Under the pieces are notes generated by a model. The model was not told where the DNA came from. It did no database searches and worked only from the letters and a program-made list of their open reading frames with translations. A stretch of DNA of 64,000 nucleotides from Geoglobus acetivorans (GTDB taxonomy: Archaea > Halobacteriota > Archaeoglobi > Archaeoglobales > Archaeoglobaceae). Where the stretch lies: positions 806,001 to 870,000 of the forward strand of contig NZ_CP009552.1 of NCBI RefSeq assembly GCF_000789255.1, in the 5' to 3' direction. Both the position numbers and the translations under genes were made by a program. Every line of letters begins with the position of its first letter. Within the stretch, counting starts at the first letter, position 1. Shown in pieces: positions 1-64,000 of the stretch.

Positions 1-816
1 ATAGGTTATGTGGAATACCCTGAGCCGGGCTATTACGGGACGAATATTGGAGGTGTTCCAGCAGAGAGATATGTTGCTTTGGATGGATACGACACCCTTG
101 TTTCTGCAGTTTCAAGAAAATGCATCCACTGGGAACTCGGCAAAAAATGTTCATTCTGTAACATTCAGAAGGGGCTTAAAGAATCCATAGACATGAAGGA
201 TCCGGAACTGCTGGCTCAGGCCGTAAAAATAGCCCATGAAAAGGACAGGAAAAGGCATCTCACACTGACAACGGGAACCGTGAACACGACAGACAGGGGT
301 GCCGAACTTCTTGCAGCAGCAGTTAAAGCAATAAAAAAAGAAGTGGATATTCCAGTTCATGTTCAAATCGAACCTGTAAACCGGCACTGGATAGAGAGAC
401 TGTATGAAAGCGGTGCAGACACGATCGGGATACACGTTGAGGTATTTGACGATGAGATCAGACCAAAGGTCATTCCAGGAAAATTATCCCTCGATGACTA
501 CCTTGATGCGTGGAAAACTGCCATTGGCGTGTTTGGAGAATGGAATGTTTCGTCATGGCTCCTAACCGGGCTCGGAGAGAGACCCGACAGCATAACCAGA
601 GGTCTTGAAACAATGCTCAGCATGGCTGTTTACCCGTTCATAGCTCCGTACAGGCCTCCACCTGGAGAAGAACGCGGACCACCAGACCTGAATTATCACA
701 CAAATCTGCTCGAAAAAATTGAAGAAACGCTCGGTGATCTGCAGATTCACCCACCGGAATTTAAATCCGGATGTCCCAGATGTGGTGGCTGCTCGTTCAT
801 TCCCGAATTGTTCTGA
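1..816 (+). CDS. radical SAM protein, 5' end outside the window
   Basis: The reading frame is open from base 1, so the gene probably starts upstream; the GTG at base 10 is only an internal candidate. A C-x8-C-x2-C cluster near the N-terminus (KKCSFCNI) fits a radical SAM iron-sulfur site, followed by TIM-barrel-like sequence (LTLTTGTVNTTDRG, HVQIEPVN, GIHVEVFD). The C-terminus has a second Cys group (GCPRCGGCSF). It resembles the MSMEG_0568-like radical SAM family, whose substrate I do not know. It lies upstream of coenzyme M genes in the same direction but 710 bases separate them, so co-transcription is unlikely. A role in coenzyme M synthesis is only a guess from proximity. Confidence 0.75.
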   Translation: MGYVEYPEPGYYGTNIGGVPAERYVALDGYDTLVSAVSRKCIHWELGKKCSFCNIQKGLKESIDMKDPELLAQAVKIAHEKDRKRHLTLTTGTVNTTDRGAELLAAAVKAIKKEVDIPVHVQIEPVNRHWIERLYESGADTIGIHVEVFDDEIRPKVIPGKLSLDDYLDAWKTAIGVFGEWNVSSWLLTGLGERPDSITRGLETMLSMAVYPFIAPYRPPPGEERGPPDLNYHTNLLEKIEETLGDLQIHPPEFKSGCPRCGGCSFIPELF

Positions 817-1526
817 ATTTTAATCCCCTTTTTGCCGGTCCAATTAACACTCACATTGCGACTCACGTTCCAATTAAATTTACCAAGTTTTATTAAATTG
901 AGATAATCTTAATTATTAACATAATTAACTTTAAATTATTTGATTATTATTTTGATTTTTTAATTTATTTCATAGTAACATTTCGATTGAATTAAATGTT
1001 CTTAAACATATATTTTTAACCCTAAAAGTAATTCAAGTTATATTAAAATATCTTAATAAAACTATTCCACAATTACTGAAATAGAAATAAATTAGGCAAC
1101 CCTAAAAAAGGGGATTTCAGGATTTCGGCTGTTCCAAAATATATGTGAATACGGGGTATACGGTGTGTTCAAGGGGGGGTAACTGCATCAACCACCCGAA
1201 GTCATGAAAAAACGGGTGAAATGGTGATCGTGTGTTACAAAAATTGTGGAATTGACTATTTTACGATAAGTGATTAATATTAAAAATATTATTTAATTAA
1301 TTGAATGTTTGAAATGTGATAAATACAACTGTGTAGTATATACTGCAATAAAATCATTAAAATCTAAGTATATTAAAGTTTAATTAAACTAATTCTAAAA
1401 TAATATTAAATTTAATTAATTTAATAAAAATAAATGCGATTAAATAATCGCGAAAAATTGTGAGTCTTAAATGCGGAAGGATAAAAAAGAAAAAATTAAA
1501 ATCAGTTCATAAAAGATATAGAATCA
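817..1526. other. 710-base AT-rich intergenic region with a GC-richer core
   Basis: No convincing gene. About 250 bases on each side are extremely AT-rich, full of TTAATT/ATTAAA runs, and flank a GC-richer core at roughly 1095-1250 that contains two competing hairpins (separate entry). It may be a long leader for the coenzyme M operon, a small RNA gene or a protein-binding region. I see no origin-recognition-type repeats and no tRNA. Confidence 0.5.
1174..1225 (+). promoter_or_regulatory. two mutually exclusive hairpins upstream of the coenzyme M operon
   Basis: GGGGGGT at 1174-1180 can pair with ACCACCC at 1191-1197 (one mismatch). Alternatively CACCCG at 1193-1198 pairs with CGGGTG at 1213-1218, extendable by outer bases across a bulge to GT at 1224-1225. 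The two stems share 1193-1197 and cannot coexist, as in attenuators and riboswitches. A seven-codon ATG frame starts at 1204. The distance to the first gene (about 300 bases) weakens a direct role. Confidence 0.35.
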
Positions 1527-2711
1527 ATGAAATATGCTCTTCACTGCCCGATGTGTGGCAAACAGTTCAGAGATAATGGATTCACGCTCAGATGCCCGGA
1601 TGGCTGTAATTCCATCGTGAGAACGACCTATTTTGAAAAACTCAGCCCTCAGGGTAAAGGTTTGTGGAGGTATATCAACCACCTCCCGGTCGGATCACTG
1701 TTCAGCTATGAGGATTACCCGGCCATCCTCAAAAGTGAGGAGTATTCATCAATGTATGAAAGCGAGATATACTTCATCATCAACGGATATTCTCCAGATT
1801 TCGATGTGAGGATGAAAACGTGCACATTCAAGGAAATTGAAGCAATTGTTTCGTTAAAGTATGCTGAAGAGTGGAGAAGGAACATAACTCTTGCATCCGT
1901 GGGAAATACGGCAACAGCATTTCTTGAGCTTGGAAAGTATGCTGAAAATACCAGTGTTGTGCTGTTTGTCCCTGAGAAAGTGTTTGACTGCACATTCGAA
2001 ATAGAGAGAAGTGAAAATGTGAGTCTTGTCATGGTGAAGGGGGGATACAGCAGAGCCACCGAACTCGCACACAGATTTGCACATGCCAGAGATGGCTGGG
2101 AATATGAAGGAGGGGGACTGAATTTCGCCAGACGGGATGGACTTGCAACTTTTGCGTATGCATTTTTCGAGAGGTTTGGGTTTGTCCCCGACACGTATAT
2201 CCAGGCTGTAGGAAGCGGGACGGGGGTGATTGCATTTTATGAGGGTATGAAGCGCCTTGGGGTGAAGCCATCTTCCATGGTTCTTGCGCAGAATTCACCT
2301 TTTACACCGATAGTCGATTCATGGTCGCAGGGGGCTGGGAAAATACCTGAATACTCCTTCGACCCTCTGGACGTCATTTACGCCAAGGTGCTATCAAACA
2401 AAAAACCACTTTACGAGCATAGAGGAGGTTTGTTTGACATTCTGAGAGAGACGAAAGGTAAAGCAATATCCGTTACAGAAAGTGAGGCAAAAAAAGCCGG
2501 GAAGCTCTTTAAAAAGACCTATGGATTTTCACTCTTTCCTGCCGCAGAGGTGGCCATGGCAGTTCTGGAAAAGTTTGACCTGACGGGTAAAAGAATACTG
2601 GTCAACATAACCGGCTCAGGACTTGACAACCTGAAAAAGGATTTTAAAATAAGAAAGCCAAAGCCTGATTACGTTGTTGAGGAGGAAGAGGATCTGGAGA
2701 TGATCGAATGA
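1527..2711 (+). CDS. cysteate synthase (threonine synthase-like PLP enzyme)
   Basis: A PLP enzyme of the threonine synthase fold. Cysteate synthase converts O-phosphoserine and sulfite to L-cysteate, the entry to coenzyme M in Methanosarcina-type archaea. Seen: an N-terminal four-Cys knuckle (C7, C10, C23, C27), a TCTFKEIEA segment with candidate PLP lysine K102, a phosphate/substrate loop ASVGNTATA near 123-131 and the GSGTGV loop near 230. Threonine synthase is the alternative, but the four-base overlap with the sulfopyruvate decarboxylase gene favours cysteate synthase. The acidic C-terminus (VEEEEDLE) is unusual. 394 residues is close to family length. Confidence 0.82.
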   Translation: MKYALHCPMCGKQFRDNGFTLRCPDGCNSIVRTTYFEKLSPQGKGLWRYINHLPVGSLFSYEDYPAILKSEEYSSMYESEIYFIINGYSPDFDVRMKTCTFKEIEAIVSLKYAEEWRRNITLASVGNTATAFLELGKYAENTSVVLFVPEKVFDCTFEIERSENVSLVMVKGGYSRATELAHRFAHARDGWEYEGGGLNFARRDGLATFAYAFFERFGFVPDTYIQAVGSGTGVIAFYEGMKRLGVKPSSMVLAQNSPFTPIVDSWSQGAGKIPEYSFDPLDVIYAKVLSNKKPLYEHRGGLFDILRETKGKAISVTESEAKKAGKLFKKTYGFSLFPAAEVAMAVLEKFDLTGKRILVNITGSGLDNLKKDFKIRKPKPDYVVEEEEDLEMIE

Positions 2712-3793
2712 TTGAGGACGAGGTTGCAGCCAGAATCAAGTCTGCAGGTATCACCCACACACTGTATCTGCCATGCGAAAGGATAAAACTTCTGATTTCA
2801 AAACTTCAGGATAATTTCGAGTCCGTTCCCCTTTCGAGGGAAGAGGAAGGTGTAGGAATCTCAGCAGGACTCTATCTTGCGGGACAGAAACCGCTGATGG
2901 TGATACAGTCTTCAGGATTCGGAAACATGGTAAATGCCCTTTTAAGCCTTACAGAAACATACAGACTCCCGCTCCCGATACTCATAAGCTGGAGAGGTGT
3001 GTTCGGCGAGAAAATCGAGGCTCAGAGACCCATGGGCAGAAAAATCAGAAGCATGCTGAATGCACTCGGTATCCATTATACCGTTTTTGATGGCAACAAT
3101 TCTGAAGACATTGAAAACACAATCTCCACAGCTTACGAGGAGAATAAGATCACAGCAGTTCTGCTCAAACCGGATATCTGGAGCAGAAGTGAAGACCTTG
3201 CCTTTGAACCGAAAAGTTTTGAAACCAGGAAAGTCGAAGTGCCCGGTGGAAAAGCAAGATACACCAGATATGAACTGATCCAGGGAATGAAAGGCTTTCT
3301 TGAGGGAAAAATAGTTGTCTCAAACATAGGTTATCCGAGCAGGGAGCTGTATCACGTGATTGATCAGCCCACGAACTTTTACATGCTCGGCAGTATGGGT
3401 CTTGCCACTTCAATAGCCCTCGGGATAAATCTAACAGGCAGACAGGTGGTATCCATTGACGGAGACGGTTCAATTCTGATGAATCCCTCAACGATATTCA
3501 CTGCAGGGCTCCTTTCAGAAGGGGGGTTGAAGATAATAGCAATTGATAATTCTGCATACGGCAGCACAGGAAACCAGACCACTGCCACGATCCGGGCAGA
3601 TCTTTCGCTCCTCGGAATTTCGGCCGGGCTTGAAACATTCAGAGCCGTAACACCAGATCAAATCACTTTCCATGCCTCCAGGCCTGAAACCATGTTTATC
3701 CATGCTCTTGCAAAACCCGGAAACGCCAGAGTTGGGACAATTCCACTCAGCCCGGAGGAGATACGGGACCGGTTCATGGAGGCGATAAAGTGA
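2708..3793 (+). CDS. comDE: sulfopyruvate decarboxylase, ComD-ComE fusion
   Basis: Thiamine-diphosphate enzyme that decarboxylates sulfopyruvate to sulfoacetaldehyde in coenzyme M synthesis. In many methanogens the two subunits are separate; here one 361-residue chain carries both. The N-terminal ComD-like half has the glutamate region PLSREEEGVGISAGLYLAG and QSSGFGNMVNALLSL. The C-terminal ComE-like half has the ThDP motif SIDGDGSILMN and later IDNSAYGSTGNQTTA. It overlaps the upstream gene by four bases and the downstream gene by four, so the three are translationally coupled. A generic acetolactate synthase-like enzyme is less likely at this length. Confidence 0.9.
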   Translation: MIEDEVAARIKSAGITHTLYLPCERIKLLISKLQDNFESVPLSREEEGVGISAGLYLAGQKPLMVIQSSGFGNMVNALLSLTETYRLPLPILISWRGVFGEKIEAQRPMGRKIRSMLNALGIHYTVFDGNNSEDIENTISTAYEENKITAVLLKPDIWSRSEDLAFEPKSFETRKVEVPGGKARYTRYELIQGMKGFLEGKIVVSNIGYPSRELYHVIDQPTNFYMLGSMGLATSIALGINLTGRQVVSIDGDGSILMNPSTIFTAGLLSEGGLKIIAIDNSAYGSTGNQTTATIRADLSLLGISAGLETFRAVTPDQITFHASRPETMFIHALAKPGNARVGTIPLSPEEIRDRFMEAIK

Positions 3794-4674
3794 GGATTGG
3801 CTACCTATCCACACTCTACCACACGTCACACATGCTAAAAGCGAAGAGGCTCGTCAGAGCAGAGTGGAAAATATTTGGGACTGGCATGGAAATCGTAAAG
3901 GCTCTTGAAGAGAAAAGGATAGACCTCGCATACGTAGGACTCACTCCAGTGATTTTTGCAGTCGATAAAGGGGTGGACATATTCTGCATCTCAGGTGGAC
4001 ACGTGGAAGGGACTGTCATTGCGGGAAGGTTCGAGGACAGATTTCCGGATTGCCTCGAGGGTAAAAAAATAGGAGTTCCTGCGAGGGGAAGCATACACGA
4101 TGTCCTACTGAGAAGTTACCTTGCAGAGCTTGACTTCCATGTGATCAACTACCCGTGGGCCGAGATGATTCTTGATGACTTTGCTGAGGGTAAACTAGAT
4201 GGCGTATGCGGAACGCCCAACCTTGCAATACTTGCCAAGAGGTATGGAGCGGTGATCTGCGGCAGACCTTCAGATATATGGCCCTGGAATCCGAGCTATG
4301 GCATCGCTGTGAGGGAGGATTTTTTTGAAGAGAACTTCGACACATTGAGAGAGTTTCTCATAAAGCACGAGTGGGCAACCAACATCCTGAGGGAAGCTGT
4401 GGATCATGCCGGAGAGTTTCTTGAGAGATACATAAGAAGAGAGCTCGATTTCCGGACTGTAAAAGAGATACTCCTCCTCAGTCCAAAGTACTGTGCATCC
4501 CTTCCGGATGAGTACGTGAGCAGCACGCTGGCCCTTGCCGCACTCATGAAAAAGCTCGGATACGCTGAGAACAGCCTTAAAAAATCAGATGTGTTCAACT
4601 TCGATTTGATTTCCGAAGTGCATCCCCAGAAAGAACATTACTCCGCATGGAAAAACGGGAAAACTGAAAAATAA
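3790..4674 (+). CDS. cytosolic NMT1/THI5 or DUF3834-like binding-protein fold in coenzyme M operon
   Basis: 294 residues resembling the periplasmic binding proteins of ABC transporters (NMT1/THI5, DUF3834), but with no signal peptide or lipobox, so probably cytosolic. The two-lobed fold is suggested by LAYVGLTPVIFAVDKGVDI, KIGVPARGSIHDVLLRSYL and DGVCGTPNLAILAKRYG. GTG start overlaps the comDE stop. No transporter genes are nearby. Inference: a catalytic or sulfur-delivery role in late coenzyme M synthesis, whose archaeal thiolation step is not settled to my knowledge. Confident as a gene, not about function. Confidence 0.72.
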   Translation: MRIGYLSTLYHTSHMLKAKRLVRAEWKIFGTGMEIVKALEEKRIDLAYVGLTPVIFAVDKGVDIFCISGGHVEGTVIAGRFEDRFPDCLEGKKIGVPARGSIHDVLLRSYLAELDFHVINYPWAEMILDDFAEGKLDGVCGTPNLAILAKRYGAVICGRPSDIWPWNPSYGIAVREDFFEENFDTLREFLIKHEWATNILREAVDHAGEFLERYIRRELDFRTVKEILLLSPKYCASLPDEYVSSTLALAALMKKLGYAENSLKKSDVFNFDLISEVHPQKEHYSAWKNGKTEK

Positions 4675-4704
4675 AATGTGGAAATCAGTTTCCCCTGTAT
4701 CCGG

Positions 4705-4935
4705 TTACGCCATTTCCCTTCTATCAAAGCTCTCAGACTTTCCAAAAGCTCTGGAAAACCTCATCACTGCACCGACGAGACCTGCCAGAACGATCGATGA
4801 CAGGAATGTTATCCCGATTACTCTGAGATGTGTGCTGGGTTCAGGCATACCTCCGTATGCAATCGACAGGATAAAGAAGTTCACTGCAGAGAGGGCTACA
4901 AACATTATCCCCCAGAGCCTCAGAAACTCTTTCAT
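4705..4935 (-). CDS. small two-TM membrane protein
   Basis: 76 residues with two hydrophobic helices (LWGIMFVALSAVNFFILSI and VIGITFLSSIVLAGLVGAVM) and a charged C-terminal tail. The opposite-strand frame over the same bases lacks sensible composition, so I choose this strand. A TATA-like ctatatatat lies about 35 bases upstream on the minus strand (near 4969-4979). It converges with the coenzyme M operon, leaving about 30 bases between stops. Family not recognised. Confidence 0.6.
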   Translation of the reverse strand: MKEFLRLWGIMFVALSAVNFFILSIAYGGMPEPSTHLRVIGITFLSSIVLAGLVGAVMRFSRAFGKSESFDRREMA

Positions 4936-5008
4936 TATTAATCACCAATAATTAGTTCACGCTGTTACCATATATATAGTTTTCCATACCGGTTATGCGT
5001 GAGTGCAG

Positions 5009-5052
5009 GCGGGGTTACATTGCCTCCCAACCCTGGCAATTTTCAGCCCCGC
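5009..5052. other. nested stem-loop in the 324-base intergenic region 4936-5259
   Basis: GCGGGG (5009-5014) pairs with CCCCGC (5047-5052) and inside it ATTGCC (5019-5024) pairs with GGCAAT (5035-5040), giving a two-tier hairpin with near-symmetrical internal loops. The rest of the gap is AT-rich and holds divergent promoters for the flanking genes. It could be part of a small RNA or an operator; direction is unknown. Confidence 0.4.
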
Positions 5053-5229
5053 TAAAAATATGTGGGCCTGGAAGCCTGAGGTTCTAAATTAAATTTCTAT
5101 TTGAGTATGACATACTGTTAGCCTAAATTAAAGAATGAAATTTATTTAACCATAAAAACTATTCCTATGAACATTGAGGACAGATGATTGAATACACAAT
5201 TTTATACACCCTTCGAGAGTCGAAAACTA

Positions 5230-5241
5230 TATATTTAATCA
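5230..5241 (+). promoter_or_regulatory. TATA-box promoter of the response regulator gene
   Basis: A TATA-like ctatatattta about 25-30 bases before the ATG at 5260, the spacing expected for a nearly leaderless archaeal transcript. No Shine-Dalgarno is visible before that ATG, which agrees. Confidence 0.5.
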
Positions 5242-5259
5242 TTGTGATTCAAATAATTA

Positions 5260-5619
5260 ATGAAAAAAGTGTTATTAATAGCTGACGATGATTCAATGGT
5301 TCAGGATGTTCTAAAAATCATGCTCTCAGACCGCTACGAGATAATTCTTGCATCAAACGGAAAAGAAGCAGTTGAACTGTATAAAAAATTGAAGCCAGAC
5401 ATCGTTCTGATGGATATTGTTATGCCAGGTATGGACGGTATTGAGGCCACAAAAAAGATCAAACACATCGATCCTGACGCCAAGGTTCTCGCAATTACTG
5501 CCTACGCATCCCATAAGGGCGATAAAATGCTGGAGGCGGGTGCTGTGGATGTTATCGGTAAACCTCTGAAAAAAATGGACCTTGTAGAAAAAATCGAAAA
5601 GTACATCAATTCCCCGTAG
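5260..5619 (+). CDS. CheY-like single-domain response regulator
   Basis: A stand-alone 119-residue receiver domain that would be phosphorylated on aspartate and relay a signal by binding a partner. Seen: acidic pocket D9-D11, phosphoacceptor D52 in LMDIVMPGMDG, the switch Thr in LAITAYAS and conserved Lys in VIGKPLKK. No output domain, so it resembles CheY/Spo0F types. It sits beside, and converges on, a KaiC ATPase and PAS protein operon, suggesting the cluster forms one signalling route. The local PAS protein has no kinase domain, so the phosphodonor must be elsewhere. Confidence 0.93.
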   Translation: MKKVLLIADDDSMVQDVLKIMLSDRYEIILASNGKEAVELYKKLKPDIVLMDIVMPGMDGIEATKKIKHIDPDAKVLAITAYASHKGDKMLEAGAVDVIGKPLKKMDLVEKIEKYINSP

Positions 5620-5629
5620 TCGCTCTGTC

Positions 5630-6025
5630 CTACTTCATCCTGGAGTTGTTGTGAGATTCATGGTATTTCACCGCACCAATGATAAGTTTCATAATGGTCT
5701 CCGCATCACCGATTTTTAATGCATGTACAAACTTTGCTGCGACTTCTTCAACCTCACCATACTGGTAAAACTTTATAAAAATCGTTTTAAAGAAAGTTAT
5801 TACCATTTCCTGGCTGCCATTGAAAAAATTCAACAAGCAGCGATATGTCTCAATTGGCTCCCGTATGGTTCTCTGAAAAAAACTCAGGTCTTTGATATTT
5901 TTCCCACACGCAGAACTCAAATAAAAGTTCAGAATCGCAAGGAAACCCTGACCGTAAACATCAGTAATCAATCTGTCCAGTATCTTCGTTGCATGACCAA
6001 TATCAATGTTATTATCAAAGTGCAT
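5630..6025 (-). CDS. predicted helical protein downstream of KaiC
   Basis: 131 residues, predicted mostly alpha-helical, no membrane segment. It has a GGGAGGA ribosome site on the minus strand a few bases before ATG at 6025. It follows the KaiC gene by 23 bases, so it is probably in the same operon and may be a KaiC partner. It ends ten bases from the receiver gene stop on the other strand. I do not recognise the family. Confidence 0.7.
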   Translation of the reverse strand: MHFDNNIDIGHATKILDRLITDVYGQGFLAILNFYLSSACGKNIKDLSFFQRTIREPIETYRCLLNFFNGSQEMVITFFKTIFIKFYQYGEVEEVAAKFVHALKIGDAETIMKLIIGAVKYHESHNNSRMK

Positions 6026-6048
6026 ATCATGTCCTCCCTATCCTTTGG

Positions 6049-7407
6049 TCACCGGATTATGACTCTCCCTTCTTTGAAATCCATGTATCTGATTCTTTTA
6101 TCATGTATTGAGCCCCTCTCTTTCAGAATTGTAATCCTACGCTTTATTTCATCTTTCTCGCGTTCAAACCAGAGAGCTATTATGTTGTCAGCTATGGTGC
6201 TAAGCTCAGCAATCTCCCCACCAACCAAATTTTTAAGCGCAGTCATCACCACTGTCGTCCCCTTAGCCTTTGACAGTAAAGCGAAATTTCTTGCAACCTC
6301 CAGAAACTCTTCCCTGCCATAGTGACGTTCTAAAGCCCCCAGCCCGTCCACTACAAGCCTTGACGGCCCGAATTCGTCGTGGATTTTCCTGAAAAACTCA
6401 TAATGTAACCCGGGTGTCAGTTTCTGAGGGCTGTATGAAACGATCTTCAAATTGTCATCAAGCTTACCCAGGTCAAACTTCATGTCTCGAATGACGTTCT
6501 TGAGCTGCTCAGCGGATTCCTCATAACTCAGGTAGACCACCTTTTCTCCATTAACGATACCCTCGATGCAGAACATTAAGGCGATCATGGTTTTTCCAGT
6601 ACCGCTTGGTCCAGAAACGAGTGTAATGGACCCTTTCCGTAAACCGCCTCCGAGCATTTTATCCAGTTCCGGTATCCCTGTAGACAGTCTTTTTCTCCCA
6701 ATAGACCCTGAAAGCATTGGTTCCAGCGGAACATACAATCTCACACCTCTGTCAGTTATGATGAACTCGTACGCCGAGTGTGGTATCAGCACTCCCCTCA
6801 TTTTTTTTATTCTCAAAAGCCTCCTCGTGAGTCCTCGAAGTGAGGTCAACTCCAGCACTATGACACCATCAACTATGAATTCCTCCACACCCTGGCCGAT
6901 GGTGGTAGCCCCGATAGGCATGTCAGCAATCAAAATTGTGGTAAGCCCCATGGATTTGGCTATCCGCGTTAAAGTTGAATGCAGAAAGGACCTTACTTCT
7001 TTTTCTCTCAGCAGAGCAATTAATGCAGTTACAGAATCTATGACCAGACGTTTAGCAGAGATTTCATCGGCAGTTTCCAGAATAGAAGTTGCAATTGCAT
7101 CCAGTGCTTCCTTATCAGCAATCGTGAGTGCTTCAATGAACCTAAAATCCTTTTCCTCAAGCCGATCAAAATCAAGGCCAATGGTACGCATGTTCCTGTA
7201 AAATTCTCTCTTGTTTTCAGCGAAGCTAACATAAATTCCGGGTTCACCATAGTGAAGGGCACCAGAATAGACAAACTGTGCCCCAAATGTGCTCTTTCCA
7301 GATCCGGGATGGCCGGCCAACAGTACAATACTGTTTTTTACAATGCCTCCATTCATTATCTCATCGAAGCCAGGTATGCCCGTCTTCACCTTCACCAACT
7401 CATCCAT
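6049..7407 (-). CDS. KaiC-like double RecA-fold ATPase
   Basis: Cytosolic tandem RecA-type ATPase of the archaeal KaiC-like group, whose members act in signalling rather than a proven clock. Two copies of the domain: first Walker A GHPGSGKST at residues 32-40, second GPSGTGKTM near 265, each preceded by the TGIPGFDEIMNGG / TGIPELDKMLGGG signature and followed by hydrophobic Walker B strands (LVIDSVTAL, LVVDGLGAL). I chose the ATG at 7407 over the upstream one at 7500 because AAGGAG lies about eight bases before it and the KaiC signature follows at once. Probably co-transcribed with the downstream helical protein. Confidence 0.9.
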   Translation of the reverse strand: MDELVKVKTGIPGFDEIMNGGIVKNSIVLLAGHPGSGKSTFGAQFVYSGALHYGEPGIYVSFAENKREFYRNMRTIGLDFDRLEEKDFRFIEALTIADKEALDAIATSILETADEISAKRLVIDSVTALIALLREKEVRSFLHSTLTRIAKSMGLTTILIADMPIGATTIGQGVEEFIVDGVIVLELTSLRGLTRRLLRIKKMRGVLIPHSAYEFIITDRGVRLYVPLEPMLSGSIGRKRLSTGIPELDKMLGGGLRKGSITLVSGPSGTGKTMIALMFCIEGIVNGEKVVYLSYEESAEQLKNVIRDMKFDLGKLDDNLKIVSYSPQKLTPGLHYEFFRKIHDEFGPSRLVVDGLGALERHYGREEFLEVARNFALLSKAKGTTVVMTALKNLVGGEIAELSTIADNIIALWFEREKDEIKRRITILKERGSIHDKRIRYMDFKEGRVIIR

Positions 7408-7642
7408 ATTCCCAGCTCCTTCAAGAGAATATCCCCCGACCATCACAATGCGAGAGGCTGCTGCAATTCCCTGAAGTCTACACACTACCCATGGATGCAC
7501 GGTTAGGACAGTATATCTCTATTCATTATTTATTATTTATATTTTTTCAATAGATATGTGAAGGCTTCACAGTAACTCCGAATAATTTAAAAGTGTGCGA
7601 TTCAGGCTAAAAACTGCCATCTGGACAATGAGAGAATTTGTT

Positions 7643-9031
7643 TTAAACCTCGACTGGCTCATACAGTACTTTCTCAGACTCGCCCCATGCGTCATCAAGC
7701 TCACCGATAATATCAACAATCCTGTCCACAGCTCGAAGTATCTTTTCTCGCGTTTGATCGTCATCGATTAGTGTTTCTGCATACCCACGAATGGCAGTGA
7801 GAGGATTTCTGATCTTGTCCACCAAATGTGCCAGAACAGAAATGTTGCCGGATATGTGTGTGCTAAGTACATTTTTCGCGTTAGCATCCTCTATCGCTTT
7901 TATTGCAAATGCCAGATCTTCTGCAAGGCTTTGCAATAGCTCCTTCTCTGCATCACCGACGTTCTCCATGCACAAGTAACCATAATTTCTCTCACCATAG
8001 TTAATGCCAAAATACGTGCCCTCAGGTTCATTCCTTATTTTCGCAGAGTAATCTGCGAGAATTTCTTCGACACGTTTCATCAGCTCCTCACGATTTTTTG
8101 CCCTTGCTATCGCCTCATGAACCCTTATAATTGTCCTCAATAGTTTTCCTAGCCTCAGATACTCGGTAATATCAACAGAAATTACCAAGCAGAGTCTTTC
8201 TCCTCCCATTTCCACAGGAATTACCTGGTTGAAAAAGTATTTTCCATCTCTGCTGTCTTTGAAAGAGACCACTGTATTCTCCTCGATAACTTTTCTCACC
8301 ATCTGCATTCTCCGTTCGGCAACATCTCTGGGCAGAACATCATGGACGGATTTTCCGACGGGATTTGTGCCAAGGCTTTTTATCATTGACGGATTTACTT
8401 CAATGAATACGCCATCCTTGTTCAATATCGCAATGAGATCTGGCGAATTCTCAAATACTTTCCTGAATTTTTCCTCACTTTCACGCAATTTTTCATCCTT
8501 CTTTTTCCTTTCAGTTATATCCCTGAAGATGAGCAGGATGGCAGGTTTCCCTCTGAAATTTACAAGGCTGGGGTTCGCCTCCACCCACAACTCGCCCCCA
8601 TCGGGCATGATGAGCGGTACCTCGACCGAATCCACTTCTTCACCACGCAGAACCTTTTTAATCCCGTTCTCGATAAATGCACGATAGTCGGGATGTATGC
8701 GATCCATAATCGTATTTTTCAAATCCTTTGAGTCGAGAAATTCCTTTGCTTTTGGATTGGCATACAGTATCTGATCGTTATTGTAGATAATTATTGGATC
8801 GGGACTCTGATTCACGATCAACTCGAATAACTCGAAATCCGAGAGTATTTCTGCAATTCTATCGGCAGTGTTGGGGTCTGCCGGATCTATCCTGTTGCCC
8901 AAAACCACAACAAATTTGCTGTGCATTTTAGCTTCCTTCAAGAGCGTTTCGTCAAAATCTCCTGCAGGGATTACCGCAATATCGCAATCCCGAATATCGT
9001 CGGGATTCCTTATTACCATTATGCTCATCAC
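7643..9031 (-). CDS. two-PAS sensor with a degenerate histidine-kinase core and no ATPase domain
   Basis: 462 residues, no membrane helix, so a cytosolic sensor. A short N-terminal receiver-like part (residues 1-70) precedes PAS1 (FELIVNQSPDPIIIYNND to about 175, ending RDITERKKK), PAS2 (RKVFENSPDLIAILNKDGV to about 295, ending VDITEYL), a GAF-like or coiled region and then an HisKA-like helix (LAHLVDKIRNPLTAIRGYAE) near the C-terminus. In true kinases this box reads S-H-E-L-R; here the His position is Asp. No HATPase domain follows before the stop. It therefore cannot autophosphorylate in the usual way and may signal by binding. The neighbouring KaiC and receiver genes suggest a common circuit. 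Confidence 0.85.
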   Translation of the reverse strand: MMSIMVIRNPDDIRDCDIAVIPAGDFDETLLKEAKMHSKFVVVLGNRIDPADPNTADRIAEILSDFELFELIVNQSPDPIIIYNNDQILYANPKAKEFLDSKDLKNTIMDRIHPDYRAFIENGIKKVLRGEEVDSVEVPLIMPDGGELWVEANPSLVNFRGKPAILLIFRDITERKKKDEKLRESEEKFRKVFENSPDLIAILNKDGVFIEVNPSMIKSLGTNPVGKSVHDVLPRDVAERRMQMVRKVIEENTVVSFKDSRDGKYFFNQVIPVEMGGERLCLVISVDITEYLRLGKLLRTIIRVHEAIARAKNREELMKRVEEILADYSAKIRNEPEGTYFGINYGERNYGYLCMENVGDAEKELLQSLAEDLAFAIKAIEDANAKNVLSTHISGNISVLAHLVDKIRNPLTAIRGYAETLIDDDQTREKILRAVDRIVDIIGELDDAWGESEKVLYEPVEV

Positions 9032-9115
9032 ATCAATTTATGACTTTTAATTATTTAAAATTTACCAGAAAGAGAACAACCCACCACCTTAAGACACACC
9101 AAGTACAACAAACAC

Positions 9116-9404
9116 ATGGCAAAACTAATAATGCCGAGTCGGGAAGACACACAGGAGTGTTTTGTCAAAATTTTCCTAGGGAGAGGTAAGAAGAGAAGAT
9201 CATGCCATCGCCGTTGATACGAGAAAGCCTGCACTAAAGAACAACGTCGGGAGAGTGAACGGCAAATACAAGCTCGACTTAGAGCAGATAAGGGTCGATA
9301 TGGGAGAAGAGTCTGCAATGGAGTTGTGGGAACTGCTGATGCATTTGCTGCCGGAGAAAAAGGTCAGAAAGGCTATAAAGGAGTATGCTGAGAGGTGTCT
9401 GTAA
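9116..9404 (+). pseudogene. frameshifted small gene
   Basis: An ATG frame from 9116 (MAKLIMPSREDTQECF...) and a second frame ending at 9404 (...MELWELLMHLLPEKKV...AERCL) join into one coherent protein of about 96 residues if a single frame change is allowed near 9190-9207, in an AG-rich stretch. Each half alone is truncated: the first hits TGA soon after the junction, the second has TAG just upstream of it. I do not recognise the family. It may be a decayed gene or a sequencing error. Confidence 0.5.
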
Positions 9405-9514
9405 GAAATTTCGAGAATTATTATAGTCTTCTATTTTTTTCAGTGGTCTGTGAGTAAATAAGGTAACGCCCAATAAATTCTGAAGAACAGAAATGAAAAT
9501 TGAAAGTTCGAAAA

Positions 9515-9790
9515 TTATTCAAAGAACGCATCGTAACCCTCACTCCTGTGAAATATCCTTTCAACATAAATCGTTTTGCTATCCCAATCAACCCAAAAAA
9601 CAATCCTGTATTCTCCAACTCTCAACCGGAATAATGGAGGTTCCTTTGTTCCGACCAGCTTTTTAACATCATGGGAAAAAGGATTGTTAGCAAACAAACG
9701 TAGTTTATGCTTTATTCTTTCTTTACTCTGGTTATCAAGCTTTTCAAGCGATTTTAAGGCTTTTTTGCTCAGTTTAACTTTAAATATCAT
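9515..9790 (-). CDS. RelE/ParE-type toxin
   Basis: 91 residues of the RelE/ParE superfamily, toxins that usually cut mRNA on the ribosome or block gyrase. Seen: N-terminal SKKALKSLEKL helix, the LVGTKEPPLFRLRVGEYRIVFWV core, and the basic C-terminal VERIFHRSEGYDAFF segment with Arg, His and Tyr typical of RelE catalytic tails. It overlaps the end of the zinc-ribbon gene by 11 bases, the usual antitoxin-toxin order. Last gene of a four-gene operon starting near 10823. Confidence 0.85.
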   Translation of the reverse strand: MIFKVKLSKKALKSLEKLDNQSKERIKHKLRLFANNPFSHDVKKLVGTKEPPLFRLRVGEYRIVFWVDWDSKTIYVERIFHRSEGYDAFFE

Positions 9791-10016
9791 CGAGATCTAC
9801 GTAATCTTTTTCGGGATCAGACTTTTTGATGTCTTCGTAAATTTCGTCTATTATTTTGTCGTACTTTTTTCTGAGTTCATTTTTAAGATCTCTTCCACAC
9901 ATCTGGCAGAATTTAGCATACCATGGATTAACGTGTCCGCAGTCACACTTTATACCTCTCACAGGAGATGCAAGTCTCGGATTCTTTTTCGAGATATCAA
10001 ATACTAACTCAACCAT
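9780..10016 (-). CDS. zinc-ribbon protein in the antitoxin position
   Basis: 78 residues from the ATG at 10016, which has GAGGAGG about seven bases upstream; ATG 10022 is too close to that site. A zinc ribbon (CDCGHVNPWYAKFCQMCG) is followed by basic helices and a very acidic C-terminus (SDPEKDYVDLDDI). Antitoxins of RelE family toxins often neutralise with an acidic tail, so I infer that this is the antitoxin, with the ribbon replacing the usual RHH or AbrB DNA-binding part. It overlaps both neighbours by a few bases. Confidence 0.65.
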   Translation of the reverse strand: MVELVFDISKKNPRLASPVRGIKCDCGHVNPWYAKFCQMCGRDLKNELRKKYDKIIDEIYEDIKKSDPEKDYVDLDDI

Positions 10017-10467
10017 CTTCATCCTCCTCAATATATGTTCCACACTCACTGCAATATTTAGCTGTCGGTGGATTCGGGAAACTGCATTTTTTACAAACCT
10101 TTGGGGGTATTATTGCAGAAGAAAGGTCCTTCTTTATTTCCATAACTGCAGCGGTTTTGGCCTCTTCAAGAATTTTACTTGCCATTCCTTTGAAGACGTC
10201 CTCAAACATTCCATGAAAGATCTCAAACATCACTTCTCCAAGAGCTGCCACTAAGACGAATGACGGCAGAGTGCTTTTAAAAATGCCATCTTCTACAGTA
10301 ATCGTCATGGTGTCGGACTCGAGAGGATAGGGAGAAGTTCTCTTCCAGATTTCATTTGCCTTCTGGAACACCCTCTCAACAAAAAAACTTCCAAACTGGT
10401 GTTCTTCATCCATCCTTCTCCAAAAGTGTTCCCAAATTTTTTGGATCCTTTCGTCTTCGGATGACAT
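10009..10467 (-). CDS. unknown protein with C-terminal zinc ribbon
   Basis: 152 residues. A helical N-terminal part (IQKIWEHFWRRMDEEHQFG, FVLVAALGEVMFEIFHGMFE) is followed by a C-terminal zinc ribbon (CKKCSFPNPPTAKYCSECG) and acidic end EEDEDG. The ribbon resembles that of the next gene, so the two may be partly paralogous. It is second in the operon that ends with the RelE toxin. Function not known. Confidence 0.65.
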   Translation of the reverse strand: MSSEDERIQKIWEHFWRRMDEEHQFGSFFVERVFQKANEIWKRTSPYPLESDTMTITVEDGIFKSTLPSFVLVAALGEVMFEIFHGMFEDVFKGMASKILEEAKTAAVMEIKKDLSSAIIPPKVCKKCSFPNPPTAKYCSECGTYIEEDEDG

Positions 10468-10469
10468 TT

Positions 10470-10823
10470 TTATTCCTCCTCCAGCGGCTCATTTATGAAC
10501 TCCCCAGCGTCCTCAGGAAGGCTCACCTTTCTGTGATAATCCTCAAACTCTTTTTCCATCTGCTCGATAAGAGAGACGATTTTCTGGCCGAGTGGGGTGA
10601 GTTTATAGGCTTTTGAACCTGTTGGTGTGTCTCTGAGGATGGTCGCCTCAACTAAACCAAGATCAATAAGTGCTACTGTGCTTTCGTGCAAGTATCTCTT
10701 GTTGATCCACTTCTCCAACTCACTCCAGCGTTTTGGTCCCGATTTAAGTAGAAACAACATAGTCAAGATCGGTTTTTTGTTGATTTTCCTGAATATTAAC
10801 CCGTCTACATCTTTCACCAACAT
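10470..10823 (-). CDS. winged-helix regulator heading the toxin operon
   Basis: 117 residues with a winged-helix DNA-binding domain (KPILTMLFLLKSGPKRWSEL, then recognition helix and wing VEATILRDTPTGSKAYKLT) and a C-terminal helix (IVSLIEQMEKEFEDY) likely for dimerisation, similar to HxlR/PadR/MarR types. Two bases separate it from the next gene. It probably represses its own operon. The upstream region is AT-rich with TATA-like sequence near 10850. Confidence 0.78.
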   Translation of the reverse strand: MLVKDVDGLIFRKINKKPILTMLFLLKSGPKRWSELEKWINKRYLHESTVALIDLGLVEATILRDTPTGSKAYKLTPLGQKIVSLIEQMEKEFEDYHRKVSLPEDAGEFINEPLEEE

Positions 10824-11028
10824 CCTTTACATTTTTACAAATTTAACTTATAGTTTGCTAAATTAAAAACATTGTTTGTAATAAAGTAAAAAAGCAGAAA
10901 GGCATGACAGAACCAAGTTATCTGAATGCAGAGAAATCATGAAATGCTGGAGCTGCAGATAAACCGATGGAAATCTCGCACCGCAAACGCACTTCATGCC
11001 GGCTTATAAAGCATTCTGGAAAACCATG

Positions 11029-11043
11029 ACGCCGGGGCTGGGA
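11029..11043. repeat. left attachment site (attL) of the integrated element
   Basis: ACGCCGGGGCTGGGA, an exact 15-bp copy in the same orientation of the sequence at 40397-40411, which is the last 13 bases of the tRNA-Ser gene plus two flanking bases. Sequence on both sides differs. Nearly identical position logic to archaeal tRNA-targeted integrations, where one end keeps a truncated tRNA tail. Confidence 0.8.
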
Positions 11044-11128
11044 TGCTCGACTATAAGTTCTAATCCTTTCCATCATGACTTAAACCCTGGCGTCCACCTT
11101 CATATTGTTTTCTGTCATATACATAAAC

Positions 11129-11326
11129 ATGACCCGGGACAGGGATGTGAGAATCGAGAAGATGCACAGGGAGAAGCAGGAGAGGATAGCGAGGCAGGTT
11201 GCCCTGAGGGAGGCGAGGGAGACCGTGGCACTCTCGGCGGCGATCCAGTTCAAGGATCCCGAGGTCGTGGCGGAGAAGGTCGTGAAGATCGCGGAGAGGT
11301 ACCTCACGTGGATCAGGGGGGATTAG
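11129..11326 (+). CDS. small charged helical protein, unknown
   Basis: 65 residues from ATG 11129 (MTRDRDVRIEKMHREKQ...), predicted helical and rich in Arg, Glu and Lys. An in-frame ATG at 11105 would add a hydrophobic MFSVIYIN that fits the protein poorly. First gene inside the left att site; GC-rich with AGG codons like the small-gene operon at 18.7-21.8 kb. It is followed immediately by the next gene. No family recognised. Confidence 0.55.
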   Translation: MTRDRDVRIEKMHREKQERIARQVALREARETVALSAAIQFKDPEVVAEKVVKIAERYLTWIRGD

Positions 11327-11327
11327 T

Positions 11328-11612
11328 TTGGAGCTGCTGGGGGCCGAGGAGCCGAGGCACGTCATCATCAGGGTCAATGAGAAGGGGAAGGACACCGAGA
11401 ACATCCCGTTCCTGATGCGCTTCGACATGGCCAAGCTGATCAGCGAGAACAGGCTGAGCATCAAAAGGACTGGTGAGCACTACTACCTGATCATCGACAG
11501 GTTCGAGGTGGGGTTGCCGCTCTCCGCACTGAAGGAGGTCGTAGGACTTGCTCTTGCGATGATGCCGCAGGATGAGGCCAAAAAAGTGGTGGAGGAGTGG
11601 GTTAATTTTTAA
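11328..11612 (+). CDS. unknown small protein
   Basis: 94 residues from a TTG start one base after the previous stop, suggesting coupling. Mixed alpha/beta pattern (RHVIIRVNEKG, YYLIIDRFEVGLPL, a C-terminal helix ALAMMPQDEAKKVVEEW). GC-rich element codon use. Its stop converges with the membrane gene on the other strand, overlapping by four bases. No family recognised. Confidence 0.55.
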   Translation: MELLGAEEPRHVIIRVNEKGKDTENIPFLMRFDMAKLISENRLSIKRTGEHYYLIIDRFEVGLPLSALKEVVGLALAMMPQDEAKKVVEEWVNF

Positions 11613-11821
11613 CCTCTTTTTGCCGCTGCCAGAAGAATTACGGCAATAAAGCCCAGTATCGCAAGCAATATCAGATACCAACCGTATCCAGTCATGCTAA
11701 ACATGGGCTGGTGTTGGGAAGTCTGAGCCACCTCTGCATCCATCACTGGCCCCAGAAATAAAACGAGGATCAGCCCTGCTATAAAAAATAATACCAGAAT
11801 CGCCAAACCATTCTGGCTCAT
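11609..11821 (-). CDS. small two-TM membrane protein
   Basis: 70 residues from the ATG at 11821, with GGAGG about seven bases upstream and an ATGA overlap with the preceding surface-protein gene. Two TM helices (LAILVLFFIAGLILVLFLG and WYLILLAILGFIAVILLAAA) separated by a short polar loop. The coupling implies a job with the surface protein, perhaps anchoring or export. Confidence 0.65.
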   Translation of the reverse strand: MSQNGLAILVLFFIAGLILVLFLGPVMDAEVAQTSQHQPMFSMTGYGWYLILLAILGFIAVILLAAAKRG

Positions 11822-13929
11822 CTCATCCACCTCCTCAATCCAACAGCCCCAACAAGTCCAGCAAGCCCGAGAACAACCTCAAACCCGGGAGTCTCACTCA
11901 CCCCAACCTTTATCTGCACGCCGTCCTCCGCCTTCTGGCCTCCTGCTTCAACGATTACCTTCGCCTCGTAGGTCAGGGGCGGGATGTCCGCAGGCAGGGT
12001 GTAGCTGAACTCCTCCTCTATAGGCGGGTTCTCGAGTATCACGTCCGGCAGCTCGTACTCCTTCTTGAAGCCCGCCGCCGAGAGGACGATCTTCACGTCT
12101 GCCTTGCCCCTCCAGTCCTTCGGCTCCCAGTCCACCCTGAGCCTCAGGTTTATGGTGTCCCCGGGGTTTGCCGTGATGCTGTCCGGGGAGATCTCGAGGG
12201 TCAGGGCCTGCAGGGGTGCTGGGGTTTCGGATGGGGCAGGTGTCGGTGTTCCTGAGGGCTCTGGGGTCTCATGCGGTTCAGGGCTTTCGTGGGGTTCTGG
12301 GGTCTCGTGCAATTCTGGAGTTTTGGATTCCTCTCCTTTCAGTTCTGTGGCGACGTTCTTTATCAGGTTGAACGTCTTGACCACTTCCTCGGCCTGATCC
12401 GACGGAATTGTCAGGTCGTTTTCGATGCTTCCTCTGTATCTCTCAAACACAACAAGGGCTGGAACTGACGGAAGGCGCTCATCGATAGCGTTCGCCGATA
12501 TTACGACGCCCTTGAGAGTGTACTTCGCGTCAACACTCACGCGTTTGTCTACGCTCCCGTAGTTCTGCTGGAATCCGGTGGTGCCGAATCCGATGATCGC
12601 CGAGTCTGGGGGGAGGTTGAATATTGCCATCGGCTCGAAGTACGCGTCCACTGGCGAGCCTGCGGCCGGTGGGAAAACAGCAGCCAGCGTGTCCTTGATG
12701 CTTATGTCGGTGGCCGCAGAGTAAATATCCTGTATCTCAACGACCCTTCCATTGTAATAACCAGGATTCGCTGTCAGATCGCTGAGGGCCACTCTTTCTG
12801 CAGGGATGTCCACCCTCTCAATCAGCAGAACGATGCCCCTTTCGGAAATGAATTCCCCAAGCTCATCCGGGAAGATCACCTTTACCAGGCTTGCGGGAAT
12901 AGTGAGGGCAGTTATTTCTGCGTTAACCGCCTTCCAGTATGCCTGAGTTGATGATCCCACCCCACTGATATTTTCTTCAAACCTGAAGGTCGAAACGCCA
13001 GAAAACTTCGTGATCTCCTCAACGGTCTCCCTGTCTGGCTCTTTAATCAGCTCCTCTCCAAACTCCTTGATTCTTTCCGCAAATTGTCCGAAGTCAACCG
13101 GGAGTGTGCTGATCGATCCGATGCAGACGGGTTTGCCGAAGGACTCTATCTCAAAGGCGACCTCCCTGAACGGCCCGTTTACGACTATCTCCTTGCCGGC
13201 ATAACTGGACGGGTTGGCCACGAGGTCGCTCACGTCAACAGCTTCCGGGGTCAATTCACGAATTTCCGTGACTTCAAACATCGTCCAGACCATCCCTTCA
13301 AACTCCACCGTCGCATCGAGGCTGTATCCTTCGATCTCATAATAACCGCTCTTTTTCAGGTTCAGGTCTCCGTAGAGGATCATGTAGTGACGCCCATCGG
13401 TGAAGAAAGCGAGGGGCTCGATCGGCTTTTTGTCCAGGGCCTCCTCTATCAGGTCTGGAATTTCGCTGTTTTCTTCAAGCTGAGAAAGAGTATATTCAAA
13501 CACCTCTGAGAGAATGTTCCGTTTAAAGACCAGGCCCCTGTAAATTTCAGTTTCCGGTGTCGGTTCCTGGGTCGGAGACTCGGTCGGTGTGATGACAGGC
13601 GTCGAAACATCTTCCACCGAGATGCTGATGTCGAGGGCAGGAGTGTAGCCGAACTTGGTCGCCCCTATTACGTAAACGCCCGGGGAGTCGAAGACGTAGT
13701 CCACAACTCCGTTTTCGTCCGTAACGCCTATTTCCGCCCCGTTAACATATACTGTAACGCCCTCGACAGGATCACCGCTCAGGGTCTCGACGACCCTGAT
13801 CTCGACCTCCTCACCCACAGAGGCGCTCGATGGGGCTTCGATTTTGAGGACTCCGAGAGCGTGTGCCGGCTGTATCGCTACGAGCAACAGGGCGAAAAGC
13901 AGGCCGAGAATATGATTTTTCGGATTCAT
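11818..13929 (-). CDS. large secreted surface protein with PGF-CTERM anchor
   Basis: 703 residues. Signal peptide (LLFALLLVAIQPAHA), then a PEGA/carboxypeptidase-regulatory-like beta domain (residues about 25-105, GVTVYVNGAEIGVTDENG), a Pro/Thr/Glu linker, and two related OB-like segments starting SDLVANPSSYAGKEIVV and SDLTANPGYYNGRVVEI. A second linker near 545-585 repeats short P-E-P-H/S-E-T units. The C-terminus PGFEVVLGLAGLVGAVGL followed by RRW is a PGF-CTERM signal, cut and lipid-anchored by archaeosortase A in known archaea. It is a cell-surface or envelope protein; its presence inside the element suggests cargo or surface modification. Confidence 0.85.
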   Translation of the reverse strand: MNPKNHILGLLFALLLVAIQPAHALGVLKIEAPSSASVGEEVEIRVVETLSGDPVEGVTVYVNGAEIGVTDENGVVDYVFDSPGVYVIGATKFGYTPALDISISVEDVSTPVITPTESPTQEPTPETEIYRGLVFKRNILSEVFEYTLSQLEENSEIPDLIEEALDKKPIEPLAFFTDGRHYMILYGDLNLKKSGYYEIEGYSLDATVEFEGMVWTMFEVTEIRELTPEAVDVSDLVANPSSYAGKEIVVNGPFREVAFEIESFGKPVCIGSISTLPVDFGQFAERIKEFGEELIKEPDRETVEEITKFSGVSTFRFEENISGVGSSTQAYWKAVNAEITALTIPASLVKVIFPDELGEFISERGIVLLIERVDIPAERVALSDLTANPGYYNGRVVEIQDIYSAATDISIKDTLAAVFPPAAGSPVDAYFEPMAIFNLPPDSAIIGFGTTGFQQNYGSVDKRVSVDAKYTLKGVVISANAIDERLPSVPALVVFERYRGSIENDLTIPSDQAEEVVKTFNLIKNVATELKGEESKTPELHETPEPHESPEPHETPEPSGTPTPAPSETPAPLQALTLEISPDSITANPGDTINLRLRVDWEPKDWRGKADVKIVLSAAGFKKEYELPDVILENPPIEEEFSYTLPADIPPLTYEAKVIVEAGGQKAEDGVQIKVGVSETPGFEVVLGLAGLVGAVGLRRWMR

Positions 13930-13971
13930 GTAGAGACATTTTGAAGGTCTTACTTAAGATTTGCCAAAATA

Positions 13972-14973
13972 CTAAAAAGAAGTTTCAACTATACCTTCCA
14001 ATACTTTAGAGATGTCTTCAGCCTCCATCAATTTCTTAAAAGTATCTTCTACTCCAACCCAACATTCTTTGCCGTCCTCGTGAGTGTGCTTCAGAAGATT
14101 TACCCTCTCAAGCTGTACTAAATACCTCGGCAATTTTAGCACTTTAATTTTTGCTTGGCTGGGCACGTATTCTTTCTCAAATAGTGACTTTATTACTGAA
14201 AATTCCATCGGGATGAGTTCACCCGATTCAACAGAGATCTCGTAAATTTTGCGGGTTATTACTAAATACGGCCCCAACACTATCCTGATGGTATCTATGT
14301 ATTCATAACCAACCTCGAAAAAGTGAGCCAATGCGTTCTTCAGTACATCCTCATGTGATTCAAATCTACTTTCGAGTTCTATAAGAATGTTGCCCGGTAG
14401 GACTGTGTCATCTACAATCTCTACGAGACCCGCTTCAGACAAAATTCTAAGAATTTCCATGTACTTTATTCTCTCGTCATCAGGAAGCGGATCTATTTGC
14501 TCATAGATGTTTATTTTGTCGAGTAACATTACAGCTGATATTATATCCTCAACAGGGGTGTGGATGTGCTCCGATAGCGGTAGACTTGCAAATTTTTGTG
14601 CCTCCACCCTGACAAGAATCTTATCTACCGTTGCTGAAATCTCTTCAAGCTTTCGTCTTACGGCTTTTTTTAAATCAACTACATGAGTTCTCTGAAGAAC
14701 AGTTCCATTAAAAGCATCAATAACGATTTGTCCGACATTACCTAAATTTTTAAAGCGGATTTTTCTGGCTCTTGCTGTTACAGGGTCTGCTATTAAAACA
14801 GGATGAAACACTTTTATCGGAACGATATAAACTTGTCTGCTGACGTTATCAATTTTCGTTCTTGTCAGCTCTGGCTCACCAGGTGATGGGATTGTCCCAA
14901 TCTGTTCCCTAATAACATCTCTTGCTATATTCCGAATTTGTTCTGGAGACAGTGGCCTTGCAATCATATCCAT
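13972..14973 (-). CDS. unknown protein paired with a C39-like peptidase
   Basis: About 333 residues from ATG 14973; a TTG at 14979 overlapping the previous stop is an alternative. No signal peptide or TM helix. N-terminal beta-rich part (QVYIVPIKVFHPVLIADPVTA), a central helical segment and a C-terminal winged-helix-like stretch (IKVLKLPRYLVQLERVNLLK). Coupled to the peptidase gene. AT-rich compared with neighbouring GC-rich element genes, so probably separately acquired. No family recognised. Confidence 0.6.
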   Translation of the reverse strand: MDMIARPLSPEQIRNIARDVIREQIGTIPSPGEPELTRTKIDNVSRQVYIVPIKVFHPVLIADPVTARARKIRFKNLGNVGQIVIDAFNGTVLQRTHVVDLKKAVRRKLEEISATVDKILVRVEAQKFASLPLSEHIHTPVEDIISAVMLLDKINIYEQIDPLPDDERIKYMEILRILSEAGLVEIVDDTVLPGNILIELESRFESHEDVLKNALAHFFEVGYEYIDTIRIVLGPYLVITRKIYEISVESGELIPMEFSVIKSLFEKEYVPSQAKIKVLKLPRYLVQLERVNLLKHTHEDGKECWVGVEDTFKKLMEAEDISKVLEGIVETSF

Positions 14974-14975
14974 AA

Positions 14976-15575
14976 TCAATCCTCTCCCTCTTCTTTAGTA
15001 AAATTGTCAAGTTTGGTATTTTTAGTTTTCCTTATCCGAGGGATAAGCATCCTGTACCCTTCTATTTCCCATGCTTCCATGAATTTCCCAAGATCGTAAA
15101 TGAAATACTCACCCATCCATGGGTTGTTGGTGATGATTTTTGTATCTGTTCTCCCAAGGAAAACAGTAGCATGCGCGGGACCTTCATTAGACGTCTGGTA
15201 ATACATGGCGTTAAAAATCAAAATTGGGGGTTTCCCCTCTTGAAAACACTCGTCCAGCTTATTGAGATCGCCCCTATACATCAAGAATTCCAGTGGATCC
15301 GTTTCTTCGTTTAATTTCTTTATCATAGTGGTTGAAAGAACAGTGCCCCTCTCAGGGTCTGAATTCATTATTTTCGCCAATTTCTCTGGGTCCAATTTTG
15401 GTATATTCAGCTTAGGATTTTCAGTTCTTTTAAAAAATTCGATCACCATGCTGACAGAATACGGCAAGCATAACATCTGAGGAGGCTGCTGGATAAATGG
15501 AACATTTAAAATCGCTAGGGTTTCCCCATTAATCTCAATTTCAGCAAATTTGGGATGTATAGTCAGTTTATCCAA
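14976..15575 (-). CDS. C39-like papain-fold cysteine peptidase
   Basis: 199 residues resembling the C39/BtrH-like papain fold. Candidate catalytic Cys in PPQMLCLPYSVSMVIEFF near residue 36, His in GPAHATVFLGR near 135 and Asn/Asp in ITNNPWMGEYFIYDL near 150. No signal peptide or ABC exporter part, so cytosolic. C39 family members cut Gly-Gly leader peptides or act in toxin systems. The coupled 333-residue partner may be the substrate or a regulator. Downstream context suggests an accessory two-gene module. Confidence 0.65.
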   Translation of the reverse strand: MDKLTIHPKFAEIEINGETLAILNVPFIQQPPQMLCLPYSVSMVIEFFKRTENPKLNIPKLDPEKLAKIMNSDPERGTVLSTTMIKKLNEETDPLEFLMYRGDLNKLDECFQEGKPPILIFNAMYYQTSNEGPAHATVFLGRTDTKIITNNPWMGEYFIYDLGKFMEAWEIEGYRMLIPRIRKTKNTKLDNFTKEEGED

Positions 15576-15599
15576 TAGCTAACCCTCCTCTCCTCTATA

Positions 15600-15680
15600 C
15601 AAATACTTTTCAGCCTCCCTCTCAAACTTCTCCTCTTCTGAAACACCTTCCTTTTAAACTTTCTCTATCTCTTCGAGGTT
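15600..15680 (-). pseudogene. decayed copy of the 3' end of the winged-helix regulator at 18208-18570
   Basis: On the minus strand these bases encode LEEIEKV, stop, KEGVSEEEKFEREAEKYL, closely matching the C-terminus of the intact regulator (EEIERVYKSGVSEDEKFEREAEELL). The Tyr codon is replaced by TAA. Only the last 27 or so codons remain, so it is a remnant of duplication or of recombination within the element. Confidence 0.7.
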
Positions 15681-15691
15681 AAAGATGTTCT

Positions 15692-16333
15692 TTACTTCGG
15701 GTAAACAATCAGCTCAATGTTTTTGGCCAACGCGGAATTGCTGTGGTGACTCCTCTTCTGCGGGTCGTAATAGTAAAGCACAACGTAGGGATACATGCTG
15801 GCATATTTTGTTGCCTGACCGATTCCGCGATCTGCATCGGCAGAGCCCCTGATGTACTTCAGCTCAACTGCCACGGCACCTCCAACAACGATGTCCGGTT
15901 GCGTAGTTTTTCCCTTTGAGACTGCTATCGTCTGCGGTACCACCTCTATCTTCCTGCTCTCAAACTTTCCCTGCAGGAGTCCGAGAACGTACAGTTCGAG
16001 TTCGTCTTCGTTCTTTACCTTGGGCGGTGTGATTTTTCTTAAAAGCCTGACGATCTCTTTGAAGATCTTCGAGGCATCAACGTCCTGCTCCTGTTTTTTC
16101 TGCTTATTTTCAGATTTGATTTTTGTTGCCTCCCTCTTCTCGTCTCTCTGTTTGATCTCAGATTCGAGAACTTTGGCCAGCTCGGATAACTTGGTGTTTG
16201 AGACGATATTATTGATCAGCTCGTCCTTGTTCCCGGAGACCGGCAGACCGAAAATTCGTGCGATTTCCTTCAGCTGATCTTTTTTCAATTGTGATAGGAT
16301 TTCTGCTGCATTTTTGCGAGTAAGTCTGGCCAT
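15692..16333 (-). CDS. PD-(D/E)XK nuclease with N-terminal SAP-like domain
   Basis: 213 residues. N-terminus (KKDQLKEIARIFGLPVSGNKDEL, residues about 17-40) resembles a SAP/Rho-N DNA-binding helix pair. A Lys/Gln-rich linker (about 70-85) leads to a nuclease fold with the motif TQPDIVVGGAVAVELKYI (Asp, then E-x-K) and a following GIGQATKYA helix with Gln, as in restriction and Holliday-type enzymes. Probably cuts DNA in defence or element maintenance. No methyltransferase is nearby, so it is not an ordinary restriction-modification pair. Confidence 0.75.
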   Translation of the reverse strand: MARLTRKNAAEILSQLKKDQLKEIARIFGLPVSGNKDELINNIVSNTKLSELAKVLESEIKQRDEKREATKIKSENKQKKQEQDVDASKIFKEIVRLLRKITPPKVKNEDELELYVLGLLQGKFESRKIEVVPQTIAVSKGKTTQPDIVVGGAVAVELKYIRGSADADRGIGQATKYASMYPYVVLYYYDPQKRSHHSNSALAKNIELIVYPK

Positions 16334-16501
16334 TGGTCACACCTCTACATAAATATGATGTATTAACAGCCTGTGGTTAAAATCTTACTTAAAAGTTACT
16401 GATTGGTTCCAGCACGGTTAGCATACTTCTTGCCCAAATGTAAAAATCGCCAGCTCCTTCTTTGGATACCCCATGCAGTATGGGAGTGAGAGATACGTAA
16501 T

Positions 16502-16672
16502 GCTTATATAATACAGGTTATAGAGTACTAATGGGCGGTCACGCCCTGCAGTGAACACGGATGTCTCGGAGCTTTTAGCGTCGGGATGGTGGAGGGCGGC
16601 TACGCCCTCACAAAATCGCTATGTGGTAAGGTGCTTGCCGTTTTGCGGAATTAAAACGGCTAGATACCTTTG
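16502..16672 (+). ncRNA. candidate structured RNA with own TATA promoter
   Basis: A TATA-like gcttatataata (16502-16513) precedes three strong hairpins: GGGCG/CGCCC at 16533-16546, GAGGGCG/CGCCCTC at 16592-16609 with a similar four-base loop, and GCCGTTTT/AAAACGGC at 16637-16660 closed outside by AAGGT/ACCTT (16628-16632, 16666-16670). There is no sensible ORF on the plus strand. The 371-base gap 16334-16704 holds nothing else. It could be a free regulatory RNA or the remnant of a TnpB-type right end with its guide RNA scaffold. It lies directly before a HEPN-like module, so an RNA partner role is possible. Confidence 0.5.
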
Positions 16673-16716
16673 TTTCAATCAAAATGCTTAAATAGTTTAG
16701 AATCATGCATGTCTTA

Positions 16717-17160
16717 ATGAGAAAGGAAGGCATTATAAAGCTTTCAGATAGATCTATACTAAAGCTTAGCATCATGATTATAGATGCCAAAGAGGTTGGC
16801 TTCTCCCCTTTCGGTGGGGTCAATATAGCAGTAAAACCGATTGGGGGGGTTGCTCCTTTAGAAGTTCCTGAAACGGTAAAAGAACTTGTAAAAGATAAAC
16901 CATTGGCTTCACCAGAACTACCACAAGACGGTTGGGAACTCATAGATATTATAGATCATGAACCAGCCATTGATGAATATGAGGTATACACCAGTAAAGG
17001 TAAATTTAAAGTCACAGTCGAAGCTGAGCCAGTAATGGCAGCTCGTAACATAAATTATAAAAGTGGCGCAGATGAACCAATTTATTGGCTAAATTGGGTG
17101 TATAAGATATCATGGAAACCCGTAAAGGAACAGGGAGAATTAGAACCTCAGGAGAGGTGA
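16717..17160 (+). CDS. unknown protein, first gene of HEPN-like module
   Basis: 147 residues from ATG 16717; ATG 16705 is an alternative. TATA-like gcttaaatag at 16686-16695 would place transcription start near 16713-16717, favouring a leaderless start here. Predicted beta-rich (EYEVYTSKGKFKVTVEAEP) with no membrane segment. Eight bases before the next ORF. AT-rich in contrast with later element genes. No family recognised. Confidence 0.6.
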   Translation: MRKEGIIKLSDRSILKLSIMIIDAKEVGFSPFGGVNIAVKPIGGVAPLEVPETVKELVKDKPLASPELPQDGWELIDIIDHEPAIDEYEVYTSKGKFKVTVEAEPVMAARNINYKSGADEPIYWLNWVYKISWKPVKEQGELEPQER

Positions 17161-17167
17161 TGTAACT

Positions 17168-17656
17168 ATGTTTTCAAATGGATTCTATCAACCACAAACA
17201 CACGGGTCTTTTCAACGATATGATGCCACAATTTTTTCTTCTACCATGGATGTGGGGGGGAATCTGATTAATGTACCAGTATCAAGCGTACTCCAAGAGT
17301 TTCTTGGGGGCAGGGGTGTTGAAAATAGTGTAGAAGGTCCTGCAATATATGTCAAAAAATCGCCAAGAATAGACGAGCTACTAAACGAAAAGCTAATAAG
17401 CGAAGATGTTTTGATTCTAGGAGACAGTATCGCGAATTCCGTACGGGAGATTCTGCCAGAGAAGGTCGTGGAAGTTATTCTATCTGCATACAGCCCGGAT
17501 GACAGTGAAGATGACTGGATTCCGTATCTTGAAATAAAGGTTGATGTAAACACTTCTGAAGAGCTTTTAAAAATATGGGACGAACTCATTATGGAGCTCC
17601 AAGAGAGGTTCTCTCGGGAAAGTCTCGAAAAAATATTTGTGTTTCTAAAAAGGTAA
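17168..17656 (+). CDS. unknown alpha/beta protein partnered with a HEPN-like protein
   Basis: 162 residues, soluble. The C-terminal half (LILGDSIANSVREILPEKVVEVI, then IPYLEIKVDVNTSEELLKIW and a helix) suggests a small alpha/beta domain. GAGGTGA ribosome site lies upstream. The order, small partner followed within nine bases by a HEPN-like protein, resembles two-gene toxin-antitoxin arrangements, but I find no nucleotidyltransferase motif (GS-x-D) that would make it an MNT antitoxin. Function is inference only. Confidence 0.6.
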   Translation: MFSNGFYQPQTHGSFQRYDATIFSSTMDVGGNLINVPVSSVLQEFLGGRGVENSVEGPAIYVKKSPRIDELLNEKLISEDVLILGDSIANSVREILPEKVVEVILSAYSPDDSEDDWIPYLEIKVDVNTSEELLKIWDELIMELQERFSRESLEKIFVFLKR

Positions 17657-17664
17657 GCAGAAAT

Positions 17665-18171
17665 ATGACGTTCTGTCCCGAGGACTTCTACGAACTCGGA
17701 AAAAAACTCAAGAATGACAACAATTATATTCGTTTTGATGAAGCCAGAAAAAGAACAAGTGCAAGCCGCGTATACTACTCACTATACTTAAAGCTTCGTG
17801 ATGAGCTATTACGGTATTTATTAGGATCGAGCGTTTATCCACAGCTATCTGAAGTTGCAGAATCAGGATTGATGCACTCTTGTCTCCTTGAAATTCTAAA
17901 AAAAGTTGATTTACAAAGCAGTTATAAATTTGGAAGTCTACAAGAACTAAGAAAAAAATCCGATTATGAGGTTGATATTAGTGTTGGAGATAATGAAGTG
18001 GAAGACGCCATAGCAATCTATGAAGAACTATCCCGAAAAATACCAGATCTTTTAAAAAGAGTATCAAACGACGTAGATAGAAAGAATAGCAGGGTTAGAG
18101 AAGTGATACAAAGGTACTATGAAAGAAAACATAAAAGGAGGAAGAGAAAGAAAAACGGATGGTTTAACTAG
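17665..18171 (+). CDS. HEPN-like helical protein
   Basis: 168 residues from ATG 17665. All-helical pattern with SASRVYYSLYLKLRDELL and SLQELRKKSDYEVD, matching the R-x-x-YY and LR-x-x-x-DY hallmarks of HEPN-fold proteins, then a very basic tail (ERKHKRRKRKKNG). The catalytic R-x4-6-H of RNase HEPN toxins is not present, so RNase activity is uncertain; such proteins may bind RNA or partner an antitoxin. The basic tail would suit nucleic-acid binding. Third gene of a short operon. Confidence 0.65.
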   Translation: MTFCPEDFYELGKKLKNDNNYIRFDEARKRTSASRVYYSLYLKLRDELLRYLLGSSVYPQLSEVAESGLMHSCLLEILKKVDLQSSYKFGSLQELRKKSDYEVDISVGDNEVEDAIAIYEELSRKIPDLLKRVSNDVDRKNSRVREVIQRYYERKHKRRKRKKNGWFN

Positions 18172-18207
18172 TGCTCTATGACGATAACCCTTGACAAATC
18201 TTAGGCT

Positions 18208-18570
18208 TCATTTTTCATCGTAAAGAAGTTCTTCAGCCTCCCTCTCAAACTTTTCATCCTCTGAAACTCCACTTTTGTAAACTCTCTCTATTTCCTCCAG
18301 CAGTTCCAGTATGCGCTTTCCTGTTTCTGTAAGCGAATACAATGCCCGAGGTCTCCTGACATTAGGATTCGGGTCTTTAACATATTCGACCTTAACCAAT
18401 TTTAGATTTAGCAATTCGTTCAATCGCCTATTGAAATTTGATCTAACCAAACCAGATTTTTCCATGATTTCAGAATAAAAAGAGTTCTCACCTTCGGCTA
18501 TTGATTTCAAAATTCTGAGGGCATAAGTGTCAAGATAGTCAATAAGTCCTTTTTTCTCTCTTTTGGGCAT
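18208..18570 (-). CDS. winged-helix transcription regulator
   Basis: 120 residues: wHTH (YALRILKSIAEGENSFYSEI, recognition helix SGLVRSNFNRRLNEL, wing ALYSLTETGKRIL) and a C-terminal helix. Similar to archaeal ArsR/MarR-like small regulators. A TATA-like sequence on the minus strand sits about 30 bases upstream (near 18600). It converges with the HEPN operon. A broken copy of its 3' end lies at 15600-15680, evidence for duplication inside the element. Confidence 0.8.
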   Translation of the reverse strand: MPKREKKGLIDYLDTYALRILKSIAEGENSFYSEIMEKSGLVRSNFNRRLNELLNLKLVKVEYVKDPNPNVRRPRALYSLTETGKRILELLEEIERVYKSGVSEDEKFEREAEELLYDEK

Positions 18571-18631
18571 TACCCAATATTAAGAATTTTACTCTTTTTT
18601 AATATGTAGCACAAACTATTGATTTTAAGCA

Positions 18632-18712
18632 CGGTTTTTGGTGTTTAAATCCCATAATCGAAACTTTTAAGTACTACCAATTACACCAATAATTGTACTA
18701 AAACACCAGAGG
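18632..18712. promoter_or_regulatory. promoter and possible operators before the ribbon-helix-helix gene
   Basis: An inverted pair, TTGGTGTTTA near 18637 and AAAACACCA near 18697, and repeated ACCAAT/ACACCAAT units surround a TATA-like cttttaag at about 18663-18670. The arrangement suits autoregulation by the downstream RHH protein or by the divergent wHTH regulator. The pairing is by eye. Confidence 0.4.
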
Positions 18713-18722
18713 TGGTGCAAAT

Positions 18723-18920
18723 ATGGGTGCCGTAAAGGTGGAGATCCCGGACGGAATGCACAGGGAGATCAAGGAGCTGGTAAGACTGGGGAAGTACAGG
18801 AGCGTCGCCGACTTCTTCTACGTCGCCGGTCAGAAGGAGCTTGAAAGACTGAGGAACAACGGTGTGAGGTCCGTTCTCATCGACAGCGACGGTGACTGCG
18901 AGGTCGTTCAGGAGGGGTGA
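18723..18920 (+). CDS. ribbon-helix-helix (CopG/MetJ-like) regulator
   Basis: 65 residues: a short beta strand (AVKVEIPDGMHREIKELVRLG) followed by two helices (SVADFFYVAGQKELERLR), the RHH pattern that binds DNA as a dimer. GAGGTGGTG lies before the ATG. It heads a tightly packed operon of small genes to 22463 and is the likely local repressor. Confidence 0.8.
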   Translation: MGAVKVEIPDGMHREIKELVRLGKYRSVADFFYVAGQKELERLRNNGVRSVLIDSDGDCEVVQEG

Positions 18921-18926
18921 TGTGGA

Positions 18927-19487
18927 ATGAGGCGCGCTGCAAAGGTCGGGTTGGCTCTAATACTGTCTGCAATTCTTTTAACACAGCTGGCAGCCGTGCC
19001 TGGAGTAGCAGAGCATGGAAAAACCACCAAGAGGTATTTGAAACTCTTCGTCCATGAAAGCGGGAGAAATTACGCTAAGTGGTATAAGATATACATAGAG
19101 GATCGCTCCCTTTTGAGTTTCCTGCGAAGCACGAATTACGTAATCGAGCCGAAATCAACAGATCCAAAGGATTGGGTATATACTCTCAGAGAAAAAGGCC
19201 CTATTAGGATATACAAGATAAGTCGCTTTCTGGTATTCGAGACTACTGAGATAGTCTACGATGGCCCGTCATTTGACTATATTTCACCTACAGAGGTTCG
19301 CTCACGCACTATAAAGATAGATAACTTGCTGACTGTGAAAATTGAGCCGAGTTTAAGGACGTCCTGCTGGGTACTCTTGAACGGGAGGTACAAACCAGTT
19401 ACTGGCGATGCTGTTGCCGTTATAGAACATCCTGAGTACTTCAAAGTCCGCGGGAGCATATACAAGAAGACCCTCGAGGAGGGTTAG
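18927..19487 (+). CDS. secreted protein of unknown function
   Basis: 186 residues with a signal peptide (VGLALILSAILLTQLAAVPGVA) and a soluble beta-rich mature part; no second TM helix. One Cys only. Its base composition is lower in GC than the genes on both sides, suggesting later insertion into the operon. The ATG follows the RHH stop by six bases. Possibly an envelope or surface-exclusion protein, without direct evidence. Confidence 0.65.
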   Translation: MRRAAKVGLALILSAILLTQLAAVPGVAEHGKTTKRYLKLFVHESGRNYAKWYKIYIEDRSLLSFLRSTNYVIEPKSTDPKDWVYTLREKGPIRIYKISRFLVFETTEIVYDGPSFDYISPTEVRSRTIKIDNLLTVKIEPSLRTSCWVLLNGRYKPVTGDAVAVIEHPEYFKVRGSIYKKTLEEG

Positions 19488-19489
19488 AC

Positions 19490-19714
19490 ATGGAGGGTTC
19501 GATCGCCGAGAAAATAGCCGTCGAACTCGAGAAGATCTCCAAGGCCCTTGAGAACATCCCGACCCAGGGTTTCATGAGGCAGCTGCTGATCATCTACCTG
19601 AAGGAGAGGACCGGTCTTGGCAAGGGAAAGATCGAGGCCGTTCTTGACGGCATTGCCGAGTTCACGAAGGAGTTGCAGAAGGAGTTTCAGACCGGGGAGG
19701 TGCAGAATAGATGA
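19490..19714 (+). CDS. small helical protein
   Basis: 74 residues, predicted coiled-coil or helical (IAEKIAVELEKISKALENIP, LKERTGLGKGKIEAVLDGI). Two bases after the preceding stop and overlapping the next ATG by four bases. No family recognised. Confidence 0.6.
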   Translation: MEGSIAEKIAVELEKISKALENIPTQGFMRQLLIIYLKERTGLGKGKIEAVLDGIAEFTKELQKEFQTGEVQNR

Positions 19715-19896
19715 GCTCTGTCGCCATCCCGGTGTCGAGACCGCAGCCCCTGACGGGCGAGCAGTTCGAGAGGCTCGCGAGCGAGTTCATCGACTGGCTC
19801 GAGAGGATCCCTGAACCGCTGAGGTTCAGAGAGGAGCCGGAGATGGTCGCCCTGATGTACGTCGCTTACAGGTTCAGAAGGGGGGAGCTGACGTGA
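19711..19896 (+). CDS. small protein, unknown
   Basis: 61 residues, helical, with LTGEQFERLASEFIDWLERI. Overlaps both neighbours by four bases (ATGA and GTGA junctions), which supports it as a translated member of the operon. No family recognised. Confidence 0.55.
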   Translation: MSSVAIPVSRPQPLTGEQFERLASEFIDWLERIPEPLRFREEPEMVALMYVAYRFRRGELT

Positions 19897-20171
19897 TCGC
19901 CGTCCCCCTCGACGCCATGCTGAGGAAGGTCGTCCTTGACGTCTTCAGATGCAGGGGCTGCAACGGGGAGGGAAAGGTCAAGAACCCCTATTTTGAGGTC
20001 TGCATGAGGGACGGGGACTGGGAGGACTGGGACTGCGACTCCTGCTACTACCGCGACGGCTGCCGTGACGGAGAGGTCCTGACCTGCCCCGACTGCCAGG
20101 GGGAGGGCTACGAGAGGCTGGACTGGAAGGAGTTCCTCAGGAGGCTGACTGAAGATGCAGACGACGAGTGA
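19893..20171 (+). CDS. DnaJ-type zinc-finger protein
   Basis: 92 residues from a GTG overlapping the previous stop. Contains CRGCNGEGKV, CDSCYY, and CPDCQGEGYE: C-x2-C-x-G-x-G repeats as in the DnaJ cysteine-rich domain, plus extra Cys, so two zinc sites are likely. No J domain. It may act in protein folding or as a nucleic-acid-binding adaptor. Part of the small-gene operon. Confidence 0.7.
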   Translation: MIAVPLDAMLRKVVLDVFRCRGCNGEGKVKNPYFEVCMRDGDWEDWDCDSCYYRDGCRDGEVLTCPDCQGEGYERLDWKEFLRRLTEDADDE

Positions 20172-20478
20172 CTTTAAGTTCGACAGAGACAAAGTGTACC
20201 TCGTCTATTTTGAAGAGATCCTCAATGAGTACTGGGAGACTGTAGATTACTCAGAATACTGCAGAGAGGAACCGAGGTTTACGTGGGAGAGGTACTTGAA
20301 AATAGAGTGTTTTGAGAGAGAAGGGGAGGCACTGAACAGAGCTGCTGAGCTCATTCATCTCGTTGACGGCGATTACAACATACAGTTCATAGGGGTGTTT
20401 AGGGGGAACAAGATGGTCTACGGTTCTGAGTACGTCCATAGAGTTGCTAATGAGCTATATCATGAGGTGACCGCCTGA
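20155..20478 (+). CDS. unknown acidic small protein
   Basis: 107 residues, mixed alpha/beta (KVYLVYFEEILNEYWETVDY, YNIQFIGVFRGNKMVYGSEYV). Overlaps the preceding gene by 17 bases. Lower GC than its neighbours. No family recognised. Confidence 0.6.
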   Translation: MQTTSDFKFDRDKVYLVYFEEILNEYWETVDYSEYCREEPRFTWERYLKIECFEREGEALNRAAELIHLVDGDYNIQFIGVFRGNKMVYGSEYVHRVANELYHEVTA

Positions 20479-20609
20479 TGCCGCGGTGCCACAGCTTCAC
20501 CGTCTGGAGCCCGTTCAAGTGCAGGCTCAGGAGGCCGCAGAGGTGCAGGCACTTCGACGCTGCTGAGGGCGTCTGCTCCCGGCCATGGAGGAAGAGGGTG
20601 GTGGTCTGA
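20478..20609 (+). CDS. small Cys/Arg-rich protein
   Basis: 43 residues (MPRCHSFTVW...FKCRLRRPQRCRHF...CSR). Its ATG overlaps the previous stop by one base and its TGA abuts the next GTG. Four Cys and a His could form one zinc site; strongly basic. Short, so supported mainly by tight operon packing and composition. Confidence 0.45.
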   Translation: MPRCHSFTVWSPFKCRLRRPQRCRHFDAAEGVCSRPWRKRVVV

Positions 20610-20765
20610 GTGCTCGTATGTCATGCGTGCGGCAACGTCGGCTGCTTCGAGCCGATTGACTTCATCCGGTTCGCCTGCTGCACCTGCGGGAACATAGTCG
20701 AGGTTCCCGAGCCCCTCAGGGGGGATGAGCATGCTCTCGAAGGGGGTAAAGATGTTTCTCCTTAA
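20610..20765 (+). CDS. small zinc-ribbon protein
   Basis: 51 residues from a GTG directly after the previous stop: CHACGNVGCFEPIDF and then CCTCGNIVEVPEP, two C-x2-C-G knuckles as in zinc ribbons. Overlaps the next small gene by 41 bases. The well-formed ribbon makes it a likely real gene despite its size. Confidence 0.55.
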   Translation: MLVCHACGNVGCFEPIDFIRFACCTCGNIVEVPEPLRGDEHALEGGKDVSP

Positions 20766-20871
20766 TTTCGGTTTTTCCTGTCCGGAGATCGAGAAGGACA
20801 TGGTGGGCAGAATGGTCTGCCTGAGCGGGGGACTCTGTGCCCCCTGGAACTGCAGGAGGTGTGGAAGGTGA
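20725..20871 (+). CDS. small Cys-rich protein
   Basis: 48 residues (ATG 20725; ATG 20731 also possible) ending CAPWNCRRCGR after FSCPEIEK and MVCLSGGLC, six Cys. It shares bases with the genes on both sides in different frames. Real translation is uncertain. Confidence 0.4.
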   Translation: MSMLSKGVKMFLLNFGFSCPEIEKDMVGRMVCLSGGLCAPWNCRRCGR

Positions 20872-21323
20872 GGTTCCACGTGGCCATGGCCCGGGCCGGC
20901 GCGGTCGTCGGCTACCGGGAGAGTGAGATATACGTCCACGTTCCGAAGTGCAGGCTCTCGACCTTTATGGCGGTCTGCAGGGCCGTTGTGGAGGAGTTCG
21001 GTGTTTCCGAGGACGACATCACGGTCACCACTCACGATTCTCGCGACTCATGGATCAGGCTCACGGTCCCGCTCGGGGCCGGGAAGGAGGTGATGGGAGA
21101 AGAGGAGGTTAAGGCCGCCTTGCGGTTCGACGGAGTTACCGACCTCGTAGCTGAGCCCAGAGTTGTGGAATCTGGGAGCGAGAAGGGCGAACAGAGCTAC
21201 GTGAAGCTCGAGAAAGAGGGGAACAGGAAGGTCCTGGTGAAGAGGGACGGCAGCGTCTCGGAGATGAGGGACAAGCTCTCCGTAGAGAGGGAAGTGATAG
21301 GGACGCCGTGGGAGGTGGGCTGA
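20859..21323 (+). CDS. unknown protein of the small-gene operon
   Basis: 154 residues from a GTG inside the previous gene's end. N-terminal alpha/beta domain (VRFHVAMARAGAVVGYRE, FMAVCRAVVEEFGVSEDDI) and a charged C-terminal tail. GC-rich. Its stop overlaps the next ATG by one base. No family recognised. Confidence 0.6.
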   Translation: MWKVRFHVAMARAGAVVGYRESEIYVHVPKCRLSTFMAVCRAVVEEFGVSEDDITVTTHDSRDSWIRLTVPLGAGKEVMGEEEVKAALRFDGVTDLVAEPRVVESGSEKGEQSYVKLEKEGNRKVLVKRDGSVSEMRDKLSVEREVIGTPWEVG

Positions 21324-21808
21324 TGCAGGACGTTGACAGGCTGGTCGAGGAGCTGGTGCTCGCACTCCAGCCGGTGATCCTCGTCCACCCGATGCACCAC
21401 AACCAGGAGCTGCCGGAGTGGCTGGTCAGGGAGATCAGAAGACAGAGGCTCATCGAGCTGGTGAGGAGGGAGGTGCACGGTGAGACTGTGGAGGAGGTCA
21501 GCGACGCCGAGGTCGTTGCCTACCTCTACACAGCCTCCCTTGCGGCACCACTCAGGACGGAGTACGCCAGGATATACCTGCACCTCGCCAGGAGGTTGCT
21601 CGGCGACAGGGCCAGGGACATCGACGCCCCGGAGAGCCTGACCGACTACGAGCTCGGGCTGCTGAGACGGCTGAAGAGGGAGCTCTACACCGCCAGGACG
21701 AGGAAGGAGAGGGAGATGCTCGGGTTCGTCAGGGCAGACAGGCTGCTGAAGGAGAGGGGAAGCGTGTTCTGTCCGAAGATCGGGTATTACCGGGTTGTGA
21801 GGTTATAG
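21323..21808 (+). CDS. unknown helical protein
   Basis: 161 residues starting at the ATG in the TGATG junction with the previous gene. Helical, with Arg/Glu-rich segments (LVREIRRQRLIELVRREV, YELGLLRRLKRELYTARTRK). A possible DNA- or RNA-binding helper; no family recognised. Confidence 0.6.
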   Translation: MQDVDRLVEELVLALQPVILVHPMHHNQELPEWLVREIRRQRLIELVRREVHGETVEEVSDAEVVAYLYTASLAAPLRTEYARIYLHLARRLLGDRARDIDAPESLTDYELGLLRRLKRELYTARTRKEREMLGFVRADRLLKERGSVFCPKIGYYRVVRL

Positions 21809-21809
21809 G

Positions 21810-22463
21810 ATGGACACGGTTCAGTCCAAACTGAACTGGGATTTCTCAAGTCAAAAACCAAGAAAGCCCGTCCGATGCAGAGCGTGCAAGTATTCAGAGT
21901 ATGTAGGAGTGAAGCATAACCCACAATCAAGAATAATATTGCTTTCCGAATACCAGGTATTCAGATGTAAGAACCCGAGCTCTCCAAACTACAGCAGACA
22001 CGTCAGCGAAGAGGACATGTGCCAAGAAGGAGATGAGTTGGACTACATAAAATCAAAAGATGATCGCTGCCGAGTGTGTGGTAGGAAAACTCACACTCCA
22101 CCATTCTGCGGACCTTCACATTACCACATTTACCTCGAGGAGCTGAGAAGGTGTGAGAACTGCAGGTACCTTGATGGAGGTGAATGTTCGCTCGGCAATG
22201 AACCCGACGATTGCAGCGATTTCAGAGCTAAAGATCTCTGCAAATTCATTCAGCGATTTATAGATGCTCACAAACCATTATGGGACAAAGTCGTCAGGAA
22301 GGATGAACTTCGCAGGTACATGGGTCCGAAGTGGGCGAGGGTGAGGCGTGGGGCAGTGGTCAGGCTAGTAGCCGTCGTGAACGGGAGGATCGGGGTTTTC
22401 AGGTACAAGGGAGAGGTGGTCTGGTGTCCGGTGAGGTTGCTGCACAGTCTTCAGAAGCCATAA
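21810..22463 (+). CDS. multi-zinc-knuckle protein
   Basis: 217 residues with several Cys pairs: CRACKYSEYVG, a lone FRCKNPSS, DRCRVCGRKTHTPPFCG, RRCENCRYLDGGECSLG and DDCSDF, so at least three zinc sites. The C-terminus (GVFRYKGEVVWCPVRLL) is beta-like. The first two thirds are AT-rich, the last third GC-rich, as if fused from two sources. Last gene of the RHH operon; likely nucleic-acid binding. Confidence 0.65.
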   Translation: MDTVQSKLNWDFSSQKPRKPVRCRACKYSEYVGVKHNPQSRIILLSEYQVFRCKNPSSPNYSRHVSEEDMCQEGDELDYIKSKDDRCRVCGRKTHTPPFCGPSHYHIYLEELRRCENCRYLDGGECSLGNEPDDCSDFRAKDLCKFIQRFIDAHKPLWDKVVRKDELRRYMGPKWARVRRGAVVRLVAVVNGRIGVFRYKGEVVWCPVRLLHSLQKP

Positions 22464-22476
22464 ACCTCTTTTCAGG

Positions 22477-22905
22477 CTACCTATTTTTGTGAGTCCACCA
22501 TCGTCGTAGGATTAATACAAGGACAACTCCTATGGTGCCAAGTCCCACAAAATGCACGAACGATTGTAGCAAGCTTAATGCATTCAACACCCAATCATTC
22601 GAAAGTTTAAATGACTTCCCTCCAAAAAGAACCGCAAGTCCACCCATAATCCCTGCAATATAGCTAATAAAATATTGCTCCAACAAATCCTCTTTCCCAA
22701 TTTTAATGAATTCTCTTTTTGCCTCTTTGTACAATAAACCAAAAAATATTAGCACAATACCAAGCAATCCAATTAAATTTACTGTGATGCCCCAACGGAC
22801 TAATAGAAGATCATAATGGGTGATACCTAACCGGCTCATGAAGATTCCTGAGAAAAACACTATTAAAGAAAGAGCTATGGTCAAATCAGTCTTCCAACGA
22901 TCCAT
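22477..22905 (-). CDS. four-TM membrane protein
   Basis: 142 residues with four helices (LTIALSLIVFFSGIFM, GITVNLIGLLGIVLIFFGLL, FISYIAGIMGGLAVLFGG, VGLGTIGVVLVLILRRW). It lies opposite to the surrounding genes. AT-rich. No family recognised; could act in superinfection exclusion, but that is a guess. Confidence 0.65.
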   Translation of the reverse strand: MDRWKTDLTIALSLIVFFSGIFMSRLGITHYDLLLVRWGITVNLIGLLGIVLIFFGLLYKEAKREFIKIGKEDLLEQYFISYIAGIMGGLAVLFGGKSFKLSNDWVLNALSLLQSFVHFVGLGTIGVVLVLILRRWWTHKNR

Positions 22906-22980
22906 AATTTCCTTCCTCTATGTCAAATATTAATCTTGCTCCTTCACTGGAACATGTCTGTTTAAAAAACCCAGACCCTT

Positions 22981-23000
22981 CATTTCTAAGCATAGAAATG
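22981..23000. repeat. perfect 8-bp inverted repeat
   Basis: CATTTCTA-AGCA-TAGAAATG, arms of eight bases around a four-base centre, between the divergent membrane gene and the recombinase. Placed for a repressor operator or recombination-protein site. Confidence 0.5.
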
Positions 23001-23043
23001 TATGAAACCCCCAACCAGGAAACAGCAGAAAAGTCATAAGCTG

Positions 23044-23075
23044 ACACCCCCGACCTTTTCAAGCCTTATTAACCT
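23044..23075 (+). promoter_or_regulatory. shared promoter/operator motif, copy 1 (before recombinase 2)
   Basis: The string ACACCCCCGACCTTTTCAAG followed by CCTTATTAACCT. It is nearly identical, base for base, to 24184-24215. The CTTATTAA part is TATA-like and sits about 30 bases before the ATG at 23096, consistent with a leaderless start; the upstream CCCCC-ACCTTTTCAAG half could be an activator or repressor site. Confidence 0.6.
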
Positions 23076-23095
23076 ACATTTCTCAAGAGAATTGT

Positions 23096-23710
23096 ATGCT
23101 GAACAACCTTCAGCCCATCCTGATCGAGCCCCCGGACGACCCCAGGTACAGGAAGAGGGAGGGTAAAAGGCCGAGCCACAAGCGACCCTTCAGAATTCTC
23201 AGGCCGATTGAGTACGAGCTTCTCAAGCAGGGTGCCAGAAAGAAGGAGAACCAGCTCAACCTCGATGTCTTACTGCTCACAGGACTGAGATACGAGGAGG
23301 CACGCAGGCTCCAGCAAAATCCGGAGTGGTTCGACGGCAACTTCATCAGGATCCCGGAGATGAAGGTGACCAGGCAGAGAAGGCAGAGGCAGAGGTGGGT
23401 CAGGCTCAGCCTGATAGGCAAAACCATCCTGCCGTTCTTCTTCGACAGCAGACCTCTGCCCGATCCCCACGTCTGGAAGGAGAACCTGGTCAGGTGGGCT
23501 GAGAGGGCAAACCTCGACCCTTCAGGGCTCGGGGCGAAGACCACTCGAAAAACATGGGAGAGCTGGCTGGTGTTCTGCTACCCACACAGGCAGATCGAGA
23601 TAATCCAGAGCCAGGGGCACGGCCTGCTGACGGCCATAGAGCACTACATCAACATGCCGTTCACCGAGGACGACAGGAGAATGATGGAAAAATATTTGCA
23701 TGGGTGGTGA
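23096..23710 (+). CDS. short tyrosine recombinase (second integrase)
   Basis: 204 residues, catalytic domain only. Catalytic set visible: R65 in LLTGLRYEEAR, K148-x-x-R151 in KTTRKTWESW, H175 in SQGHGLLTA and nucleophile Y184 in IEHYINMPF. It lacks the N-terminal arm-binding domain of the other integrase, and differs in sequence. Likely roles: inversion or resolution of the element, monomerisation, or integration in another host. It has its own promoter, shared in sequence with the structural operon. Confidence 0.82.
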   Translation: MLNNLQPILIEPPDDPRYRKREGKRPSHKRPFRILRPIEYELLKQGARKKENQLNLDVLLLTGLRYEEARRLQQNPEWFDGNFIRIPEMKVTRQRRQRQRWVRLSLIGKTILPFFFDSRPLPDPHVWKENLVRWAERANLDPSGLGAKTTRKTWESWLVFCYPHRQIEIIQSQGHGLLTAIEHYINMPFTEDDRRMMEKYLHGW

Positions 23711-23773
23711 TATTTGAAGCAAAATTCTGATTTGCTGTAACATTTATATTTGTGCAAGGGAAAACAAAAATTC

Positions 23774-24175
23774 GTGAGTAAATCGGAGGTATTTAAAATT
23801 GCAATTTCAGCATTTGGTATTGGCCTTGGTATGGGTTTTGGCCTTCCAAGCTCGTACCAGATAATCGGATCTGTTATATTGTCTACAATAAATCAGATCA
23901 TTGTGCCATACTTTTCGTTTTGGCTGGTAGCATTTTTATTATATGTTACAATCTTCATTTTAATATACTTGCATTATGACGAGACTTTTGCCACATTATA
24001 CAGGATTTTCTGGATATGGGGCCCTACAGGATCCTTTAGCTGGATCGGTGGTGTTGTGGCGTCTCACAACCCCTATATTGGAATTCTGTTATTGTTTTTA
24101 GGAGTTCTTTTGGGATTAGCATTTAGATGGGCTGTCCCTCCTATAACAAAATACCTCATCTGGAGAGAATTTTGA
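23774..24175 (+). CDS. four-TM membrane protein
   Basis: About 133 residues from GTG 23774; TATA-like tttatatt near 23743-23750 supports that start over the upstream one. Helices: IAISAFGIGLGMGFGL, FSFWLVAFLLYVTIFILIYL, GPTGSFSWIGGVVA, GILLLFLGVLLGLAF. AT-rich. No family recognised. Confidence 0.6.
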   Translation: MSKSEVFKIAISAFGIGLGMGFGLPSSYQIIGSVILSTINQIIVPYFSFWLVAFLLYVTIFILIYLHYDETFATLYRIFWIWGPTGSFSWIGGVVASHNPYIGILLLFLGVLLGLAFRWAVPPITKYLIWREF

Positions 24176-24183
24176 GCCAGTTC

Positions 24184-24215
24184 ACACCCCCCACCTTTTC
24201 AAGGCTTAAATACCT
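24184..24215 (+). promoter_or_regulatory. shared promoter/operator motif, copy 2 (before the virion block)
   Basis: ACACCCCCCACCTTTTCAAG followed by GCTTAAATACCT, aligning without gaps to 23044-23075. The CTTAAATA box would start a transcript near 24232, giving a leader of about 140 bases before the TTG at 24374. Confidence 0.6.
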
Positions 24216-24247
24216 CCTTTTGACATAAATTGTCTGAGTAGCTGAAA

Positions 24248-24359
24248 AAAGCCGGGGAAGCGAGACCATGTTGGCCAGCGAAGACGGGTTGCCTGGCGTA
24301 AACTGTTTTGGCGTCTGTGGCCACCCTGGACTACCGCTGTTCTCCGAACCCCCGGCTTT
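24248..24359 (+). promoter_or_regulatory. structured leader RNA of the structural operon
   Basis: AAAGCCGGGG (24248-24257) and CCCCGGCTTT (24350-24359) form a perfect 10-bp closing stem around about 92 bases that contain further helices, for example GCCAG/CTGGC and AGACG/CGTCT. The GGAGGTGG ribosome site follows at 24362-24369. The first seven paired bases (GCCGGGG/CCCCGGC) equal the acceptor stem of the tRNA-Ser where the element is integrated, but D and T arms are not recognisable. Possible switch, packaging signal or tRNA mimic. Confidence 0.5.
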
Positions 24360-24373
24360 CGGGAGGTGGTCGG

Positions 24374-25057
24374 TTGGATAGGGAAAAGGGTAACGGATTC
24401 CGGGAGACTCTGCCGGGCTGGCTTCTCCTCGCACTGATGGTCTCGTCCGTGATCACTCCTGTCGCCGCGGAGGATCAGGGATTCTTCGGCAGGCTCAAGC
24501 TGGCCTTCGACTACCTGAAGGACCCGGGCCTGCTCGTCAGCTACATCAAGAACGAGTTCATCAACCCGCTGCTCAAGAAGGACCCGTACAGCAGGTACAA
24601 GAAGATCAGCACTTCAGGCTCCGGCTCCACCTCAGCCGAGCCACCCTACATGAAGGATGTCAGGGAGAGGCTTAACGGCTACTTTGCCAAAATCGATGGC
24701 TACACCCTCTCTGAGAGCCAGCTGAAGACAATTAAGGACTCGGGCGTGAGGGACGTCACGCTCGCGGTCATGGACAGCAAGCGGACCTACTACGTCAAGC
24801 ACGTCTACGTCTCCGGCTCGACGGTCAAGGTGGACGGTAAAGCCACCAGGAACATGGTCTCCATCACACCCAAGGCAGCCCACGAGCTGGTCCTCATGCT
24901 GGACAGCTACCTCGAAGACGGCAGCCTCAGCAGCGCCGAGCTCAAGAGCCTCGGCAACTGGGGCCTGCAGAAGTACAGGAGCGGGGACATCTCCGGCAAG
25001 AAGTCCCACATCGAGGCGGTTCTGAACTTCCTGCTTTCCGGAGGTGGTGAGGGTTGA
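24374..25057 (+). CDS. secreted protein, first gene of virion-like block
   Basis: 227 residues from a TTG start with GGAGGTGG eight bases before; longer starts would not give a proper signal peptide. Signal peptide GWLLLALMVSSVITPVAA, then a mature domain with a Ser/Gly linker (STSGSGSTSAEPP) and an alpha/beta part. No second TM helix. It overlaps the next gene by four bases and its end codons contain that gene's ribosome site. A structural or envelope protein is inferred from context. Confidence 0.65.
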   Translation: MDREKGNGFRETLPGWLLLALMVSSVITPVAAEDQGFFGRLKLAFDYLKDPGLLVSYIKNEFINPLLKKDPYSRYKKISTSGSGSTSAEPPYMKDVRERLNGYFAKIDGYTLSESQLKTIKDSGVRDVTLAVMDSKRTYYVKHVYVSGSTVKVDGKATRNMVSITPKAAHELVLMLDSYLEDGSLSSAELKSLGNWGLQKYRSGDISGKKSHIEAVLNFLLSGGGEG

Positions 25058-26856
25058 GAAAAGCGGTCGCCCTTCTTCTCGCCCTCCTGATGCTCGTCAG
25101 CCCTGCACTGGCGGCGACGGTCGTTGTTCCGGGGCTTCCGCCCGTCGTCGTCCCAGACTCGCCGTACAGCGGTGCGGTGCTTCACCTGCCGATGGATGAG
25201 GGGACTGGCAATGTCACCTACAATGCGGTGAATCCGACTCTCAATAATGGCACATTGGTTGATGGAAACTCTACCAACACAGACGGCGTAACATTGCCAA
25301 CTTGGGTTCCAGGAAAGCTAGGATATGCTTTGCAGTTTGATGGCGAGGATGATTACGTAGTTATTAGTGATTTCTCAGCTTCCGACCCGCAAAATGCAAT
25401 CACTGTAACTATGTGGGCAAATCCTGCAGAAGGCACCACTCTTCTTAACAGAAGATCGGGTAATTTAGGAAGTATATCTACAGGTTGGGTTCACTGGGCT
25501 ATAGGATACGGCTCTGACACAAAGTTTTATTTCCACCTTACAACATGGGATGGGACTTCGTCTGGAGGAAAAAGGACTATATCTTCGCAACCACATCAGC
25601 CGAACAACTGGTATTTTATAGCTATGTCTTATGATAGTACAACTGGGGAATTTAAAGGCTACATTAATGGAAAACTCGAAGCAAGTTTAGTCATTCCTGC
25701 TGGTGAGAGGATAATCTACTATGACTACAACGATCCCAATGCTGGAGGCATTGATAGGAGATTGTTCATAGGCGACTTTGACGGGTCTTATAGAGCTCCT
25801 GGTAAGAAGACAATCGACGAAGTAATGATCTTCAACCGCGCTTTAAGCGACGAGGAGATCCAGCTCCTCTATCAGCGCGGCGCCTCACACCGCTTCGACA
25901 CCAACATCTCCATCAACCTCAGGCAGATCAGCGTACCGCGCCTCGACCTCGGCAGGGGCTCTGCTGCTGTTGAGGTCAGCTTCGATGTGTCAGCCGATGC
26001 CACCAACGTCTGGATTCCCGTTCCTGCGGCAGCAACGGACCTCAGCACCACGAGCTTCGCCTACGGCATAGACGGGAAGGTCCTCACCATAGACGACAAC
26101 CGCTATGTCAACGCCTCATCTGTGAGCTTTAAGATCCCGATACGCATCGATTCTGCCACAGAATCCGAGCTGCCGGGCGAGCTCTACCTCGATAGCGATT
26201 CGAAAACCTTCGAGTTCAGGAAGAGCGTCCGCATCTACAATCCGAGCGACATCAGCATCATGGCGACCCTCAGCATCGACCCCTCGGCGATAGGCATCGC
26301 CAACGCGTACCTGGACGGCAGCCCCATGAGCCTCTACAACGGCTCGCTGATCTCCTCCGTCATGCTGAGCCCCAGCGAGTCCAAGGTCATGGAGCTGACC
26401 GCTTCGCTGCCGGTAAGCAAGCAGGAGATTGAGTTCCGCTCAACCCTCGACGACTTCCTGGAGATAGACAGCTTCGACGAAGCTTACAGAATGGCCCAGA
26501 GCGTTGCTGAAGGCAAGATCGACACAATGACAAGGGTGATAGCAATCGAGACCCTGGACTTCAGGAGCTTCGGCAACCGCAGCGTCGTCATCCCGCTTGA
26601 TGTCAAGGCGAAGGACATCATCGAAGCCAGAACCCTCACGGGCTCGAAGGAGCTCCTGGAAATCAGGGAGGGGAAGGACGGCAGGGCGGAGATAGTCGTC
26701 CCGGCAACCGCCTTCAACGGAACGGCCTTCGACATGCATCACGCCGAGGTCAAGGTCATCTACAACAAGAAGCCAGCCTGGTGGGAGGGCATCCCGTTCC
26801 TGAAGAGTTTGAGCGGATTTTTTGAGTTTCTGAAAAAGCTGTTCGGAGGTGGATGA
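25054..26856 (+). CDS. secreted LamG/concanavalin-like protein, candidate virion surface protein
   Basis: 600 residues from TTG. Signal peptide (AVALLLALLMLVSPALA), then a LamG jelly-roll at about 45-275 (LQFDGEDDYVVISDFSA, ITVTMWANPAEGTT, NNWYFIAMSYDSTTG, IDEVMIFNRALSDEEIQ) that probably binds glycans, then beta domains (about 285-560) and an amphipathic C-terminal helix. Bases about 25200-25830, which encode LamG, are clearly AT-richer than the GC-rich flanks, suggesting a swapped receptor-binding module. No C-terminal TM anchor. Confidence 0.78.
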   Translation: MRKAVALLLALLMLVSPALAATVVVPGLPPVVVPDSPYSGAVLHLPMDEGTGNVTYNAVNPTLNNGTLVDGNSTNTDGVTLPTWVPGKLGYALQFDGEDDYVVISDFSASDPQNAITVTMWANPAEGTTLLNRRSGNLGSISTGWVHWAIGYGSDTKFYFHLTTWDGTSSGGKRTISSQPHQPNNWYFIAMSYDSTTGEFKGYINGKLEASLVIPAGERIIYYDYNDPNAGGIDRRLFIGDFDGSYRAPGKKTIDEVMIFNRALSDEEIQLLYQRGASHRFDTNISINLRQISVPRLDLGRGSAAVEVSFDVSADATNVWIPVPAAATDLSTTSFAYGIDGKVLTIDDNRYVNASSVSFKIPIRIDSATESELPGELYLDSDSKTFEFRKSVRIYNPSDISIMATLSIDPSAIGIANAYLDGSPMSLYNGSLISSVMLSPSESKVMELTASLPVSKQEIEFRSTLDDFLEIDSFDEAYRMAQSVAEGKIDTMTRVIAIETLDFRSFGNRSVVIPLDVKAKDIIEARTLTGSKELLEIREGKDGRAEIVVPATAFNGTAFDMHHAEVKVIYNKKPAWWEGIPFLKSLSGFFEFLKKLFGGG

Positions 26857-28140
26857 GTGGTGAGGAAGATGTTGGTGGCCCTTGCGGCCGTTGCGATGCT
26901 TGTGTTGGTGCTGCCTGCGGGTGCTGCGACGATAAGCTACAGCTTCGATCAGGACACCATCGTGCCGACCGACTTCGGTGAGGAGATAATCAACGGCAAC
27001 GCTGCGAACCTGACCATCACGGTTCTGACCAACAGCAGCAAGCCCTTCACAGCCAGCTCGTTCTCAGATCCGGCAAACACGACCATAAACGTGACGGTGC
27101 AGTTCCTCGACTCCCTCGGTCTCGCCGTGGACGTCACGGGCGATGGCGTCGAGGACACCTTCACCGCAGCAGAGAACGCAACCAGCCCCGGGACTTACGA
27201 GGTCTCCCTGAACCTCTCCGCAAGGCCCGGTGAGTACACCATGTCCATAAGGGCCTCTGCCACGGACTCCAGCACCGGGACTGTGCTGGAGGAGGGGAGA
27301 CTGGATGTTCAGGTGTACATCTCTGAGCCCTACTGGGTCACGGTGTGGGCGGACGAGGGAGAGAAGCTGACCCTCGGCTCCCTGAGCTTCGAACTCGATA
27401 CCGTCAACGACAGGGGTGCAGTTGTGGTGCTCGGCAGCAATCTCGTCACGCTGAGCCCAGACAGCACCACCGGGGAGATCTTCACCAAGGTGGACATCGA
27501 CGGCGATGGAATTGCGAGCGACTGGATGTTCATCAAGAAGACCGACAGCGGTCCGAGCGAGGTCAAGTTCTACAGCAGGAACGACATCCTCCCCCAGCTG
27601 GAGGATACCATAAAGGTGAGCGGAGACAGCGTTACCAGGGACGCATGGCTGAAGAACGGCAACAGCTACCGCCAGCTCATCCTGTGGGATCAGTCACCGC
27701 TGAGCTGGATCAAGGCGGTTGACTACTACATAATCCCGTCCAAGAACGCCAGGGACTGGAAGGAGGGCTGGGGTGCAGGGTACTCGGGCAAGGTGACCGT
27801 CATCAAGAGGACCACGTGGCTCGGGCTGATCAGCAGCGATGAGGAGGTGTTCGAGGGCAACATGTTCGGCAGGAACGTCGGTGACGAGGTCATGAAGCTG
27901 TTCGGCAGGTGGGCAGGGAACAAGGCAAGGTTCGGCTGGGGATGGGAGGTCGTGCAGGGAATTGCCAGGATGGTCTACCCGAGCAACTACGAGCTGAAGT
28001 TCAGAAATGCAGCCATTCCGGCAGAGCTTGAGTTCAGGGGCAAGTTCGTCATGCCGACCCTCTTCGGGGAGGGTGTGGACTGGAACGCCCTGATCGTCGG
28101 GGACGACACATCAGGCACAGGAAACACCACCAGCACGTGA
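26857..28140 (+). CDS. secreted beta-rich protein, candidate spike or envelope protein
   Basis: 427 residues from a GTG directly after the previous stop. Signal peptide (MLVALAAVAMLVLVLPAGAA), an Ig-like N-terminal domain with several N-glycosylation sites (NLT, NSS, NTT, NVT, NAT, NLS), Asp-rich calcium-like segments (VDVTGDGVEDTF, KVDIDGDGIASDW) and an alpha/beta C-terminal half with Trp-rich stretches (WGAGYSGKV, FGWGWEVV). No TM anchor at the C-terminus. Resembles in plan the protein at 31828-33246. Likely exposed on the particle or cell. Confidence 0.65.
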   Translation: MVRKMLVALAAVAMLVLVLPAGAATISYSFDQDTIVPTDFGEEIINGNAANLTITVLTNSSKPFTASSFSDPANTTINVTVQFLDSLGLAVDVTGDGVEDTFTAAENATSPGTYEVSLNLSARPGEYTMSIRASATDSSTGTVLEEGRLDVQVYISEPYWVTVWADEGEKLTLGSLSFELDTVNDRGAVVVLGSNLVTLSPDSTTGEIFTKVDIDGDGIASDWMFIKKTDSGPSEVKFYSRNDILPQLEDTIKVSGDSVTRDAWLKNGNSYRQLILWDQSPLSWIKAVDYYIIPSKNARDWKEGWGAGYSGKVTVIKRTTWLGLISSDEEVFEGNMFGRNVGDEVMKLFGRWAGNKARFGWGWEVVQGIARMVYPSNYELKFRNAAIPAELEFRGKFVMPTLFGEGVDWNALIVGDDTSGTGNTTST

Positions 28141-28149
28141 GGTGGGAGC

Positions 28150-29805
28150 GTGAGACTCCTCCCAATTTTTTTAATCCTGCTGCTCGCAGCCTACCCCGCG
28201 GCGGCGTTCGATTTCTCGTCGGTATTCAAACCACTTGACGACCTCTTCAGGAAGCTGAACGAGCTGTTCTACAGGAACGAGATCATAGAAAATCTCGAGA
28301 TGTTCAAAACCAACTACGAGCTTGTAAACGGCATATACGTTGAAAAGACGTCGTGGGGCATAATCTCAGGCTCATCCGTCAATTTTACCGATCCCGATCT
28401 GAGCACCCTCGCCGCCCAGCCCGAGGTGGGTGTGATAGTCCAGTTCAAGAGGCTGCCCTCCCTGGACACGATCTACCAGATAGCCGCCATCCTCGGAGCT
28501 GAGGTCTACCACATAGACAGGGGCATCAACGCCGCCATCTTCAAGCTCGTCGACAAGCCGAAGCTGAAGCAGTTCATCCTGCAGAACGCCAGCAGGTTCG
28601 ACGTCGCGAGCGTGTACGTCGACTTCGTCATGAGGGTTCCCGAGAGGCCCAACCCTCCGAACCCGCCTGCGAAGCCTGAGAGGCCTGAAAGGGCTCCAGA
28701 TAACAGGACCAACAACACCATCGAGAGGCCAGACTACCGCCCCTGGGTCGGCAACCCACACAGGCCTGTGGAGCTCCCACCCCAGGCGGAGGGTGTGAAC
28801 AGAACCGTCAGGGAGGTTGTGATTGAGAGGAAGCAGGCCGAAAATGCCGTGTGGAACGACAAGCTGATCGCAGCCTCGGACCTCTGGAAGGAGAACATCA
28901 CGGGCAGGCAGGTCGTGATAGCAATCCTGGACACGGGGGTCGACGAGAACCACCCGATGCTGAACGGCTCTGTCATAGGCGCGATAAGCTTCGTGGAGGG
29001 TGAAAGCCCGCATGACTACAACGGACACGGGACGCATGTGGCGGGAATAGCTGCAGGCAGGCCGGTGCAGATAAACAAGGACGGCAGGCTCGTGTGGGTG
29101 AGCGGAGTCGCCCCAAACGCTGCCATCCTGAACGTCAAGGTCCTGGACAGGAACGGTGCGGGCTCGCTGAGCACGGTGATAAAGGGGCTGGACTACGTCG
29201 CCGAATGGCACGACAGGCACCCCGACGTCCCCATAGTGGTCAGCATGAGCCTCGGGACCCCGTTCGGCAACCCCTCTGACCCTGTCAGCCAGAAGGTCAA
29301 CTGGCTCGTCAGGGAGAAGAGGATCCCCGTGGTTGTCGCTGCTGGCAACGAGTTCCTGGTGATAGACAGCCCGGGTCTTGCCGAGAACGCCATCACAGTA
29401 GCAGCAGTGGACAGCCAGGGCAAGGTGGCGTCGTTCAGCGGTAAGGGTCCGGGGACAAACTGGAAGGACATCAAGCCGGACATCGCCGCTCCTGGCGTTA
29501 AGATCCCGTCGGCGAGGGCGAACTCGAGGGACCTCATCGAGATGTCAGGAACGTCGATGGCGACTCCGCACGTCAGCGGCGTCGTGGCGTTGATCCTGGA
29601 GGAGAACCCCGACCTGAAGGACAAGCCTGAACGCATTAAGGAACTGCTTGAGGCTACGGCCAAGGACGACCCATCACAGCCCGAGATCTGGGAGGGGGCG
29701 GGCATAGTCGATGCTTACGCTGCCGTGAAGAAGCTGCCGAAGAGGACGGGCTTCGCCCTCAGCTCCCCGCTCGACTGGGTGAAGAGCCTGTTCGGAGGTG
29801 GGTAG
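28150..29805 (+). CDS. secreted subtilisin-like serine protease (S8)
   Basis: 551 residues from GTG. Signal peptide (LPIFLILLLAAYPAAA), propeptide with an I9-like fold (VGVIVQFKRL, about 90-165), a Pro-rich linker, then the S8 domain with D261 (AILDTGVDENHP), H293 (NGHGTHVAGIAAG), oxyanion N400 (VVAAGNE) and S469 (GTSMATPHVSG), all catalytic residues intact. C-terminus ends in a short SLFGGG tail. Inside a virion-like operon it may mature structural proteins or help entry through the S-layer. Confidence 0.9.
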   Translation: MRLLPIFLILLLAAYPAAAFDFSSVFKPLDDLFRKLNELFYRNEIIENLEMFKTNYELVNGIYVEKTSWGIISGSSVNFTDPDLSTLAAQPEVGVIVQFKRLPSLDTIYQIAAILGAEVYHIDRGINAAIFKLVDKPKLKQFILQNASRFDVASVYVDFVMRVPERPNPPNPPAKPERPERAPDNRTNNTIERPDYRPWVGNPHRPVELPPQAEGVNRTVREVVIERKQAENAVWNDKLIAASDLWKENITGRQVVIAILDTGVDENHPMLNGSVIGAISFVEGESPHDYNGHGTHVAGIAAGRPVQINKDGRLVWVSGVAPNAAILNVKVLDRNGAGSLSTVIKGLDYVAEWHDRHPDVPIVVSMSLGTPFGNPSDPVSQKVNWLVREKRIPVVVAAGNEFLVIDSPGLAENAITVAAVDSQGKVASFSGKGPGTNWKDIKPDIAAPGVKIPSARANSRDLIEMSGTSMATPHVSGVVALILEENPDLKDKPERIKELLEATAKDDPSQPEIWEGAGIVDAYAAVKKLPKRTGFALSSPLDWVKSLFGGG

Positions 29806-29806
29806 G

Positions 29807-29902
29807 TTGTTTTGGTTAGTCTTGTACATTCTGCTGCTTCCCATAGCAGCTCTGAGGGATCTGAAAGAAAACGTGTCTAAACTTTGCAGGAGGTGGAAGT
29901 AA
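29807..29902 (+). CDS. 31-residue single-TM peptide
   Basis: TTG start one base after the protease stop, with the GGAGGTGG that encodes the protease tail as ribosome site. MFWLVLYILLLPIAALRDL is hydrophobic, followed by a basic end. Its TAATG stop-start junction with the next gene supports translation. Confidence 0.5.
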   Translation: MFWLVLYILLLPIAALRDLKENVSKLCRRWK

Positions 29903-30330
29903 TGGAGTTGGATTATGGTCTGGTGTGGGGGTACGTGAGCAAAACATCGGCATTTTCTGCACTGTCTCTCGGAGGTATTGTTAGCGTGGTCTGGGCCATT
30001 GCCCTGCTTGTAGCACTGTATTATGTCTGGAGCAACGGAGTTCTGTTGAATTACATAATCTATGGCATACTGAACTTGGTCTTCGCGATTGCTGGCGTGG
30101 TTTTAGCAGTAATTGTAGGGCTGGTCCTGTTGATACTCGGCCCACTGGCCATCTTGGCAGCGGTAGTCGTGGCCACCCTCCCGGTACTGTGGTACAGAAG
30201 CAGACTGACAGACTCATGGGTCATGGCGATCTTGTGGGTTGGAGCCACCGGGATTGCGTCAGTGATAGGGCTATCGCCACTCGTGGATGCGTTCTTCTTC
30301 GTAAACTTTGCAGACGGGGATTACTGGTGA
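29902..30330 (+). CDS. multi-TM membrane protein, candidate VP3-like envelope protein
   Basis: 142 residues from the ATG in TAATG with AGGAGGTGG upstream. Four or five helices (LGGIVSVVWAIALLVALYYV, LNYIIYGILNLVFAIAGVV, VIVGLVLLILGPLAILAAVV, SWVMAILWVGATGIASVIG). Small multi-TM proteins of this sort form the membrane face of pleolipovirus particles; that comparison is by architecture only. Confidence 0.65.
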   Translation: MELDYGLVWGYVSKTSAFSALSLGGIVSVVWAIALLVALYYVWSNGVLLNYIIYGILNLVFAIAGVVLAVIVGLVLLILGPLAILAAVVVATLPVLWYRSRLTDSWVMAILWVGATGIASVIGLSPLVDAFFFVNFADGDYW

Positions 30331-30336
30331 AAGGAC

Positions 30337-30594
30337 ATGCTCTTCGTGGGGTTGCCCTTGCCAGCGAGACTGATAATTGCACTGCTTTATGACTTAGTGG
30401 ACGCGTTAAACATGGTATCAGTTCTCGGTGATATCGGTGAGGGCTTTGGTGGTGGGCTGGTAGGGTTCCTACTCACAGGCAATCTCAAGGCCACCCTTGC
30501 GGTGGCAATTGACGGGATCCTGCCACCCCCATTTGATTTCTTCCCCACAGCCACGACGATAGTCATAGCAGATGAAATGGGGTGGTTGGAGTGA
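30337..30594 (+). CDS. small membrane-associated protein
   Basis: 85 residues with hydrophobic segments (LPLPARLIIALLYDLVDAL, FGGGLVGFLLTGNLKATLAV) and PPPFDFFPTATTIVIADEM. Begins six bases after the preceding gene and overlaps the next by four. The segment pattern resembles two short TM helices. No family recognised. Confidence 0.6.
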   Translation: MLFVGLPLPARLIIALLYDLVDALNMVSVLGDIGEGFGGGLVGFLLTGNLKATLAVAIDGILPPPFDFFPTATTIVIADEMGWLE

Positions 30595-30734
30595 GGCTCG
30601 TACTCATACTGTTGATCGCCTTGCTTGTACTTGCATTTCTGATTAAAGGCCCTGAAACGACTATTGAGAACATCATCACGGCACTTGTGATAGCGCTGAT
30701 TGTGAGGGTGGTGATAGCACTTGCCGACGATTGA
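30591..30734 (+). CDS. small two-helix membrane protein
   Basis: 47 residues from GTG in a GTGA overlap. Two hydrophobic stretches, LVLILLIALLVLAFLI and IITALVIALIVRVVIALA, with KGPETTIEN between. Overlaps the next gene by 14 bases. Supported by composition and operon packing. Confidence 0.55.
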   Translation: MRLVLILLIALLVLAFLIKGPETTIENIITALVIALIVRVVIALADD

Positions 30735-31116
30735 TTTGTCTCTGGTTTTGCTTGCAGTCTACATAACAGCAGTTATAATGACTGGAATATTCAGCAGCTG
30801 GGAGTATGCAGCATTTCTATCTATAGTTTTCTCGTTCCTACCGCTCCTGTTGATACCGAACGAGTACATAGCCTTCCTGCAGATTCCCCTGATCGAGGAT
30901 AAGTTATTCGTCGTGAACAACCTCACGGTGCTGCTGCTGTTCAACTCCTTCATAATAGCATACGCATTCAGCGCATGGGTCAGAACGCTGTTCGTGCTGA
31001 TTTTCGTTCTGACAGTCATGCATTCGACAGGCTTATTGCAGAGCATTCTTGGCCAGATACTTCCTCTCGAACTCATAACTGACTGGGTCAAGGAGGCGAT
31101 CCAGAATGGCCTATAA
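30721..31116 (+). CDS. multi-TM membrane protein
   Basis: 131 residues from TTG, three to four helices (LSLVLLAVYITAVIMTGIF, YAAFLSIVFSFLPLLLIP, LTVLLLFNSFIIAYAFSAW, LFVLIFVLTVMHSTGLL). Ends 11 bases into the next gene. Role unknown, presumably particle or membrane biogenesis. Confidence 0.65.
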   Translation: MPTIDLSLVLLAVYITAVIMTGIFSSWEYAAFLSIVFSFLPLLLIPNEYIAFLQIPLIEDKLFVVNNLTVLLLFNSFIIAYAFSAWVRTLFVLIFVLTVMHSTGLLQSILGQILPLELITDWVKEAIQNGL

Positions 31117-31831
31117 TGCTGAGTTATCCTCAGCGACATCTGATGGAATGCTTGTCTGGAGCCTCGTCATCACAATCTTCCTGGGCCTCTACGGGAACTT
31201 CAGGTTCAGGGAGGGCGATGCCGCTGAGGCCGTTATCTCGATCGGGGCCGCCACTCTCATCCTCCTGATCTCCTGGGCCACCGACTACTACAGGGCCGTG
31301 TGGATAGGAGGGGCGATGCTCGGTGTGAGCGTCATGATGTACTTCACCGCCCACAACGAGGGCTTGCTCCAGCCCCTGCTGTTCTGGACGGGTGCGGGCC
31401 TGATCTTCGTCTCCGTCATGGGCTACTTCGCCCCCGTAACCCTCAGCTCGGACACGAACTCGTTCGTGCTCGGCATCGCGATAATTGGGGCGATCATGCT
31501 CGTGGACGTGAACCTGGACCGCTACATGCACTCCTACGAGCTCGTCCTGATCTTCGGGCTGGCCGTTGCAGGGGCGGCCCTGGCGGTCTTCACCTACGGA
31601 ATCCACCACGCGTGGTACGGTCTGGCGATGATGTACTCCGCCTTGGCCCTCGCCCTCCTGGGGGTTTACACCAAGGTGGTTGACCCGCTCTTCATGGCAG
31701 GGTTCATCATCCTGCTGGACGACCTCGTCGGCCACAGCACCGTGGATCCCGAGCCCGACCTCACACCGCTGTGGTTCCTGCTGGGCTTCGTAGGGGCTTC
31801 GATCTACCTGGTCTGGAGGTGGAGGGAGTGA
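31106..31831 (+). CDS. seven-TM membrane protein
   Basis: 241 residues with about seven to eight helices (LVWSLVITIFLGLYG, AVISIGAATLILLISWA, AVWIGGAMLGVSVMMYF, LLFWTGAGLIFVSVMGY, VLGIAIIGAIMLVDVNL, LVLIFGLAVAGAALAVF and others), no recognisable transporter motif. GC-rich. Its TGA overlaps the next GTG. The largest membrane protein of the block, possibly a scaffold for the envelope. Confidence 0.7.
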   Translation: MAYNAELSSATSDGMLVWSLVITIFLGLYGNFRFREGDAAEAVISIGAATLILLISWATDYYRAVWIGGAMLGVSVMMYFTAHNEGLLQPLLFWTGAGLIFVSVMGYFAPVTLSSDTNSFVLGIAIIGAIMLVDVNLDRYMHSYELVLIFGLAVAGAALAVFTYGIHHAWYGLAMMYSALALALLGVYTKVVDPLFMAGFIILLDDLVGHSTVDPEPDLTPLWFLLGFVGASIYLVWRWRE

Positions 31832-33246
31832 GTATCGGAAAATTTAGTTTTTATTACAGAGTATGCGTGACAGGCTTTGTATTGTTGTGGTTGAGCATGA
31901 TGACATCTACTGCAATTGCAGATGACTCCATTCAGTTGTATCCCCCATTCACGATTCCGAACCAAATAGTTCTCGACAAAAAACCACAGCATCTGTACAT
32001 CGTTGTATTTGGTGGAACTTACACAAGTGGATCAAGCAAGGTCAATCCCTTTTCAACTAACTTGGGGGCAACAGCAATGTACAGAATTTTTGATCCGAAA
32101 GGTGGTGTTATAGCCTCTGGTCAGCTTACGTTTAACGACTCCCTGAGCGCATTTGTTGGAGAAGTTAGCCCAACACTGTTCAGAGTTCCAGGGGCATACA
32201 GAATTGTGGCAACAGTATCGGCAGATGTTGATGGAGACGGGCAAATTGAATCTTCCACATCCGAGTCGTCACTTAAGGCACTCTTCAAGTACGGAGCTTT
32301 TATAAGACTTTCTGAAAACGGAGTTAATGCAGTTGCGCTCACTAATAGTGTTCTCAAGGTCAAAAGAGTTGGACCATCGAGTGTAACGTTCGAACTCTCC
32401 GGTAGAGATATTACGCTTAACCCCGGACAGAGTTTGGATTTGAGCATCTCCAAAATGCGGGCAACATTAATCATAGATAGCATAACATCCTCGAACGGAA
32501 CCCACTATGCTTTGGCAACCCTCACGTATCCTGTGGAGTTAGACTTGTTGAGCTTGATCAGCTTGCCAGTAAACACGAGTACGAGTCATCTAACATTGAG
32601 AGACTCTGATAGAATGTTCAGATATGAAGAAAAGCATCCCATTGTAGTCCTGTCGAAGGATGGAGGTTCATTCAGGGCAAGATTATCAAAAGATGGGGCA
32701 GTTGAGTTTTCTCAGCTACTATATTCTGGATTGTTCGGCCTGATACAAGTATTTCAGGACTTCCGAATTGAGCCGCCTTCCGCGAATGTTAAGTGGTACG
32801 TAACAATGAGGGCAGGAATCAGTTTTGCAAATTGGGCAGCGGCAGGATTTCCGCTTGGGTTTACAGAGGCGCTCGACGCACTGATTGTCTGGGAGAGCGA
32901 ACCGCACATACAGGTTAACTGGAAGGCAGAAAAATGGAGGCAAATCGTCATCTTTGCCACTAAAATAGCGGAAAAAGTGCGCGAATACGTTGATTTGATA
33001 GTTCCAGATATGATAGAGGAGAGTTACTTTAATTTCAATATTGTGGGTGGTTATTGGACAAAACTCTTCGCAGAGCATTATGATGAGGCTGTATCAGCTT
33101 ATGTAGTGGCTGCCAGCTGGACTATTGGAGATATAGAAGGGCTGGAATTCAATTGGGACCAGATGTGGAGTGCGTTAAGGAGAGGTGAGATTATCGTGTC
33201 GGTTGATTTCATAATAAAGGAGGTCGCACTTGAGTTCAGGATGTGA
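31828..33246 (+). CDS. secreted beta-rich protein, AT-rich gene; candidate spike
   Basis: 472 residues from the GTG at 31828, four-base overlap with the previous gene. Signal peptide (VCVTGFVLLWLSMMTSTAIA); Ig-like region with a VSADVDGDGQIESS segment, echoing the Asp-rich motif of the protein at 26857; then a long C-terminal domain with predicted helices (IVIFATKIAEKVREYVDLIV). No C-terminal TM helix. Its base composition is much more AT-rich than both neighbours, suggesting replacement by recombination, as expected of a host-range gene. Confidence 0.65.
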   Translation: MSIGKFSFYYRVCVTGFVLLWLSMMTSTAIADDSIQLYPPFTIPNQIVLDKKPQHLYIVVFGGTYTSGSSKVNPFSTNLGATAMYRIFDPKGGVIASGQLTFNDSLSAFVGEVSPTLFRVPGAYRIVATVSADVDGDGQIESSTSESSLKALFKYGAFIRLSENGVNAVALTNSVLKVKRVGPSSVTFELSGRDITLNPGQSLDLSISKMRATLIIDSITSSNGTHYALATLTYPVELDLLSLISLPVNTSTSHLTLRDSDRMFRYEEKHPIVVLSKDGGSFRARLSKDGAVEFSQLLYSGLFGLIQVFQDFRIEPPSANVKWYVTMRAGISFANWAAAGFPLGFTEALDALIVWESEPHIQVNWKAEKWRQIVIFATKIAEKVREYVDLIVPDMIEESYFNFNIVGGYWTKLFAEHYDEAVSAYVVAASWTIGDIEGLEFNWDQMWSALRRGEIIVSVDFIIKEVALEFRM

Positions 33247-33264
33247 GTCCCAGATGGTGGTCTA

Positions 33265-33378
33265 ATGGCGAGGCTGAACGGTAAGACCGCCTACTTCAGG
33301 AGGATATCCGGCAGAAGAAGAAAGAGGGAGGGGAAAAACGTATGGAGGATATTAGAGCGGAGCTTGAACAGCGAGTAG
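33265..33378 (+). CDS. 37-residue basic peptide
   Basis: ATG with GGTGGTC upstream; RRISGRRRKREGKNVWR is strongly basic, suggesting DNA binding or a membrane-surface role. Overlaps the next gene by 37 bases. Supported only by the ribosome site and packing. Confidence 0.4.
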   Translation: MARLNGKTAYFRRISGRRRKREGKNVWRILERSLNSE

Positions 33379-34274
33379 CCGAGGAGAGCAGGATAAACGC
33401 CGTAGCGAGGTGGATATACAGGCACAGCAGGGCGGTGTTCAGCTTCATTGCAGTCCTGTTCACCTTCAGCGTCTTCTTCCTGTTCAACCCTGAGTACACT
33501 GCCCAGGGTCTGGGGGCGTTCGGGGAACTCCTGGGACAGCTCCACGCCGAGCTCGCGGAGAAGAGGTTCAGCGTCTACCAGCTTGCCGCGTTGATGGTCT
33601 TCCTCGCGTTCATGACCCTGATGGTGATCGAGTCCGCGAGGGCCAGGACGATCAGGATTATCTCTGCAAGAAACCCGGAGCACGAGCTCTACGTCAGGGT
33701 CAAGCCCCTCATAGGGGTCAAGCTCCCCTTCGTCCCCGAGAGGAGGAAGATCAAGCCCATGATCGTCGAGACCGAGTACGGCTACATCGTCTACCCGTCG
33801 AAGTCCCTGCTCAACGCCCAGTGGAACGGGGAGAAGCACTTCATCCCGAAGCATGCGAAGCTGAGCTTCGGGAACGTGTGGGTAGTGGCGGCGAAGCTCC
33901 CCGACAGGCCGAGCTGGGTCGAGAAGATCGAGACCGCGAAGGGGACTGTGGACGTGGACTTCTACCAGTGGGAGTTCGACCCGCTCGGAAACCTGCTCGC
34001 CGAGAGGGCTCAGAAGGAGATCGAGACCCTCCGCAACACCCTCGAGACGATAGAGAAGCAGCTCGAGCAGGGCTGGAAGCTGGCCAGCAAGATCGCAACC
34101 GAGCCGGAGGAGTTCTTCGACAGGATCAAGGAGAAGGAGAGGAGGAGGACGGTCGAGATCATCGACGTCGTCGGCTCGACGGTGTTCAAGGAGATAACGC
34201 AGACCATCAGGCAGGCCTACCGCTACGCACAGGCGACGCAGAAGAGGGAGAAGGAGGCTGAGGACTTCACCTGA
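33342..34274 (+). CDS. two-TM protein with C-terminal coiled coil
   Basis: 310 residues. Two TM helices (VFSFIAVLFTFSVFFLF and LAALMVFLAFMTLMVIE), a central beta domain (ELYVRVKPLIGVKLPFVPE, GYIVYPSKSLL) and a coiled coil (ETLRNTLETIEKQLEQGWK) ending in charged helices. Predicted cytosolic face after the second helix. May link the envelope to DNA or to the ATPase encoded downstream. Not recognised as a family. Confidence 0.65.
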   Translation: MEDIRAELEQRVAEESRINAVARWIYRHSRAVFSFIAVLFTFSVFFLFNPEYTAQGLGAFGELLGQLHAELAEKRFSVYQLAALMVFLAFMTLMVIESARARTIRIISARNPEHELYVRVKPLIGVKLPFVPERRKIKPMIVETEYGYIVYPSKSLLNAQWNGEKHFIPKHAKLSFGNVWVVAAKLPDRPSWVEKIETAKGTVDVDFYQWEFDPLGNLLAERAQKEIETLRNTLETIEKQLEQGWKLASKIATEPEEFFDRIKEKERRRTVEIIDVVGSTVFKEITQTIRQAYRYAQATQKREKEAEDFT

Positions 34275-34284
34275 TCACGCTCCT

Positions 34285-34320
34285 CCGGCCCCATCCGCAC
34301 AGGCGGGAAGGCGGGGCCGG
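34285..34320 (+). terminator. very stable nested stem-loop between operon parts
   Basis: CCGGCCCC (34285-34292) pairs perfectly with GGGGCCGG (34313-34320), with a second stem CCGC/GCGG (34295-34298, 34303-34306) inside. It lies in the 157-base gap after the coiled-coil gene. It could terminate, process or stabilise the mRNA; no T-run follows, so it is not a bacterial-style terminator. The rest of the gap (34321-34431) shows no clear gene. Confidence 0.4.
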
Positions 34321-34491
34321 TGGGGAAAAAGCTTCAGGAGGTGGTCGCCGGGCCTTCGGAATTCGGGACCGCAGGGCTGGTGTGACCGTGTGAGAAGTGA
34401 GTGAGTGTTAGCAACCCGGAGGTGATGCGGAATCGAGAAAAAAGGTAGCCTGGGCTATGTTTCGGGAGAGAAGTTCATCGAGCTTGCCGAG

Positions 34492-34968
34492 TTGGATGAG
34501 GAGGCATTCAGGAGGCACGTGGAGGAGTACGGCAAGCAGGTGTTCGCCGAGGACAAGATCAGGATACTCGAGCAGGCCCTCGAGTACGCGACGAGGGCGA
34601 TCGATCTGTACAAGAAGGCGATAAGGGTGCGTGAGGACAGGGAGGGTGTGTACAGGGAGCTCAGGGCGATCTTCGACAACAGCACGAACCAGCGCGTAAA
34701 GGTGGTGATGTTCCTGACCGCGACGGACAGACCGCAGTCCCTCACGTCAATATCGAGGGCCGTTTTCGGCGACGAGAGGAAGCTCTCTACGGTCGTGGAC
34801 ATCGTCAGGGTGCTGGAGAGGCTGGGGGTGCTGGAGGTCAGGAACGGGGACAAGGGGAAGGCCATCTCCATGGACCCCGTGCTGAGGGACGCCCTGCTGT
34901 CCCTGTTCAGGGCCACTTTCATGCAGGCACTCGAGGAGGTGTGCGGGGATGCTGACGGTTCTGCATGA
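34492..34968 (+). CDS. winged-helix protein with uncertain start
   Basis: 158 residues from TTG 34492, but the frame stays open to about 34429 and continues naturally upstream (GSLGYVSGEKFIELAEL), so the real N-terminus is probably longer. A GGAGGTG site and ATG near 34421-34430 are out of frame with it, separated by an A6 run. The C-terminal half is a winged-helix domain (RVKVVMFLTATDRPQSLTSI, LSTVVDIVRVLERLGVLEV). A regulator or ATPase partner. The next gene overlaps it by 20 bases. Confidence 0.6.
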   Translation: MDEEAFRRHVEEYGKQVFAEDKIRILEQALEYATRAIDLYKKAIRVREDREGVYRELRAIFDNSTNQRVKVVMFLTATDRPQSLTSISRAVFGDERKLSTVVDIVRVLERLGVLEVRNGDKGKAISMDPVLRDALLSLFRATFMQALEEVCGDADGSA

Positions 34969-36193
34969 CACCCTTTACAGGAGGGGCAACACCCCACCCG
35001 CGGACGTGGAGCGGGACGACGGCGAGTCCGGAAAGTCAGCGGTGGGCATCAACGAGAGGGGGAGGTTCGTCAGAGTCAGCAAGGAGGTGAGGCACAGGGC
35101 GATACTCGGGGTCACGGGGGCGGGCAAGACCACTCTTGCCCAGACCCTGAAGGAGGTCGACCTGCACAGGAAGAGGAAGGTCGTGGAGATCGAGCCGAGC
35201 CTCGAGGCCAAGTGCGAGGGCATCTTCATGAACCTGCCGAACGGCGACCCGGAGATGGTGAAGATACTGCAAAGGGACTTCGACCTCGAACCGAGGCCCT
35301 TCAAAACAATCGCATACACCCCTCCGACCCAGCACTACCTCGACTTCATCGAGGAGTTCCCGGAGATGGAGCGGTTTTTCAGGCCCATAAGGTTCACCGA
35401 GGAGGAGATGAAGCAGGTTCTGACGAAGATACTGCCCGGGGGACCGATCGAGAGGATGCTACTGAGGACCTACCTGGAGAGGCTGGAGGGCGAGTCGCTC
35501 GAGAACATAATAGACTTCCTACAGGGCGACGACGTCCCGGGCTACATGAGGTCCACTGCAACCAAGATCATGTACATCGCCAGCCTCGGGGTCGTCTCGG
35601 AGGAGGGCGTGTCTCTGAGGAAGGTTCTCAGCGGGAGGCACGCGAGCGTGATCACGTTCGCCTTCGTCGAGGATCCCCTCGACCGCTTCATGTGCTCGCT
35701 CATCTACCTCACAGCCATCTACGAGACCTGGAAGGGGATGTCCCACAGCACCATACTCAGCTTCTTCGTCGCGGATGCGAACCTCTTCGCCCCCTCCAGG
35801 AACAAGGACCTGCTCGACAGCCTGTCGAGGTACCAGCAGAGGGCGAGGGCACAGCTTCAGATCTACGCGAGGATCAGCAGGGCGCAGCGTGTTGCCTGGA
35901 CCCTCGACTTCCAGAGCTGGCAGGATATCGATGACGTTGTGAAGGAGCAGATGACCGAGCGGTTCTTCAAGCGCTCGTGGAGCGAGGAGGTTGCGAAGAT
36001 CCTCGGTCTGGAGCAGTCCGAGCTTCGCAGGCTCGGCAAGCCATACGCCTACTTCCACAACATGCGCTACCTCCAGAAGATAAAGATCCGCCCTCCAATG
36101 AGCAGGAAGGCGAGGGAGGGGCAGTACACGCCGTACGATTTTGTGAAAGAATACAGGAGGTTTGAGGATGAGGACGCTACTTTTGATATTTAG
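34949..36193 (+). CDS. HerA/FtsK-like P-loop ATPase
   Basis: 414 residues. Walker A GVTGAGKTT near residues 54-62; hydrophobic strand LSFFVADANLF near 270 in the Walker B place, with Asp-Ala instead of Asp-Glu; a RYQQRARAQLQIYARIS segment that may hold the arginine finger. HerA-type ATPases pump or organise DNA; enveloped pleomorphic archaeal viruses and plasmid vesicles encode one among their conserved genes. No TM helix. Ribosome site GGAGGTG; 26 bases overlap with the next gene. Confidence 0.75.
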   Translation: MLTVLHDTLYRRGNTPPADVERDDGESGKSAVGINERGRFVRVSKEVRHRAILGVTGAGKTTLAQTLKEVDLHRKRKVVEIEPSLEAKCEGIFMNLPNGDPEMVKILQRDFDLEPRPFKTIAYTPPTQHYLDFIEEFPEMERFFRPIRFTEEEMKQVLTKILPGGPIERMLLRTYLERLEGESLENIIDFLQGDDVPGYMRSTATKIMYIASLGVVSEEGVSLRKVLSGRHASVITFAFVEDPLDRFMCSLIYLTAIYETWKGMSHSTILSFFVADANLFAPSRNKDLLDSLSRYQQRARAQLQIYARISRAQRVAWTLDFQSWQDIDDVVKEQMTERFFKRSWSEEVAKILGLEQSELRRLGKPYAYFHNMRYLQKIKIRPPMSRKAREGQYTPYDFVKEYRRFEDEDATFDI

Positions 36194-37037
36194 TCTGATT
36201 GTTGCGGCTCTGTTTGCTCCTGCCATTGCGGAGAACGTTACGGAAGTGAACAATACCTCGATCAACGTTACCGCAGCTGAAAATCTCAACGTGAGCCTTG
36301 TTAATACCACGGTTCCGATCAACGCAACGGGCAATCTGACCGCCCTCAACGGCACCGTCGCGGTAAATCAGCATAATCAGACCGTGAACCGGACCGCCAA
36401 CACCTCGGTTAACCGAACCGAAGTCGAAAGCAATGGCAATCAAACTGCTGAAATGAGCGTCGAGGAGCTTGTAAATATCCTCCAGTCACAGCTTGAGGAG
36501 CTTAAAAAGCAGAACGAGATCCTGAGGGAGGAGAACAAGAAGCTCAGAGAACAGATTGCGAACCTCACAAAGAGGCTCGAGGAGCTCGAAAGAAAGCCGA
36601 TAACCTGGGAGGATGTGGAGCAGACCGTTGATGAGTACTACATACAGTTCGCGTACTGGACCGGATGGCTCTGGCCCACGCTGACGTTCTTCCTGATATA
36701 CAGGTACAGGAGGCCGGCGAGGGAGGAGGAGGCGGAGAGGATACAGGAGGCGGTAGAGAAGCTGACCAGGGAAAAGCAGAGGGAGTGGTACAGCTTCCAG
36801 ATACGCAGGAGGGGCATCGAGTCCGTAGCGGAGGACGAGACCGAGCTGGCGATATTCAGGGCGCTCGGCGTTCACACAGTCGGAGACCTGCTGAGCATGA
36901 GCGAGAGCGAGCTGGTGGAGGCGTTTAAGAGCAAGTACCAGCCGACAGCAGACCTGCTCGAGCACTTCAGGAGCAGGCTCAGGGAGATAAGGGAGCAGCT
37001 TAGGAGCGAGGTCGAAGGAGGTGAAGTGCATGCTTGA
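36168..37037 (+). CDS. N-glycan-rich stalk protein with coiled coil and TM
   Basis: 289 residues from ATG 36168, chosen for AGGAGG seven bases upstream. Signal peptide (LLIFSLIVAALFAPAIA), then about 75 residues crowded with some fourteen N-x-S/T sequons, a coiled coil (ILQSQLEELKKQNEILREEN), one TM (YWTGWLWPTLTFFLIY), and a cytosolic region with a helix-hairpin-helix-like end (ALGVHTVGDLLSMSESELV). The layout suggests a glycosylated spike with an inner tail that could reach DNA or the ATPase. Confidence 0.7.
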   Translation: MRTLLLIFSLIVAALFAPAIAENVTEVNNTSINVTAAENLNVSLVNTTVPINATGNLTALNGTVAVNQHNQTVNRTANTSVNRTEVESNGNQTAEMSVEELVNILQSQLEELKKQNEILREENKKLREQIANLTKRLEELERKPITWEDVEQTVDEYYIQFAYWTGWLWPTLTFFLIYRYRRPAREEEAERIQEAVEKLTREKQREWYSFQIRRRGIESVAEDETELAIFRALGVHTVGDLLSMSESELVEAFKSKYQPTADLLEHFRSRLREIREQLRSEVEGGEVHA

Positions 37038-37248
37038 CCTGATCTTCAGCGTCGCCTTCGTTTCCGTAAAGGTTTTGGGGGTCGTCCTGGCGCTGCTCGG
37101 GGCAGGCTACCTGATATTCGACAACCTCTTCCTCTCAAGGATGGGCAGGAGGACGGCGGTCAGGGTCGTCGTGGAGGGGAGGGTCAGCAAGAGGGAGATC
37201 GTGAAGGCCATAGAGGAGAGGGGATACAGGGTGGTGAAGTGGAAGTGA
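37030..37248 (+). CDS. small single-TM protein
   Basis: 72 residues from ATG 37030, with GGAGGTG seven bases before and overlap with the preceding stop. One TM segment (SVAFVSVKVLGVVLALLGAGYL) and a short cytosolic alpha/beta tail (VSKREIVKAIEERGYRVVKW). Overlaps the next small gene. Confidence 0.6.
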   Translation: MLDLIFSVAFVSVKVLGVVLALLGAGYLIFDNLFLSRMGRRTAVRVVVEGRVSKREIVKAIEERGYRVVKWK

Positions 37249-37382
37249 CACGGGAGATCCTCCTCGATATCCGGCTGTGGTTCATCGTGGCGGGACTCCT
37301 CATAACCGCATGGCTGCTCGGAAGGGGGCGGTCCATCGCATGCGATGACACCACCACCATTTTCAAACTTCAAATTTTGTAA
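37239..37382 (+). CDS. small single-TM protein
   Basis: 47 residues from GTG overlapping the previous gene. One hydrophobic helix (LWFIVAGLLITAWLLG) and a polar tail with one Cys. GTG 37245 is another start. Last gene of the co-oriented block; supported by packing and composition. Confidence 0.45.
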   Translation: MEVTREILLDIRLWFIVAGLLITAWLLGRGRSIACDDTTTIFKLQIL

Positions 37383-37415
37383 CACAGCAACGTCTCTCTG
37401 AGAGGGTGCTGGCGG

Positions 37416-37766
37416 ATGGTCGTGGCAGTAAGCGAGGGTGAGCTGAAGCTCATCATACACGCGGTCCGCGACGTCCTTGGGGATGTGAGGAGGGAGCGGA
37501 GGGGGAGAGGTAGAAAGCCACATGACCCCGTGCTGCTCACGGCCCTGACCTACATGATGATCCGCAACGGGTGGAGCCTGAGGCAGGCGGAGAGGTGGTG
37601 CAGGGAGAACATGGAATTGCTGAGGCGGTTCGGTTACGACAAGGCCAACCCGCCGAGCTACGTGGCGTTCAAGCGCACGCTCGACTCCATGGATCCGAAG
37701 ATGATACAGAGGATTTCAGCTAAAATCAAGTACTTGAAGGGGGAAGTGAGGACATTGTGGTTTTAG
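37416..37766 (+). CDS. transposase N-terminal domain fragment
   Basis: 116 residues with PHDPVLLTALTYMMIRNGWS and SLRQAERWCRENMELLRRFG, as in the N-terminal DNA-binding part of IS4/IS5/IS1182-type transposases, but no DDE catalytic domain follows. Either a truncated insertion-sequence relic or a domain kept as a DNA-binding protein. No terminal inverted repeats were seen. Confidence 0.55.
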   Translation: MVVAVSEGELKLIIHAVRDVLGDVRRERRGRGRKPHDPVLLTALTYMMIRNGWSLRQAERWCRENMELLRRFGYDKANPPSYVAFKRTLDSMDPKMIQRISAKIKYLKGEVRTLWF

Positions 37767-37809
37767 TAAGATAAAGTTATTATATTCAAATTGCTGAGTG
37801 TGGTATGAC

Positions 37810-37998
37810 ATGAGATTCAAAATCTTGAATTTAAAGGTATTCAGCAGATCCCTTAGTGGTGCAGAACTAAAGGACTTGATGGCAGAGGATTTCGATTATT
37901 TAAATGATGAATCTTTTGAATGTGAAATTGACGAGAAATATATTATAAAACGAATCAATGAGGATTTTATAATCAATGGTGCCACAGGCTATGAGTGA
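37810..37998 (+). CDS. unknown small protein, AT-rich
   Basis: 62 residues from ATG 37810 (ATG-less longer start at 37798 is less likely). Acidic with helices (SGAELKDLMAEDFDYLND, FECEIDEKYIIKRI). AT-rich between GC-rich genes, with a TATA-like ttattatatt about 25-30 bases upstream, so separately acquired. No family recognised. Confidence 0.5.
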   Translation: MRFKILNLKVFSRSLSGAELKDLMAEDFDYLNDESFECEIDEKYIIKRINEDFIINGATGYE

Positions 37999-38021
37999 GT
38001 TTATTTTGAGATTTGGCTTGT

Positions 38022-39101
38022 CTAAAACTCCCTCAGCGCCCCGAGCACCACATCCGAATCGTACCTCTTGTAGACGTACCTCGTCTTGCCCCTGCCCTTT
38101 CTGTCGAAGATGAAGTCCACCAGCCTGAGCCTCTCCAGCTTGTTCAGGATCTCGTAGAAGCGCTGGTAGCTCATCCCGACCTCCTTCTGGAAGAACCTGT
38201 AGAGGTCTCCCGCAGCGACCTCCTCGTCGAGAAGGTAGACGATCTTCAGCACCTCCCTCTCGTCGGAGTTCAGGGCGGAGAGGGACTTTGCGAGGAATAT
38301 CTTTGCCCCTCCGGCGTAGACGGCATCGACGTCCTGCACCTCCACCCTCCTGCTGCCCCTCCTCTCGGCGTTGAGGCCCGCGGCCCTCAGCAGGTAGATG
38401 CCGAACCTCAGGTCTCCAGAGTCGCTGGCCAGCTCCACCACTCTCTCGAAGGCCTCGTCGCTGAACGCACCATCGGCGAAGCCGTGCTCCACCCTCCACC
38501 TGAGTATGTCCCTCATCTCCTCCCGGCCGTAGAGCGGGAAGTGGACTGTGGTGTAGTGGAATATCGCCCCCACCTCCGGGCTCAGCGCGAGGGGGAACTT
38601 TATGTCCGTGGCGATCGCCACTACCCCGAGCTTGACACCGTACTCCTCGGGGGCCTTCAGCAGCAGGTACAGCAGCTCGTTGACGACATCGATGGAGATG
38701 AAGTTCACGTCGTCCAGCACGACGACGAGCGGGCGGTCGAGCCTCTCCATGGTCTTCTGGAAGAGCTTGATGTACGGTATCCCTGTCTGCGGGGCCTGAT
38801 GGCCGCAGACGTCCTCGAACACCTTCGCCATTATCCTGTAGGCGGTCGCAAAGGCAGGGCACCTCACGTATGCTGCCCTGACACCCTCTGCCTGTGAAAG
38901 GACGTATCTGACCGAGGAGGTCTTGCCCGTCGCCGGAGGTCCGAGGCAGAGCGTGTGGACCGGGCTCCCTCCCCTCAGGGCCGGCATCACGCTGGCTGTC
39001 AGCTGGCTGAGCTGGCCCTCCCTGTGGAGGAGAACGTCCGGGATAAAGTCAGGGTCGAACACGTCCTCACTTCTGAAGATCGTCTCGTCCCACCTGAGCA
39101 T
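38022..39101 (-). CDS. cdc6: Orc1/Cdc6-like replication initiator of the element
   Basis: 359 residues. AAA+ ATPase: Walker A GPPATGKTS at 54-62, Walker B LVVVLDDVNF near 125-134, sensor region VVAIATDI, then a lid and C-terminal winged helix (VAAGDLYRFFQKEVGMSYQRFYEIL). Binds and opens the replication origin. Its start overlaps the integrase stop by 35 bases, pairing replication and integration. Divergent from chromosomal types in being short. The matching origin was not found. Confidence 0.87.
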   Translation of the reverse strand: MLRWDETIFRSEDVFDPDFIPDVLLHREGQLSQLTASVMPALRGGSPVHTLCLGPPATGKTSSVRYVLSQAEGVRAAYVRCPAFATAYRIMAKVFEDVCGHQAPQTGIPYIKLFQKTMERLDRPLVVVLDDVNFISIDVVNELLYLLLKAPEEYGVKLGVVAIATDIKFPLALSPEVGAIFHYTTVHFPLYGREEMRDILRWRVEHGFADGAFSDEAFERVVELASDSGDLRFGIYLLRAAGLNAERRGSRRVEVQDVDAVYAGGAKIFLAKSLSALNSDEREVLKIVYLLDEEVAAGDLYRFFQKEVGMSYQRFYEILNKLERLRLVDFIFDRKGRGKTRYVYKRYDSDVVLGALREF

Positions 39102-40299
39102 TCTTCCTCAGCTCCTTGTAGATCTGCTTGATCATCTCAATCTCCTGCATCATCGACATAAACTTTGCCAAAAATTCTGGGTTGGAGAGGAGCTTCATCG
39201 CCTCGGCCTTCTGCCTCTCCCACTCCTCGACCTCCTTCAGAGCATCCTCGTTCAGCGGCAGTCCGCACCTTGAGCAGAACCTCGACTCCGCATCGTTGAT
39301 GAAGTCGCACCTCGGGCACTTCCTGACCTCCAAATCTTTGCTATCATTCTCGGTCTTGAGGCCATAGAGGTTGAGGATCGCATTTTCCACGTCCTGATCT
39401 GCGAGGTGTATGTAAACCCTGGTCATCTTTGTCCCGGGAACCCAACCCATAAATTTTGCACCGACAATTTCCGGAACCTGTTGAAGCAGCCTGGTGGCTC
39501 TCGTATGGCGGAAGAGGTGAGGGTAGATTCTCTTTTTGATGCCTGCTCGTTTGGCTATTCTTTTAAGCTGGGCTCTGATGTCATTGTACTCTACATGTTG
39601 CAGGCGATTCTTGCCGCTAAGCTTTACCCACAATGGGGCCTCTGGATCGTCTTTCAGTGGATGGTCCTTCAGCCACGCCGCGAGATACTGTGCGGAGAAA
39701 ACTACTCTCAGCTTTCTCCTGTGCTTCTTGCTCGAGGTGTTCCGAAGAGAGAACCAAACCACAGCCCCGTATTCGTCGAAAATCACGTCCTTAATTTTCA
39801 TGCTTCCGATCTCACCTATTCGAGCACCTGTCTCGTAAATCAAGGATAGAAAAGCCCTATCCCTCGAATTCTGACAAGCGCTCAACATCTTCTTGAATTC
39901 CTCTTCGGTAATCAAATCAGCAGGAGACAGCTTATTCTCCACATTCCCAAGCGAAAACCAACTTACGAGCTCCTCCTTACCCAACCATTTGAAAAACTTC
40001 TTGAGAGTTTTCTTAACTTCAAAAACAGTGCTGTCGGAAAGGTCTCCTCTGTTACATAGAATCTGATAATGGTTTATAACTCCTCGAACGTCCGATTTGT
40101 CGAATTCAGTAAGCTTTTTTCCTTCTGCTATATCCCTGATGCGCTTCAAGTATTCAACATAACTTCCGATTCGGAGTTCCGATAGCCCTTCTGCAAGCAG
40201 GTCGTCTGAAAACTCTTTAATTACATCATATTCATCCGGATAGTGTTTCTTGAATCTCATTAAAGCTGCTGATAGTTTTTGATCAGAGTGAAAAGGCAT
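39067..40299 (-). CDS. tyrosine integrase with C-terminal zinc ribbon
   Basis: 410 residues. N-terminal SAM-like core-binding domain (to about 115), catalytic domain with R160 (ETGARIGEIG), H261-x-x-R264 (YPHLFRHTRAT), Trp in FMGWVPG and nucleophile Y296 (TRVYIHLAD). A zinc ribbon (C328, C331, C342, C345) and a coiled-coil tail follow, the arrangement seen in archaeal XerC/D-like integrases. It reads away from the tRNA-Ser gene and lies 100 bases from its 3' end, so it is the enzyme that inserted this element. Confidence 0.93.
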   Translation of the reverse strand: MPFHSDQKLSAALMRFKKHYPDEYDVIKEFSDDLLAEGLSELRIGSYVEYLKRIRDIAEGKKLTEFDKSDVRGVINHYQILCNRGDLSDSTVFEVKKTLKKFFKWLGKEELVSWFSLGNVENKLSPADLITEEEFKKMLSACQNSRDRAFLSLIYETGARIGEIGSMKIKDVIFDEYGAVVWFSLRNTSSKKHRRKLRVVFSAQYLAAWLKDHPLKDDPEAPLWVKLSGKNRLQHVEYNDIRAQLKRIAKRAGIKKRIYPHLFRHTRATRLLQQVPEIVGAKFMGWVPGTKMTRVYIHLADQDVENAILNLYGLKTENDSKDLEVRKCPRCDFINDAESRFCSRCGLPLNEDALKEVEEWERQKAEAMKLLSNPEFLAKFMSMMQEIEMIKQIYKELRKNAQVGRDDLQK

Positions 40300-40396
40300 A
40301 ATAACACCTCGGCTCGAAGAATATCAAAATATACGCCTCTCTTGAAGTCATGATGATGATGTTCTTAGAATTCTGGGATATGAACCAGAAGAGAAT

Positions 40397-40411
40397 ACGC
40401 CGGGGCTGGGA
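40397..40411. repeat. right attachment site (attR) inside the tRNA-Ser 3' end
   Basis: Same 15 bases as 11029-11043, same orientation. Thirteen of them are the 3' end of the tRNA-Ser gene (minus strand), so integration kept the tRNA intact. Confidence 0.8.
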
Positions 40412-40480
40412 CTTGAACCCAGGAGCCCGAAGCGGGCACCGGCTCTCAAGGCCGGCGCAGTGCCTCTCTGCAACCCCGGC
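40399..40480 (-). tRNA. tRNA-Ser (anticodon UGA)
   Basis: 82 bases. Seven-base acceptor GCCGGGG/CCCCGGC; anticodon loop CTTGAGA with TGA between stems GCCGG/CCGG(T); a long variable arm GCCCG-CTTC-GGGC-like, as in class II serine tRNAs; T-loop GTTCAAGTC. No intron and no encoded CCA. The 3' end is the integration target. Confidence 0.95.
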
Positions 40481-40567
40481 TCAATCTGCCATTTAATGAA
40501 TATGGTTTATGAACGTTTTGGTTAAAATTCGAATGTTTTTTATTTTATCGAAGATGAAAACAGAATA

Positions 40568-41374
40568 ATGAATATTGACTTCCACGTGCACGTTTACGAG
40601 ACCGCCTGGCACCCATGGGTGATGGAATTTTTAAAGAGATCAAATCCAAGCTTCGATTTCAGCAGAAAAATCACAAGAGAAAGGCTTCTAAAAATACTGG
40701 ACGATGCTGGAGTGGATTATGCAGTCGTCCTGGCAGAAAATGCCCCATCAGTTACAGGAATCGTCAGAAATGATTTCGTGGCAGAATTCTGTAGAGAGAG
40801 CGAGAAACTCATACCCTTCGCCTCGATTAATCCCAACACCTCCCCAGACATGGTAGATGAGCTTGAAAAAGCCTTTGAAATGGGATGCAGAGGGCTCAAA
40901 CTTCTCCCATCATACATGTATTTCTACCCCAACGAGAGCAGAGTTTACAGGCTTTACGAAAGGTGTGCTGATCTGAAAATTCCCGTAATGTTCCACACAG
41001 GCACATCCGTGTTCAGAAACGTCAGACAGAAGTTTGCCGATCCGATTCACCTGGATGATGTCGCCGTTGATTTTCCTGACCTGACCATCGTGATGGCACA
41101 CTCGGGAAGGGGAATATGGTATGATACTGCCTTCATGCTTGCAAGGATTCACGACAACATTTACCTTGAAATCTCGGGCCTTCCACCGAAAAAGCTCCTT
41201 GAATACTTTCCAAGACTGGAAGAAATTGAGGACAGAATAATATTCGGCAGCGATTTTCCTGGCGTGGACATAAAAAGAAACATTGATGGAATTCGCTCCC
41301 TTCCAGTAAAAGAAAAAACGAAGAGAAAAATCCTTGGGCTCAATGCCGCAAAAATTCTGGGGCTGAAAAAATAG
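40568..41374 (+). CDS. amidohydrolase-2 family metal-dependent hydrolase
   Basis: 268 residues, TIM-barrel amidohydrolase. Seen: metal motif DFHVHVYE (H-x-H) at the N-terminus, MFHTGTSVF (His) and MAHSGRG (His), and late Asp in IFGSDFPGVD. These resemble ACMSD/5-carboxyvanillate-type decarboxylases and lactonases. Substrate unknown. AT-rich upstream region, no neighbours in operon. Confidence 0.85.
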   Translation: MNIDFHVHVYETAWHPWVMEFLKRSNPSFDFSRKITRERLLKILDDAGVDYAVVLAENAPSVTGIVRNDFVAEFCRESEKLIPFASINPNTSPDMVDELEKAFEMGCRGLKLLPSYMYFYPNESRVYRLYERCADLKIPVMFHTGTSVFRNVRQKFADPIHLDDVAVDFPDLTIVMAHSGRGIWYDTAFMLARIHDNIYLEISGLPPKKLLEYFPRLEEIEDRIIFGSDFPGVDIKRNIDGIRSLPVKEKTKRKILGLNAAKILGLKK

Positions 41375-41377
41375 AGG

Positions 41378-42037
41378 TCAATCTCTGCCAGGGATGAGTG
41401 AACTCAGCCATCCAATGTAGTCTGACACCGATCTCGTCTGAATCCAGACCTTTCCATTGCCTTTAAATTTCGCCACCAGACCTTCCCCGCTCAGTATGGT
41501 CGCCTTCAGCCCGCCCGACCTGGAAATCGTGAAATCGAGACCTGACTCAAACGCAACTATATGTCCCGTATCGATAACCATTTCGCCATCGACCTCCAGC
41601 TCCTCAATGCCGCCAAACGATGAAAGGAATGCTTTGCCTTCACCCTCGATTTTCAGCAGTATCATGCCCTCACCGGCAAAGAATGACCTGGCCCCTCCCC
41701 ACTTGCCTGTGATGTTCAGACTGGGAGAGCCGGCAAGAAATGCCCCGCTTTGAGCATAGAGTGTTCCGTTAACATCCACAGCCACCACATCTCCCTGATA
41801 TGGCGGAGCGAGTCCGAGAACTGCGTTATCCTTCTCCGCGACGAATCTGTTCACAAAGAACGATTCTCCACCTATTGCCCTTTTTAATCCGCCAAGCAGA
41901 CCTCCTTTCATCTCGGTTTTCAGTTTTACGCCACCCATAAAAACCATTGCACCGGTTTCAGCTATTACCTCCTCTCCCGAATCAAGCACGAGCTTCAGGA
42001 GAGAATAGCTGGGTTTTGAGAGAATTTCGTACTTCAT
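41378..42037 (-). CDS. AIM24/TIGR00266 family protein
   Basis: 219 residues from ATG 42037; the longer frame adds unsupported sequence. Gly-rich beta structure: TEMKGGLLGGLKRAIGGESFFVN, GSPSLNITGKWGGARSFF, GEGLVAKFKGNGKVWIQT, all typical of the AIM24 (tryptophan RNA-binding attenuator-like) fold. Function is poorly known. Convergent with the amidohydrolase gene. Confidence 0.88.
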   Translation of the reverse strand: MKYEILSKPSYSLLKLVLDSGEEVIAETGAMVFMGGVKLKTEMKGGLLGGLKRAIGGESFFVNRFVAEKDNAVLGLAPPYQGDVVAVDVNGTLYAQSGAFLAGSPSLNITGKWGGARSFFAGEGMILLKIEGEGKAFLSSFGGIEELEVDGEMVIDTGHIVAFESGLDFTISRSGGLKATILSGEGLVAKFKGNGKVWIQTRSVSDYIGWLSSLIPGRD

Positions 42038-42117
42038 CAATCGGTTGTAACCCCATCCATATTTAAAGTTATGCGGAGACTCCAAATGTTTATTTTCTTC
42101 AAGGTGAGCATTAAAAC

Positions 42118-42396
42118 ATGGATTTCAGAGAGATTCTTGAAAAAATCAGGAAAAGGTATTACGAAACAGACCTGAAGTCCAGCGAGCTTTTCCTTCTTGC
42201 AGTTTTCTTCGAAGAGGCTGGAGAGCTTGCTGAAGCCGTGAGGAAGAAAGATGCTGAGTCCATAGAGGAGGAGCTTGCAGACTGCCTGTTTATGATTCTG
42301 AGTCTTGCAAATTACTTCAATGCTGACGTCGAGAGAAGGCTGATTGAAAAATACATAGAAAGCGATCCATCAGGAAGATGGGACCTTCCTTCTTAG
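42118..42396 (+). CDS. MazG-like nucleotide pyrophosphohydrolase
   Basis: 92 residues, single MazG helical domain: EEAGELAEAVRKKDAESIEEELADCLF has the E-x2-E...E-x2-D metal ligands. Hydrolyses NTPs or modified nucleotides. Its end overlaps the convergent PurM-like gene by 27 bases. Confidence 0.85.
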   Translation: MDFREILEKIRKRYYETDLKSSELFLLAVFFEEAGELAEAVRKKDAESIEEELADCLFMILSLANYFNADVERRLIEKYIESDPSGRWDLPS

Positions 42397-43686
42397 CCTC
42401 TCTACAACCCTTTTTCTTTTTTCCACCGCTTTGTGAAACGCCAGATCCACCCGGGCTTTCATTTCTTCAAAGTCCTCCGGATACTCTTCTCCAACGAGTT
42501 TCTTTATAGGGGTGTATGCGGATTCCCTGAATCTCGGTTTAAGGGGTTTTGTCTCTCCGTCCTCCACCGCAAAGGCTCCCTGGCCAGTTTCAACCCATCC
42601 GACGACATCCGCATTCACTCCCGCTTTTCGAATGATGCCAAGAACGTCCTCTGCAAGACTTTCCGGACAGATGACCATCAGAGAGTCAATGGATACACCC
42701 ATGAAATCTATTTCGAGCTTTTCAAGCATCTGAAGCACTCTCCCATTGATCAGGCCTCTGATTTTCTCAGTGTCAAAGTACAGGGCCGTTCCGCTTGTTT
42801 TTGAGATCTCCTCAGCGTCCCCCCTTATTCCCCCATTGGTAACATCGGACATCGCATGTATGCTCCCCACAACATCAGACTCTATCAGTGCCATGGCGGC
42901 AAAGATGAAGTCCAGATTCACGGTTTCCTCAACAACCTCATGCATTCCGTAATAAATCGCAGCCGTGGCGACTGTTCCTCCTCCGGCTCCCTCTGTTAGA
43001 ATTATCACATCTCCGGCTTCAGCATTCCTTCTCGGAGTTATGTGCTTAGACACGCCAACACATCCCACTGCCCCGGTCATTCTCTCCCCAATGACCATGT
43101 CACCCCCTATCCTCAATGTGCTCCCTGCAACGAGCGGTACGTCAGTAAGCTCGCTGACGGCGGTTATACCTGCGAGATGATCGAAGATTTTGGAAACGTC
43201 ACCATCGTCGGCCACATGGATGTCGGAAAAGAGAGCTACTGGCCTTGATCCCATGACCAGAACGTCCCTCATTGCGGCCCTCGTTACATGAAACCCCGCA
43301 ATGAAGGGAAATTCCGAAAGCCTTGAGTGAATACCATCTATGGCAACCGAAATGTAGTAATCCCCTGCTCTCACAACACCCGCATCATCCAGGTCCTTTG
43401 AGCTCACGACCGCATCGCCGCACATTTCGGCGATCTTCGAGTGAACGTAGAAATCTCCAGTTCCCCTGCTGCCCACTCCGAATTTACCCATTGAAACGTT
43501 GCTCCTGTAGTAATCCAGCAACCAGTCAGTTCTTGAATAAGCGTTCTGCACCTCAACAATAACAGCTCTGGCAAGCCTAACCGCACCTTCCTCACTGATG
43601 TCCTTGAACTCCATGATGCGTTCCGCCAGCTTTCTCTCAAGCTCCGGGTCATCAATGTGTTTTCTTGCATAACCCTCGATATCCAT
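42370..43686 (-). CDS. AIR synthase (PurM/HypE/SelD)-like protein
   Basis: 438 residues of the PurM superfamily, which bind ATP and form acyl-phosphate-type intermediates. Seen: SRGTGDFYVHSK, the VAIDGIHSRLSEFPFIAG metal/nucleotide region, ALFSDIHVADDGD, TEGAGGGTVATAA, and AMSDVTNGGIRGDAEEI (D-x-T/N-G-G-I). It differs from PurL and PurM; related archaeal proteins include methanogenesis marker 2. Exact reaction unknown. First of a minus-strand cluster with EamA, but the spacing to the next gene is five bases. Confidence 0.7.
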   Translation of the reverse strand: MDIEGYARKHIDDPELERKLAERIMEFKDISEEGAVRLARAVIVEVQNAYSRTDWLLDYYRSNVSMGKFGVGSRGTGDFYVHSKIAEMCGDAVVSSKDLDDAGVVRAGDYYISVAIDGIHSRLSEFPFIAGFHVTRAAMRDVLVMGSRPVALFSDIHVADDGDVSKIFDHLAGITAVSELTDVPLVAGSTLRIGGDMVIGERMTGAVGCVGVSKHITPRRNAEAGDVIILTEGAGGGTVATAAIYYGMHEVVEETVNLDFIFAAMALIESDVVGSIHAMSDVTNGGIRGDAEEISKTSGTALYFDTEKIRGLINGRVLQMLEKLEIDFMGVSIDSLMVICPESLAEDVLGIIRKAGVNADVVGWVETGQGAFAVEDGETKPLKPRFRESAYTPIKKLVGEEYPEDFEEMKARVDLAFHKAVEKRKRVVERLRRKVPSS

Positions 43687-43690
43687 TTTT

Positions 43691-44113
43691 TCACCTCTGA
43701 ATCAGGATTAAACCTGCCACGATAAGCAGAGTGCCGAGAATCACATTCTGAAAGTTGAAGCTCTCTTTGAGAAGCATGGCTGAAAAAATTACGGTGAAAA
43801 GCGGGTAAACTGAGGTTACCGGAATGGTCTTGGAAACGCCGATCTTCTGTATTGCCGTGAAGTACACTATCATTGCGATGCCTCCAGCTATCGCTCCTGC
43901 GGCAAAAAGCAGTGAAACGCTCCTGGCGTTCAGTTCCTGCGCTTTGAACTCTCCCGATGCTGCAAGAACGAGAGACATGACAATAACAGCACCGATCGAC
44001 CTGATCAGAGTTGCAGTGTAAATGGACATTCCCTCAGATATGCCGAGCTTGTCCAGTATTGGCACAAAACCCCAGAGAACTGCCGCCATGATGGCATAAA
44101 CGATTCCGTTCAT
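43691..44113 (-). CDS. half-size EamA/DMT-type membrane transporter
   Basis: 140 residues, a single EamA repeat with about five helices (IVYAIMAAVLWGFVPILDKL, TATLIRSIGAVIVMSLVLA, LLFAAGAIAGGIAMIVYF, SKTIPVTSVYPLFTVIFSAM). Likely a homodimer transporter. Start overlaps the previous stop by four bases. Confidence 0.87.
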   Translation of the reverse strand: MNGIVYAIMAAVLWGFVPILDKLGISEGMSIYTATLIRSIGAVIVMSLVLAASGEFKAQELNARSVSLLFAAGAIAGGIAMIVYFTAIQKIGVSKTIPVTSVYPLFTVIFSAMLLKESFNFQNVILGTLLIVAGLILIQR

Positions 44114-44793
44114 TTCAACCTCCTCCTGAACTCATACATGAGTACTGCAGATGCAGATGATAAATTCAGACTTCCCACATTTCCGTATCCCGGTATTTCA
44201 ACAATTTCCTCACACTGCTTTTTGACAGGGTTTGAAAGTCCCCTGTCCTCGCCTCCAACAGCAATTGCCAGTGGTGGGCCCATAAAAGCATTTTCAATTT
44301 TCTCGCCACCGATTTCAGCACCCACCGCATGAAATCCCTGTTTTTTCAGGTTTTTGATTGTGTTGGCAAGGTTTGCAACCCTTGCGATGTCGGCATGAAA
44401 AACCGCTCCGGCGGAAACTTTCACAACAGTCTCGTTTATCTGGGCGCTCCGCCTTTTGGGTATAATCACTCCTGAACATCCGAAAAATACCGCATTTCGT
44501 ATGACTGCTCCGAGGTTCTGCGGATCCTGAACAGAGTCAAGCAGCAGCAGAAAGCCGCCCTGTCTGACGGCTTTCTCAGCCACATAATCGACATCCCTGT
44601 ATTTTATCGGAGATACTTCCGCCACAATTTTATTTTCGATATTTTTAACGGCGTAAACAGGAACACCTGCTTTTTTTGCTGTTTGGATTAGCTTTTTGAG
44701 TCTTTCAGATTTGAAATCCGGATCGAAATAAATTTTGTTGACCTTTCCCGCTTTCAGGGCCTCTGAAACGCTGTTTATCCCAGAAACACGCAT
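44110..44793 (-). CDS. SpoU/TrmH-family RNA 2'-O-methyltransferase
   Basis: 227 residues: N-terminal substrate-binding domain (RVSGINSVSEALKAGKVNK) and a knotted SPOUT domain with LLLLDSVQDPQNLGAVIRNA, LAIAVGGEDRGLSNPV and VGSLNLSSASAVLMYEF, motifs 1-3. Methylates ribose in rRNA or tRNA; the exact site is not deducible. RlmB-like length. Confidence 0.92.
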   Translation of the reverse strand: MRVSGINSVSEALKAGKVNKIYFDPDFKSERLKKLIQTAKKAGVPVYAVKNIENKIVAEVSPIKYRDVDYVAEKAVRQGGFLLLLDSVQDPQNLGAVIRNAVFFGCSGVIIPKRRSAQINETVVKVSAGAVFHADIARVANLANTIKNLKKQGFHAVGAEIGGEKIENAFMGPPLAIAVGGEDRGLSNPVKKQCEEIVEIPGYGNVGSLNLSSASAVLMYEFRRRLK

Positions 44794-44828
44794 ACAGAAT
44801 AATTACCTGAACGGATATTTATACTGTG

Positions 44829-45266
44829 CTATCTCAAATACGTCCCGGTTACAGCCCCCTCAATTTTAGCGGCAAGTTTTTTGACAAAGTCAACCACATC
44901 AACGCTTTCAATGTCGTCAAGCTCAACCCAGGCAACTTCCTCGGCATCGCTCATGGCTCTGGGTTCCCCGGTTATTTCCGCAAAGAAGTCAATTATGACG
45001 TAGTGGTACTCAACCACCCCATTTTCGTCAAGTATGACTTCATCCGTAACACAGGCAACGTCCTTTACAACCACTTCCACACCAAGCTCCTCTCTTATCT
45101 CCCTCTCAAGGGCTTCTTCAAGCCTTTCGCCCCTCCTCACAAGGCCACCTGGCACGGACCACTTGCCCTTATTCGGCTCATTCGCCCTCTTAACGAGAAG
45201 TATTTTTCTGTCCCTGACAATTACGGCCCCAACACCAACCAGCGGTCGCTCAGGGTAACGTCTCAT
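44829..45266 (-). CDS. NUDIX hydrolase
   Basis: 145 residues with the NUDIX box GLVRRGERLEEALEREIREE-LG (G-x5-E-x7-REUXEE). Similar to archaeal ADP-ribose pyrophosphatases and MutT types. Starts one base before the next gene's end, so probably an operon with the phosphotransacetylase-like protein. Confidence 0.92.
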   Translation of the reverse strand: MRRYPERPLVGVGAVIVRDRKILLVKRANEPNKGKWSVPGGLVRRGERLEEALEREIREELGVEVVVKDVACVTDEVILDENGVVEYHYVIIDFFAEITGEPRAMSDAEEVAWVELDDIESVDVVDFVKKLAAKIEGAVTGTYLR

Positions 45267-46010
45267 TTAAATCACCGACGCAAGAGCTATTGCTCTGGCA
45301 AAACCCTCAGACGTCTGACTTCTGCTCGTATCCACCAGCCGATACGGGATGTTGAAGTACACCGCACCATATTCCCTTCCGCTGCCAAGATAGCAGAGAC
45401 TTCTGAAAATCAGGTTTCCGGATATGCCATCCGGTGCTATAACCACACCCTCTCTGACAGCCTCCTCCAGTTTTATCTCGTAATTCCTGCCACCAACCAG
45501 TTTTGCGACCAGTTCAGCTTCGGCAAGAGTTCGATCAACTCGCTCACTCCTGCCCAGATCTCCGTACCTCCCACCTGCAAGAACCGCAACGCCGGCATTC
45601 AGTCCGAGCTTTTCTGCAAGTTCTCTGGAAAAACCGGCCAGCATCACTTTTTCCCGAACGCTTTCTCCCTCATCAACGCCAACGGGAGACAGCAGAAAGA
45701 GATAACCGTCTGCATCTTCAAGAACCGCTACCCTCATGGGACTGAAGCTTTTCCTGAGCAGTCTCAGAAGTGAGGACGCTCTTGCGGTGCCCCTGACGGC
45801 AGAATAAACCCTCCCCTTCTCGAGCAATTCGATAAGCTTCCTTTCCGTCTCCTCACCCTCATCAACCACAACAACATCTGCAAATTCAGAGGCTAGATCA
45901 ACCGCATTCAGGACCCTCTCCTCACTTGTGCTGTCAAACCGGTAAAGTCCTATCGCCACCCTCTTCCTCCTGTCCAGCCTCTCCCTGATGAGAGGGTGAA
46001 GATAGATCAT
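45267..46010 (-). CDS. phosphotransacetylase-like (MtxX/methanogenesis-marker-4-like) protein
   Basis: 247 residues with sequence VAIGLYRFDSTSEERVLNAV at the start, AVLAGGRYGDLGRSERVD in the middle, and GVVIAPDGISGNLIFRSLCY and PYRLVDTSRSQTSEGFARAI at the end, a pattern like MtxX and phosphate acyltransferase folds. Function is not established. It would be notable if it is a true marker of methanogen-type metabolism. Neighbours: NUDIX and MarC, four-base overlap with MarC. Confidence 0.65.
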   Translation of the reverse strand: MIYLHPLIRERLDRRKRVAIGLYRFDSTSEERVLNAVDLASEFADVVVVDEGEETERKLIELLEKGRVYSAVRGTARASSLLRLLRKSFSPMRVAVLEDADGYLFLLSPVGVDEGESVREKVMLAGFSRELAEKLGLNAGVAVLAGGRYGDLGRSERVDRTLAEAELVAKLVGGRNYEIKLEEAVREGVVIAPDGISGNLIFRSLCYLGSGREYGAVYFNIPYRLVDTSRSQTSEGFARAIALASVI

Positions 46011-46633
46011 AACCCGCTCACCTTGCTTATTATGCCGTCGAGAATGTACTCAACGCTGATTGCTGCAAGAAGTATTGCCATCACTCTCGCAATTATGTCT
46101 GAACCGCTCCTGCCGAGTATTCTCATCAGGAGAAGGGAATAAACATGCGTGAGTCTGACTATGACATAAACGAGTACCACCGCGAGAACCACCAGCATTT
46201 TGCCAACCAGGTCTACCCCGGACGAGAGAACAACAACCGCTGTAATCGCCCCCGGACCACTGTAGAGTGGAAGTGCAAGCGGAAACACCGCAATAGAGTC
46301 TATATCGGCGCTGCTCTTCCCTTTCTCCTCATAAATTTCTCTCGACTTCCTGCCAAAGAGTATGTCAACGGAAATTATGAACATCATCAAACCGCCGGCT
46401 ATTTTCAGAGCCTCAATCGAAATTGAGAAAAACTCCATTACTGCCCAGCCGGCAAACACGAATATTATGAGGATGACCGCACCGATGAGCGTTGCTTTCT
46501 CGGATATCCTTTTCACAAGCCTTGCGTCCATGCCCTCCGTCAGAGCCATGAATGTGGGGATGTTTCCGGGCGGGTCGATTATGATGAAAAGTGTGGTAAA
46601 AGCAGTTATGAAAAACGCAAAGTAGTCTGTCAT
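46007..46633 (-). CDS. MarC-family integral membrane protein
   Basis: 208 residues with six helices, including FFITAFTTLFIIIDPPGNIP, the conserved MarC entry, and VFPLALPLYSGPGAITAVVV. Function of MarC proteins is poorly known and the old link to antibiotic resistance is doubtful. Overlaps both neighbours by four bases. Confidence 0.92.
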   Translation of the reverse strand: MTDYFAFFITAFTTLFIIIDPPGNIPTFMALTEGMDARLVKRISEKATLIGAVILIIFVFAGWAVMEFFSISIEALKIAGGLMMFIISVDILFGRKSREIYEEKGKSSADIDSIAVFPLALPLYSGPGAITAVVVLSSGVDLVGKMLVVLAVVLVYVIVRLTHVYSLLLMRILGRSGSDIIARVMAILLAAISVEYILDGIISKVSGL

Positions 46634-47577
46634 AGCAATCTTCTCGCCTCGTTTATATTTTCAAGGAGTTTCACCGCATGCTCCTGAGACGGAAAGCTGA
46701 AGAGTCCGCAGTCCGGTCCGATGTACTTCAGTCTTTCACCAAAGAGTCTCTGAGCTTTGAGTATCCGCTCCTTTATAACCTCAGGACTTTCGATTGTGTC
46801 AATCGCCTTCAGTATCTCATTTTTATCCTTCCAGGCATTGCTCCCTGTCCTTGCGTTGTATTCTGCAACTATGCCATCAATATCACTCCTTGCAATGCCA
46901 ACACGTACATACTTGTCGGCGGATTCAAGCTCCTCTCTATCAACAAACTCCATTGCCCTCTCATCTTTCGCCGATTCAATACCCACCACATTTATGGATT
47001 CAATACCCAGAATTTTGGTGTAGTAGAGCGGCGAATGGAGATGTATCTGAACGTCTCCATCAAAATTTATGTTTTCATAGGCAATCTCAAGCTGGTCTTC
47101 GGTTGGCTGCAGTTCAGGGTTTGTTCCGAGACTTGGTTCATCGAGGCTGATGCACCTCACCACAGCTCCATCAAGGTTTTCCACAAACCTCCCTACAGAA
47201 ATGGAAATCTTTTCGAGAACGTCATCGTAAATTACCGGACCGAACTCACGATAATACAGCTCAAACGGCCCGGTTATGCAAACTCTCAGCTTGTCAACGT
47301 CCATTTCCAGTAAGGCCTCGACCTCTCCTATCCTGGCAAACTCCTTTTTGATCAGATATACATCCTCCTGATACTCGGGATTCTTAATTAAATCGAGAAA
47401 CATCCGGTTCATATCCCTGAACTGAGGATACGTGGGAAGGTCAACACCGGCGTTAACCTTCATCAGAAACGCTCTCCTCACCATCTCGGCATACTCTCTG
47501 GAATGAAGGTTTTCCCCAATCCAGTCGCGAGATATTCCCTCGGGGAGAGGAAAACTTCCGATTTCATCGAAAATCAT
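46630..47577 (-). CDS. core MetE-type methionine synthase
   Basis: 315 residues, the C-terminal barrel of cobalamin-independent methionine synthase only, as in archaeal short MetE proteins that use a methylated corrinoid protein as methyl donor. Seen: EIGSFPLP at the start, VRCISLDEPSLG and VQIHLHSPLYYT (zinc-type His), and GPDCGLFSFPSQEHAVKLLEN with zinc Cys near the end. Makes methionine from homocysteine. Likely coupled to MarC and the PLD protein by overlaps. Confidence 0.88.
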   Translation of the reverse strand: MIFDEIGSFPLPEGISRDWIGENLHSREYAEMVRRAFLMKVNAGVDLPTYPQFRDMNRMFLDLIKNPEYQEDVYLIKKEFARIGEVEALLEMDVDKLRVCITGPFELYYREFGPVIYDDVLEKISISVGRFVENLDGAVVRCISLDEPSLGTNPELQPTEDQLEIAYENINFDGDVQIHLHSPLYYTKILGIESINVVGIESAKDERAMEFVDREELESADKYVRVGIARSDIDGIVAEYNARTGSNAWKDKNEILKAIDTIESPEVIKERILKAQRLFGERLKYIGPDCGLFSFPSQEHAVKLLENINEARRLL

Positions 47578-48878
47578 TTTTCCACCTCCCTTCTGCTTTT
47601 TATGTCCATGATCAGGGCCCAGGCAACCTTGGGGTCGATGGTATCATGGTCGAGAGATATCGAGTCCTCTGACCCCCACACAGCCTCGAAAAATTCCTTG
47701 GCCTTCTTTGCCAGTGCAGGGTTTTCGGCATAAAAACCTATTTCATAGTTCTCATAGAGCCCTGTCTGGGACAGGTTGGCGGTCGTTACAAGAACCTCCC
47801 TCTCATCAACGATCACCATCTTTGCGTGAATGTTGTCGTTGAGCTTGACACTTCCCGGAGGGAACATCTCGAGGAACCTCTTAAGTGTGAAAAACTGTTT
47901 CCTGTCCTCCTGAACATCCTCAACGTTTTTGTAAACGTCTCTTCTGTAACTGGGCCAGGTTACAATTCTGAATTTCACGCCCTTCCCCATCAGGGGCTGA
48001 AGTTCTGCAGTGAGCCAGTCAGTGTAGTAAATGTGCGGAGAGGTGATCAGAATTTCCTTCTCAGCATTACGTATCATTTCCTTCATTTTGGATAGCAATT
48101 CTCCACTCCAAGGAGGGTTCTTGACGATATCATGCCTTTTCAGCCTTTTTTCGATTCTGAGGTTGTAGTAAAACAGCCCAGTGAAAGCAAGAACTGTGAG
48201 AGCGGCACCCATGATGTTCAGGAGGTAAAAATTCGGCACCTTTTCAAAGGTTACATAGACGCTTATCTGATCGGGTGGGTTTATGAAGTCCCAGTCAATG
48301 CCGTCAATCCTGTTCAGTGATTTGTAATAGAACTTTGAGTTGGAGGAGACGGTCAGAATGTTGTAATTTGAGAAGAGCGAATCGGGAAAGTCAAGGAATA
48401 TTCTGAACCTCTCAACATTGTACCCGAATCCCCTGAAATATGAAGGGAATTCATAGGTTCCAAAAGAGTACGTGTTTTCGCCCAGAGCTTCCAGTGCGTT
48501 TTTGAGCTCCCTCTTTATGGTTATCTGATATTCCTCAAAAGGTCTCAGCGTTTTTTCTATCTTTATGACGGCATATCTTCTCCCGTTCTCATCCGTAGTA
48601 CGGGTGAGCTTGTAATAACCAGAAGGTTTCTCGTTAACCCCGACAACCTTGGCCATGTCAGATTCAGGAATGGTCAGAACGAAATTCAGCACCTCCACCT
48701 GATTTTCGTTGGTGTTCTTGAACTTCAGGGTAAACTCGTCCTCAACAAGGTCAACTGAAATCATCTTGTAGGTTATTTTCGCATCCACTGTTATATTCTG
48801 GCCCTTAACAGGAAATGCAAGCATGGCCAGAACAACTGCAGCGAGGATAATCCAGTCCATGTTCCGGAGAGATCTCAT
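47574..48878 (-). CDS. membrane-anchored PLD-like protein
   Basis: About 434 residues from ATG 48878, with an N-terminal hydrophobic signal (IILAAVVLAMLAFPVKGQ), an extracytoplasmic beta domain, one TM (FYLLNIMGAALTVLAFTGLF) and a cytosolic PLD domain with a single motif (HAKMVIVDEREVLVTTANLSQTG), so it would act as a dimer. Substrate may be phospholipid or nucleic acid. Upstream ATGs at 48926 and others give longer, less natural starts. Overlaps the previous gene by four bases. Confidence 0.8.
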   Translation of the reverse strand: MRSLRNMDWIILAAVVLAMLAFPVKGQNITVDAKITYKMISVDLVEDEFTLKFKNTNENQVEVLNFVLTIPESDMAKVVGVNEKPSGYYKLTRTTDENGRRYAVIKIEKTLRPFEEYQITIKRELKNALEALGENTYSFGTYEFPSYFRGFGYNVERFRIFLDFPDSLFSNYNILTVSSNSKFYYKSLNRIDGIDWDFINPPDQISVYVTFEKVPNFYLLNIMGAALTVLAFTGLFYYNLRIEKRLKRHDIVKNPPWSGELLSKMKEMIRNAEKEILITSPHIYYTDWLTAELQPLMGKGVKFRIVTWPSYRRDVYKNVEDVQEDRKQFFTLKRFLEMFPPGSVKLNDNIHAKMVIVDEREVLVTTANLSQTGLYENYEIGFYAENPALAKKAKEFFEAVWGSEDSISLDHDTIDPKVAWALIMDIKSRREVEK

Positions 48879-49050
48879 CACCACCACGAATAACATAGAA
48901 AATGTCCAGTATTTTATATTTACCATGTAAAAATTGGACTGACAGGAAAGTGATACGGGATTTATTCAATCAGAAATTCAGCCCTCTTAAAGAATCCGGT
49001 TAACCCTGACAACGTTATGTCAAAAGATTTATCTGCTTTTTTTCAAAAGT

Positions 49051-50202
49051 ATGCTGGAGATGCAGATCATCGAGAAAAAACTCATGGAGTCTCTGATCGC
49101 AGTAATACTTCTCTCGGTCCTCGTCATATCGGAAAAATTACTCTACCTCGCAGTAATACCCGCCATATTTTTCCTGTTTCCCGCCAGGATGCTCGTGAGG
49201 GTTGAGAACTTTCATTTATCAGGTCCAGTTTACGTTGGTGACGAATTCCACGTACGGGCAGATTTCACAGTCCTCGGATTCGGATACGTGAGGATAAAAT
49301 ACGATGTGGAAGACTCGAGTGAAAACCACTCTGATCATGTTACGGGAGGATTTGTCCCGTTTTTCAGAAAATTCAGTCTAACCTGCAGGGGAAAAGTTAC
49401 CAGAAGAGGGTTGAGAAACTTCGGAAAATTCAGTCTGGTTTTCGAGAACCCGTTTTTAGTCAATCGAAGAGAGGACGTTATCGACCTGGAAAAATTTGTA
49501 GAAATTAAGGTCAGAGTTAGGAAAATCAGAAAAATCGGAGCCAGAAGGGTGAAAACGAAAAACAGCATACCGGACATAGACAGATCAAAGATAGGTGTTC
49601 CGGGTACCGATTTCAGAGAGGTCAGGCTTTACCATCCCGGCGATCCTGTAAAATTCATCAACTGGAAGGCTACGGCAAGAAAGGGAGAGGTGCTCGTCAA
49701 TGATTTCGAGGTGGAAGGCAAAAGAACGATCTGGCTTCTGATAAACACAACAGAGGATGCATACTCTGACAGCACGTACCTGGACAGTGCCCTCACACTC
49801 GCCGCCTCACTGGCATACTTTTACACAAAAAGAGGACACAAGGTCGCTCTGACCCTGACTGGCTCTGGAAAAACCGTTTATCCGGATTATGGAAGAAAAC
49901 AGTTTATGAGAATTCTAAAGGAGCTCAGCAATGCCGAGTTTTCAGGAAAATCCGTATTGAACACATTCTCCGAGGCAAAGAAGCTGATGCTGTATTACCA
50001 GCCACACATCATATACATCACATCACCGTTCGACAGCCTGAAAATCGGGAAGGAGCTTGCCAGGACAGGTCTTACGTTCAGGATTGCAATGTGCCGTGGC
50101 AAACAGCCGGAGAATGAGATTGCCGGATTGATCCTGGGTTGCATTACAAAAGAGAAAATCAAATCGGGAGCCGAACCGGAAAACAGGCTGGTGGTGGTAT
50201 GA
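49051..50202 (+). CDS. DUF58 protein of the MoxR-transglutaminase operon
   Basis: 383 residues, two N-terminal TM helices (LIAVILLSVLVISEKLLYLAV), a beta domain, then the DUF58 signature GTDFREVRLYHPGDPVKFINW and a vWA-like C-terminal part (IWLLINTTEDAYSDSTYLDSAL). DUF58 proteins work with MoxR ATPases and transglutaminases in envelope maturation. ATG 49060 is another start. The following gene begins inside its stop (ATGA). Confidence 0.87.
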   Translation: MLEMQIIEKKLMESLIAVILLSVLVISEKLLYLAVIPAIFFLFPARMLVRVENFHLSGPVYVGDEFHVRADFTVLGFGYVRIKYDVEDSSENHSDHVTGGFVPFFRKFSLTCRGKVTRRGLRNFGKFSLVFENPFLVNRREDVIDLEKFVEIKVRVRKIRKIGARRVKTKNSIPDIDRSKIGVPGTDFREVRLYHPGDPVKFINWKATARKGEVLVNDFEVEGKRTIWLLINTTEDAYSDSTYLDSALTLAASLAYFYTKRGHKVALTLTGSGKTVYPDYGRKQFMRILKELSNAEFSGKSVLNTFSEAKKLMLYYQPHIIYITSPFDSLKIGKELARTGLTFRIAMCRGKQPENEIAGLILGCITKEKIKSGAEPENRLVVV

Positions 50203-50783
50203 ACTACAGACACCTTTCCCTCACACTTGCAGTGATATCCGGAATCGTTTCGGTCAATCATTTCATACAAACGCCTCTTTACGGATTCGTAAAGATGTTT
50301 ATCCCGGATGCTGTGGTGTACACCATCGTCGCAATACCGGTAATCGCCTACCTGGCCAACAGGTCTGTTTTCAGCATCCCGTATTTCATAGTTCTTTTAA
50401 TGCTCACCATTCTACCATCGGCAACAGGATTCGAGGTTTTTGAGGGCATCCTGGATAGCATATACTATCTTGGCTTCAGAGACATTTCAAAGGAGATAGC
50501 AGGTTTGCTGAACTTTCCATTTTCAATGGAAACCGCATACATCATATTTTCTGCGTTTATAGTTTCGGTGTTTGCAGAAGGGGTGGAAAATCACAGGGTG
50601 TTTGAAAGCAATCACGGAAAGGGCTACGGCTATTTGCCGACGTTCATGCTCGTTCTCGTAATCCTGGCCGCCTATTACAACATCCTCAGCGGCATTCCCC
50701 GTCTGGATGCAGGATTCGTGCAGGCACTCATTGCAGCATTTGCAATTCTGATGGCGCTCTGGGCAATGTGGTGGTGGAAGTGA
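50199..50783 (+). CDS. multi-TM membrane protein of the MoxR operon
   Basis: 194 residues from ATG 50199 at the ATGA junction. Five or six helices (LSLTLAVISGIVSVNHFI, VVYTIVAIPVIAYLAN, IPYFIVLLMLTILPS, TAYIIFSAFIVSVFA, LPTFMLVLVILAAYY, ALIAAFAILMALWAMW). Family not recognised. Overlaps the transglutaminase gene. Confidence 0.82.
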   Translation: MNYRHLSLTLAVISGIVSVNHFIQTPLYGFVKMFIPDAVVYTIVAIPVIAYLANRSVFSIPYFIVLLMLTILPSATGFEVFEGILDSIYYLGFRDISKEIAGLLNFPFSMETAYIIFSAFIVSVFAEGVENHRVFESNHGKGYGYLPTFMLVLVILAAYYNILSGIPRLDAGFVQALIAAFAILMALWAMWWWK

Positions 50784-53254
50784 AGAGTCAGGCAATGGCA
50801 GTTGCAGTGATACTTGGAATTCTGATTCTCGGATCGTTTCTGAGATCACTGGACTTCAGCAACACAGGTCTTCCGGGTCTAATCGGGGAAGGGCTGTTCA
50901 CATCCAGCGGTCCGGAAAACCAGTATCCCGTCAGTCAGGACGAGGTGAGCGTTGCAAACACGAACAATCCAGTGTGCATGCCCATTTTCACAATCTCAGG
51001 ACTGGACGCTGAACACACACACCTCAGAACGGATGTCAGCTCAGAGTACAGGGACGGAAAGTGGATCATTGAGGACCTGAGTTATTCCGACAGTCCCGGA
51101 GCCGAGCTGGGCAAAATCTTTTCAGTAACACCTCTCGCAACCATCGAGTCAGTTCCTGTACCGAAGGATACAGTGTCGATTTCGCTCCCGTCAGGATACA
51201 ACAGATCAGCAGGCATATTCAACGTGGAGGGCAACGTAACCAGATTTTACGGAATATACGTCTCAGACCTGAGAACAAACGAGAATGCTGCCCTCGCAAA
51301 GATTGATCTCGATCGGGAAAAATTTGAAAGAATAAAAACTCTTGCCGAGGAAATCACAAAAAATGCCACAGGCGATTATGAAAAAGCCAGATTGATTGAG
51401 GAATACCTGAAGTCCTCTTACGAGTATTCACCGTACTTCAACGACAGTGGCGACATGATCTATGACTTTCTCTTCGTTGAGAGAAAGGGAATATGTGTTC
51501 ACTTCGCCTCGGCGTTTGTGGCACTCGCAACCGCAGTGGATTTGCCCGCAAGAGCGGTTTTTGGATACCTTGCAAAGCCGGTATCGGGTGAACAGGTTGT
51601 TTATTCATGTCAGGCACATATGTGGGCCGAAGTCAAAATAGGAGACAGATGGATTGAATTCGACCCGACACCACCTTACAGACTGAGGATCCCCACTGTG
51701 ACCTCGATCACATCCTGGAGCAGTGAAATCTTAGCCGGTCAGCCTTTAAACGTAACCGGGACGGTGAAGCTGAAGGATGGCAGAGCCGTTGAAAACGGTT
51801 ACGTGGAAATATACCTGAAGGAGAGCAAGAACTCAAGCTCAGGTGAACTGATTGGCATTTCACCCATCACCAATAGCAGCTTCAGCCTTTCGAAGGTCGT
51901 AAACGAGACAGGTAAGTTCAGCATAGTTGCCCACTATACCGGAAGCCTTCTTTATTCAGATTCGTGGAGCGACCCTGAAGTTGTCGTTTACGAAAAAACC
52001 GAAATACTGACCAATCTGGATGACCCCATCCCAACAGAATTCCTGCTGAAGGGCAGCGTAACGTGCAGTGCAAGCCAGAACGAAAGTCTGGTGATGGTTT
52101 ACATAGACGGAGTAAACAAAACCATTTTAACGGAAAATAACGGTTCATTCTCGATCCCCGTGAAGTTATCTGAGGGCGAACACGAAATAAGAATTCTGTT
52201 CCCCCGCCAGGATTTGTGTGCTGAAGCCAGCGTGGAAAAACATGTTCGTGCAGGCACTCTGAAAATTGCAGCCGAACCTTCAGAAATCACTGCAGGAAAG
52301 GAGAGCACGATAGCAATCCACGTTGACTTTAACGGGGAGCCCTATGAGGGGCTGATTGAGGTAAACGGTGAGATCTACAGAATTAACGGAACGCTGAATC
52401 TCACTCTGAAACCCGAATCTCCCGGACCATACACGCTCAATTTCAGAACCGGTGGGGTTGAAACCAGCGTTACGCTATCTGCCAAAGCCAGGACGATCAT
52501 CAAGGCAGAGGAGAAAAACGGTTATCTCGAGATCAGGGTTTCGGATTCATTTGGCAACAGACTCAACGGCACCATATTCGTCAACGAGATGCCCGTTGAA
52601 CTCAAAAATGGTGTTGCTGTCACTGAAAAAACTGGCGGGGAGGTGAGAATAAATTACCCCGGAGACAGATACCATTTTCCGGCGGAAATCAAATATTCCC
52701 CGGCAAACTTGTTCATGTACCTGATTCCGCCAGCTTTACTGGCTCCAGCCATTTACGCCTATTATTATCGCTTCCATCCGAGACTTGAAGTGAAGCTGAA
52801 AAAAGAGTATCCCGAACTTCCCGATATATGGGGAGTTGGCGAGGAGATAGAGATTTCGGTCAGATCAAACTTCCCATACACCATAACCTCCGACAGCAGA
52901 ATCCTGAGCAACAGGGTTGCTTTCAGTTCACCGGGGCTGAAGGAGATCACCGTCAGCGCAATTAAAGACGGGAAAATAAGGAAAAAAACGAAAGTTGCAG
53001 TTCTAATAGTGGAGGATTACGGTAAAGGTGTTGAAGAGGTTTACAGAATGTTCGAAAACGAGATACGAAGGAGAGGTGTAGATCCCGAAAATTTAACAGC
53101 GAGAGAGATCATGGAACTCGTAAAATCTGAAAAAAGAGAGAAGTTTCTCAGGCTGTTTGAACTCTACGAGTATGCTGGAAAAAGAGAATATTCCAGGCAG
53201 GAGTTTGTAGAGGCGTTTGAGATCTATACCGACCTGAGGAGGAGTTTGAAATGA
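50768..53254 (+). CDS. membrane-anchored transglutaminase-like protein with Ig-like domains
   Basis: 828 residues from a GTG start. N-terminal TM (MAVAVILGILILGSFL), DUF3488-like region, transglutaminase core with Cys in ERKGICVHFASAF, His in CQAHMWAEVKIG and Asp in WIEFDPTPPY (near 245-300), two or three Ig-like domains (about 320-600), a TM helix (LFMYLIPPALLAPAIYAYYY) and a cytosolic DUF4129-like tail. Likely cross-links or proteolyses envelope proteins. Overlaps the next gene by four bases. Confidence 0.88.
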   Translation: MVVEVKSQAMAVAVILGILILGSFLRSLDFSNTGLPGLIGEGLFTSSGPENQYPVSQDEVSVANTNNPVCMPIFTISGLDAEHTHLRTDVSSEYRDGKWIIEDLSYSDSPGAELGKIFSVTPLATIESVPVPKDTVSISLPSGYNRSAGIFNVEGNVTRFYGIYVSDLRTNENAALAKIDLDREKFERIKTLAEEITKNATGDYEKARLIEEYLKSSYEYSPYFNDSGDMIYDFLFVERKGICVHFASAFVALATAVDLPARAVFGYLAKPVSGEQVVYSCQAHMWAEVKIGDRWIEFDPTPPYRLRIPTVTSITSWSSEILAGQPLNVTGTVKLKDGRAVENGYVEIYLKESKNSSSGELIGISPITNSSFSLSKVVNETGKFSIVAHYTGSLLYSDSWSDPEVVVYEKTEILTNLDDPIPTEFLLKGSVTCSASQNESLVMVYIDGVNKTILTENNGSFSIPVKLSEGEHEIRILFPRQDLCAEASVEKHVRAGTLKIAAEPSEITAGKESTIAIHVDFNGEPYEGLIEVNGEIYRINGTLNLTLKPESPGPYTLNFRTGGVETSVTLSAKARTIIKAEEKNGYLEIRVSDSFGNRLNGTIFVNEMPVELKNGVAVTEKTGGEVRINYPGDRYHFPAEIKYSPANLFMYLIPPALLAPAIYAYYYRFHPRLEVKLKKEYPELPDIWGVGEEIEISVRSNFPYTITSDSRILSNRVAFSSPGLKEITVSAIKDGKIRKKTKVAVLIVEDYGKGVEEVYRMFENEIRRRGVDPENLTAREIMELVKSEKREKFLRLFELYEYAGKREYSRQEFVEAFEIYTDLRRSLK

Positions 53255-54168
53255 GATGGATCATCGGAGGAGCAGGCATAGTCCTGATGGCCGTGAAATA
53301 CATTCAGACTGGAGATTACATGCCAACCATAATCCTCACCGGGCTTCTGGTCATGTATGAGATTCTCAGCAGAATTGGCAGGCTTGAAGTTGTGAAGGTT
53401 CCCGTGGCATTTGCAGCAGCCTATTACTTTTTCAGCCAGAGTGGTGAATACCTGGTCACCGGTTCCGATAACTTCACAATCCTGTTTTCAGCTGGACTGG
53501 CCCTTACCGCATTTCCAGCAAGATATCGCTGGGGTGCATACCTCTCCCCGGCAGGCATAGCGTTAATCGCAGCATCGCTCCTATTCATCCCCGAATCCGT
53601 TCCCCTGTACAGATACAGAGTTATGCTGTCGGCGATTACAGGCTTCCTGGCGATTACGTCCGTTCTCAGTCTCTTCTCAGAAAAATTCGAATTTCTCGTA
53701 TCGCAGAGGTTCGCAATAGGATTTATTGCAGGGCTTGCAGGCATCTACTACACAGAACTTCGTCCGATACTTGCTCCGGGGTTAAAGAGCCTTGGAGACT
53801 GGCTGATAGTCGCAGGGGCAATTTACTACCTTGCAGGAAAGCTCAGATTCGAAATAGAGGAAGAAGTGGAAAATCAGGAGAGGATGGACTTCGAAACTCT
53901 GGCAGAGAGAGCAGAAAAAGAGTATCTGGAAAACGGAGATCCGCTACCCCTCGCAGTCCTGATTTCACACACATTCGGTAAGGCAGGTGTTTCGCCTCTC
54001 AAAGCTGAACAGGTGTTGCGTGACCTGATCCCTCCTGAAAAGATGCCAAAATATGCATTCGGCTTTGAAAAGGCAATAATCCAGTCAAGAAACAAGAAAA
54101 GGAGGCTTAAAAAACTTGAAAGTATTAAAAACAAAATGAAAGAGGCTGGTGGGGAATATGGAGACTGA
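53251..54168 (+). CDS. multi-TM membrane protein of the MoxR operon
   Basis: 305 residues; six to seven helices (WIIGGAGIVLMAVKYI, TIILTGLLVMYEILSRI, VAFAAAYYFFSQSG, FSAGLALTAFPARYR and more) followed by a charged cytosolic tail (SRNKKRRLKKLESIKNKM). No family name. Sits between transglutaminase and MoxR with short overlaps. Confidence 0.82.
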   Translation: MRWIIGGAGIVLMAVKYIQTGDYMPTIILTGLLVMYEILSRIGRLEVVKVPVAFAAAYYFFSQSGEYLVTGSDNFTILFSAGLALTAFPARYRWGAYLSPAGIALIAASLLFIPESVPLYRYRVMLSAITGFLAITSVLSLFSEKFEFLVSQRFAIGFIAGLAGIYYTELRPILAPGLKSLGDWLIVAGAIYYLAGKLRFEIEEEVENQERMDFETLAERAEKEYLENGDPLPLAVLISHTFGKAGVSPLKAEQVLRDLIPPEKMPKYAFGFEKAIIQSRNKKRRLKKLESIKNKMKEAGGEYGD

Positions 54169-55111
54169 GGTCTTTGTTAAAAAGTCTGAAGAAATTCTGG
54201 AAGTCGTTTCAGAGTATTTTGTGGGAAAGAAAGACGTGATAAAGAGAGTTCTTGCAGCGGCTCTTTCAAACGGGAATGTTCTTTTCGAGGACTTTCCGGG
54301 ACTCGGAAAGACTCTCCTTGCGAAAGTTTTCGCCAGAGCCATCGGAGCAGACTACAGCAGAATCCAGTTCACTCCAGATTTGCTCCCTTCAGACATTACC
54401 GGAACCAAAATACTGAGAGACGGAAAATTTGTGCTGCAGAAGGGGCCAATATTCACACATGTTCTGCTTGCCGACGAGATCAACAGAAGTCCACCAAAAA
54501 CTCAGTCAGCTTTGCTTGAAGCAATGGAGGAGAGGCAGGTTACGATCGAGGGTGAGACTCTGAGATTGCCCGAACCCTTTTTTGTTCTTGCAACCCAGAA
54601 CCCGGTGGAACAGGAAGGCACTTACCCCCTGCCGGAAGCCCAGATTGACAGATTTCTGATCAGACTGAAACCGGGATATCCGGAAAGTGTCGATGATGAA
54701 ATGGAAATTCTCAGAAGGAGGATTTCATGGAAGATGGACGATCCGATTGAGCTTGTAAAGCCCGCAGTGAGTTTGCAGGAATTCAGAGAAATGCAGATGA
54801 TGACGGAAAACGTTTTTGTAGATGAGAAAATACTTAAGTATATATCCGAAATCGTCAGAGCAACCAGGAGTCATGAGATGGTTGAGATTGGATCAAGTCC
54901 GAGAGGGGGTCTTGCTCTGCTGAAAATGGCAAGATCTCTGGCGCTGATGGATGGCAGGAACTACGTAATTCCGGATGACGTTAAAAGCGTTGCAGTTGAC
55001 TGCCTTGCCCACAGAATAATGCTTAAAATAGAATACGAAATAGAGGGAGAAAATCAGGAGAGGATTGTGGAGGACGTGCTTAACAGTGTGAAGGTTCCAA
55101 AAGGTGAATGA
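54158..55111 (+). CDS. MoxR-family AAA+ ATPase
   Basis: 317 residues from ATG 54158 with GGTGGGG upstream. Walker A EDFPGLGKTLLAKVFA, Walker B LLADEINRSPPKTQSALLEA, sensor 1 VLATQNPVEQEGTYPLPEA, arginine finger region and lid (SPRGGLALLKMARSLALM). MoxR ATPases are chaperones for assembly of vWA/DUF58 partners, here encoded three to four genes upstream. The stop overlaps the region before the CinA-like gene. Confidence 0.94.
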   Translation: METEVFVKKSEEILEVVSEYFVGKKDVIKRVLAAALSNGNVLFEDFPGLGKTLLAKVFARAIGADYSRIQFTPDLLPSDITGTKILRDGKFVLQKGPIFTHVLLADEINRSPPKTQSALLEAMEERQVTIEGETLRLPEPFFVLATQNPVEQEGTYPLPEAQIDRFLIRLKPGYPESVDDEMEILRRRISWKMDDPIELVKPAVSLQEFREMQMMTENVFVDEKILKYISEIVRATRSHEMVEIGSSPRGGLALLKMARSLALMDGRNYVIPDDVKSVAVDCLAHRIMLKIEYEIEGENQERIVEDVLNSVKVPKGE

Positions 55112-55112
55112 A

Positions 55113-55787
55113 ATGAAATTTGCCATCTTGGTTGTTGGAAATGAAATACTGAGTGGAGAGGTTCAGGAAAGTAACGCAAATTACATTGCCAAAAAGCTCA
55201 CCATGATGGGACACAGGGTTGAGAGGATAGTTACGGTTCCGGACAAAGTCGAGGACATTGCTGAAGAACTGAAAAGGTTGCTCAGATACGATTTTGTCTT
55301 CGTAACCGGAGGTCTCGGAGCCACACATGACGACGTTACCGCTGAAGGAATTGCAAAGGCAATCGGGAGAAGGCTCATTCACAGCGATGAGGTGGAAAGA
55401 TTCGTGAAAAGATGGACTGACAAGAGAGAGGTTATAAACAAGGTCTCTCAGGTACCGATGGGCGCAGAGATAATAGAGAACAGTGTTGGCGTTGTTCCGG
55501 CATTTGTGATTGACAAGGTTGCAGCACTGCCCGGTGTGCCAAACGAGATGAGGGACACATTCGGAAAGATCGTCAGAAGGTTCTCCAAGGAAGATTACCA
55601 TGTGGATTACCTGAGAATCGATGGGTATGAGGAGAACATAGTGAACCAGCTCCACAAGGTCGTCGAAAAGTTCCCTGAAGTTGAGATAGGGTCGTATCCG
55701 AAACCAGGGTACGTGCTTGTAAAGTTTTCAGGAAGGGACCCATCAAAGGTTGCAGAGGCAAAGAAATATCTTGAGAGCCTGCTATGA
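55113..55787 (+). CDS. CinA N-terminal/molybdopterin-binding domain protein
   Basis: 224 residues from ATG 55113; GTG 55104 is possible. MoCF/MoaB-like fold: ILVVGNEILSGEVQESNANY and FVFVTGGLGATHDDVTAEGI. CinA-type proteins of this length in archaea lack the C-terminal deamidase. Related enzymes cleave ADP-ribose or bind molybdopterin. The four-base overlap with the riboflavin gene makes them an operon. Confidence 0.88.
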   Translation: MKFAILVVGNEILSGEVQESNANYIAKKLTMMGHRVERIVTVPDKVEDIAEELKRLLRYDFVFVTGGLGATHDDVTAEGIAKAIGRRLIHSDEVERFVKRWTDKREVINKVSQVPMGAEIIENSVGVVPAFVIDKVAALPGVPNEMRDTFGKIVRRFSKEDYHVDYLRIDGYEENIVNQLHKVVEKFPEVEIGSYPKPGYVLVKFSGRDPSKVAEAKKYLESLL

Positions 55788-56449
55788 GAAGACCGTTTGT
55801 TTTCATAAATTCTGCAATGAGTCTTGACGGAAAGATAAGCAACGAGAGAAGAGAGCAGGTGAAAATCTCAAGCCCTGAAGATTTTGCAGTGGTTGACAGG
55901 CTGAGGGCAGAAAGCGATGCGATTCTTGTCGGGATTGGAACCGTCCTCTCTGATGATCCAAAACTCACCGTGAAAAACCCCGATCTGAGAGAAGAGAGGG
56001 TCAGACAGGGATTGCCGCCAAATCCGGTGAGAGTGGTGGCGGATAGTCTGGCCAGAACACCCCTCAATGCCCAGGTGCTTAACAGAGATGCCAGGACAGT
56101 AATTGCAGTTTCAGAGCAAGCTGACGGGGAGAGGATAGAGAAACTAAGGAAGAAGGCCGAAATACTCATCGCCGGAGAGAAAAGAGTGAATCTGAGAGCC
56201 CTGATGGAGTACCTGTGGGAGGCAGGCGTGAGAAAGCTGATGGTCGAGGGAGGAAGTGAGATAAACCATTCACTAATCAAGGAGGGGCTTGTGGACGAAA
56301 TCAGAGTTTTCTATTCCGGGATTGTTATTGGTGGTGCTGATGCCCCCACCCTTGTATCAGGAAAATCTTTTGATGTGCCTGTAAAGTTCAAAATAAAAAG
56401 CTGCGAGATTCTCGGCAATGGCGTTGCTGTCGTGTGGAGTTTGAGATAG
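55784..56449 (+). CDS. riboflavin-pathway pyrimidine reductase (RibD C-terminal domain type)
   Basis: 221 residues, RibD-like reductase without the deaminase: FVFINSAMSLDGKISNERRE, LRAESDAILVGIGTVLSDDP, MVEGGSEINHSLI and DEIRVFYSGIVIGGADAPT. In archaea it reduces 2,5-diamino-6-ribosylamino-pyrimidinone phosphate with NADPH before deamination. Follows the CinA-like gene with overlap. Confidence 0.92.
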   Translation: MRRPFVFINSAMSLDGKISNERREQVKISSPEDFAVVDRLRAESDAILVGIGTVLSDDPKLTVKNPDLREERVRQGLPPNPVRVVADSLARTPLNAQVLNRDARTVIAVSEQADGERIEKLRKKAEILIAGEKRVNLRALMEYLWEAGVRKLMVEGGSEINHSLIKEGLVDEIRVFYSGIVIGGADAPTLVSGKSFDVPVKFKIKSCEILGNGVAVVWSLR

Positions 56450-56497
56450 CTGAAATCCTGGAAAATTTTTTTAAGATGATGAGTGCAAGCAAGTAGC

Positions 56498-57421
56498 ATG
56501 ATATATGTTATCGGACATAAAAATCCGGACACAGACAGCATATGCTCAGCTATCGCTTATGCAGAACTTAAGAAAAAGCTTGGCGTTGACGTAAAAGCGG
56601 CCAGAAACGGAGAAATAAACCCTGAAACCGCATTTGTACTGGAAAAGTTCGGTTTCGATGTACCGGAACTTGTTACTGATGGCACGGATAAGAAGCTGAT
56701 TCTCGTCGATCACAGCGATGTTTCCCAGTGTGTCGAGAATCTGGACAAGGCTGAAATCGTCGAAATAATAGACCATCACAAGATTGGTGACGTGACCACT
56801 CCAAACCCCATATTCTTCCTCGCAATGCCTGTGGGCTCCACAGCGACTGTTGTCAAGACACTTTACGACTATTACAACGTGGAAATCAGCAAGGAAATTG
56901 CAGGAATTCTCCTCTCAGCAATCCTCAGCGATACGGTGATTTTCAAATCACCGACAACAACGGAGAAGGACATCAATGCTGCTGAGGAGCTGGCAAAGAT
57001 TGCCGGAATTGAGGATCTGAACACGTTTGGCATTCAGGTAAAGTCCAAGCTCTCAGATGTTGAGAAACTTACCGCTGAGGAAATAATAACGAGAGACTTC
57101 AAGGATTTCAACATGTCCGGGAAGAAGGTGGGTATAGGACAGATAGAGCTCGTGGACCTCAAGCTGATAGAGGAGAGGATTGACGAGCTTCTCCAGAAGA
57201 TGGCAGAGATAAAGGAGGAAGGCAGCTACAGCGGAATCTACCTCATGCTCACAGACATAATCAGAGAAGGTACTCTGCTCCTCGCCATCGTGGACGACGA
57301 GAAGGTTGTTGAAAGAGCGTTTGGCAAGAAGCTCGAAAACAGCAGAGTCTGGCTGGACAAGGTTATGAGCAGAAAGAAAGAGATAGTCCCACCACTCGAA
57401 AGCGCATACTCTGCTGGCTGA
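56498..57421 (+). CDS. ppaC: manganese-dependent inorganic pyrophosphatase (family II)
   Basis: 307 residues from ATG 56498, preceded by a TATA-like tttttttaag about 25 bases earlier. DHH phosphoesterase: IGHKNPDTDSICSAIAY, LVDHSDVSQ, IDHHKIGD, SILSDTVIFKSPTTT and a C-terminal DHHA2 domain with SRVWLDKVMSRKKEIVPPL (S-R-K-K-x2-P). Hydrolyses pyrophosphate. Single-gene unit. Confidence 0.94.
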   Translation: MIYVIGHKNPDTDSICSAIAYAELKKKLGVDVKAARNGEINPETAFVLEKFGFDVPELVTDGTDKKLILVDHSDVSQCVENLDKAEIVEIIDHHKIGDVTTPNPIFFLAMPVGSTATVVKTLYDYYNVEISKEIAGILLSAILSDTVIFKSPTTTEKDINAAEELAKIAGIEDLNTFGIQVKSKLSDVEKLTAEEIITRDFKDFNMSGKKVGIGQIELVDLKLIEERIDELLQKMAEIKEEGSYSGIYLMLTDIIREGTLLLAIVDDEKVVERAFGKKLENSRVWLDKVMSRKKEIVPPLESAYSAG

Positions 57422-57497
57422 TTATTCCCTTTTTTTCACTGCTGAAGATTGGATAACTTCGAAAAAAATTTTAAGATGGTGCTGCATTTTTGATAGC

Positions 57498-58352
57498 ATG
57501 ATAAAAAAAGTCCTTTTCCCGACAGATTTCTCAAAAGCGAGTGAAGAAGGTATTTGTGTTTTTGAGGACCTCAAATCTGTGGGGCTTGAGGAGGTAATAA
57601 TAACGCATGTCATAGACCTGAACAGGCTCATCGGTCCTGTTTCCGGAATCGACATTCCCGCGGTAATACACGATTACGAGGAGGAAAGCAACCAGAACCT
57701 CAAAAAGTTCGCCGAACTTATAGAAAAAACGGGTGTGAAAGCGGTTATAGACGACATAAGGATGGGCGAACCATCATCCACAATATGTGATGTCGCTGAA
57801 GAGAAGGGCGTTGATGCAGTGGTAATCCCATCCCACGGAAAGGGTCTGCTCGCAGGAGTTCTCCTCGGCAGCGTCTCTGAAGGAGTCGTGAAGAGAAGCA
57901 AGAAACCGGTTCTTGTCGTGAAACTGACTGCCCAAAATAATGGAGAGATCAGAAAGGAGTTCGACAGACTTTTCAGCAGGATACTGTTTGCCTACGACTT
58001 TTCCGAACAATCAGACCGGCTCAAGGAATACGTTAAACTGTTCGCAGAAAAAGGCGGATCCGACGAGGTTATGATTGTCCACGTGATCGAGAAGGGTGAA
58101 GAGCTGTCTGACGAGCAAATAGAAAAACTTGAAAGCATCAAAAGGGAATTCGAGAACGCTGGTGTTTCAGCAGACCTGTTCATTGAAAGCGGAACTCCGT
58201 ACAAAGAGATTTCAAGACTGGTAGATGAAAAACTCGCTTCACTCGTCGCCATCTCCAGCACGGGGAAGGGTCTGATCAAATCTCTGCTTGGAGGCACTGC
58301 CGATAACGTTGTGAGGAGGAGTAAAGTACCGGTATTCGTTTACAAGCAATGA
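57498..58352 (+). CDS. tandem universal stress protein
   Basis: 284 residues, two UspA domains (1-142 and about 155-284). Each has an N-terminal LFPTDFSKAS / LFAYDFSEQS strand and a C-terminal ATP-binding G-x2-G-x9-G-S/T-like loop (SHGKGLLAGVLLGSVSEGVV, SSTGKGLIKSLLGGTADNVV). The ATP motif is well kept, so it probably binds ATP. Coupled to the Brix gene by overlap. Confidence 0.93.
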   Translation: MIKKVLFPTDFSKASEEGICVFEDLKSVGLEEVIITHVIDLNRLIGPVSGIDIPAVIHDYEEESNQNLKKFAELIEKTGVKAVIDDIRMGEPSSTICDVAEEKGVDAVVIPSHGKGLLAGVLLGSVSEGVVKRSKKPVLVVKLTAQNNGEIRKEFDRLFSRILFAYDFSEQSDRLKEYVKLFAEKGGSDEVMIVHVIEKGEELSDEQIEKLESIKREFENAGVSADLFIESGTPYKEISRLVDEKLASLVAISSTGKGLIKSLLGGTADNVVRRSKVPVFVYKQ

Positions 58353-58807
58353 TAACCCTTACAACCTCAAGGGATCCGTCCCAGAGGACCCGGAGCTTTG
58401 CAAAGGTCATCTCAAGGTACATGAACTGGTATTACCTGCAGAGAGGTAAGCTCAGCATGGAGGACCTGTTCGAGAAATCGGACAGAATTGTGCTCATAAG
58501 AGAGATAAAGGGAAATCCAGCGTTCCTGGATCTGTACACTGGAAACAAAAAATCCATGACGATGAGGATCAACGTGGGAACAATAAAGAAAGAAAAAATG
58601 GACGACAGCCCGGTGTACTTTGCAGGCAGACTTCCTTTCGACCCGGTAATACTCGGAGCCATGCCAAAGATAGATGCTGGAGAGAAGCTCGCAAGAAAAC
58701 TGAATCTGAAAAAAATTGTATATGCAAGAAAGGACGGGAAACTTATCTTCACATTCGATGGCAGGGAGGTTCTCACTGTAAAACTCCTCGGGGTCTATGA
58801 GGGCTAA
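58349..58807 (+). CDS. Brix-domain rRNA processing protein (Imp4-like)
   Basis: 152 residues. TTSRDPSQRTRSFAKVISRY at the N-terminus is the Brix entry motif, followed by a beta fold with LIREIKGNPAFLDLY and the central ISLxGxxP-like end. Archaeal Brix proteins bind pre-rRNA. Part of a cluster with Pcc1 and prefoldin. Confidence 0.9.
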   Translation: MITLTTSRDPSQRTRSFAKVISRYMNWYYLQRGKLSMEDLFEKSDRIVLIREIKGNPAFLDLYTGNKKSMTMRINVGTIKKEKMDDSPVYFAGRLPFDPVILGAMPKIDAGEKLARKLNLKKIVYARKDGKLIFTFDGREVLTVKLLGVYEG

Positions 58808-59030
58808 AATCGAGATCTCCGGAAAAAAGGACTGGCTCAGAATCCTGAAAGAAATATTTGTTGAGAAGCCAGAAGATAGAAGGAGCAGAGCGAAAGTTTA
58901 TTTAACCGATGAAAAATTCGTAATTGAGATAATAGCCGATGACCTCATCGCTCTGAGAGCGAGTGTCAACTCGTATTTGAGGTTGATTAGAGCCTGTATC
59001 GGTACATTAGAGGTGATAGAAAATGGGTGA
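58797..59030 (+). CDS. pcc1: KEOPS complex subunit Pcc1
   Basis: 77 residues, Pcc1-like: KVYLTDEKFVIEIIADDLIALRASVNSYLRLI is the family signature. KEOPS makes t6A37 on tRNAs. Overlaps the Brix gene by 11 bases and the prefoldin gene by 8, the conserved archaeal gene order. Confidence 0.9.
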   Translation: MRAKIEISGKKDWLRILKEIFVEKPEDRRSRAKVYLTDEKFVIEIIADDLIALRASVNSYLRLIRACIGTLEVIENG

Positions 59031-59370
59031 ATTACCTCCTCAGGTTCAGAATCTGGCAGGACAGCTTCAGCAGGTTCAGCAGCAGCTGCAGCTGATAATC
59101 TCACAGAAGGCTCAGCTTGAAGGACTGATCAAGGAGGCGAAGGATGCACTTGATGAACTGCAGAAGTCCGATTCGGATGTGGCATACAGGGCAGTAGGAA
59201 ACGTTCTCGTCAAGCTCAAAAAAGAGGAAATCGAGAAGGACCTCCAGGAGAAGATAGAAACCTACGAAGTCAGAAAGAACATGCTTGAAAGGCAGGAAGG
59301 AAAGCTGAGGGACAGACTGGCAGAACTGCAGGAAAAGCTAAGATCTGCTCTTGGCGTTCAGGCTGGCTAA
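59023..59370 (+). CDS. pfdB: prefoldin beta subunit
   Basis: 115 residues, predicted almost entirely coiled coil with a beta-hairpin core: QNLAGQLQQVQQQLQLIISQ, DVAYRAVGNVLVKLKKEE. Prefoldin passes unfolded proteins to thermosomes. Its C-terminus overlaps the next, convergent gene by 33 bases. Confidence 0.95.
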   Translation: MGELPPQVQNLAGQLQQVQQQLQLIISQKAQLEGLIKEAKDALDELQKSDSDVAYRAVGNVLVKLKKEEIEKDLQEKIETYEVRKNMLERQEGKLRDRLAELQEKLRSALGVQAG

Positions 59371-59670
59371 TATTTTTTCAAGTATTTTTTCATCAATATC
59401 TCTGCTCACACGCATAAACCTCCCATCCCAGGCAATGTAGCCCTTATCAAAAAACCAGGCGTTGCGGAATGGATAGAGTCTCTTTTTCCTGCCGCCAAAC
59501 TCATTCATCAAACCTTCATGGATATTCAGCTCATTCTCGAATCTGACCACGAAGGACAGGTCATCTCCAACCGATACGACGTTCTCACTCAACCTTCTCA
59601 GCTCGGACTGAAGCTCTGCTGGGCTGCCATCAAATGACTTTGCCATTCTCAGAAGTTCGAGCAAATCCAT
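59338..59670 (-). CDS. unknown archaeal protein
   Basis: 110 residues, alpha/beta: MDLLELLRMAKSFDGSP, VSVGDDLSFVVRFENELNI, WFFDKGYIAWDGRFMRVSR. No recognised family. Overlap with prefoldin beta on the other strand is only at the 3' ends. Codon use is host-like. Confidence 0.7.
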   Translation of the reverse strand: MDLLELLRMAKSFDGSPAELQSELRRLSENVVSVGDDLSFVVRFENELNIHEGLMNEFGGRKKRLYPFRNAWFFDKGYIAWDGRFMRVSRDIDEKILEKILASLNAKSRS

Positions 59671-59705
59671 AACAGTTAAAAGTACGGTGCCAGTTAAAAA
59701 TAATT

Positions 59706-59873
59706 GTGGAGGAATACTATGCTCGTCTGATTGTCAGATTCTTGGGAGGGATACTGCTCATATTCATCTCTATCTTTGCCCTGATAATAAACCAGCCACT
59801 GCTAACAGCGGGCGGAATTGCTGTAGGACTCTACCTTTCGGTTACTGCTTACAGAGAAGGGAGTAAACTCTGA
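59706..59873 (+). CDS. small two-TM membrane protein
   Basis: 55 residues from GTG: two hydrophobic helices (GGILLIFISIFALIINQPLL and GIAVGLYLSVTAY). Not listed by length rules elsewhere, but its composition and clear end suggest a real gene. It converges on the aldolase gene with a 32-base overlap. GTG without a clear ribosome site. Confidence 0.45.
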   Translation: MEEYYARLIVRFLGGILLIFISIFALIINQPLLTAGGIAVGLYLSVTAYREGSKL

Positions 59874-60390
59874 CAAGATAGTAAACCTTGCAGGAGTGTT
59901 CCACAAAGCTCGCCAGTTTGAACGCATCCATAAAAGACCGGCCTGCGGCATAGATCCCGTGACCCTTCACAACGGCAAAGCCATTTTTGCGTATTTCATC
60001 AGAAATCAGCTCCGCATACCTTTCCGTGCCAAATTTTCCCTCGATGAACCTGATCTCTCCCAGAAACATCCTGCCCTCCAGGTCAACAGGGATTAATCCG
60101 TCCTCAAGGAGGGAAAGAGCGACATTGTATGAGCCGTGGCAGTGCAGAACTGCTCGAAAGTTTGTTTTTTCATATACCTTCCTGTGAACCTCAAGGTCCG
60201 ATGAGGCGCTCCTGTCAGTGCCCCTGAAGTCCACCCTCACAAAGTCATCAGGAGTGAGCTCATCGAGAACCGCTCCGCTTTTTGTGATAACCATCTCTCC
60301 ACCATCCACAAAACTCAGGTTACCGCTCGATCCATCAATCAGATGCTGTTCTGCAAGTTTTTTACCGACCCTTATCGCCTCGTCAATCAC
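59842..60390 (-). CDS. class II aldolase/adducin family protein
   Basis: 182 residues with the motif GSSGNLSFVDGGEMVITKSG and zinc ligands in VLHCHGSYNVALSL and KGHGIYAAG. Family members include fuculose-phosphate aldolase and methylthioribulose dehydratase; the substrate here is not deducible. Starts on the minus strand between two divergent genes. Confidence 0.9.
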   Translation of the reverse strand: MIDEAIRVGKKLAEQHLIDGSSGNLSFVDGGEMVITKSGAVLDELTPDDFVRVDFRGTDRSASSDLEVHRKVYEKTNFRAVLHCHGSYNVALSLLEDGLIPVDLEGRMFLGEIRFIEGKFGTERYAELISDEIRKNGFAVVKGHGIYAAGRSFMDAFKLASFVEHSCKVYYLVRVYSLLCKQ

Positions 60391-60470
60391 ATCAACTCAA
60401 TGAAACCGATGTATTAAAACCGTTGTGGGTTGCAGGAAAACAGTTTTATTTTGGGAACAGATTCAGGAAC

Positions 60471-61085
60471 ATGGGTTTTCTCATTGCCGTTGAGGGAATA
60501 GATGGTGCAGGCAAAACCACAATCGCAAAACACATAAAGGAAATTCTTGAGGATTTCGGATTCAGAGCTGAGGTTCTCAAGGAACCGGGTGACAGTGTTT
60601 ACGGAAAGATGATAAAAAACTCTGAGAGCAGATTTCCTCCAGAAAAGGAACTTGAACTGTTCATTCTCGACAGAATCGAGGACGTGAACAAAAACATACT
60701 TCCAAAGGTCAATGCAGGGATATGCGTTATCATGGACAGATATTACTACTCAAACGTGGCATATCAGGGTGCTCTCGGAATAGACCCGGAGGAAATCCTT
60801 AGAAAAAACGAGGAAATTGCACCAAAACCGGACCTCACCATACTGCTTGATGTCAGTCCAGACATTGCTCTTAAAAGAATTCAGAAAAGGCAGAAGATTA
60901 CGCCTTTCGAGGAAGCAGAGTATCTTGAGAGGGTGAGAGAGCTGTATCTCAGCATAAAGTCTGAAGAAATCAGAGTGGTTGACGCAGGCCAGCCTCTGGA
61001 TGATGTAAAAAGTGAAGTGTACCAGCTTGTGATGGAACTCATATCATCAAGGGGTTCGTTCTTTGAAATGGCAATGAGAAAATAA
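60471..61085 (+). CDS. tmk: thymidylate kinase
   Basis: 204 residues from ATG 60471. P-loop EGIDGAGKTT at 8-17, DRYYYSNVAYQGA (DR-x-x-x-S), and a LID region KRQKITPFEEAEYLERVREL. Phosphorylates dTMP to dTDP. The earlier in-frame start would add an unlikely N-terminus. Confidence 0.94.
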   Translation: MGFLIAVEGIDGAGKTTIAKHIKEILEDFGFRAEVLKEPGDSVYGKMIKNSESRFPPEKELELFILDRIEDVNKNILPKVNAGICVIMDRYYYSNVAYQGALGIDPEEILRKNEEIAPKPDLTILLDVSPDIALKRIQKRQKITPFEEAEYLERVRELYLSIKSEEIRVVDAGQPLDDVKSEVYQLVMELISSRGSFFEMAMRK

Positions 61086-61090
61086 GGGAG

Positions 61091-61936
61091 TTATATTTCA
61101 ACCTGCTCAAACACTCCCAGCAGGTCCTTGTCGGAAATCATTCCGACAAACCTTTCGTTGAAATCGAGAACCGGCAGGTAGTCCAGATCGTTACCGATCA
61201 TCTCTTTTGCAACCTTTGATACGCTGGTTTGTGGATTCGCAAATACAGGCGTTTTCATGAACTTCTTTACAGGTTCCTTAGGGAGCTTCAGAACACTGAC
61301 CTCAAAGTACTTGACCGAGTAATCCCTTATGCCCTCCCAGGCCCAGGTATCGTCGCTATCACTTGAAGATGCATACTCCCTCGATTCTATGAAGTCCTCA
61401 ATCAGAGACTCGGTGAGCAGAATTTTTTCATCTACAATACCAACAACCCTCGCGTCGCTGTCGAGTACAGGGCACGCCTCCGCATTGGCAATCCTCATCA
61501 TTTCTCCAGCGACATTCAGAGGGGTCTCTTCCCAGACAGACGTTGTTGAGTTCCTTATGTATTCCTTGATCGGTATCTCCACATTCTTTTCGGCCAGAAC
61601 CTTGACAATATCTCTGACCGTGATGATTCCGACAAGCTCGTCACCATCGACCACCGGCAACCTCCGGAAATGTGTGGTATTCAGGATGCGTATAACCTCC
61701 TTAACATCAACATCAGGTGAGATGTATGTCGGATCAGGAGTCATTAACAGAGCAAGCTGATCCTCATCTATTTTTCTCAGGATGTCCTTCCGTGTAACAA
61801 TTCCGGCAAGCTTTCCGTCCTTGAGCACAGGTACGGCTGAAATACCGTATTTTTTAAAGAGTTCGAGGACACTTTCCCTTGTTGAGGGCAGTTCTTCATA
61901 GATCACATCCGGGTTCATAATTTCCTTCGCCTTCAT
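61091..61936 (-). CDS. four-CBS-domain protein
   Basis: 281 residues from ATG 61936 (61981 gives 15 more). Four CBS motifs in two Bateman pairs: KEIMNPDVIYEELPSTRES, LLMTPDPTYISPDVDVKEV, IRNSTTSVWEETPLNVAGE and KFMKTPVFANPQTSVSKVA. Binds adenosyl nucleotides; the partner enzyme or channel is unknown. Confidence 0.9.
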   Translation of the reverse strand: MKAKEIMNPDVIYEELPSTRESVLELFKKYGISAVPVLKDGKLAGIVTRKDILRKIDEDQLALLMTPDPTYISPDVDVKEVIRILNTTHFRRLPVVDGDELVGIITVRDIVKVLAEKNVEIPIKEYIRNSTTSVWEETPLNVAGEMMRIANAEACPVLDSDARVVGIVDEKILLTESLIEDFIESREYASSSDSDDTWAWEGIRDYSVKYFEVSVLKLPKEPVKKFMKTPVFANPQTSVSKVAKEMIGNDLDYLPVLDFNERFVGMISDKDLLGVFEQVEI

Positions 61937-62023
61937 GACAGTTATTGCTGGAGTTGCATCATCAATATATATTTTACTCAAAAAATGGTTGTTCGAATCT
62001 GAATAACGGAAATGAAATTAAAA

Positions 62024-62992
62024 TCAACCCTGCTTTGCTCTCTTCTTACCAACCAGGGTTAAAAACGCCAGAAATGAGTTGAGCTGGATTCTCTCGTGTG
62101 CTCCTTCCGTCAGTCTGAAATCGATCTCACCAAGCTTTTCCACGAGAACAACCTTCAGGGACTCGTCAAAGCCTGAAGAGATTATTTCCCTGTACATCTG
62201 GGAGACTATGTCCTCACCACTCATCCCGTATTCGATCATTAGCCTGTCAAGGTAATCCCTTGCAGAAAGAAAGTCACCCTTTAAAGCGGTCTCAATAAGA
62301 TTTTTCAGCTCTTCCGGTCGTGCTGTAGCGGTTATCTGGTAAATCAGATCAGCTGTAACCCTTTCACCCAGCGCCGAAGCTCCCTGCAGAGCGTTAATCG
62401 CCTTTCTGAAATCCCCTCCAGATACGTAGATCAACGCCTCAATGGCCTCATCATCGATGTCTATTCTCTCCTCCTCACATATCTCGAGTAACCGTTTCCT
62501 CATTGCCTCAGTGGGAACCGGCCTGAACTTGAAGACTGCACACCTGCTCTGGATGGGCTCGATAATCCTGCTGATGTAGTTGCAGCTGAGGATAAACCTG
62601 CATGTTTTTGAGTACATCTCCATTGTTCTTCTGAGGGCAGCCTGAGCGTCAGCTGTTAAGGCATCCGCCTCATCCAGAAATATGATTTTGAATGGAGCCG
62701 AAATCGGTGCGGTTCTTGCGAATTCCTTTATCTTGTGCCTGACAACATCAATTCCTCTTTCATCACTCGCATTCATCTCGATGAAGTTGTCCTGCCACAC
62801 ATCACCGAAAAGGTCTCTCGCAAGGGCTATGGACGTTGCCGTTTTTCCTGTGCCCGGAGGGCCTGCGAAAAGCAGATGCGGAATGTTTTTCTTGTGAACA
62901 TAACCCTTAAGACGCTGAATCACCTCATCCTGACCGACAACTTCATCGAGGGTCTTCGGCCTGTATTTCTCAACCCAGATTATCGTGTCCAT
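62024..62992 (-). CDS. rfcS: replication factor C small subunit
   Basis: 322 residues from ATG 62992. AAA+ clamp loader: WVEKYRPKTLDEVVGQDEVI, Walker A AGPPGTGKTATSI, Walker B FLDEADALTADAQAALRR, SRC motif region EPIQSRCAVFKF. Loads PCNA for DNA replication. The C-terminal collar domain follows. Confidence 0.96.
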   Translation of the reverse strand: MDTIIWVEKYRPKTLDEVVGQDEVIQRLKGYVHKKNIPHLLFAGPPGTGKTATSIALARDLFGDVWQDNFIEMNASDERGIDVVRHKIKEFARTAPISAPFKIIFLDEADALTADAQAALRRTMEMYSKTCRFILSCNYISRIIEPIQSRCAVFKFRPVPTEAMRKRLLEICEEERIDIDDEAIEALIYVSGGDFRKAINALQGASALGERVTADLIYQITATARPEELKNLIETALKGDFLSARDYLDRLMIEYGMSGEDIVSQMYREIISSGFDESLKVVLVEKLGEIDFRLTEGAHERIQLNSFLAFLTLVGKKRAKQG

Positions 62993-63108
62993 CACAGATT
63001 CAAACAGCGAACGAATATTAAAAACCTTCTGAGTCAATTATGCACCGGCCCACAAAAGCGGCAGGGTATTATATTTCCAATTCGAATTTCGAAATAGGGT
63101 GATACACA

Positions 63109-63795
63109 ATGGGATTGCTGAAAAATGAAGATAAGGAATATCTGAAAAGGGAGTTTGAAAACGCCCTGAAAAACGATGTCAGGCTGATTCTGTTCTCCAG
63201 TGAGGATGAACACTGCATATACTGCAAAGAGACCAGACAGCTCCTTGAGGAAGTATCAGCGCTATCGGATAAGATACTGCTGGAGGTCCATGACATAAAA
63301 AGCGAGGATGCAAAGACGATGGGTGTCGAGCACACACCAACAATCGTCATAACAGACAGTGACAGCAGGCTGGGGTCGAGGATAAAGTTCATCGGGATTC
63401 CGTCGGGATATGAGTTCACAACGCTCATCAAGGACATCATGTTCATCTCGTCCGGTGAACTTGAGGTGTCTCCGGAAACAAGGGAGGCGCTGAAGGACGT
63501 AAACAGCAAACTTCTGATTGAGGTTTACGTAACCCCGAGCTGCCCGTACTGTCCAAAAGCCGTGCTCGTGGCTCACCAGTTTGCGATGATAAGTGAAAAC
63601 ATAGAGGGTGTTATGATTGAAAGCCTCGAATTTCCATCGCTGGCTGACAGATGGAGCGTTATGGGTGTACCGCACACGGTCATCAGAAACCTCGATAAGG
63701 GCAATGTTGTTCAGTTCGTTGGTGCATATCCAGAAACGCATGTTATCAACTTCGTGAAGGATGCGGATGAGGGCAAGGATGTCGACATGAGATAA
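63109..63795 (+). CDS. protein disulfide oxidoreductase (two thioredoxin folds)
   Basis: 228 residues. Two glutaredoxin-like units: C36-I-Y-C39 in EDEHCIYCKETRQ and C145-P-Y-C148 in VTPSCPYCPKAV, the latter typical of hyperthermophile PDO. Keeps intracellular disulfides in order. Divergent from RFC gene with promoters in the 116-base gap. Confidence 0.93.
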   Translation: MGLLKNEDKEYLKREFENALKNDVRLILFSSEDEHCIYCKETRQLLEEVSALSDKILLEVHDIKSEDAKTMGVEHTPTIVITDSDSRLGSRIKFIGIPSGYEFTTLIKDIMFISSGELEVSPETREALKDVNSKLLIEVYVTPSCPYCPKAVLVAHQFAMISENIEGVMIESLEFPSLADRWSVMGVPHTVIRNLDKGNVVQFVGAYPETHVINFVKDADEGKDVDMR

Positions 63796-63863
63796 ACCCC
63801 ACTTTACTTTTCTTTTCATGGCCCCAACAAGTATTTAAATAACCTTCCGACAAAACACATTCA

Positions 63864-64000
63864 ATGGATGAGTTTGAAGAAATAATTGAGATAGAAATTG
63901 ACGAAGAGGAGTTTGAAACTGAAGATGATGCCAGGCTTGCAGAAATTTACAAGCTTGCGGTAAAGCTCGTGGAGCATCTCGAAAGGCTGAAAAGCCAGGA
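63864..64000 (+). CDS. acidic protein, 3' end outside the window
   Basis: Starts at ATG 63864 (MDEFEEIIEIEIDEEEFETEDD...), continuing beyond the window. Strongly acidic then helical (YKLAVKLVEHLERLKSQ). Too short to identify. Confidence 0.55.
   Translation, partial: MDEFEEIIEIEIDEEEFETEDDARLAEIYKLAVKLVEHLERLKSQ

Follow-up and report, generated by a model that had tools for sequence, protein, structure and literature searches.

In a Geoglobus-type archaeon (Archaeoglobaceae), a 112-nt leader precedes the structural operon of an integrated element of the pAMT11/TKV1 type. This leader probably constitutes the 5' untranslated leader of the operon mRNA and acts there as a mobile RNA switch that controls, in cis, how the structural genes are translated. 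The cis position and the conserved structure are well supported, and two-state switching over the Shine-Dalgarno (SD) sequence is predicted from computed folds. The leader was analyzed within a 64,000-nt stretch of DNA (hereafter, the window; positions 806001-870000 of contig C1 in a 1,860,815-bp genome, G000; other genomes are likewise denoted by G numbers). The relevant features of the window are as follows.

11029-40480: integrated pAMT11/TKV1-like element of about 29 kb, bounded by a 15-bp att copy and tRNA-Ser
11029-11043, minus strand: 15-bp att copy of the tRNA-Ser 3' end
23096-23710, plus strand: tyrosine-recombinase-like gene upstream of the leader, with a homologue likewise upstream in G013 and G003
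24181-24202, plus strand: motif TTCACACCCCCCA..TTTTCAA, directly 5' of the TATA box, present also in G013, G009, and G014 (direct reading)
24206-24214, plus strand: TATA box, TTAAATACC
24248-24257, plus strand: segment 1, 5' strand of the closing stem, AAAGCCGGGG, conserved and covarying in relatives
24260-24291, plus strand: conserved core of about 32 nt, GCGAGACCATGTTGGCCAGCGAAGACGGGTTG, putative sensing domain
24292-24297, plus strand: segment 2, CCTGGC, predicted competitor for segment 1
24340-24346, plus strand: segment 2b, TTCTCCG, second predicted competitor for segment 1 in the window (CGGGGAA/TTCTCCG)
24350-24359, plus strand: segment 3, 3' strand of the closing stem, CCCCGGCTTT, alternatively able to pair with the SD
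24361-24369, plus strand: segment 4, SD, GGGAGGTGG (direct reading)
24374-25057, plus strand: gene A, TTG start, exported protein of 227 aa
25054-37037, plus strand: remaining operon (LamG protein, subtilase, membrane proteins, ATPase), a pAMT11/TKV1-like module
40398-40480, minus strand: tRNA-Ser, which begins GCCGGGG and ends CCCCGGCG

The initial annotation of this locus described a perfectly paired 10-bp stem closing a structured leader between a promoter and the ribosome site of the first virion gene. Direct reading of segments 1 and 3 recovered exactly this stem (10 of 10 perfect pairs), and the 112-nt RNA has a minimum free energy of -49.6 kcal/mol (z = -3.16), a stability that none of 200 dinucleotide shuffles matched. 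The placement was also correct, with the TATA box upstream and the SD and the TTG start (24374) downstream, the core of segment 3 ending 17 nt 5' of the start codon; calling the downstream gene a virion gene was not substantiated, as gene A has no Pfam match. Transcription would start about 25 nt 3' of the TATA box, roughly 10-20 nt before the stem. As in riboswitches, the 5' untranslated region contains a conserved, structured element, with transcription of the leader inferred from the promoter. The core contains a direct repeat of GCGAnGACnnnGUUG; its single-base length changes between copies show that it is non-coding. Comparison with Rfam 15 yielded no family above the gathering score for the leader, and the permissive matches were trivial. 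The motif at 24181-24202 is a possible operator. Two promoter-upstream motifs, TTCACACCCCCCA and GGGGACAAAGTTAC, are each common to different element types (the window and loci L069, L067, L072, and L267), and these motifs 5' of TATA boxes might be operators.

Searching all 55 Archaeoglobaceae genomes at the DNA and protein levels and with covariance models identified 12 copies of the leader in 11 of them (the window, G036, two in G038, G035, G015, G013, G014, G009, G026, G003, and G007). Ten copies are complete; that of G009 is cut by a contig end and that of G026 is a 5' remnant. The first model, R1, built from an initial alignment that included fragments, was set aside; model R3, which covers the core part, detected the additional copy in G007 (E = 2.7e-4), which was absent from its training set. 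The geometry is fixed in all complete copies: the TATA box precedes segment 1 by 34-45 nt, and from the end of the segment 3 core it is about 16-27 nt to a TTG start, with an SD between the leader and the start. The copy in G014 has a diverged core, and the frame downstream of it looks decayed, so that this copy may be a relic. At L071 (6537-6784, in G026), the 5' remnant is fused to a transposase fragment resembling window positions 37416-37766, beside tRNA-Cys, apparently an internal deletion of a similar element. Beyond the Archaeoglobaceae, nothing above chance was found in a 394-genome sample of the phylum; matches in haloarchaea and others at E-values of 0.003-0.05 were rejected as chance level for that number of genomes. 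Pattern and protein scans of IMG/VR gave no match or chance matches only, and in the contig pattern scan, among the matches listed, one was real (Archaeoglobus GB_MAG3_049) and the others look like bacterial chance matches. Sequence comparison thus gives good support to a family of RNA leaders on mobile elements of the Archaeoglobaceae that are conserved and structured and lie in cis.

The covariance search across related elements that the initial annotation had proposed was borne out: relatives keep the stem through compensatory changes, and the contrary outcome was not observed. The closing stem is AAAGCCGGGG/CCCCGGCUUU in the window, AGG../..UUU in G036 and G038, AGG../..UCU in G015, CGGGCCGGGG/CCCCGGCCCG in G007, and CGGGUCGGGG/CCUCGGCCCG in G003, and 96.3% of the cells are paired across eight distinct rows. 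In two of the stem pairs, both partners change, and another pair runs A-U, G-U, G-C; the compensatory pair types are A-U, G-U, G-C, and C-G. The covariation score of the stem (0.300, against 0.178 +/- 0.037 in shuffles, 1 of 500 of which reach it) drops when the stem is slid, and comes from an 8-row test with hand-picked arms, which leans towards pairing. Because of this selection, and because the seven core pairs hardly vary so that the covariation rests on three outer pairs, the score is support rather than proof. For the six closest leaders alone, covariation was no better than in shuffled alignments, and the test is uninformative. An RNA helix at the closing stem is moderately supported by these comparisons.

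The stem is one of several pairings open to its strands. All complete copies offer segment 1 a competitor; the sequences concerned are CCCGGC, CCTGGC (window), CCCTGGT (G013 and G009), CCCCGGC (G014), and GCTATCCCCG and GCTACCCCG (G003 and G007); segment 2b is kept as TTCTCYG in most of the pAMT11-like relatives. In most pAMT11-like copies, the SD is a possible partner of segment 3, a pairing that is weak in G038a, G013, and G014. Among 200 shuffles per leader, none matched the set of mutually exclusive helices 1:2, 1:3, and 3:4 for G036, G038b, G035, and G015; one did so for G038a, seven for the window, and 21 for G013, and in G014 the scan detected no such set. For the window, G036, G038b, and G035, the SD-hidden and SD-free ensembles are computed to lie within about 1-4 kcal/mol of each other at 37 C. 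From 37 to 80 C, the computed balance shifts towards the SD-free ensemble in G035, G038b, G015, and the window (80 C energies are extrapolated), the SD-free state of the window being favored by about 5 kcal/mol at 80 C, likewise by extrapolation. At 37 C, the 1:3 helix of the window is more stable than 1:2 by about 10 kcal/mol, and bistability there would therefore depend on segment 2b; the two best folds are at -54.6 and -54.1 kcal/mol, and the nearest alternative uses this TTCTCCG segment (24340-24346).

Under the proposed mechanism, pairing of segment 1 with segment 3 would leave the SD free, and translation could start; when segment 1 is held by a competitor, segment 3 would be released and fold over the SD, reducing translation. 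The core would sense a signal (a small molecule, a protein, or temperature) that biases the choice of partner by segment 1. A riboswitch or RNA thermometer, both listed among the options of the initial annotation, is possible, given mutually exclusive pairings of similar computed energy in several copies.

The element in the window encodes a tyrosine integrase and a Cdc6-like protein, and belongs with pAMT11/TKV1 by its shared structural module and conserved gene order. Against pAMT11, its ATPase is 42% and its subtilase 58% identical, and LamG, C, H, J, and M proteins are also shared. Gene A follows the leader in the window, G036, G038 (contig C41), G035, and G015. An AlphaFold model of its product (4 sequences) has an overall pLDDT of 58.7 and is poor over the first 86 residues; in this low-confidence model, the C-terminal domain bears a weak resemblance to SCP2-like lipid carriers (Foldseek match to UbiJ-SCP2, E = 4e-4). 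The leader precedes a different set of exported (surface) proteins in G013, G003, and G007. The window integrase has homologues in G013 (49%) and G003 (65%), the Cdc6 protein has one in G003 (53%), and the recombinase-like gene has one in both of these elements; the shared integrase and Cdc6 therefore indicate one chassis with alternative structural modules behind the same leader. On another contig of G038 (C9), a leader at the end of a single MAG contig precedes a thalassapleovirus VP3 homologue that is 75% identical to VP3 of ApPV1. Judged by these gene neighborhoods, the leader family precedes at least two, and probably three, kinds of structural module.

Several observations concern the carriers themselves. 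Loci L239, L278, L244, and L276 (G003 and G013) combine a window-type integrase (plus Cdc6 in G003) with another module (GH97-like, PPC, subtilase). L065 (G030) carries part of the module, with genes C, G, F, and E in a changed order; neither gene A nor a leader was found there. The window element is distinct from GacPV1, the published provirus of the same species; GacPV1 as the carrier was rejected, the region having no megablast match in the phage collection, which includes GacPV1.

The seven-base core of the stem invites a tRNA origin, either as a tRNA mimic or as an att-derived copy of the target tRNA. The initial annotation had equated the stem with the acceptor of the tRNA-Ser at the integration site, and the identity (GCCGGGG) is real in the window; the G035 element, too, resides in a tRNA-Ser with a GCCGGGG acceptor. 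As a link to the target tRNA, however, the match fails: the G015 element uses tRNA-Gly as its integration site (acceptor GCGGTCG, att repeat >40 bp) and retains GCCGGGG/CCCCGGC, which refutes the general rule and makes the match to the tRNA-Ser acceptor coincidental. The outer stem pairs also differ in G003 and G007, and the leader matches no tRNA model, neither ARAGORN nor Rfam detecting a tRNA-like fold. We give this explanation next to no credence, and the tRNA mimic suggested by the initial annotation is discounted with it. A DNA-level element (an origin, packaging, or recombination site) would account for the strong inverted repeat, but several copies contain G-U pairs, workable in RNA and mismatches in a DNA hairpin, and the strand and spacing are fixed relative to the TATA box, the SD, and the start. 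Such an element is thus very improbable, and the fixed TATA box-SD placement together with the G-U pairs likewise disfavors the packaging signal of the initial annotation.

Among explanations at the RNA level, a constitutive leader, in which the 10-bp stem is always formed, protects the mRNA 5' end, and keeps the SD exposed at about 80 C with no switching, agrees with the closing stem being the covarying helix and with the closed stem giving the most stable 80 C fold of the window, G013, and G014. It leaves unexplained a 32-nt core conserved beyond the needs of a protective stem and the retention of a partner competing for segment 1 in all complete copies, and G038b, G038a, and G015 favor the competitor fold at both 37 and 80 C; we consider it rather unlikely. 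U6 to U7 tracts within the leaders of G013, G009, G003, and G007 raise the alternative of a transcription attenuator, which would terminate transcription at these tracts unless the RNA refolds. The window and the other pAMT11-like leaders contain no U-tract of 5 or more, however, and attenuation in place of translational switching is an unlikely explanation of the leader; in the leaders with internal U-tracts, the output of the switch may be transcription termination instead. A leader responsive to a protein would be the same switch with its trigger named: an RNA-binding protein of the element or the host, such as L7Ae, would bind the core and alter the fold. The direct repeat in the core and the published L7Ae precedent in the same archaeal family (PMC6298567) are in its favor, but a scan of 11 leaders with the k-turn consensus found none in a conserved position; within the core, a k-turn is shared only by the two G038 copies. 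A protein trigger is conceivable, though less likely than not.

Few RNA switches in archaea have experimental support. A limited literature search, together with Rfam, revealed no RNA switch described before the structural genes of an archaeal virus or plasmid. In Archaeoglobus fulgidus, L7Ae regulates its own mRNA via a k-turn in the leader (PMC6298567); like the leader described here, the L7Ae leaders are archaeal 5' leaders studied in the same family, and their fold hides or frees the SD, as is predicted for the present leader, whereas the present leader is long, has a long-range stem, precedes structural operons of mobile elements, and lacks a conserved k-turn. Archaeal riboswitch examples include crcB/fluoride and preQ1-like candidates (PMC4247193, PMC3124441). 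Like translational riboswitches, the leader has a conserved core, and mutually exclusive helices involving the SD are predicted for it, but it has no Rfam match, and its gene context is virus-like rather than metabolic.

pAMT11 has the ATPase (42% identical), the subtilase, and the LamG and membrane proteins in common with the window element but lacks a leader of the present family, and no gene A homologue was found in it. In pAMT11 (L073, ~20515-20534 to 1), a self-complementary SD, CCCTCCGGAGGG, immediately precedes the GTG with which the first gene of the module starts and could form a simpler SD-hiding hairpin. The Thalassapleoviridae (PMC10919331) are connected to the family through their structural gene VP3, which has a homologue behind one leader copy. 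Model searches found no leader in GahPV1 or in the first 10 kb of GacPV1, and inspection found none upstream of VP3 in ApPV1, AvPV1, and ThalV2. The window element has no megablast match to any phage record that would place it in the Thalassapleoviridae, and no VP4-like family matched among the window proteins scanned.

More speculatively, the leaders may represent a class of ligand-responsive switches that was born on archaeal mobile elements, moves as a promoter-plus-leader cassette, and licenses unrelated virus-like structural modules via one common Archaeoglobaceae signal. What makes the proposed RNA switch of broader interest is that a single leader family stands before at least two, and probably three, different structural modules, one of them with a gene homologous to that of a known virion protein. 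If the switch is confirmed, the leader would provide a defined sequence for tracing the signal, and archaeal viruses and virus-like plasmids would share a portable RNA device that times particle building.
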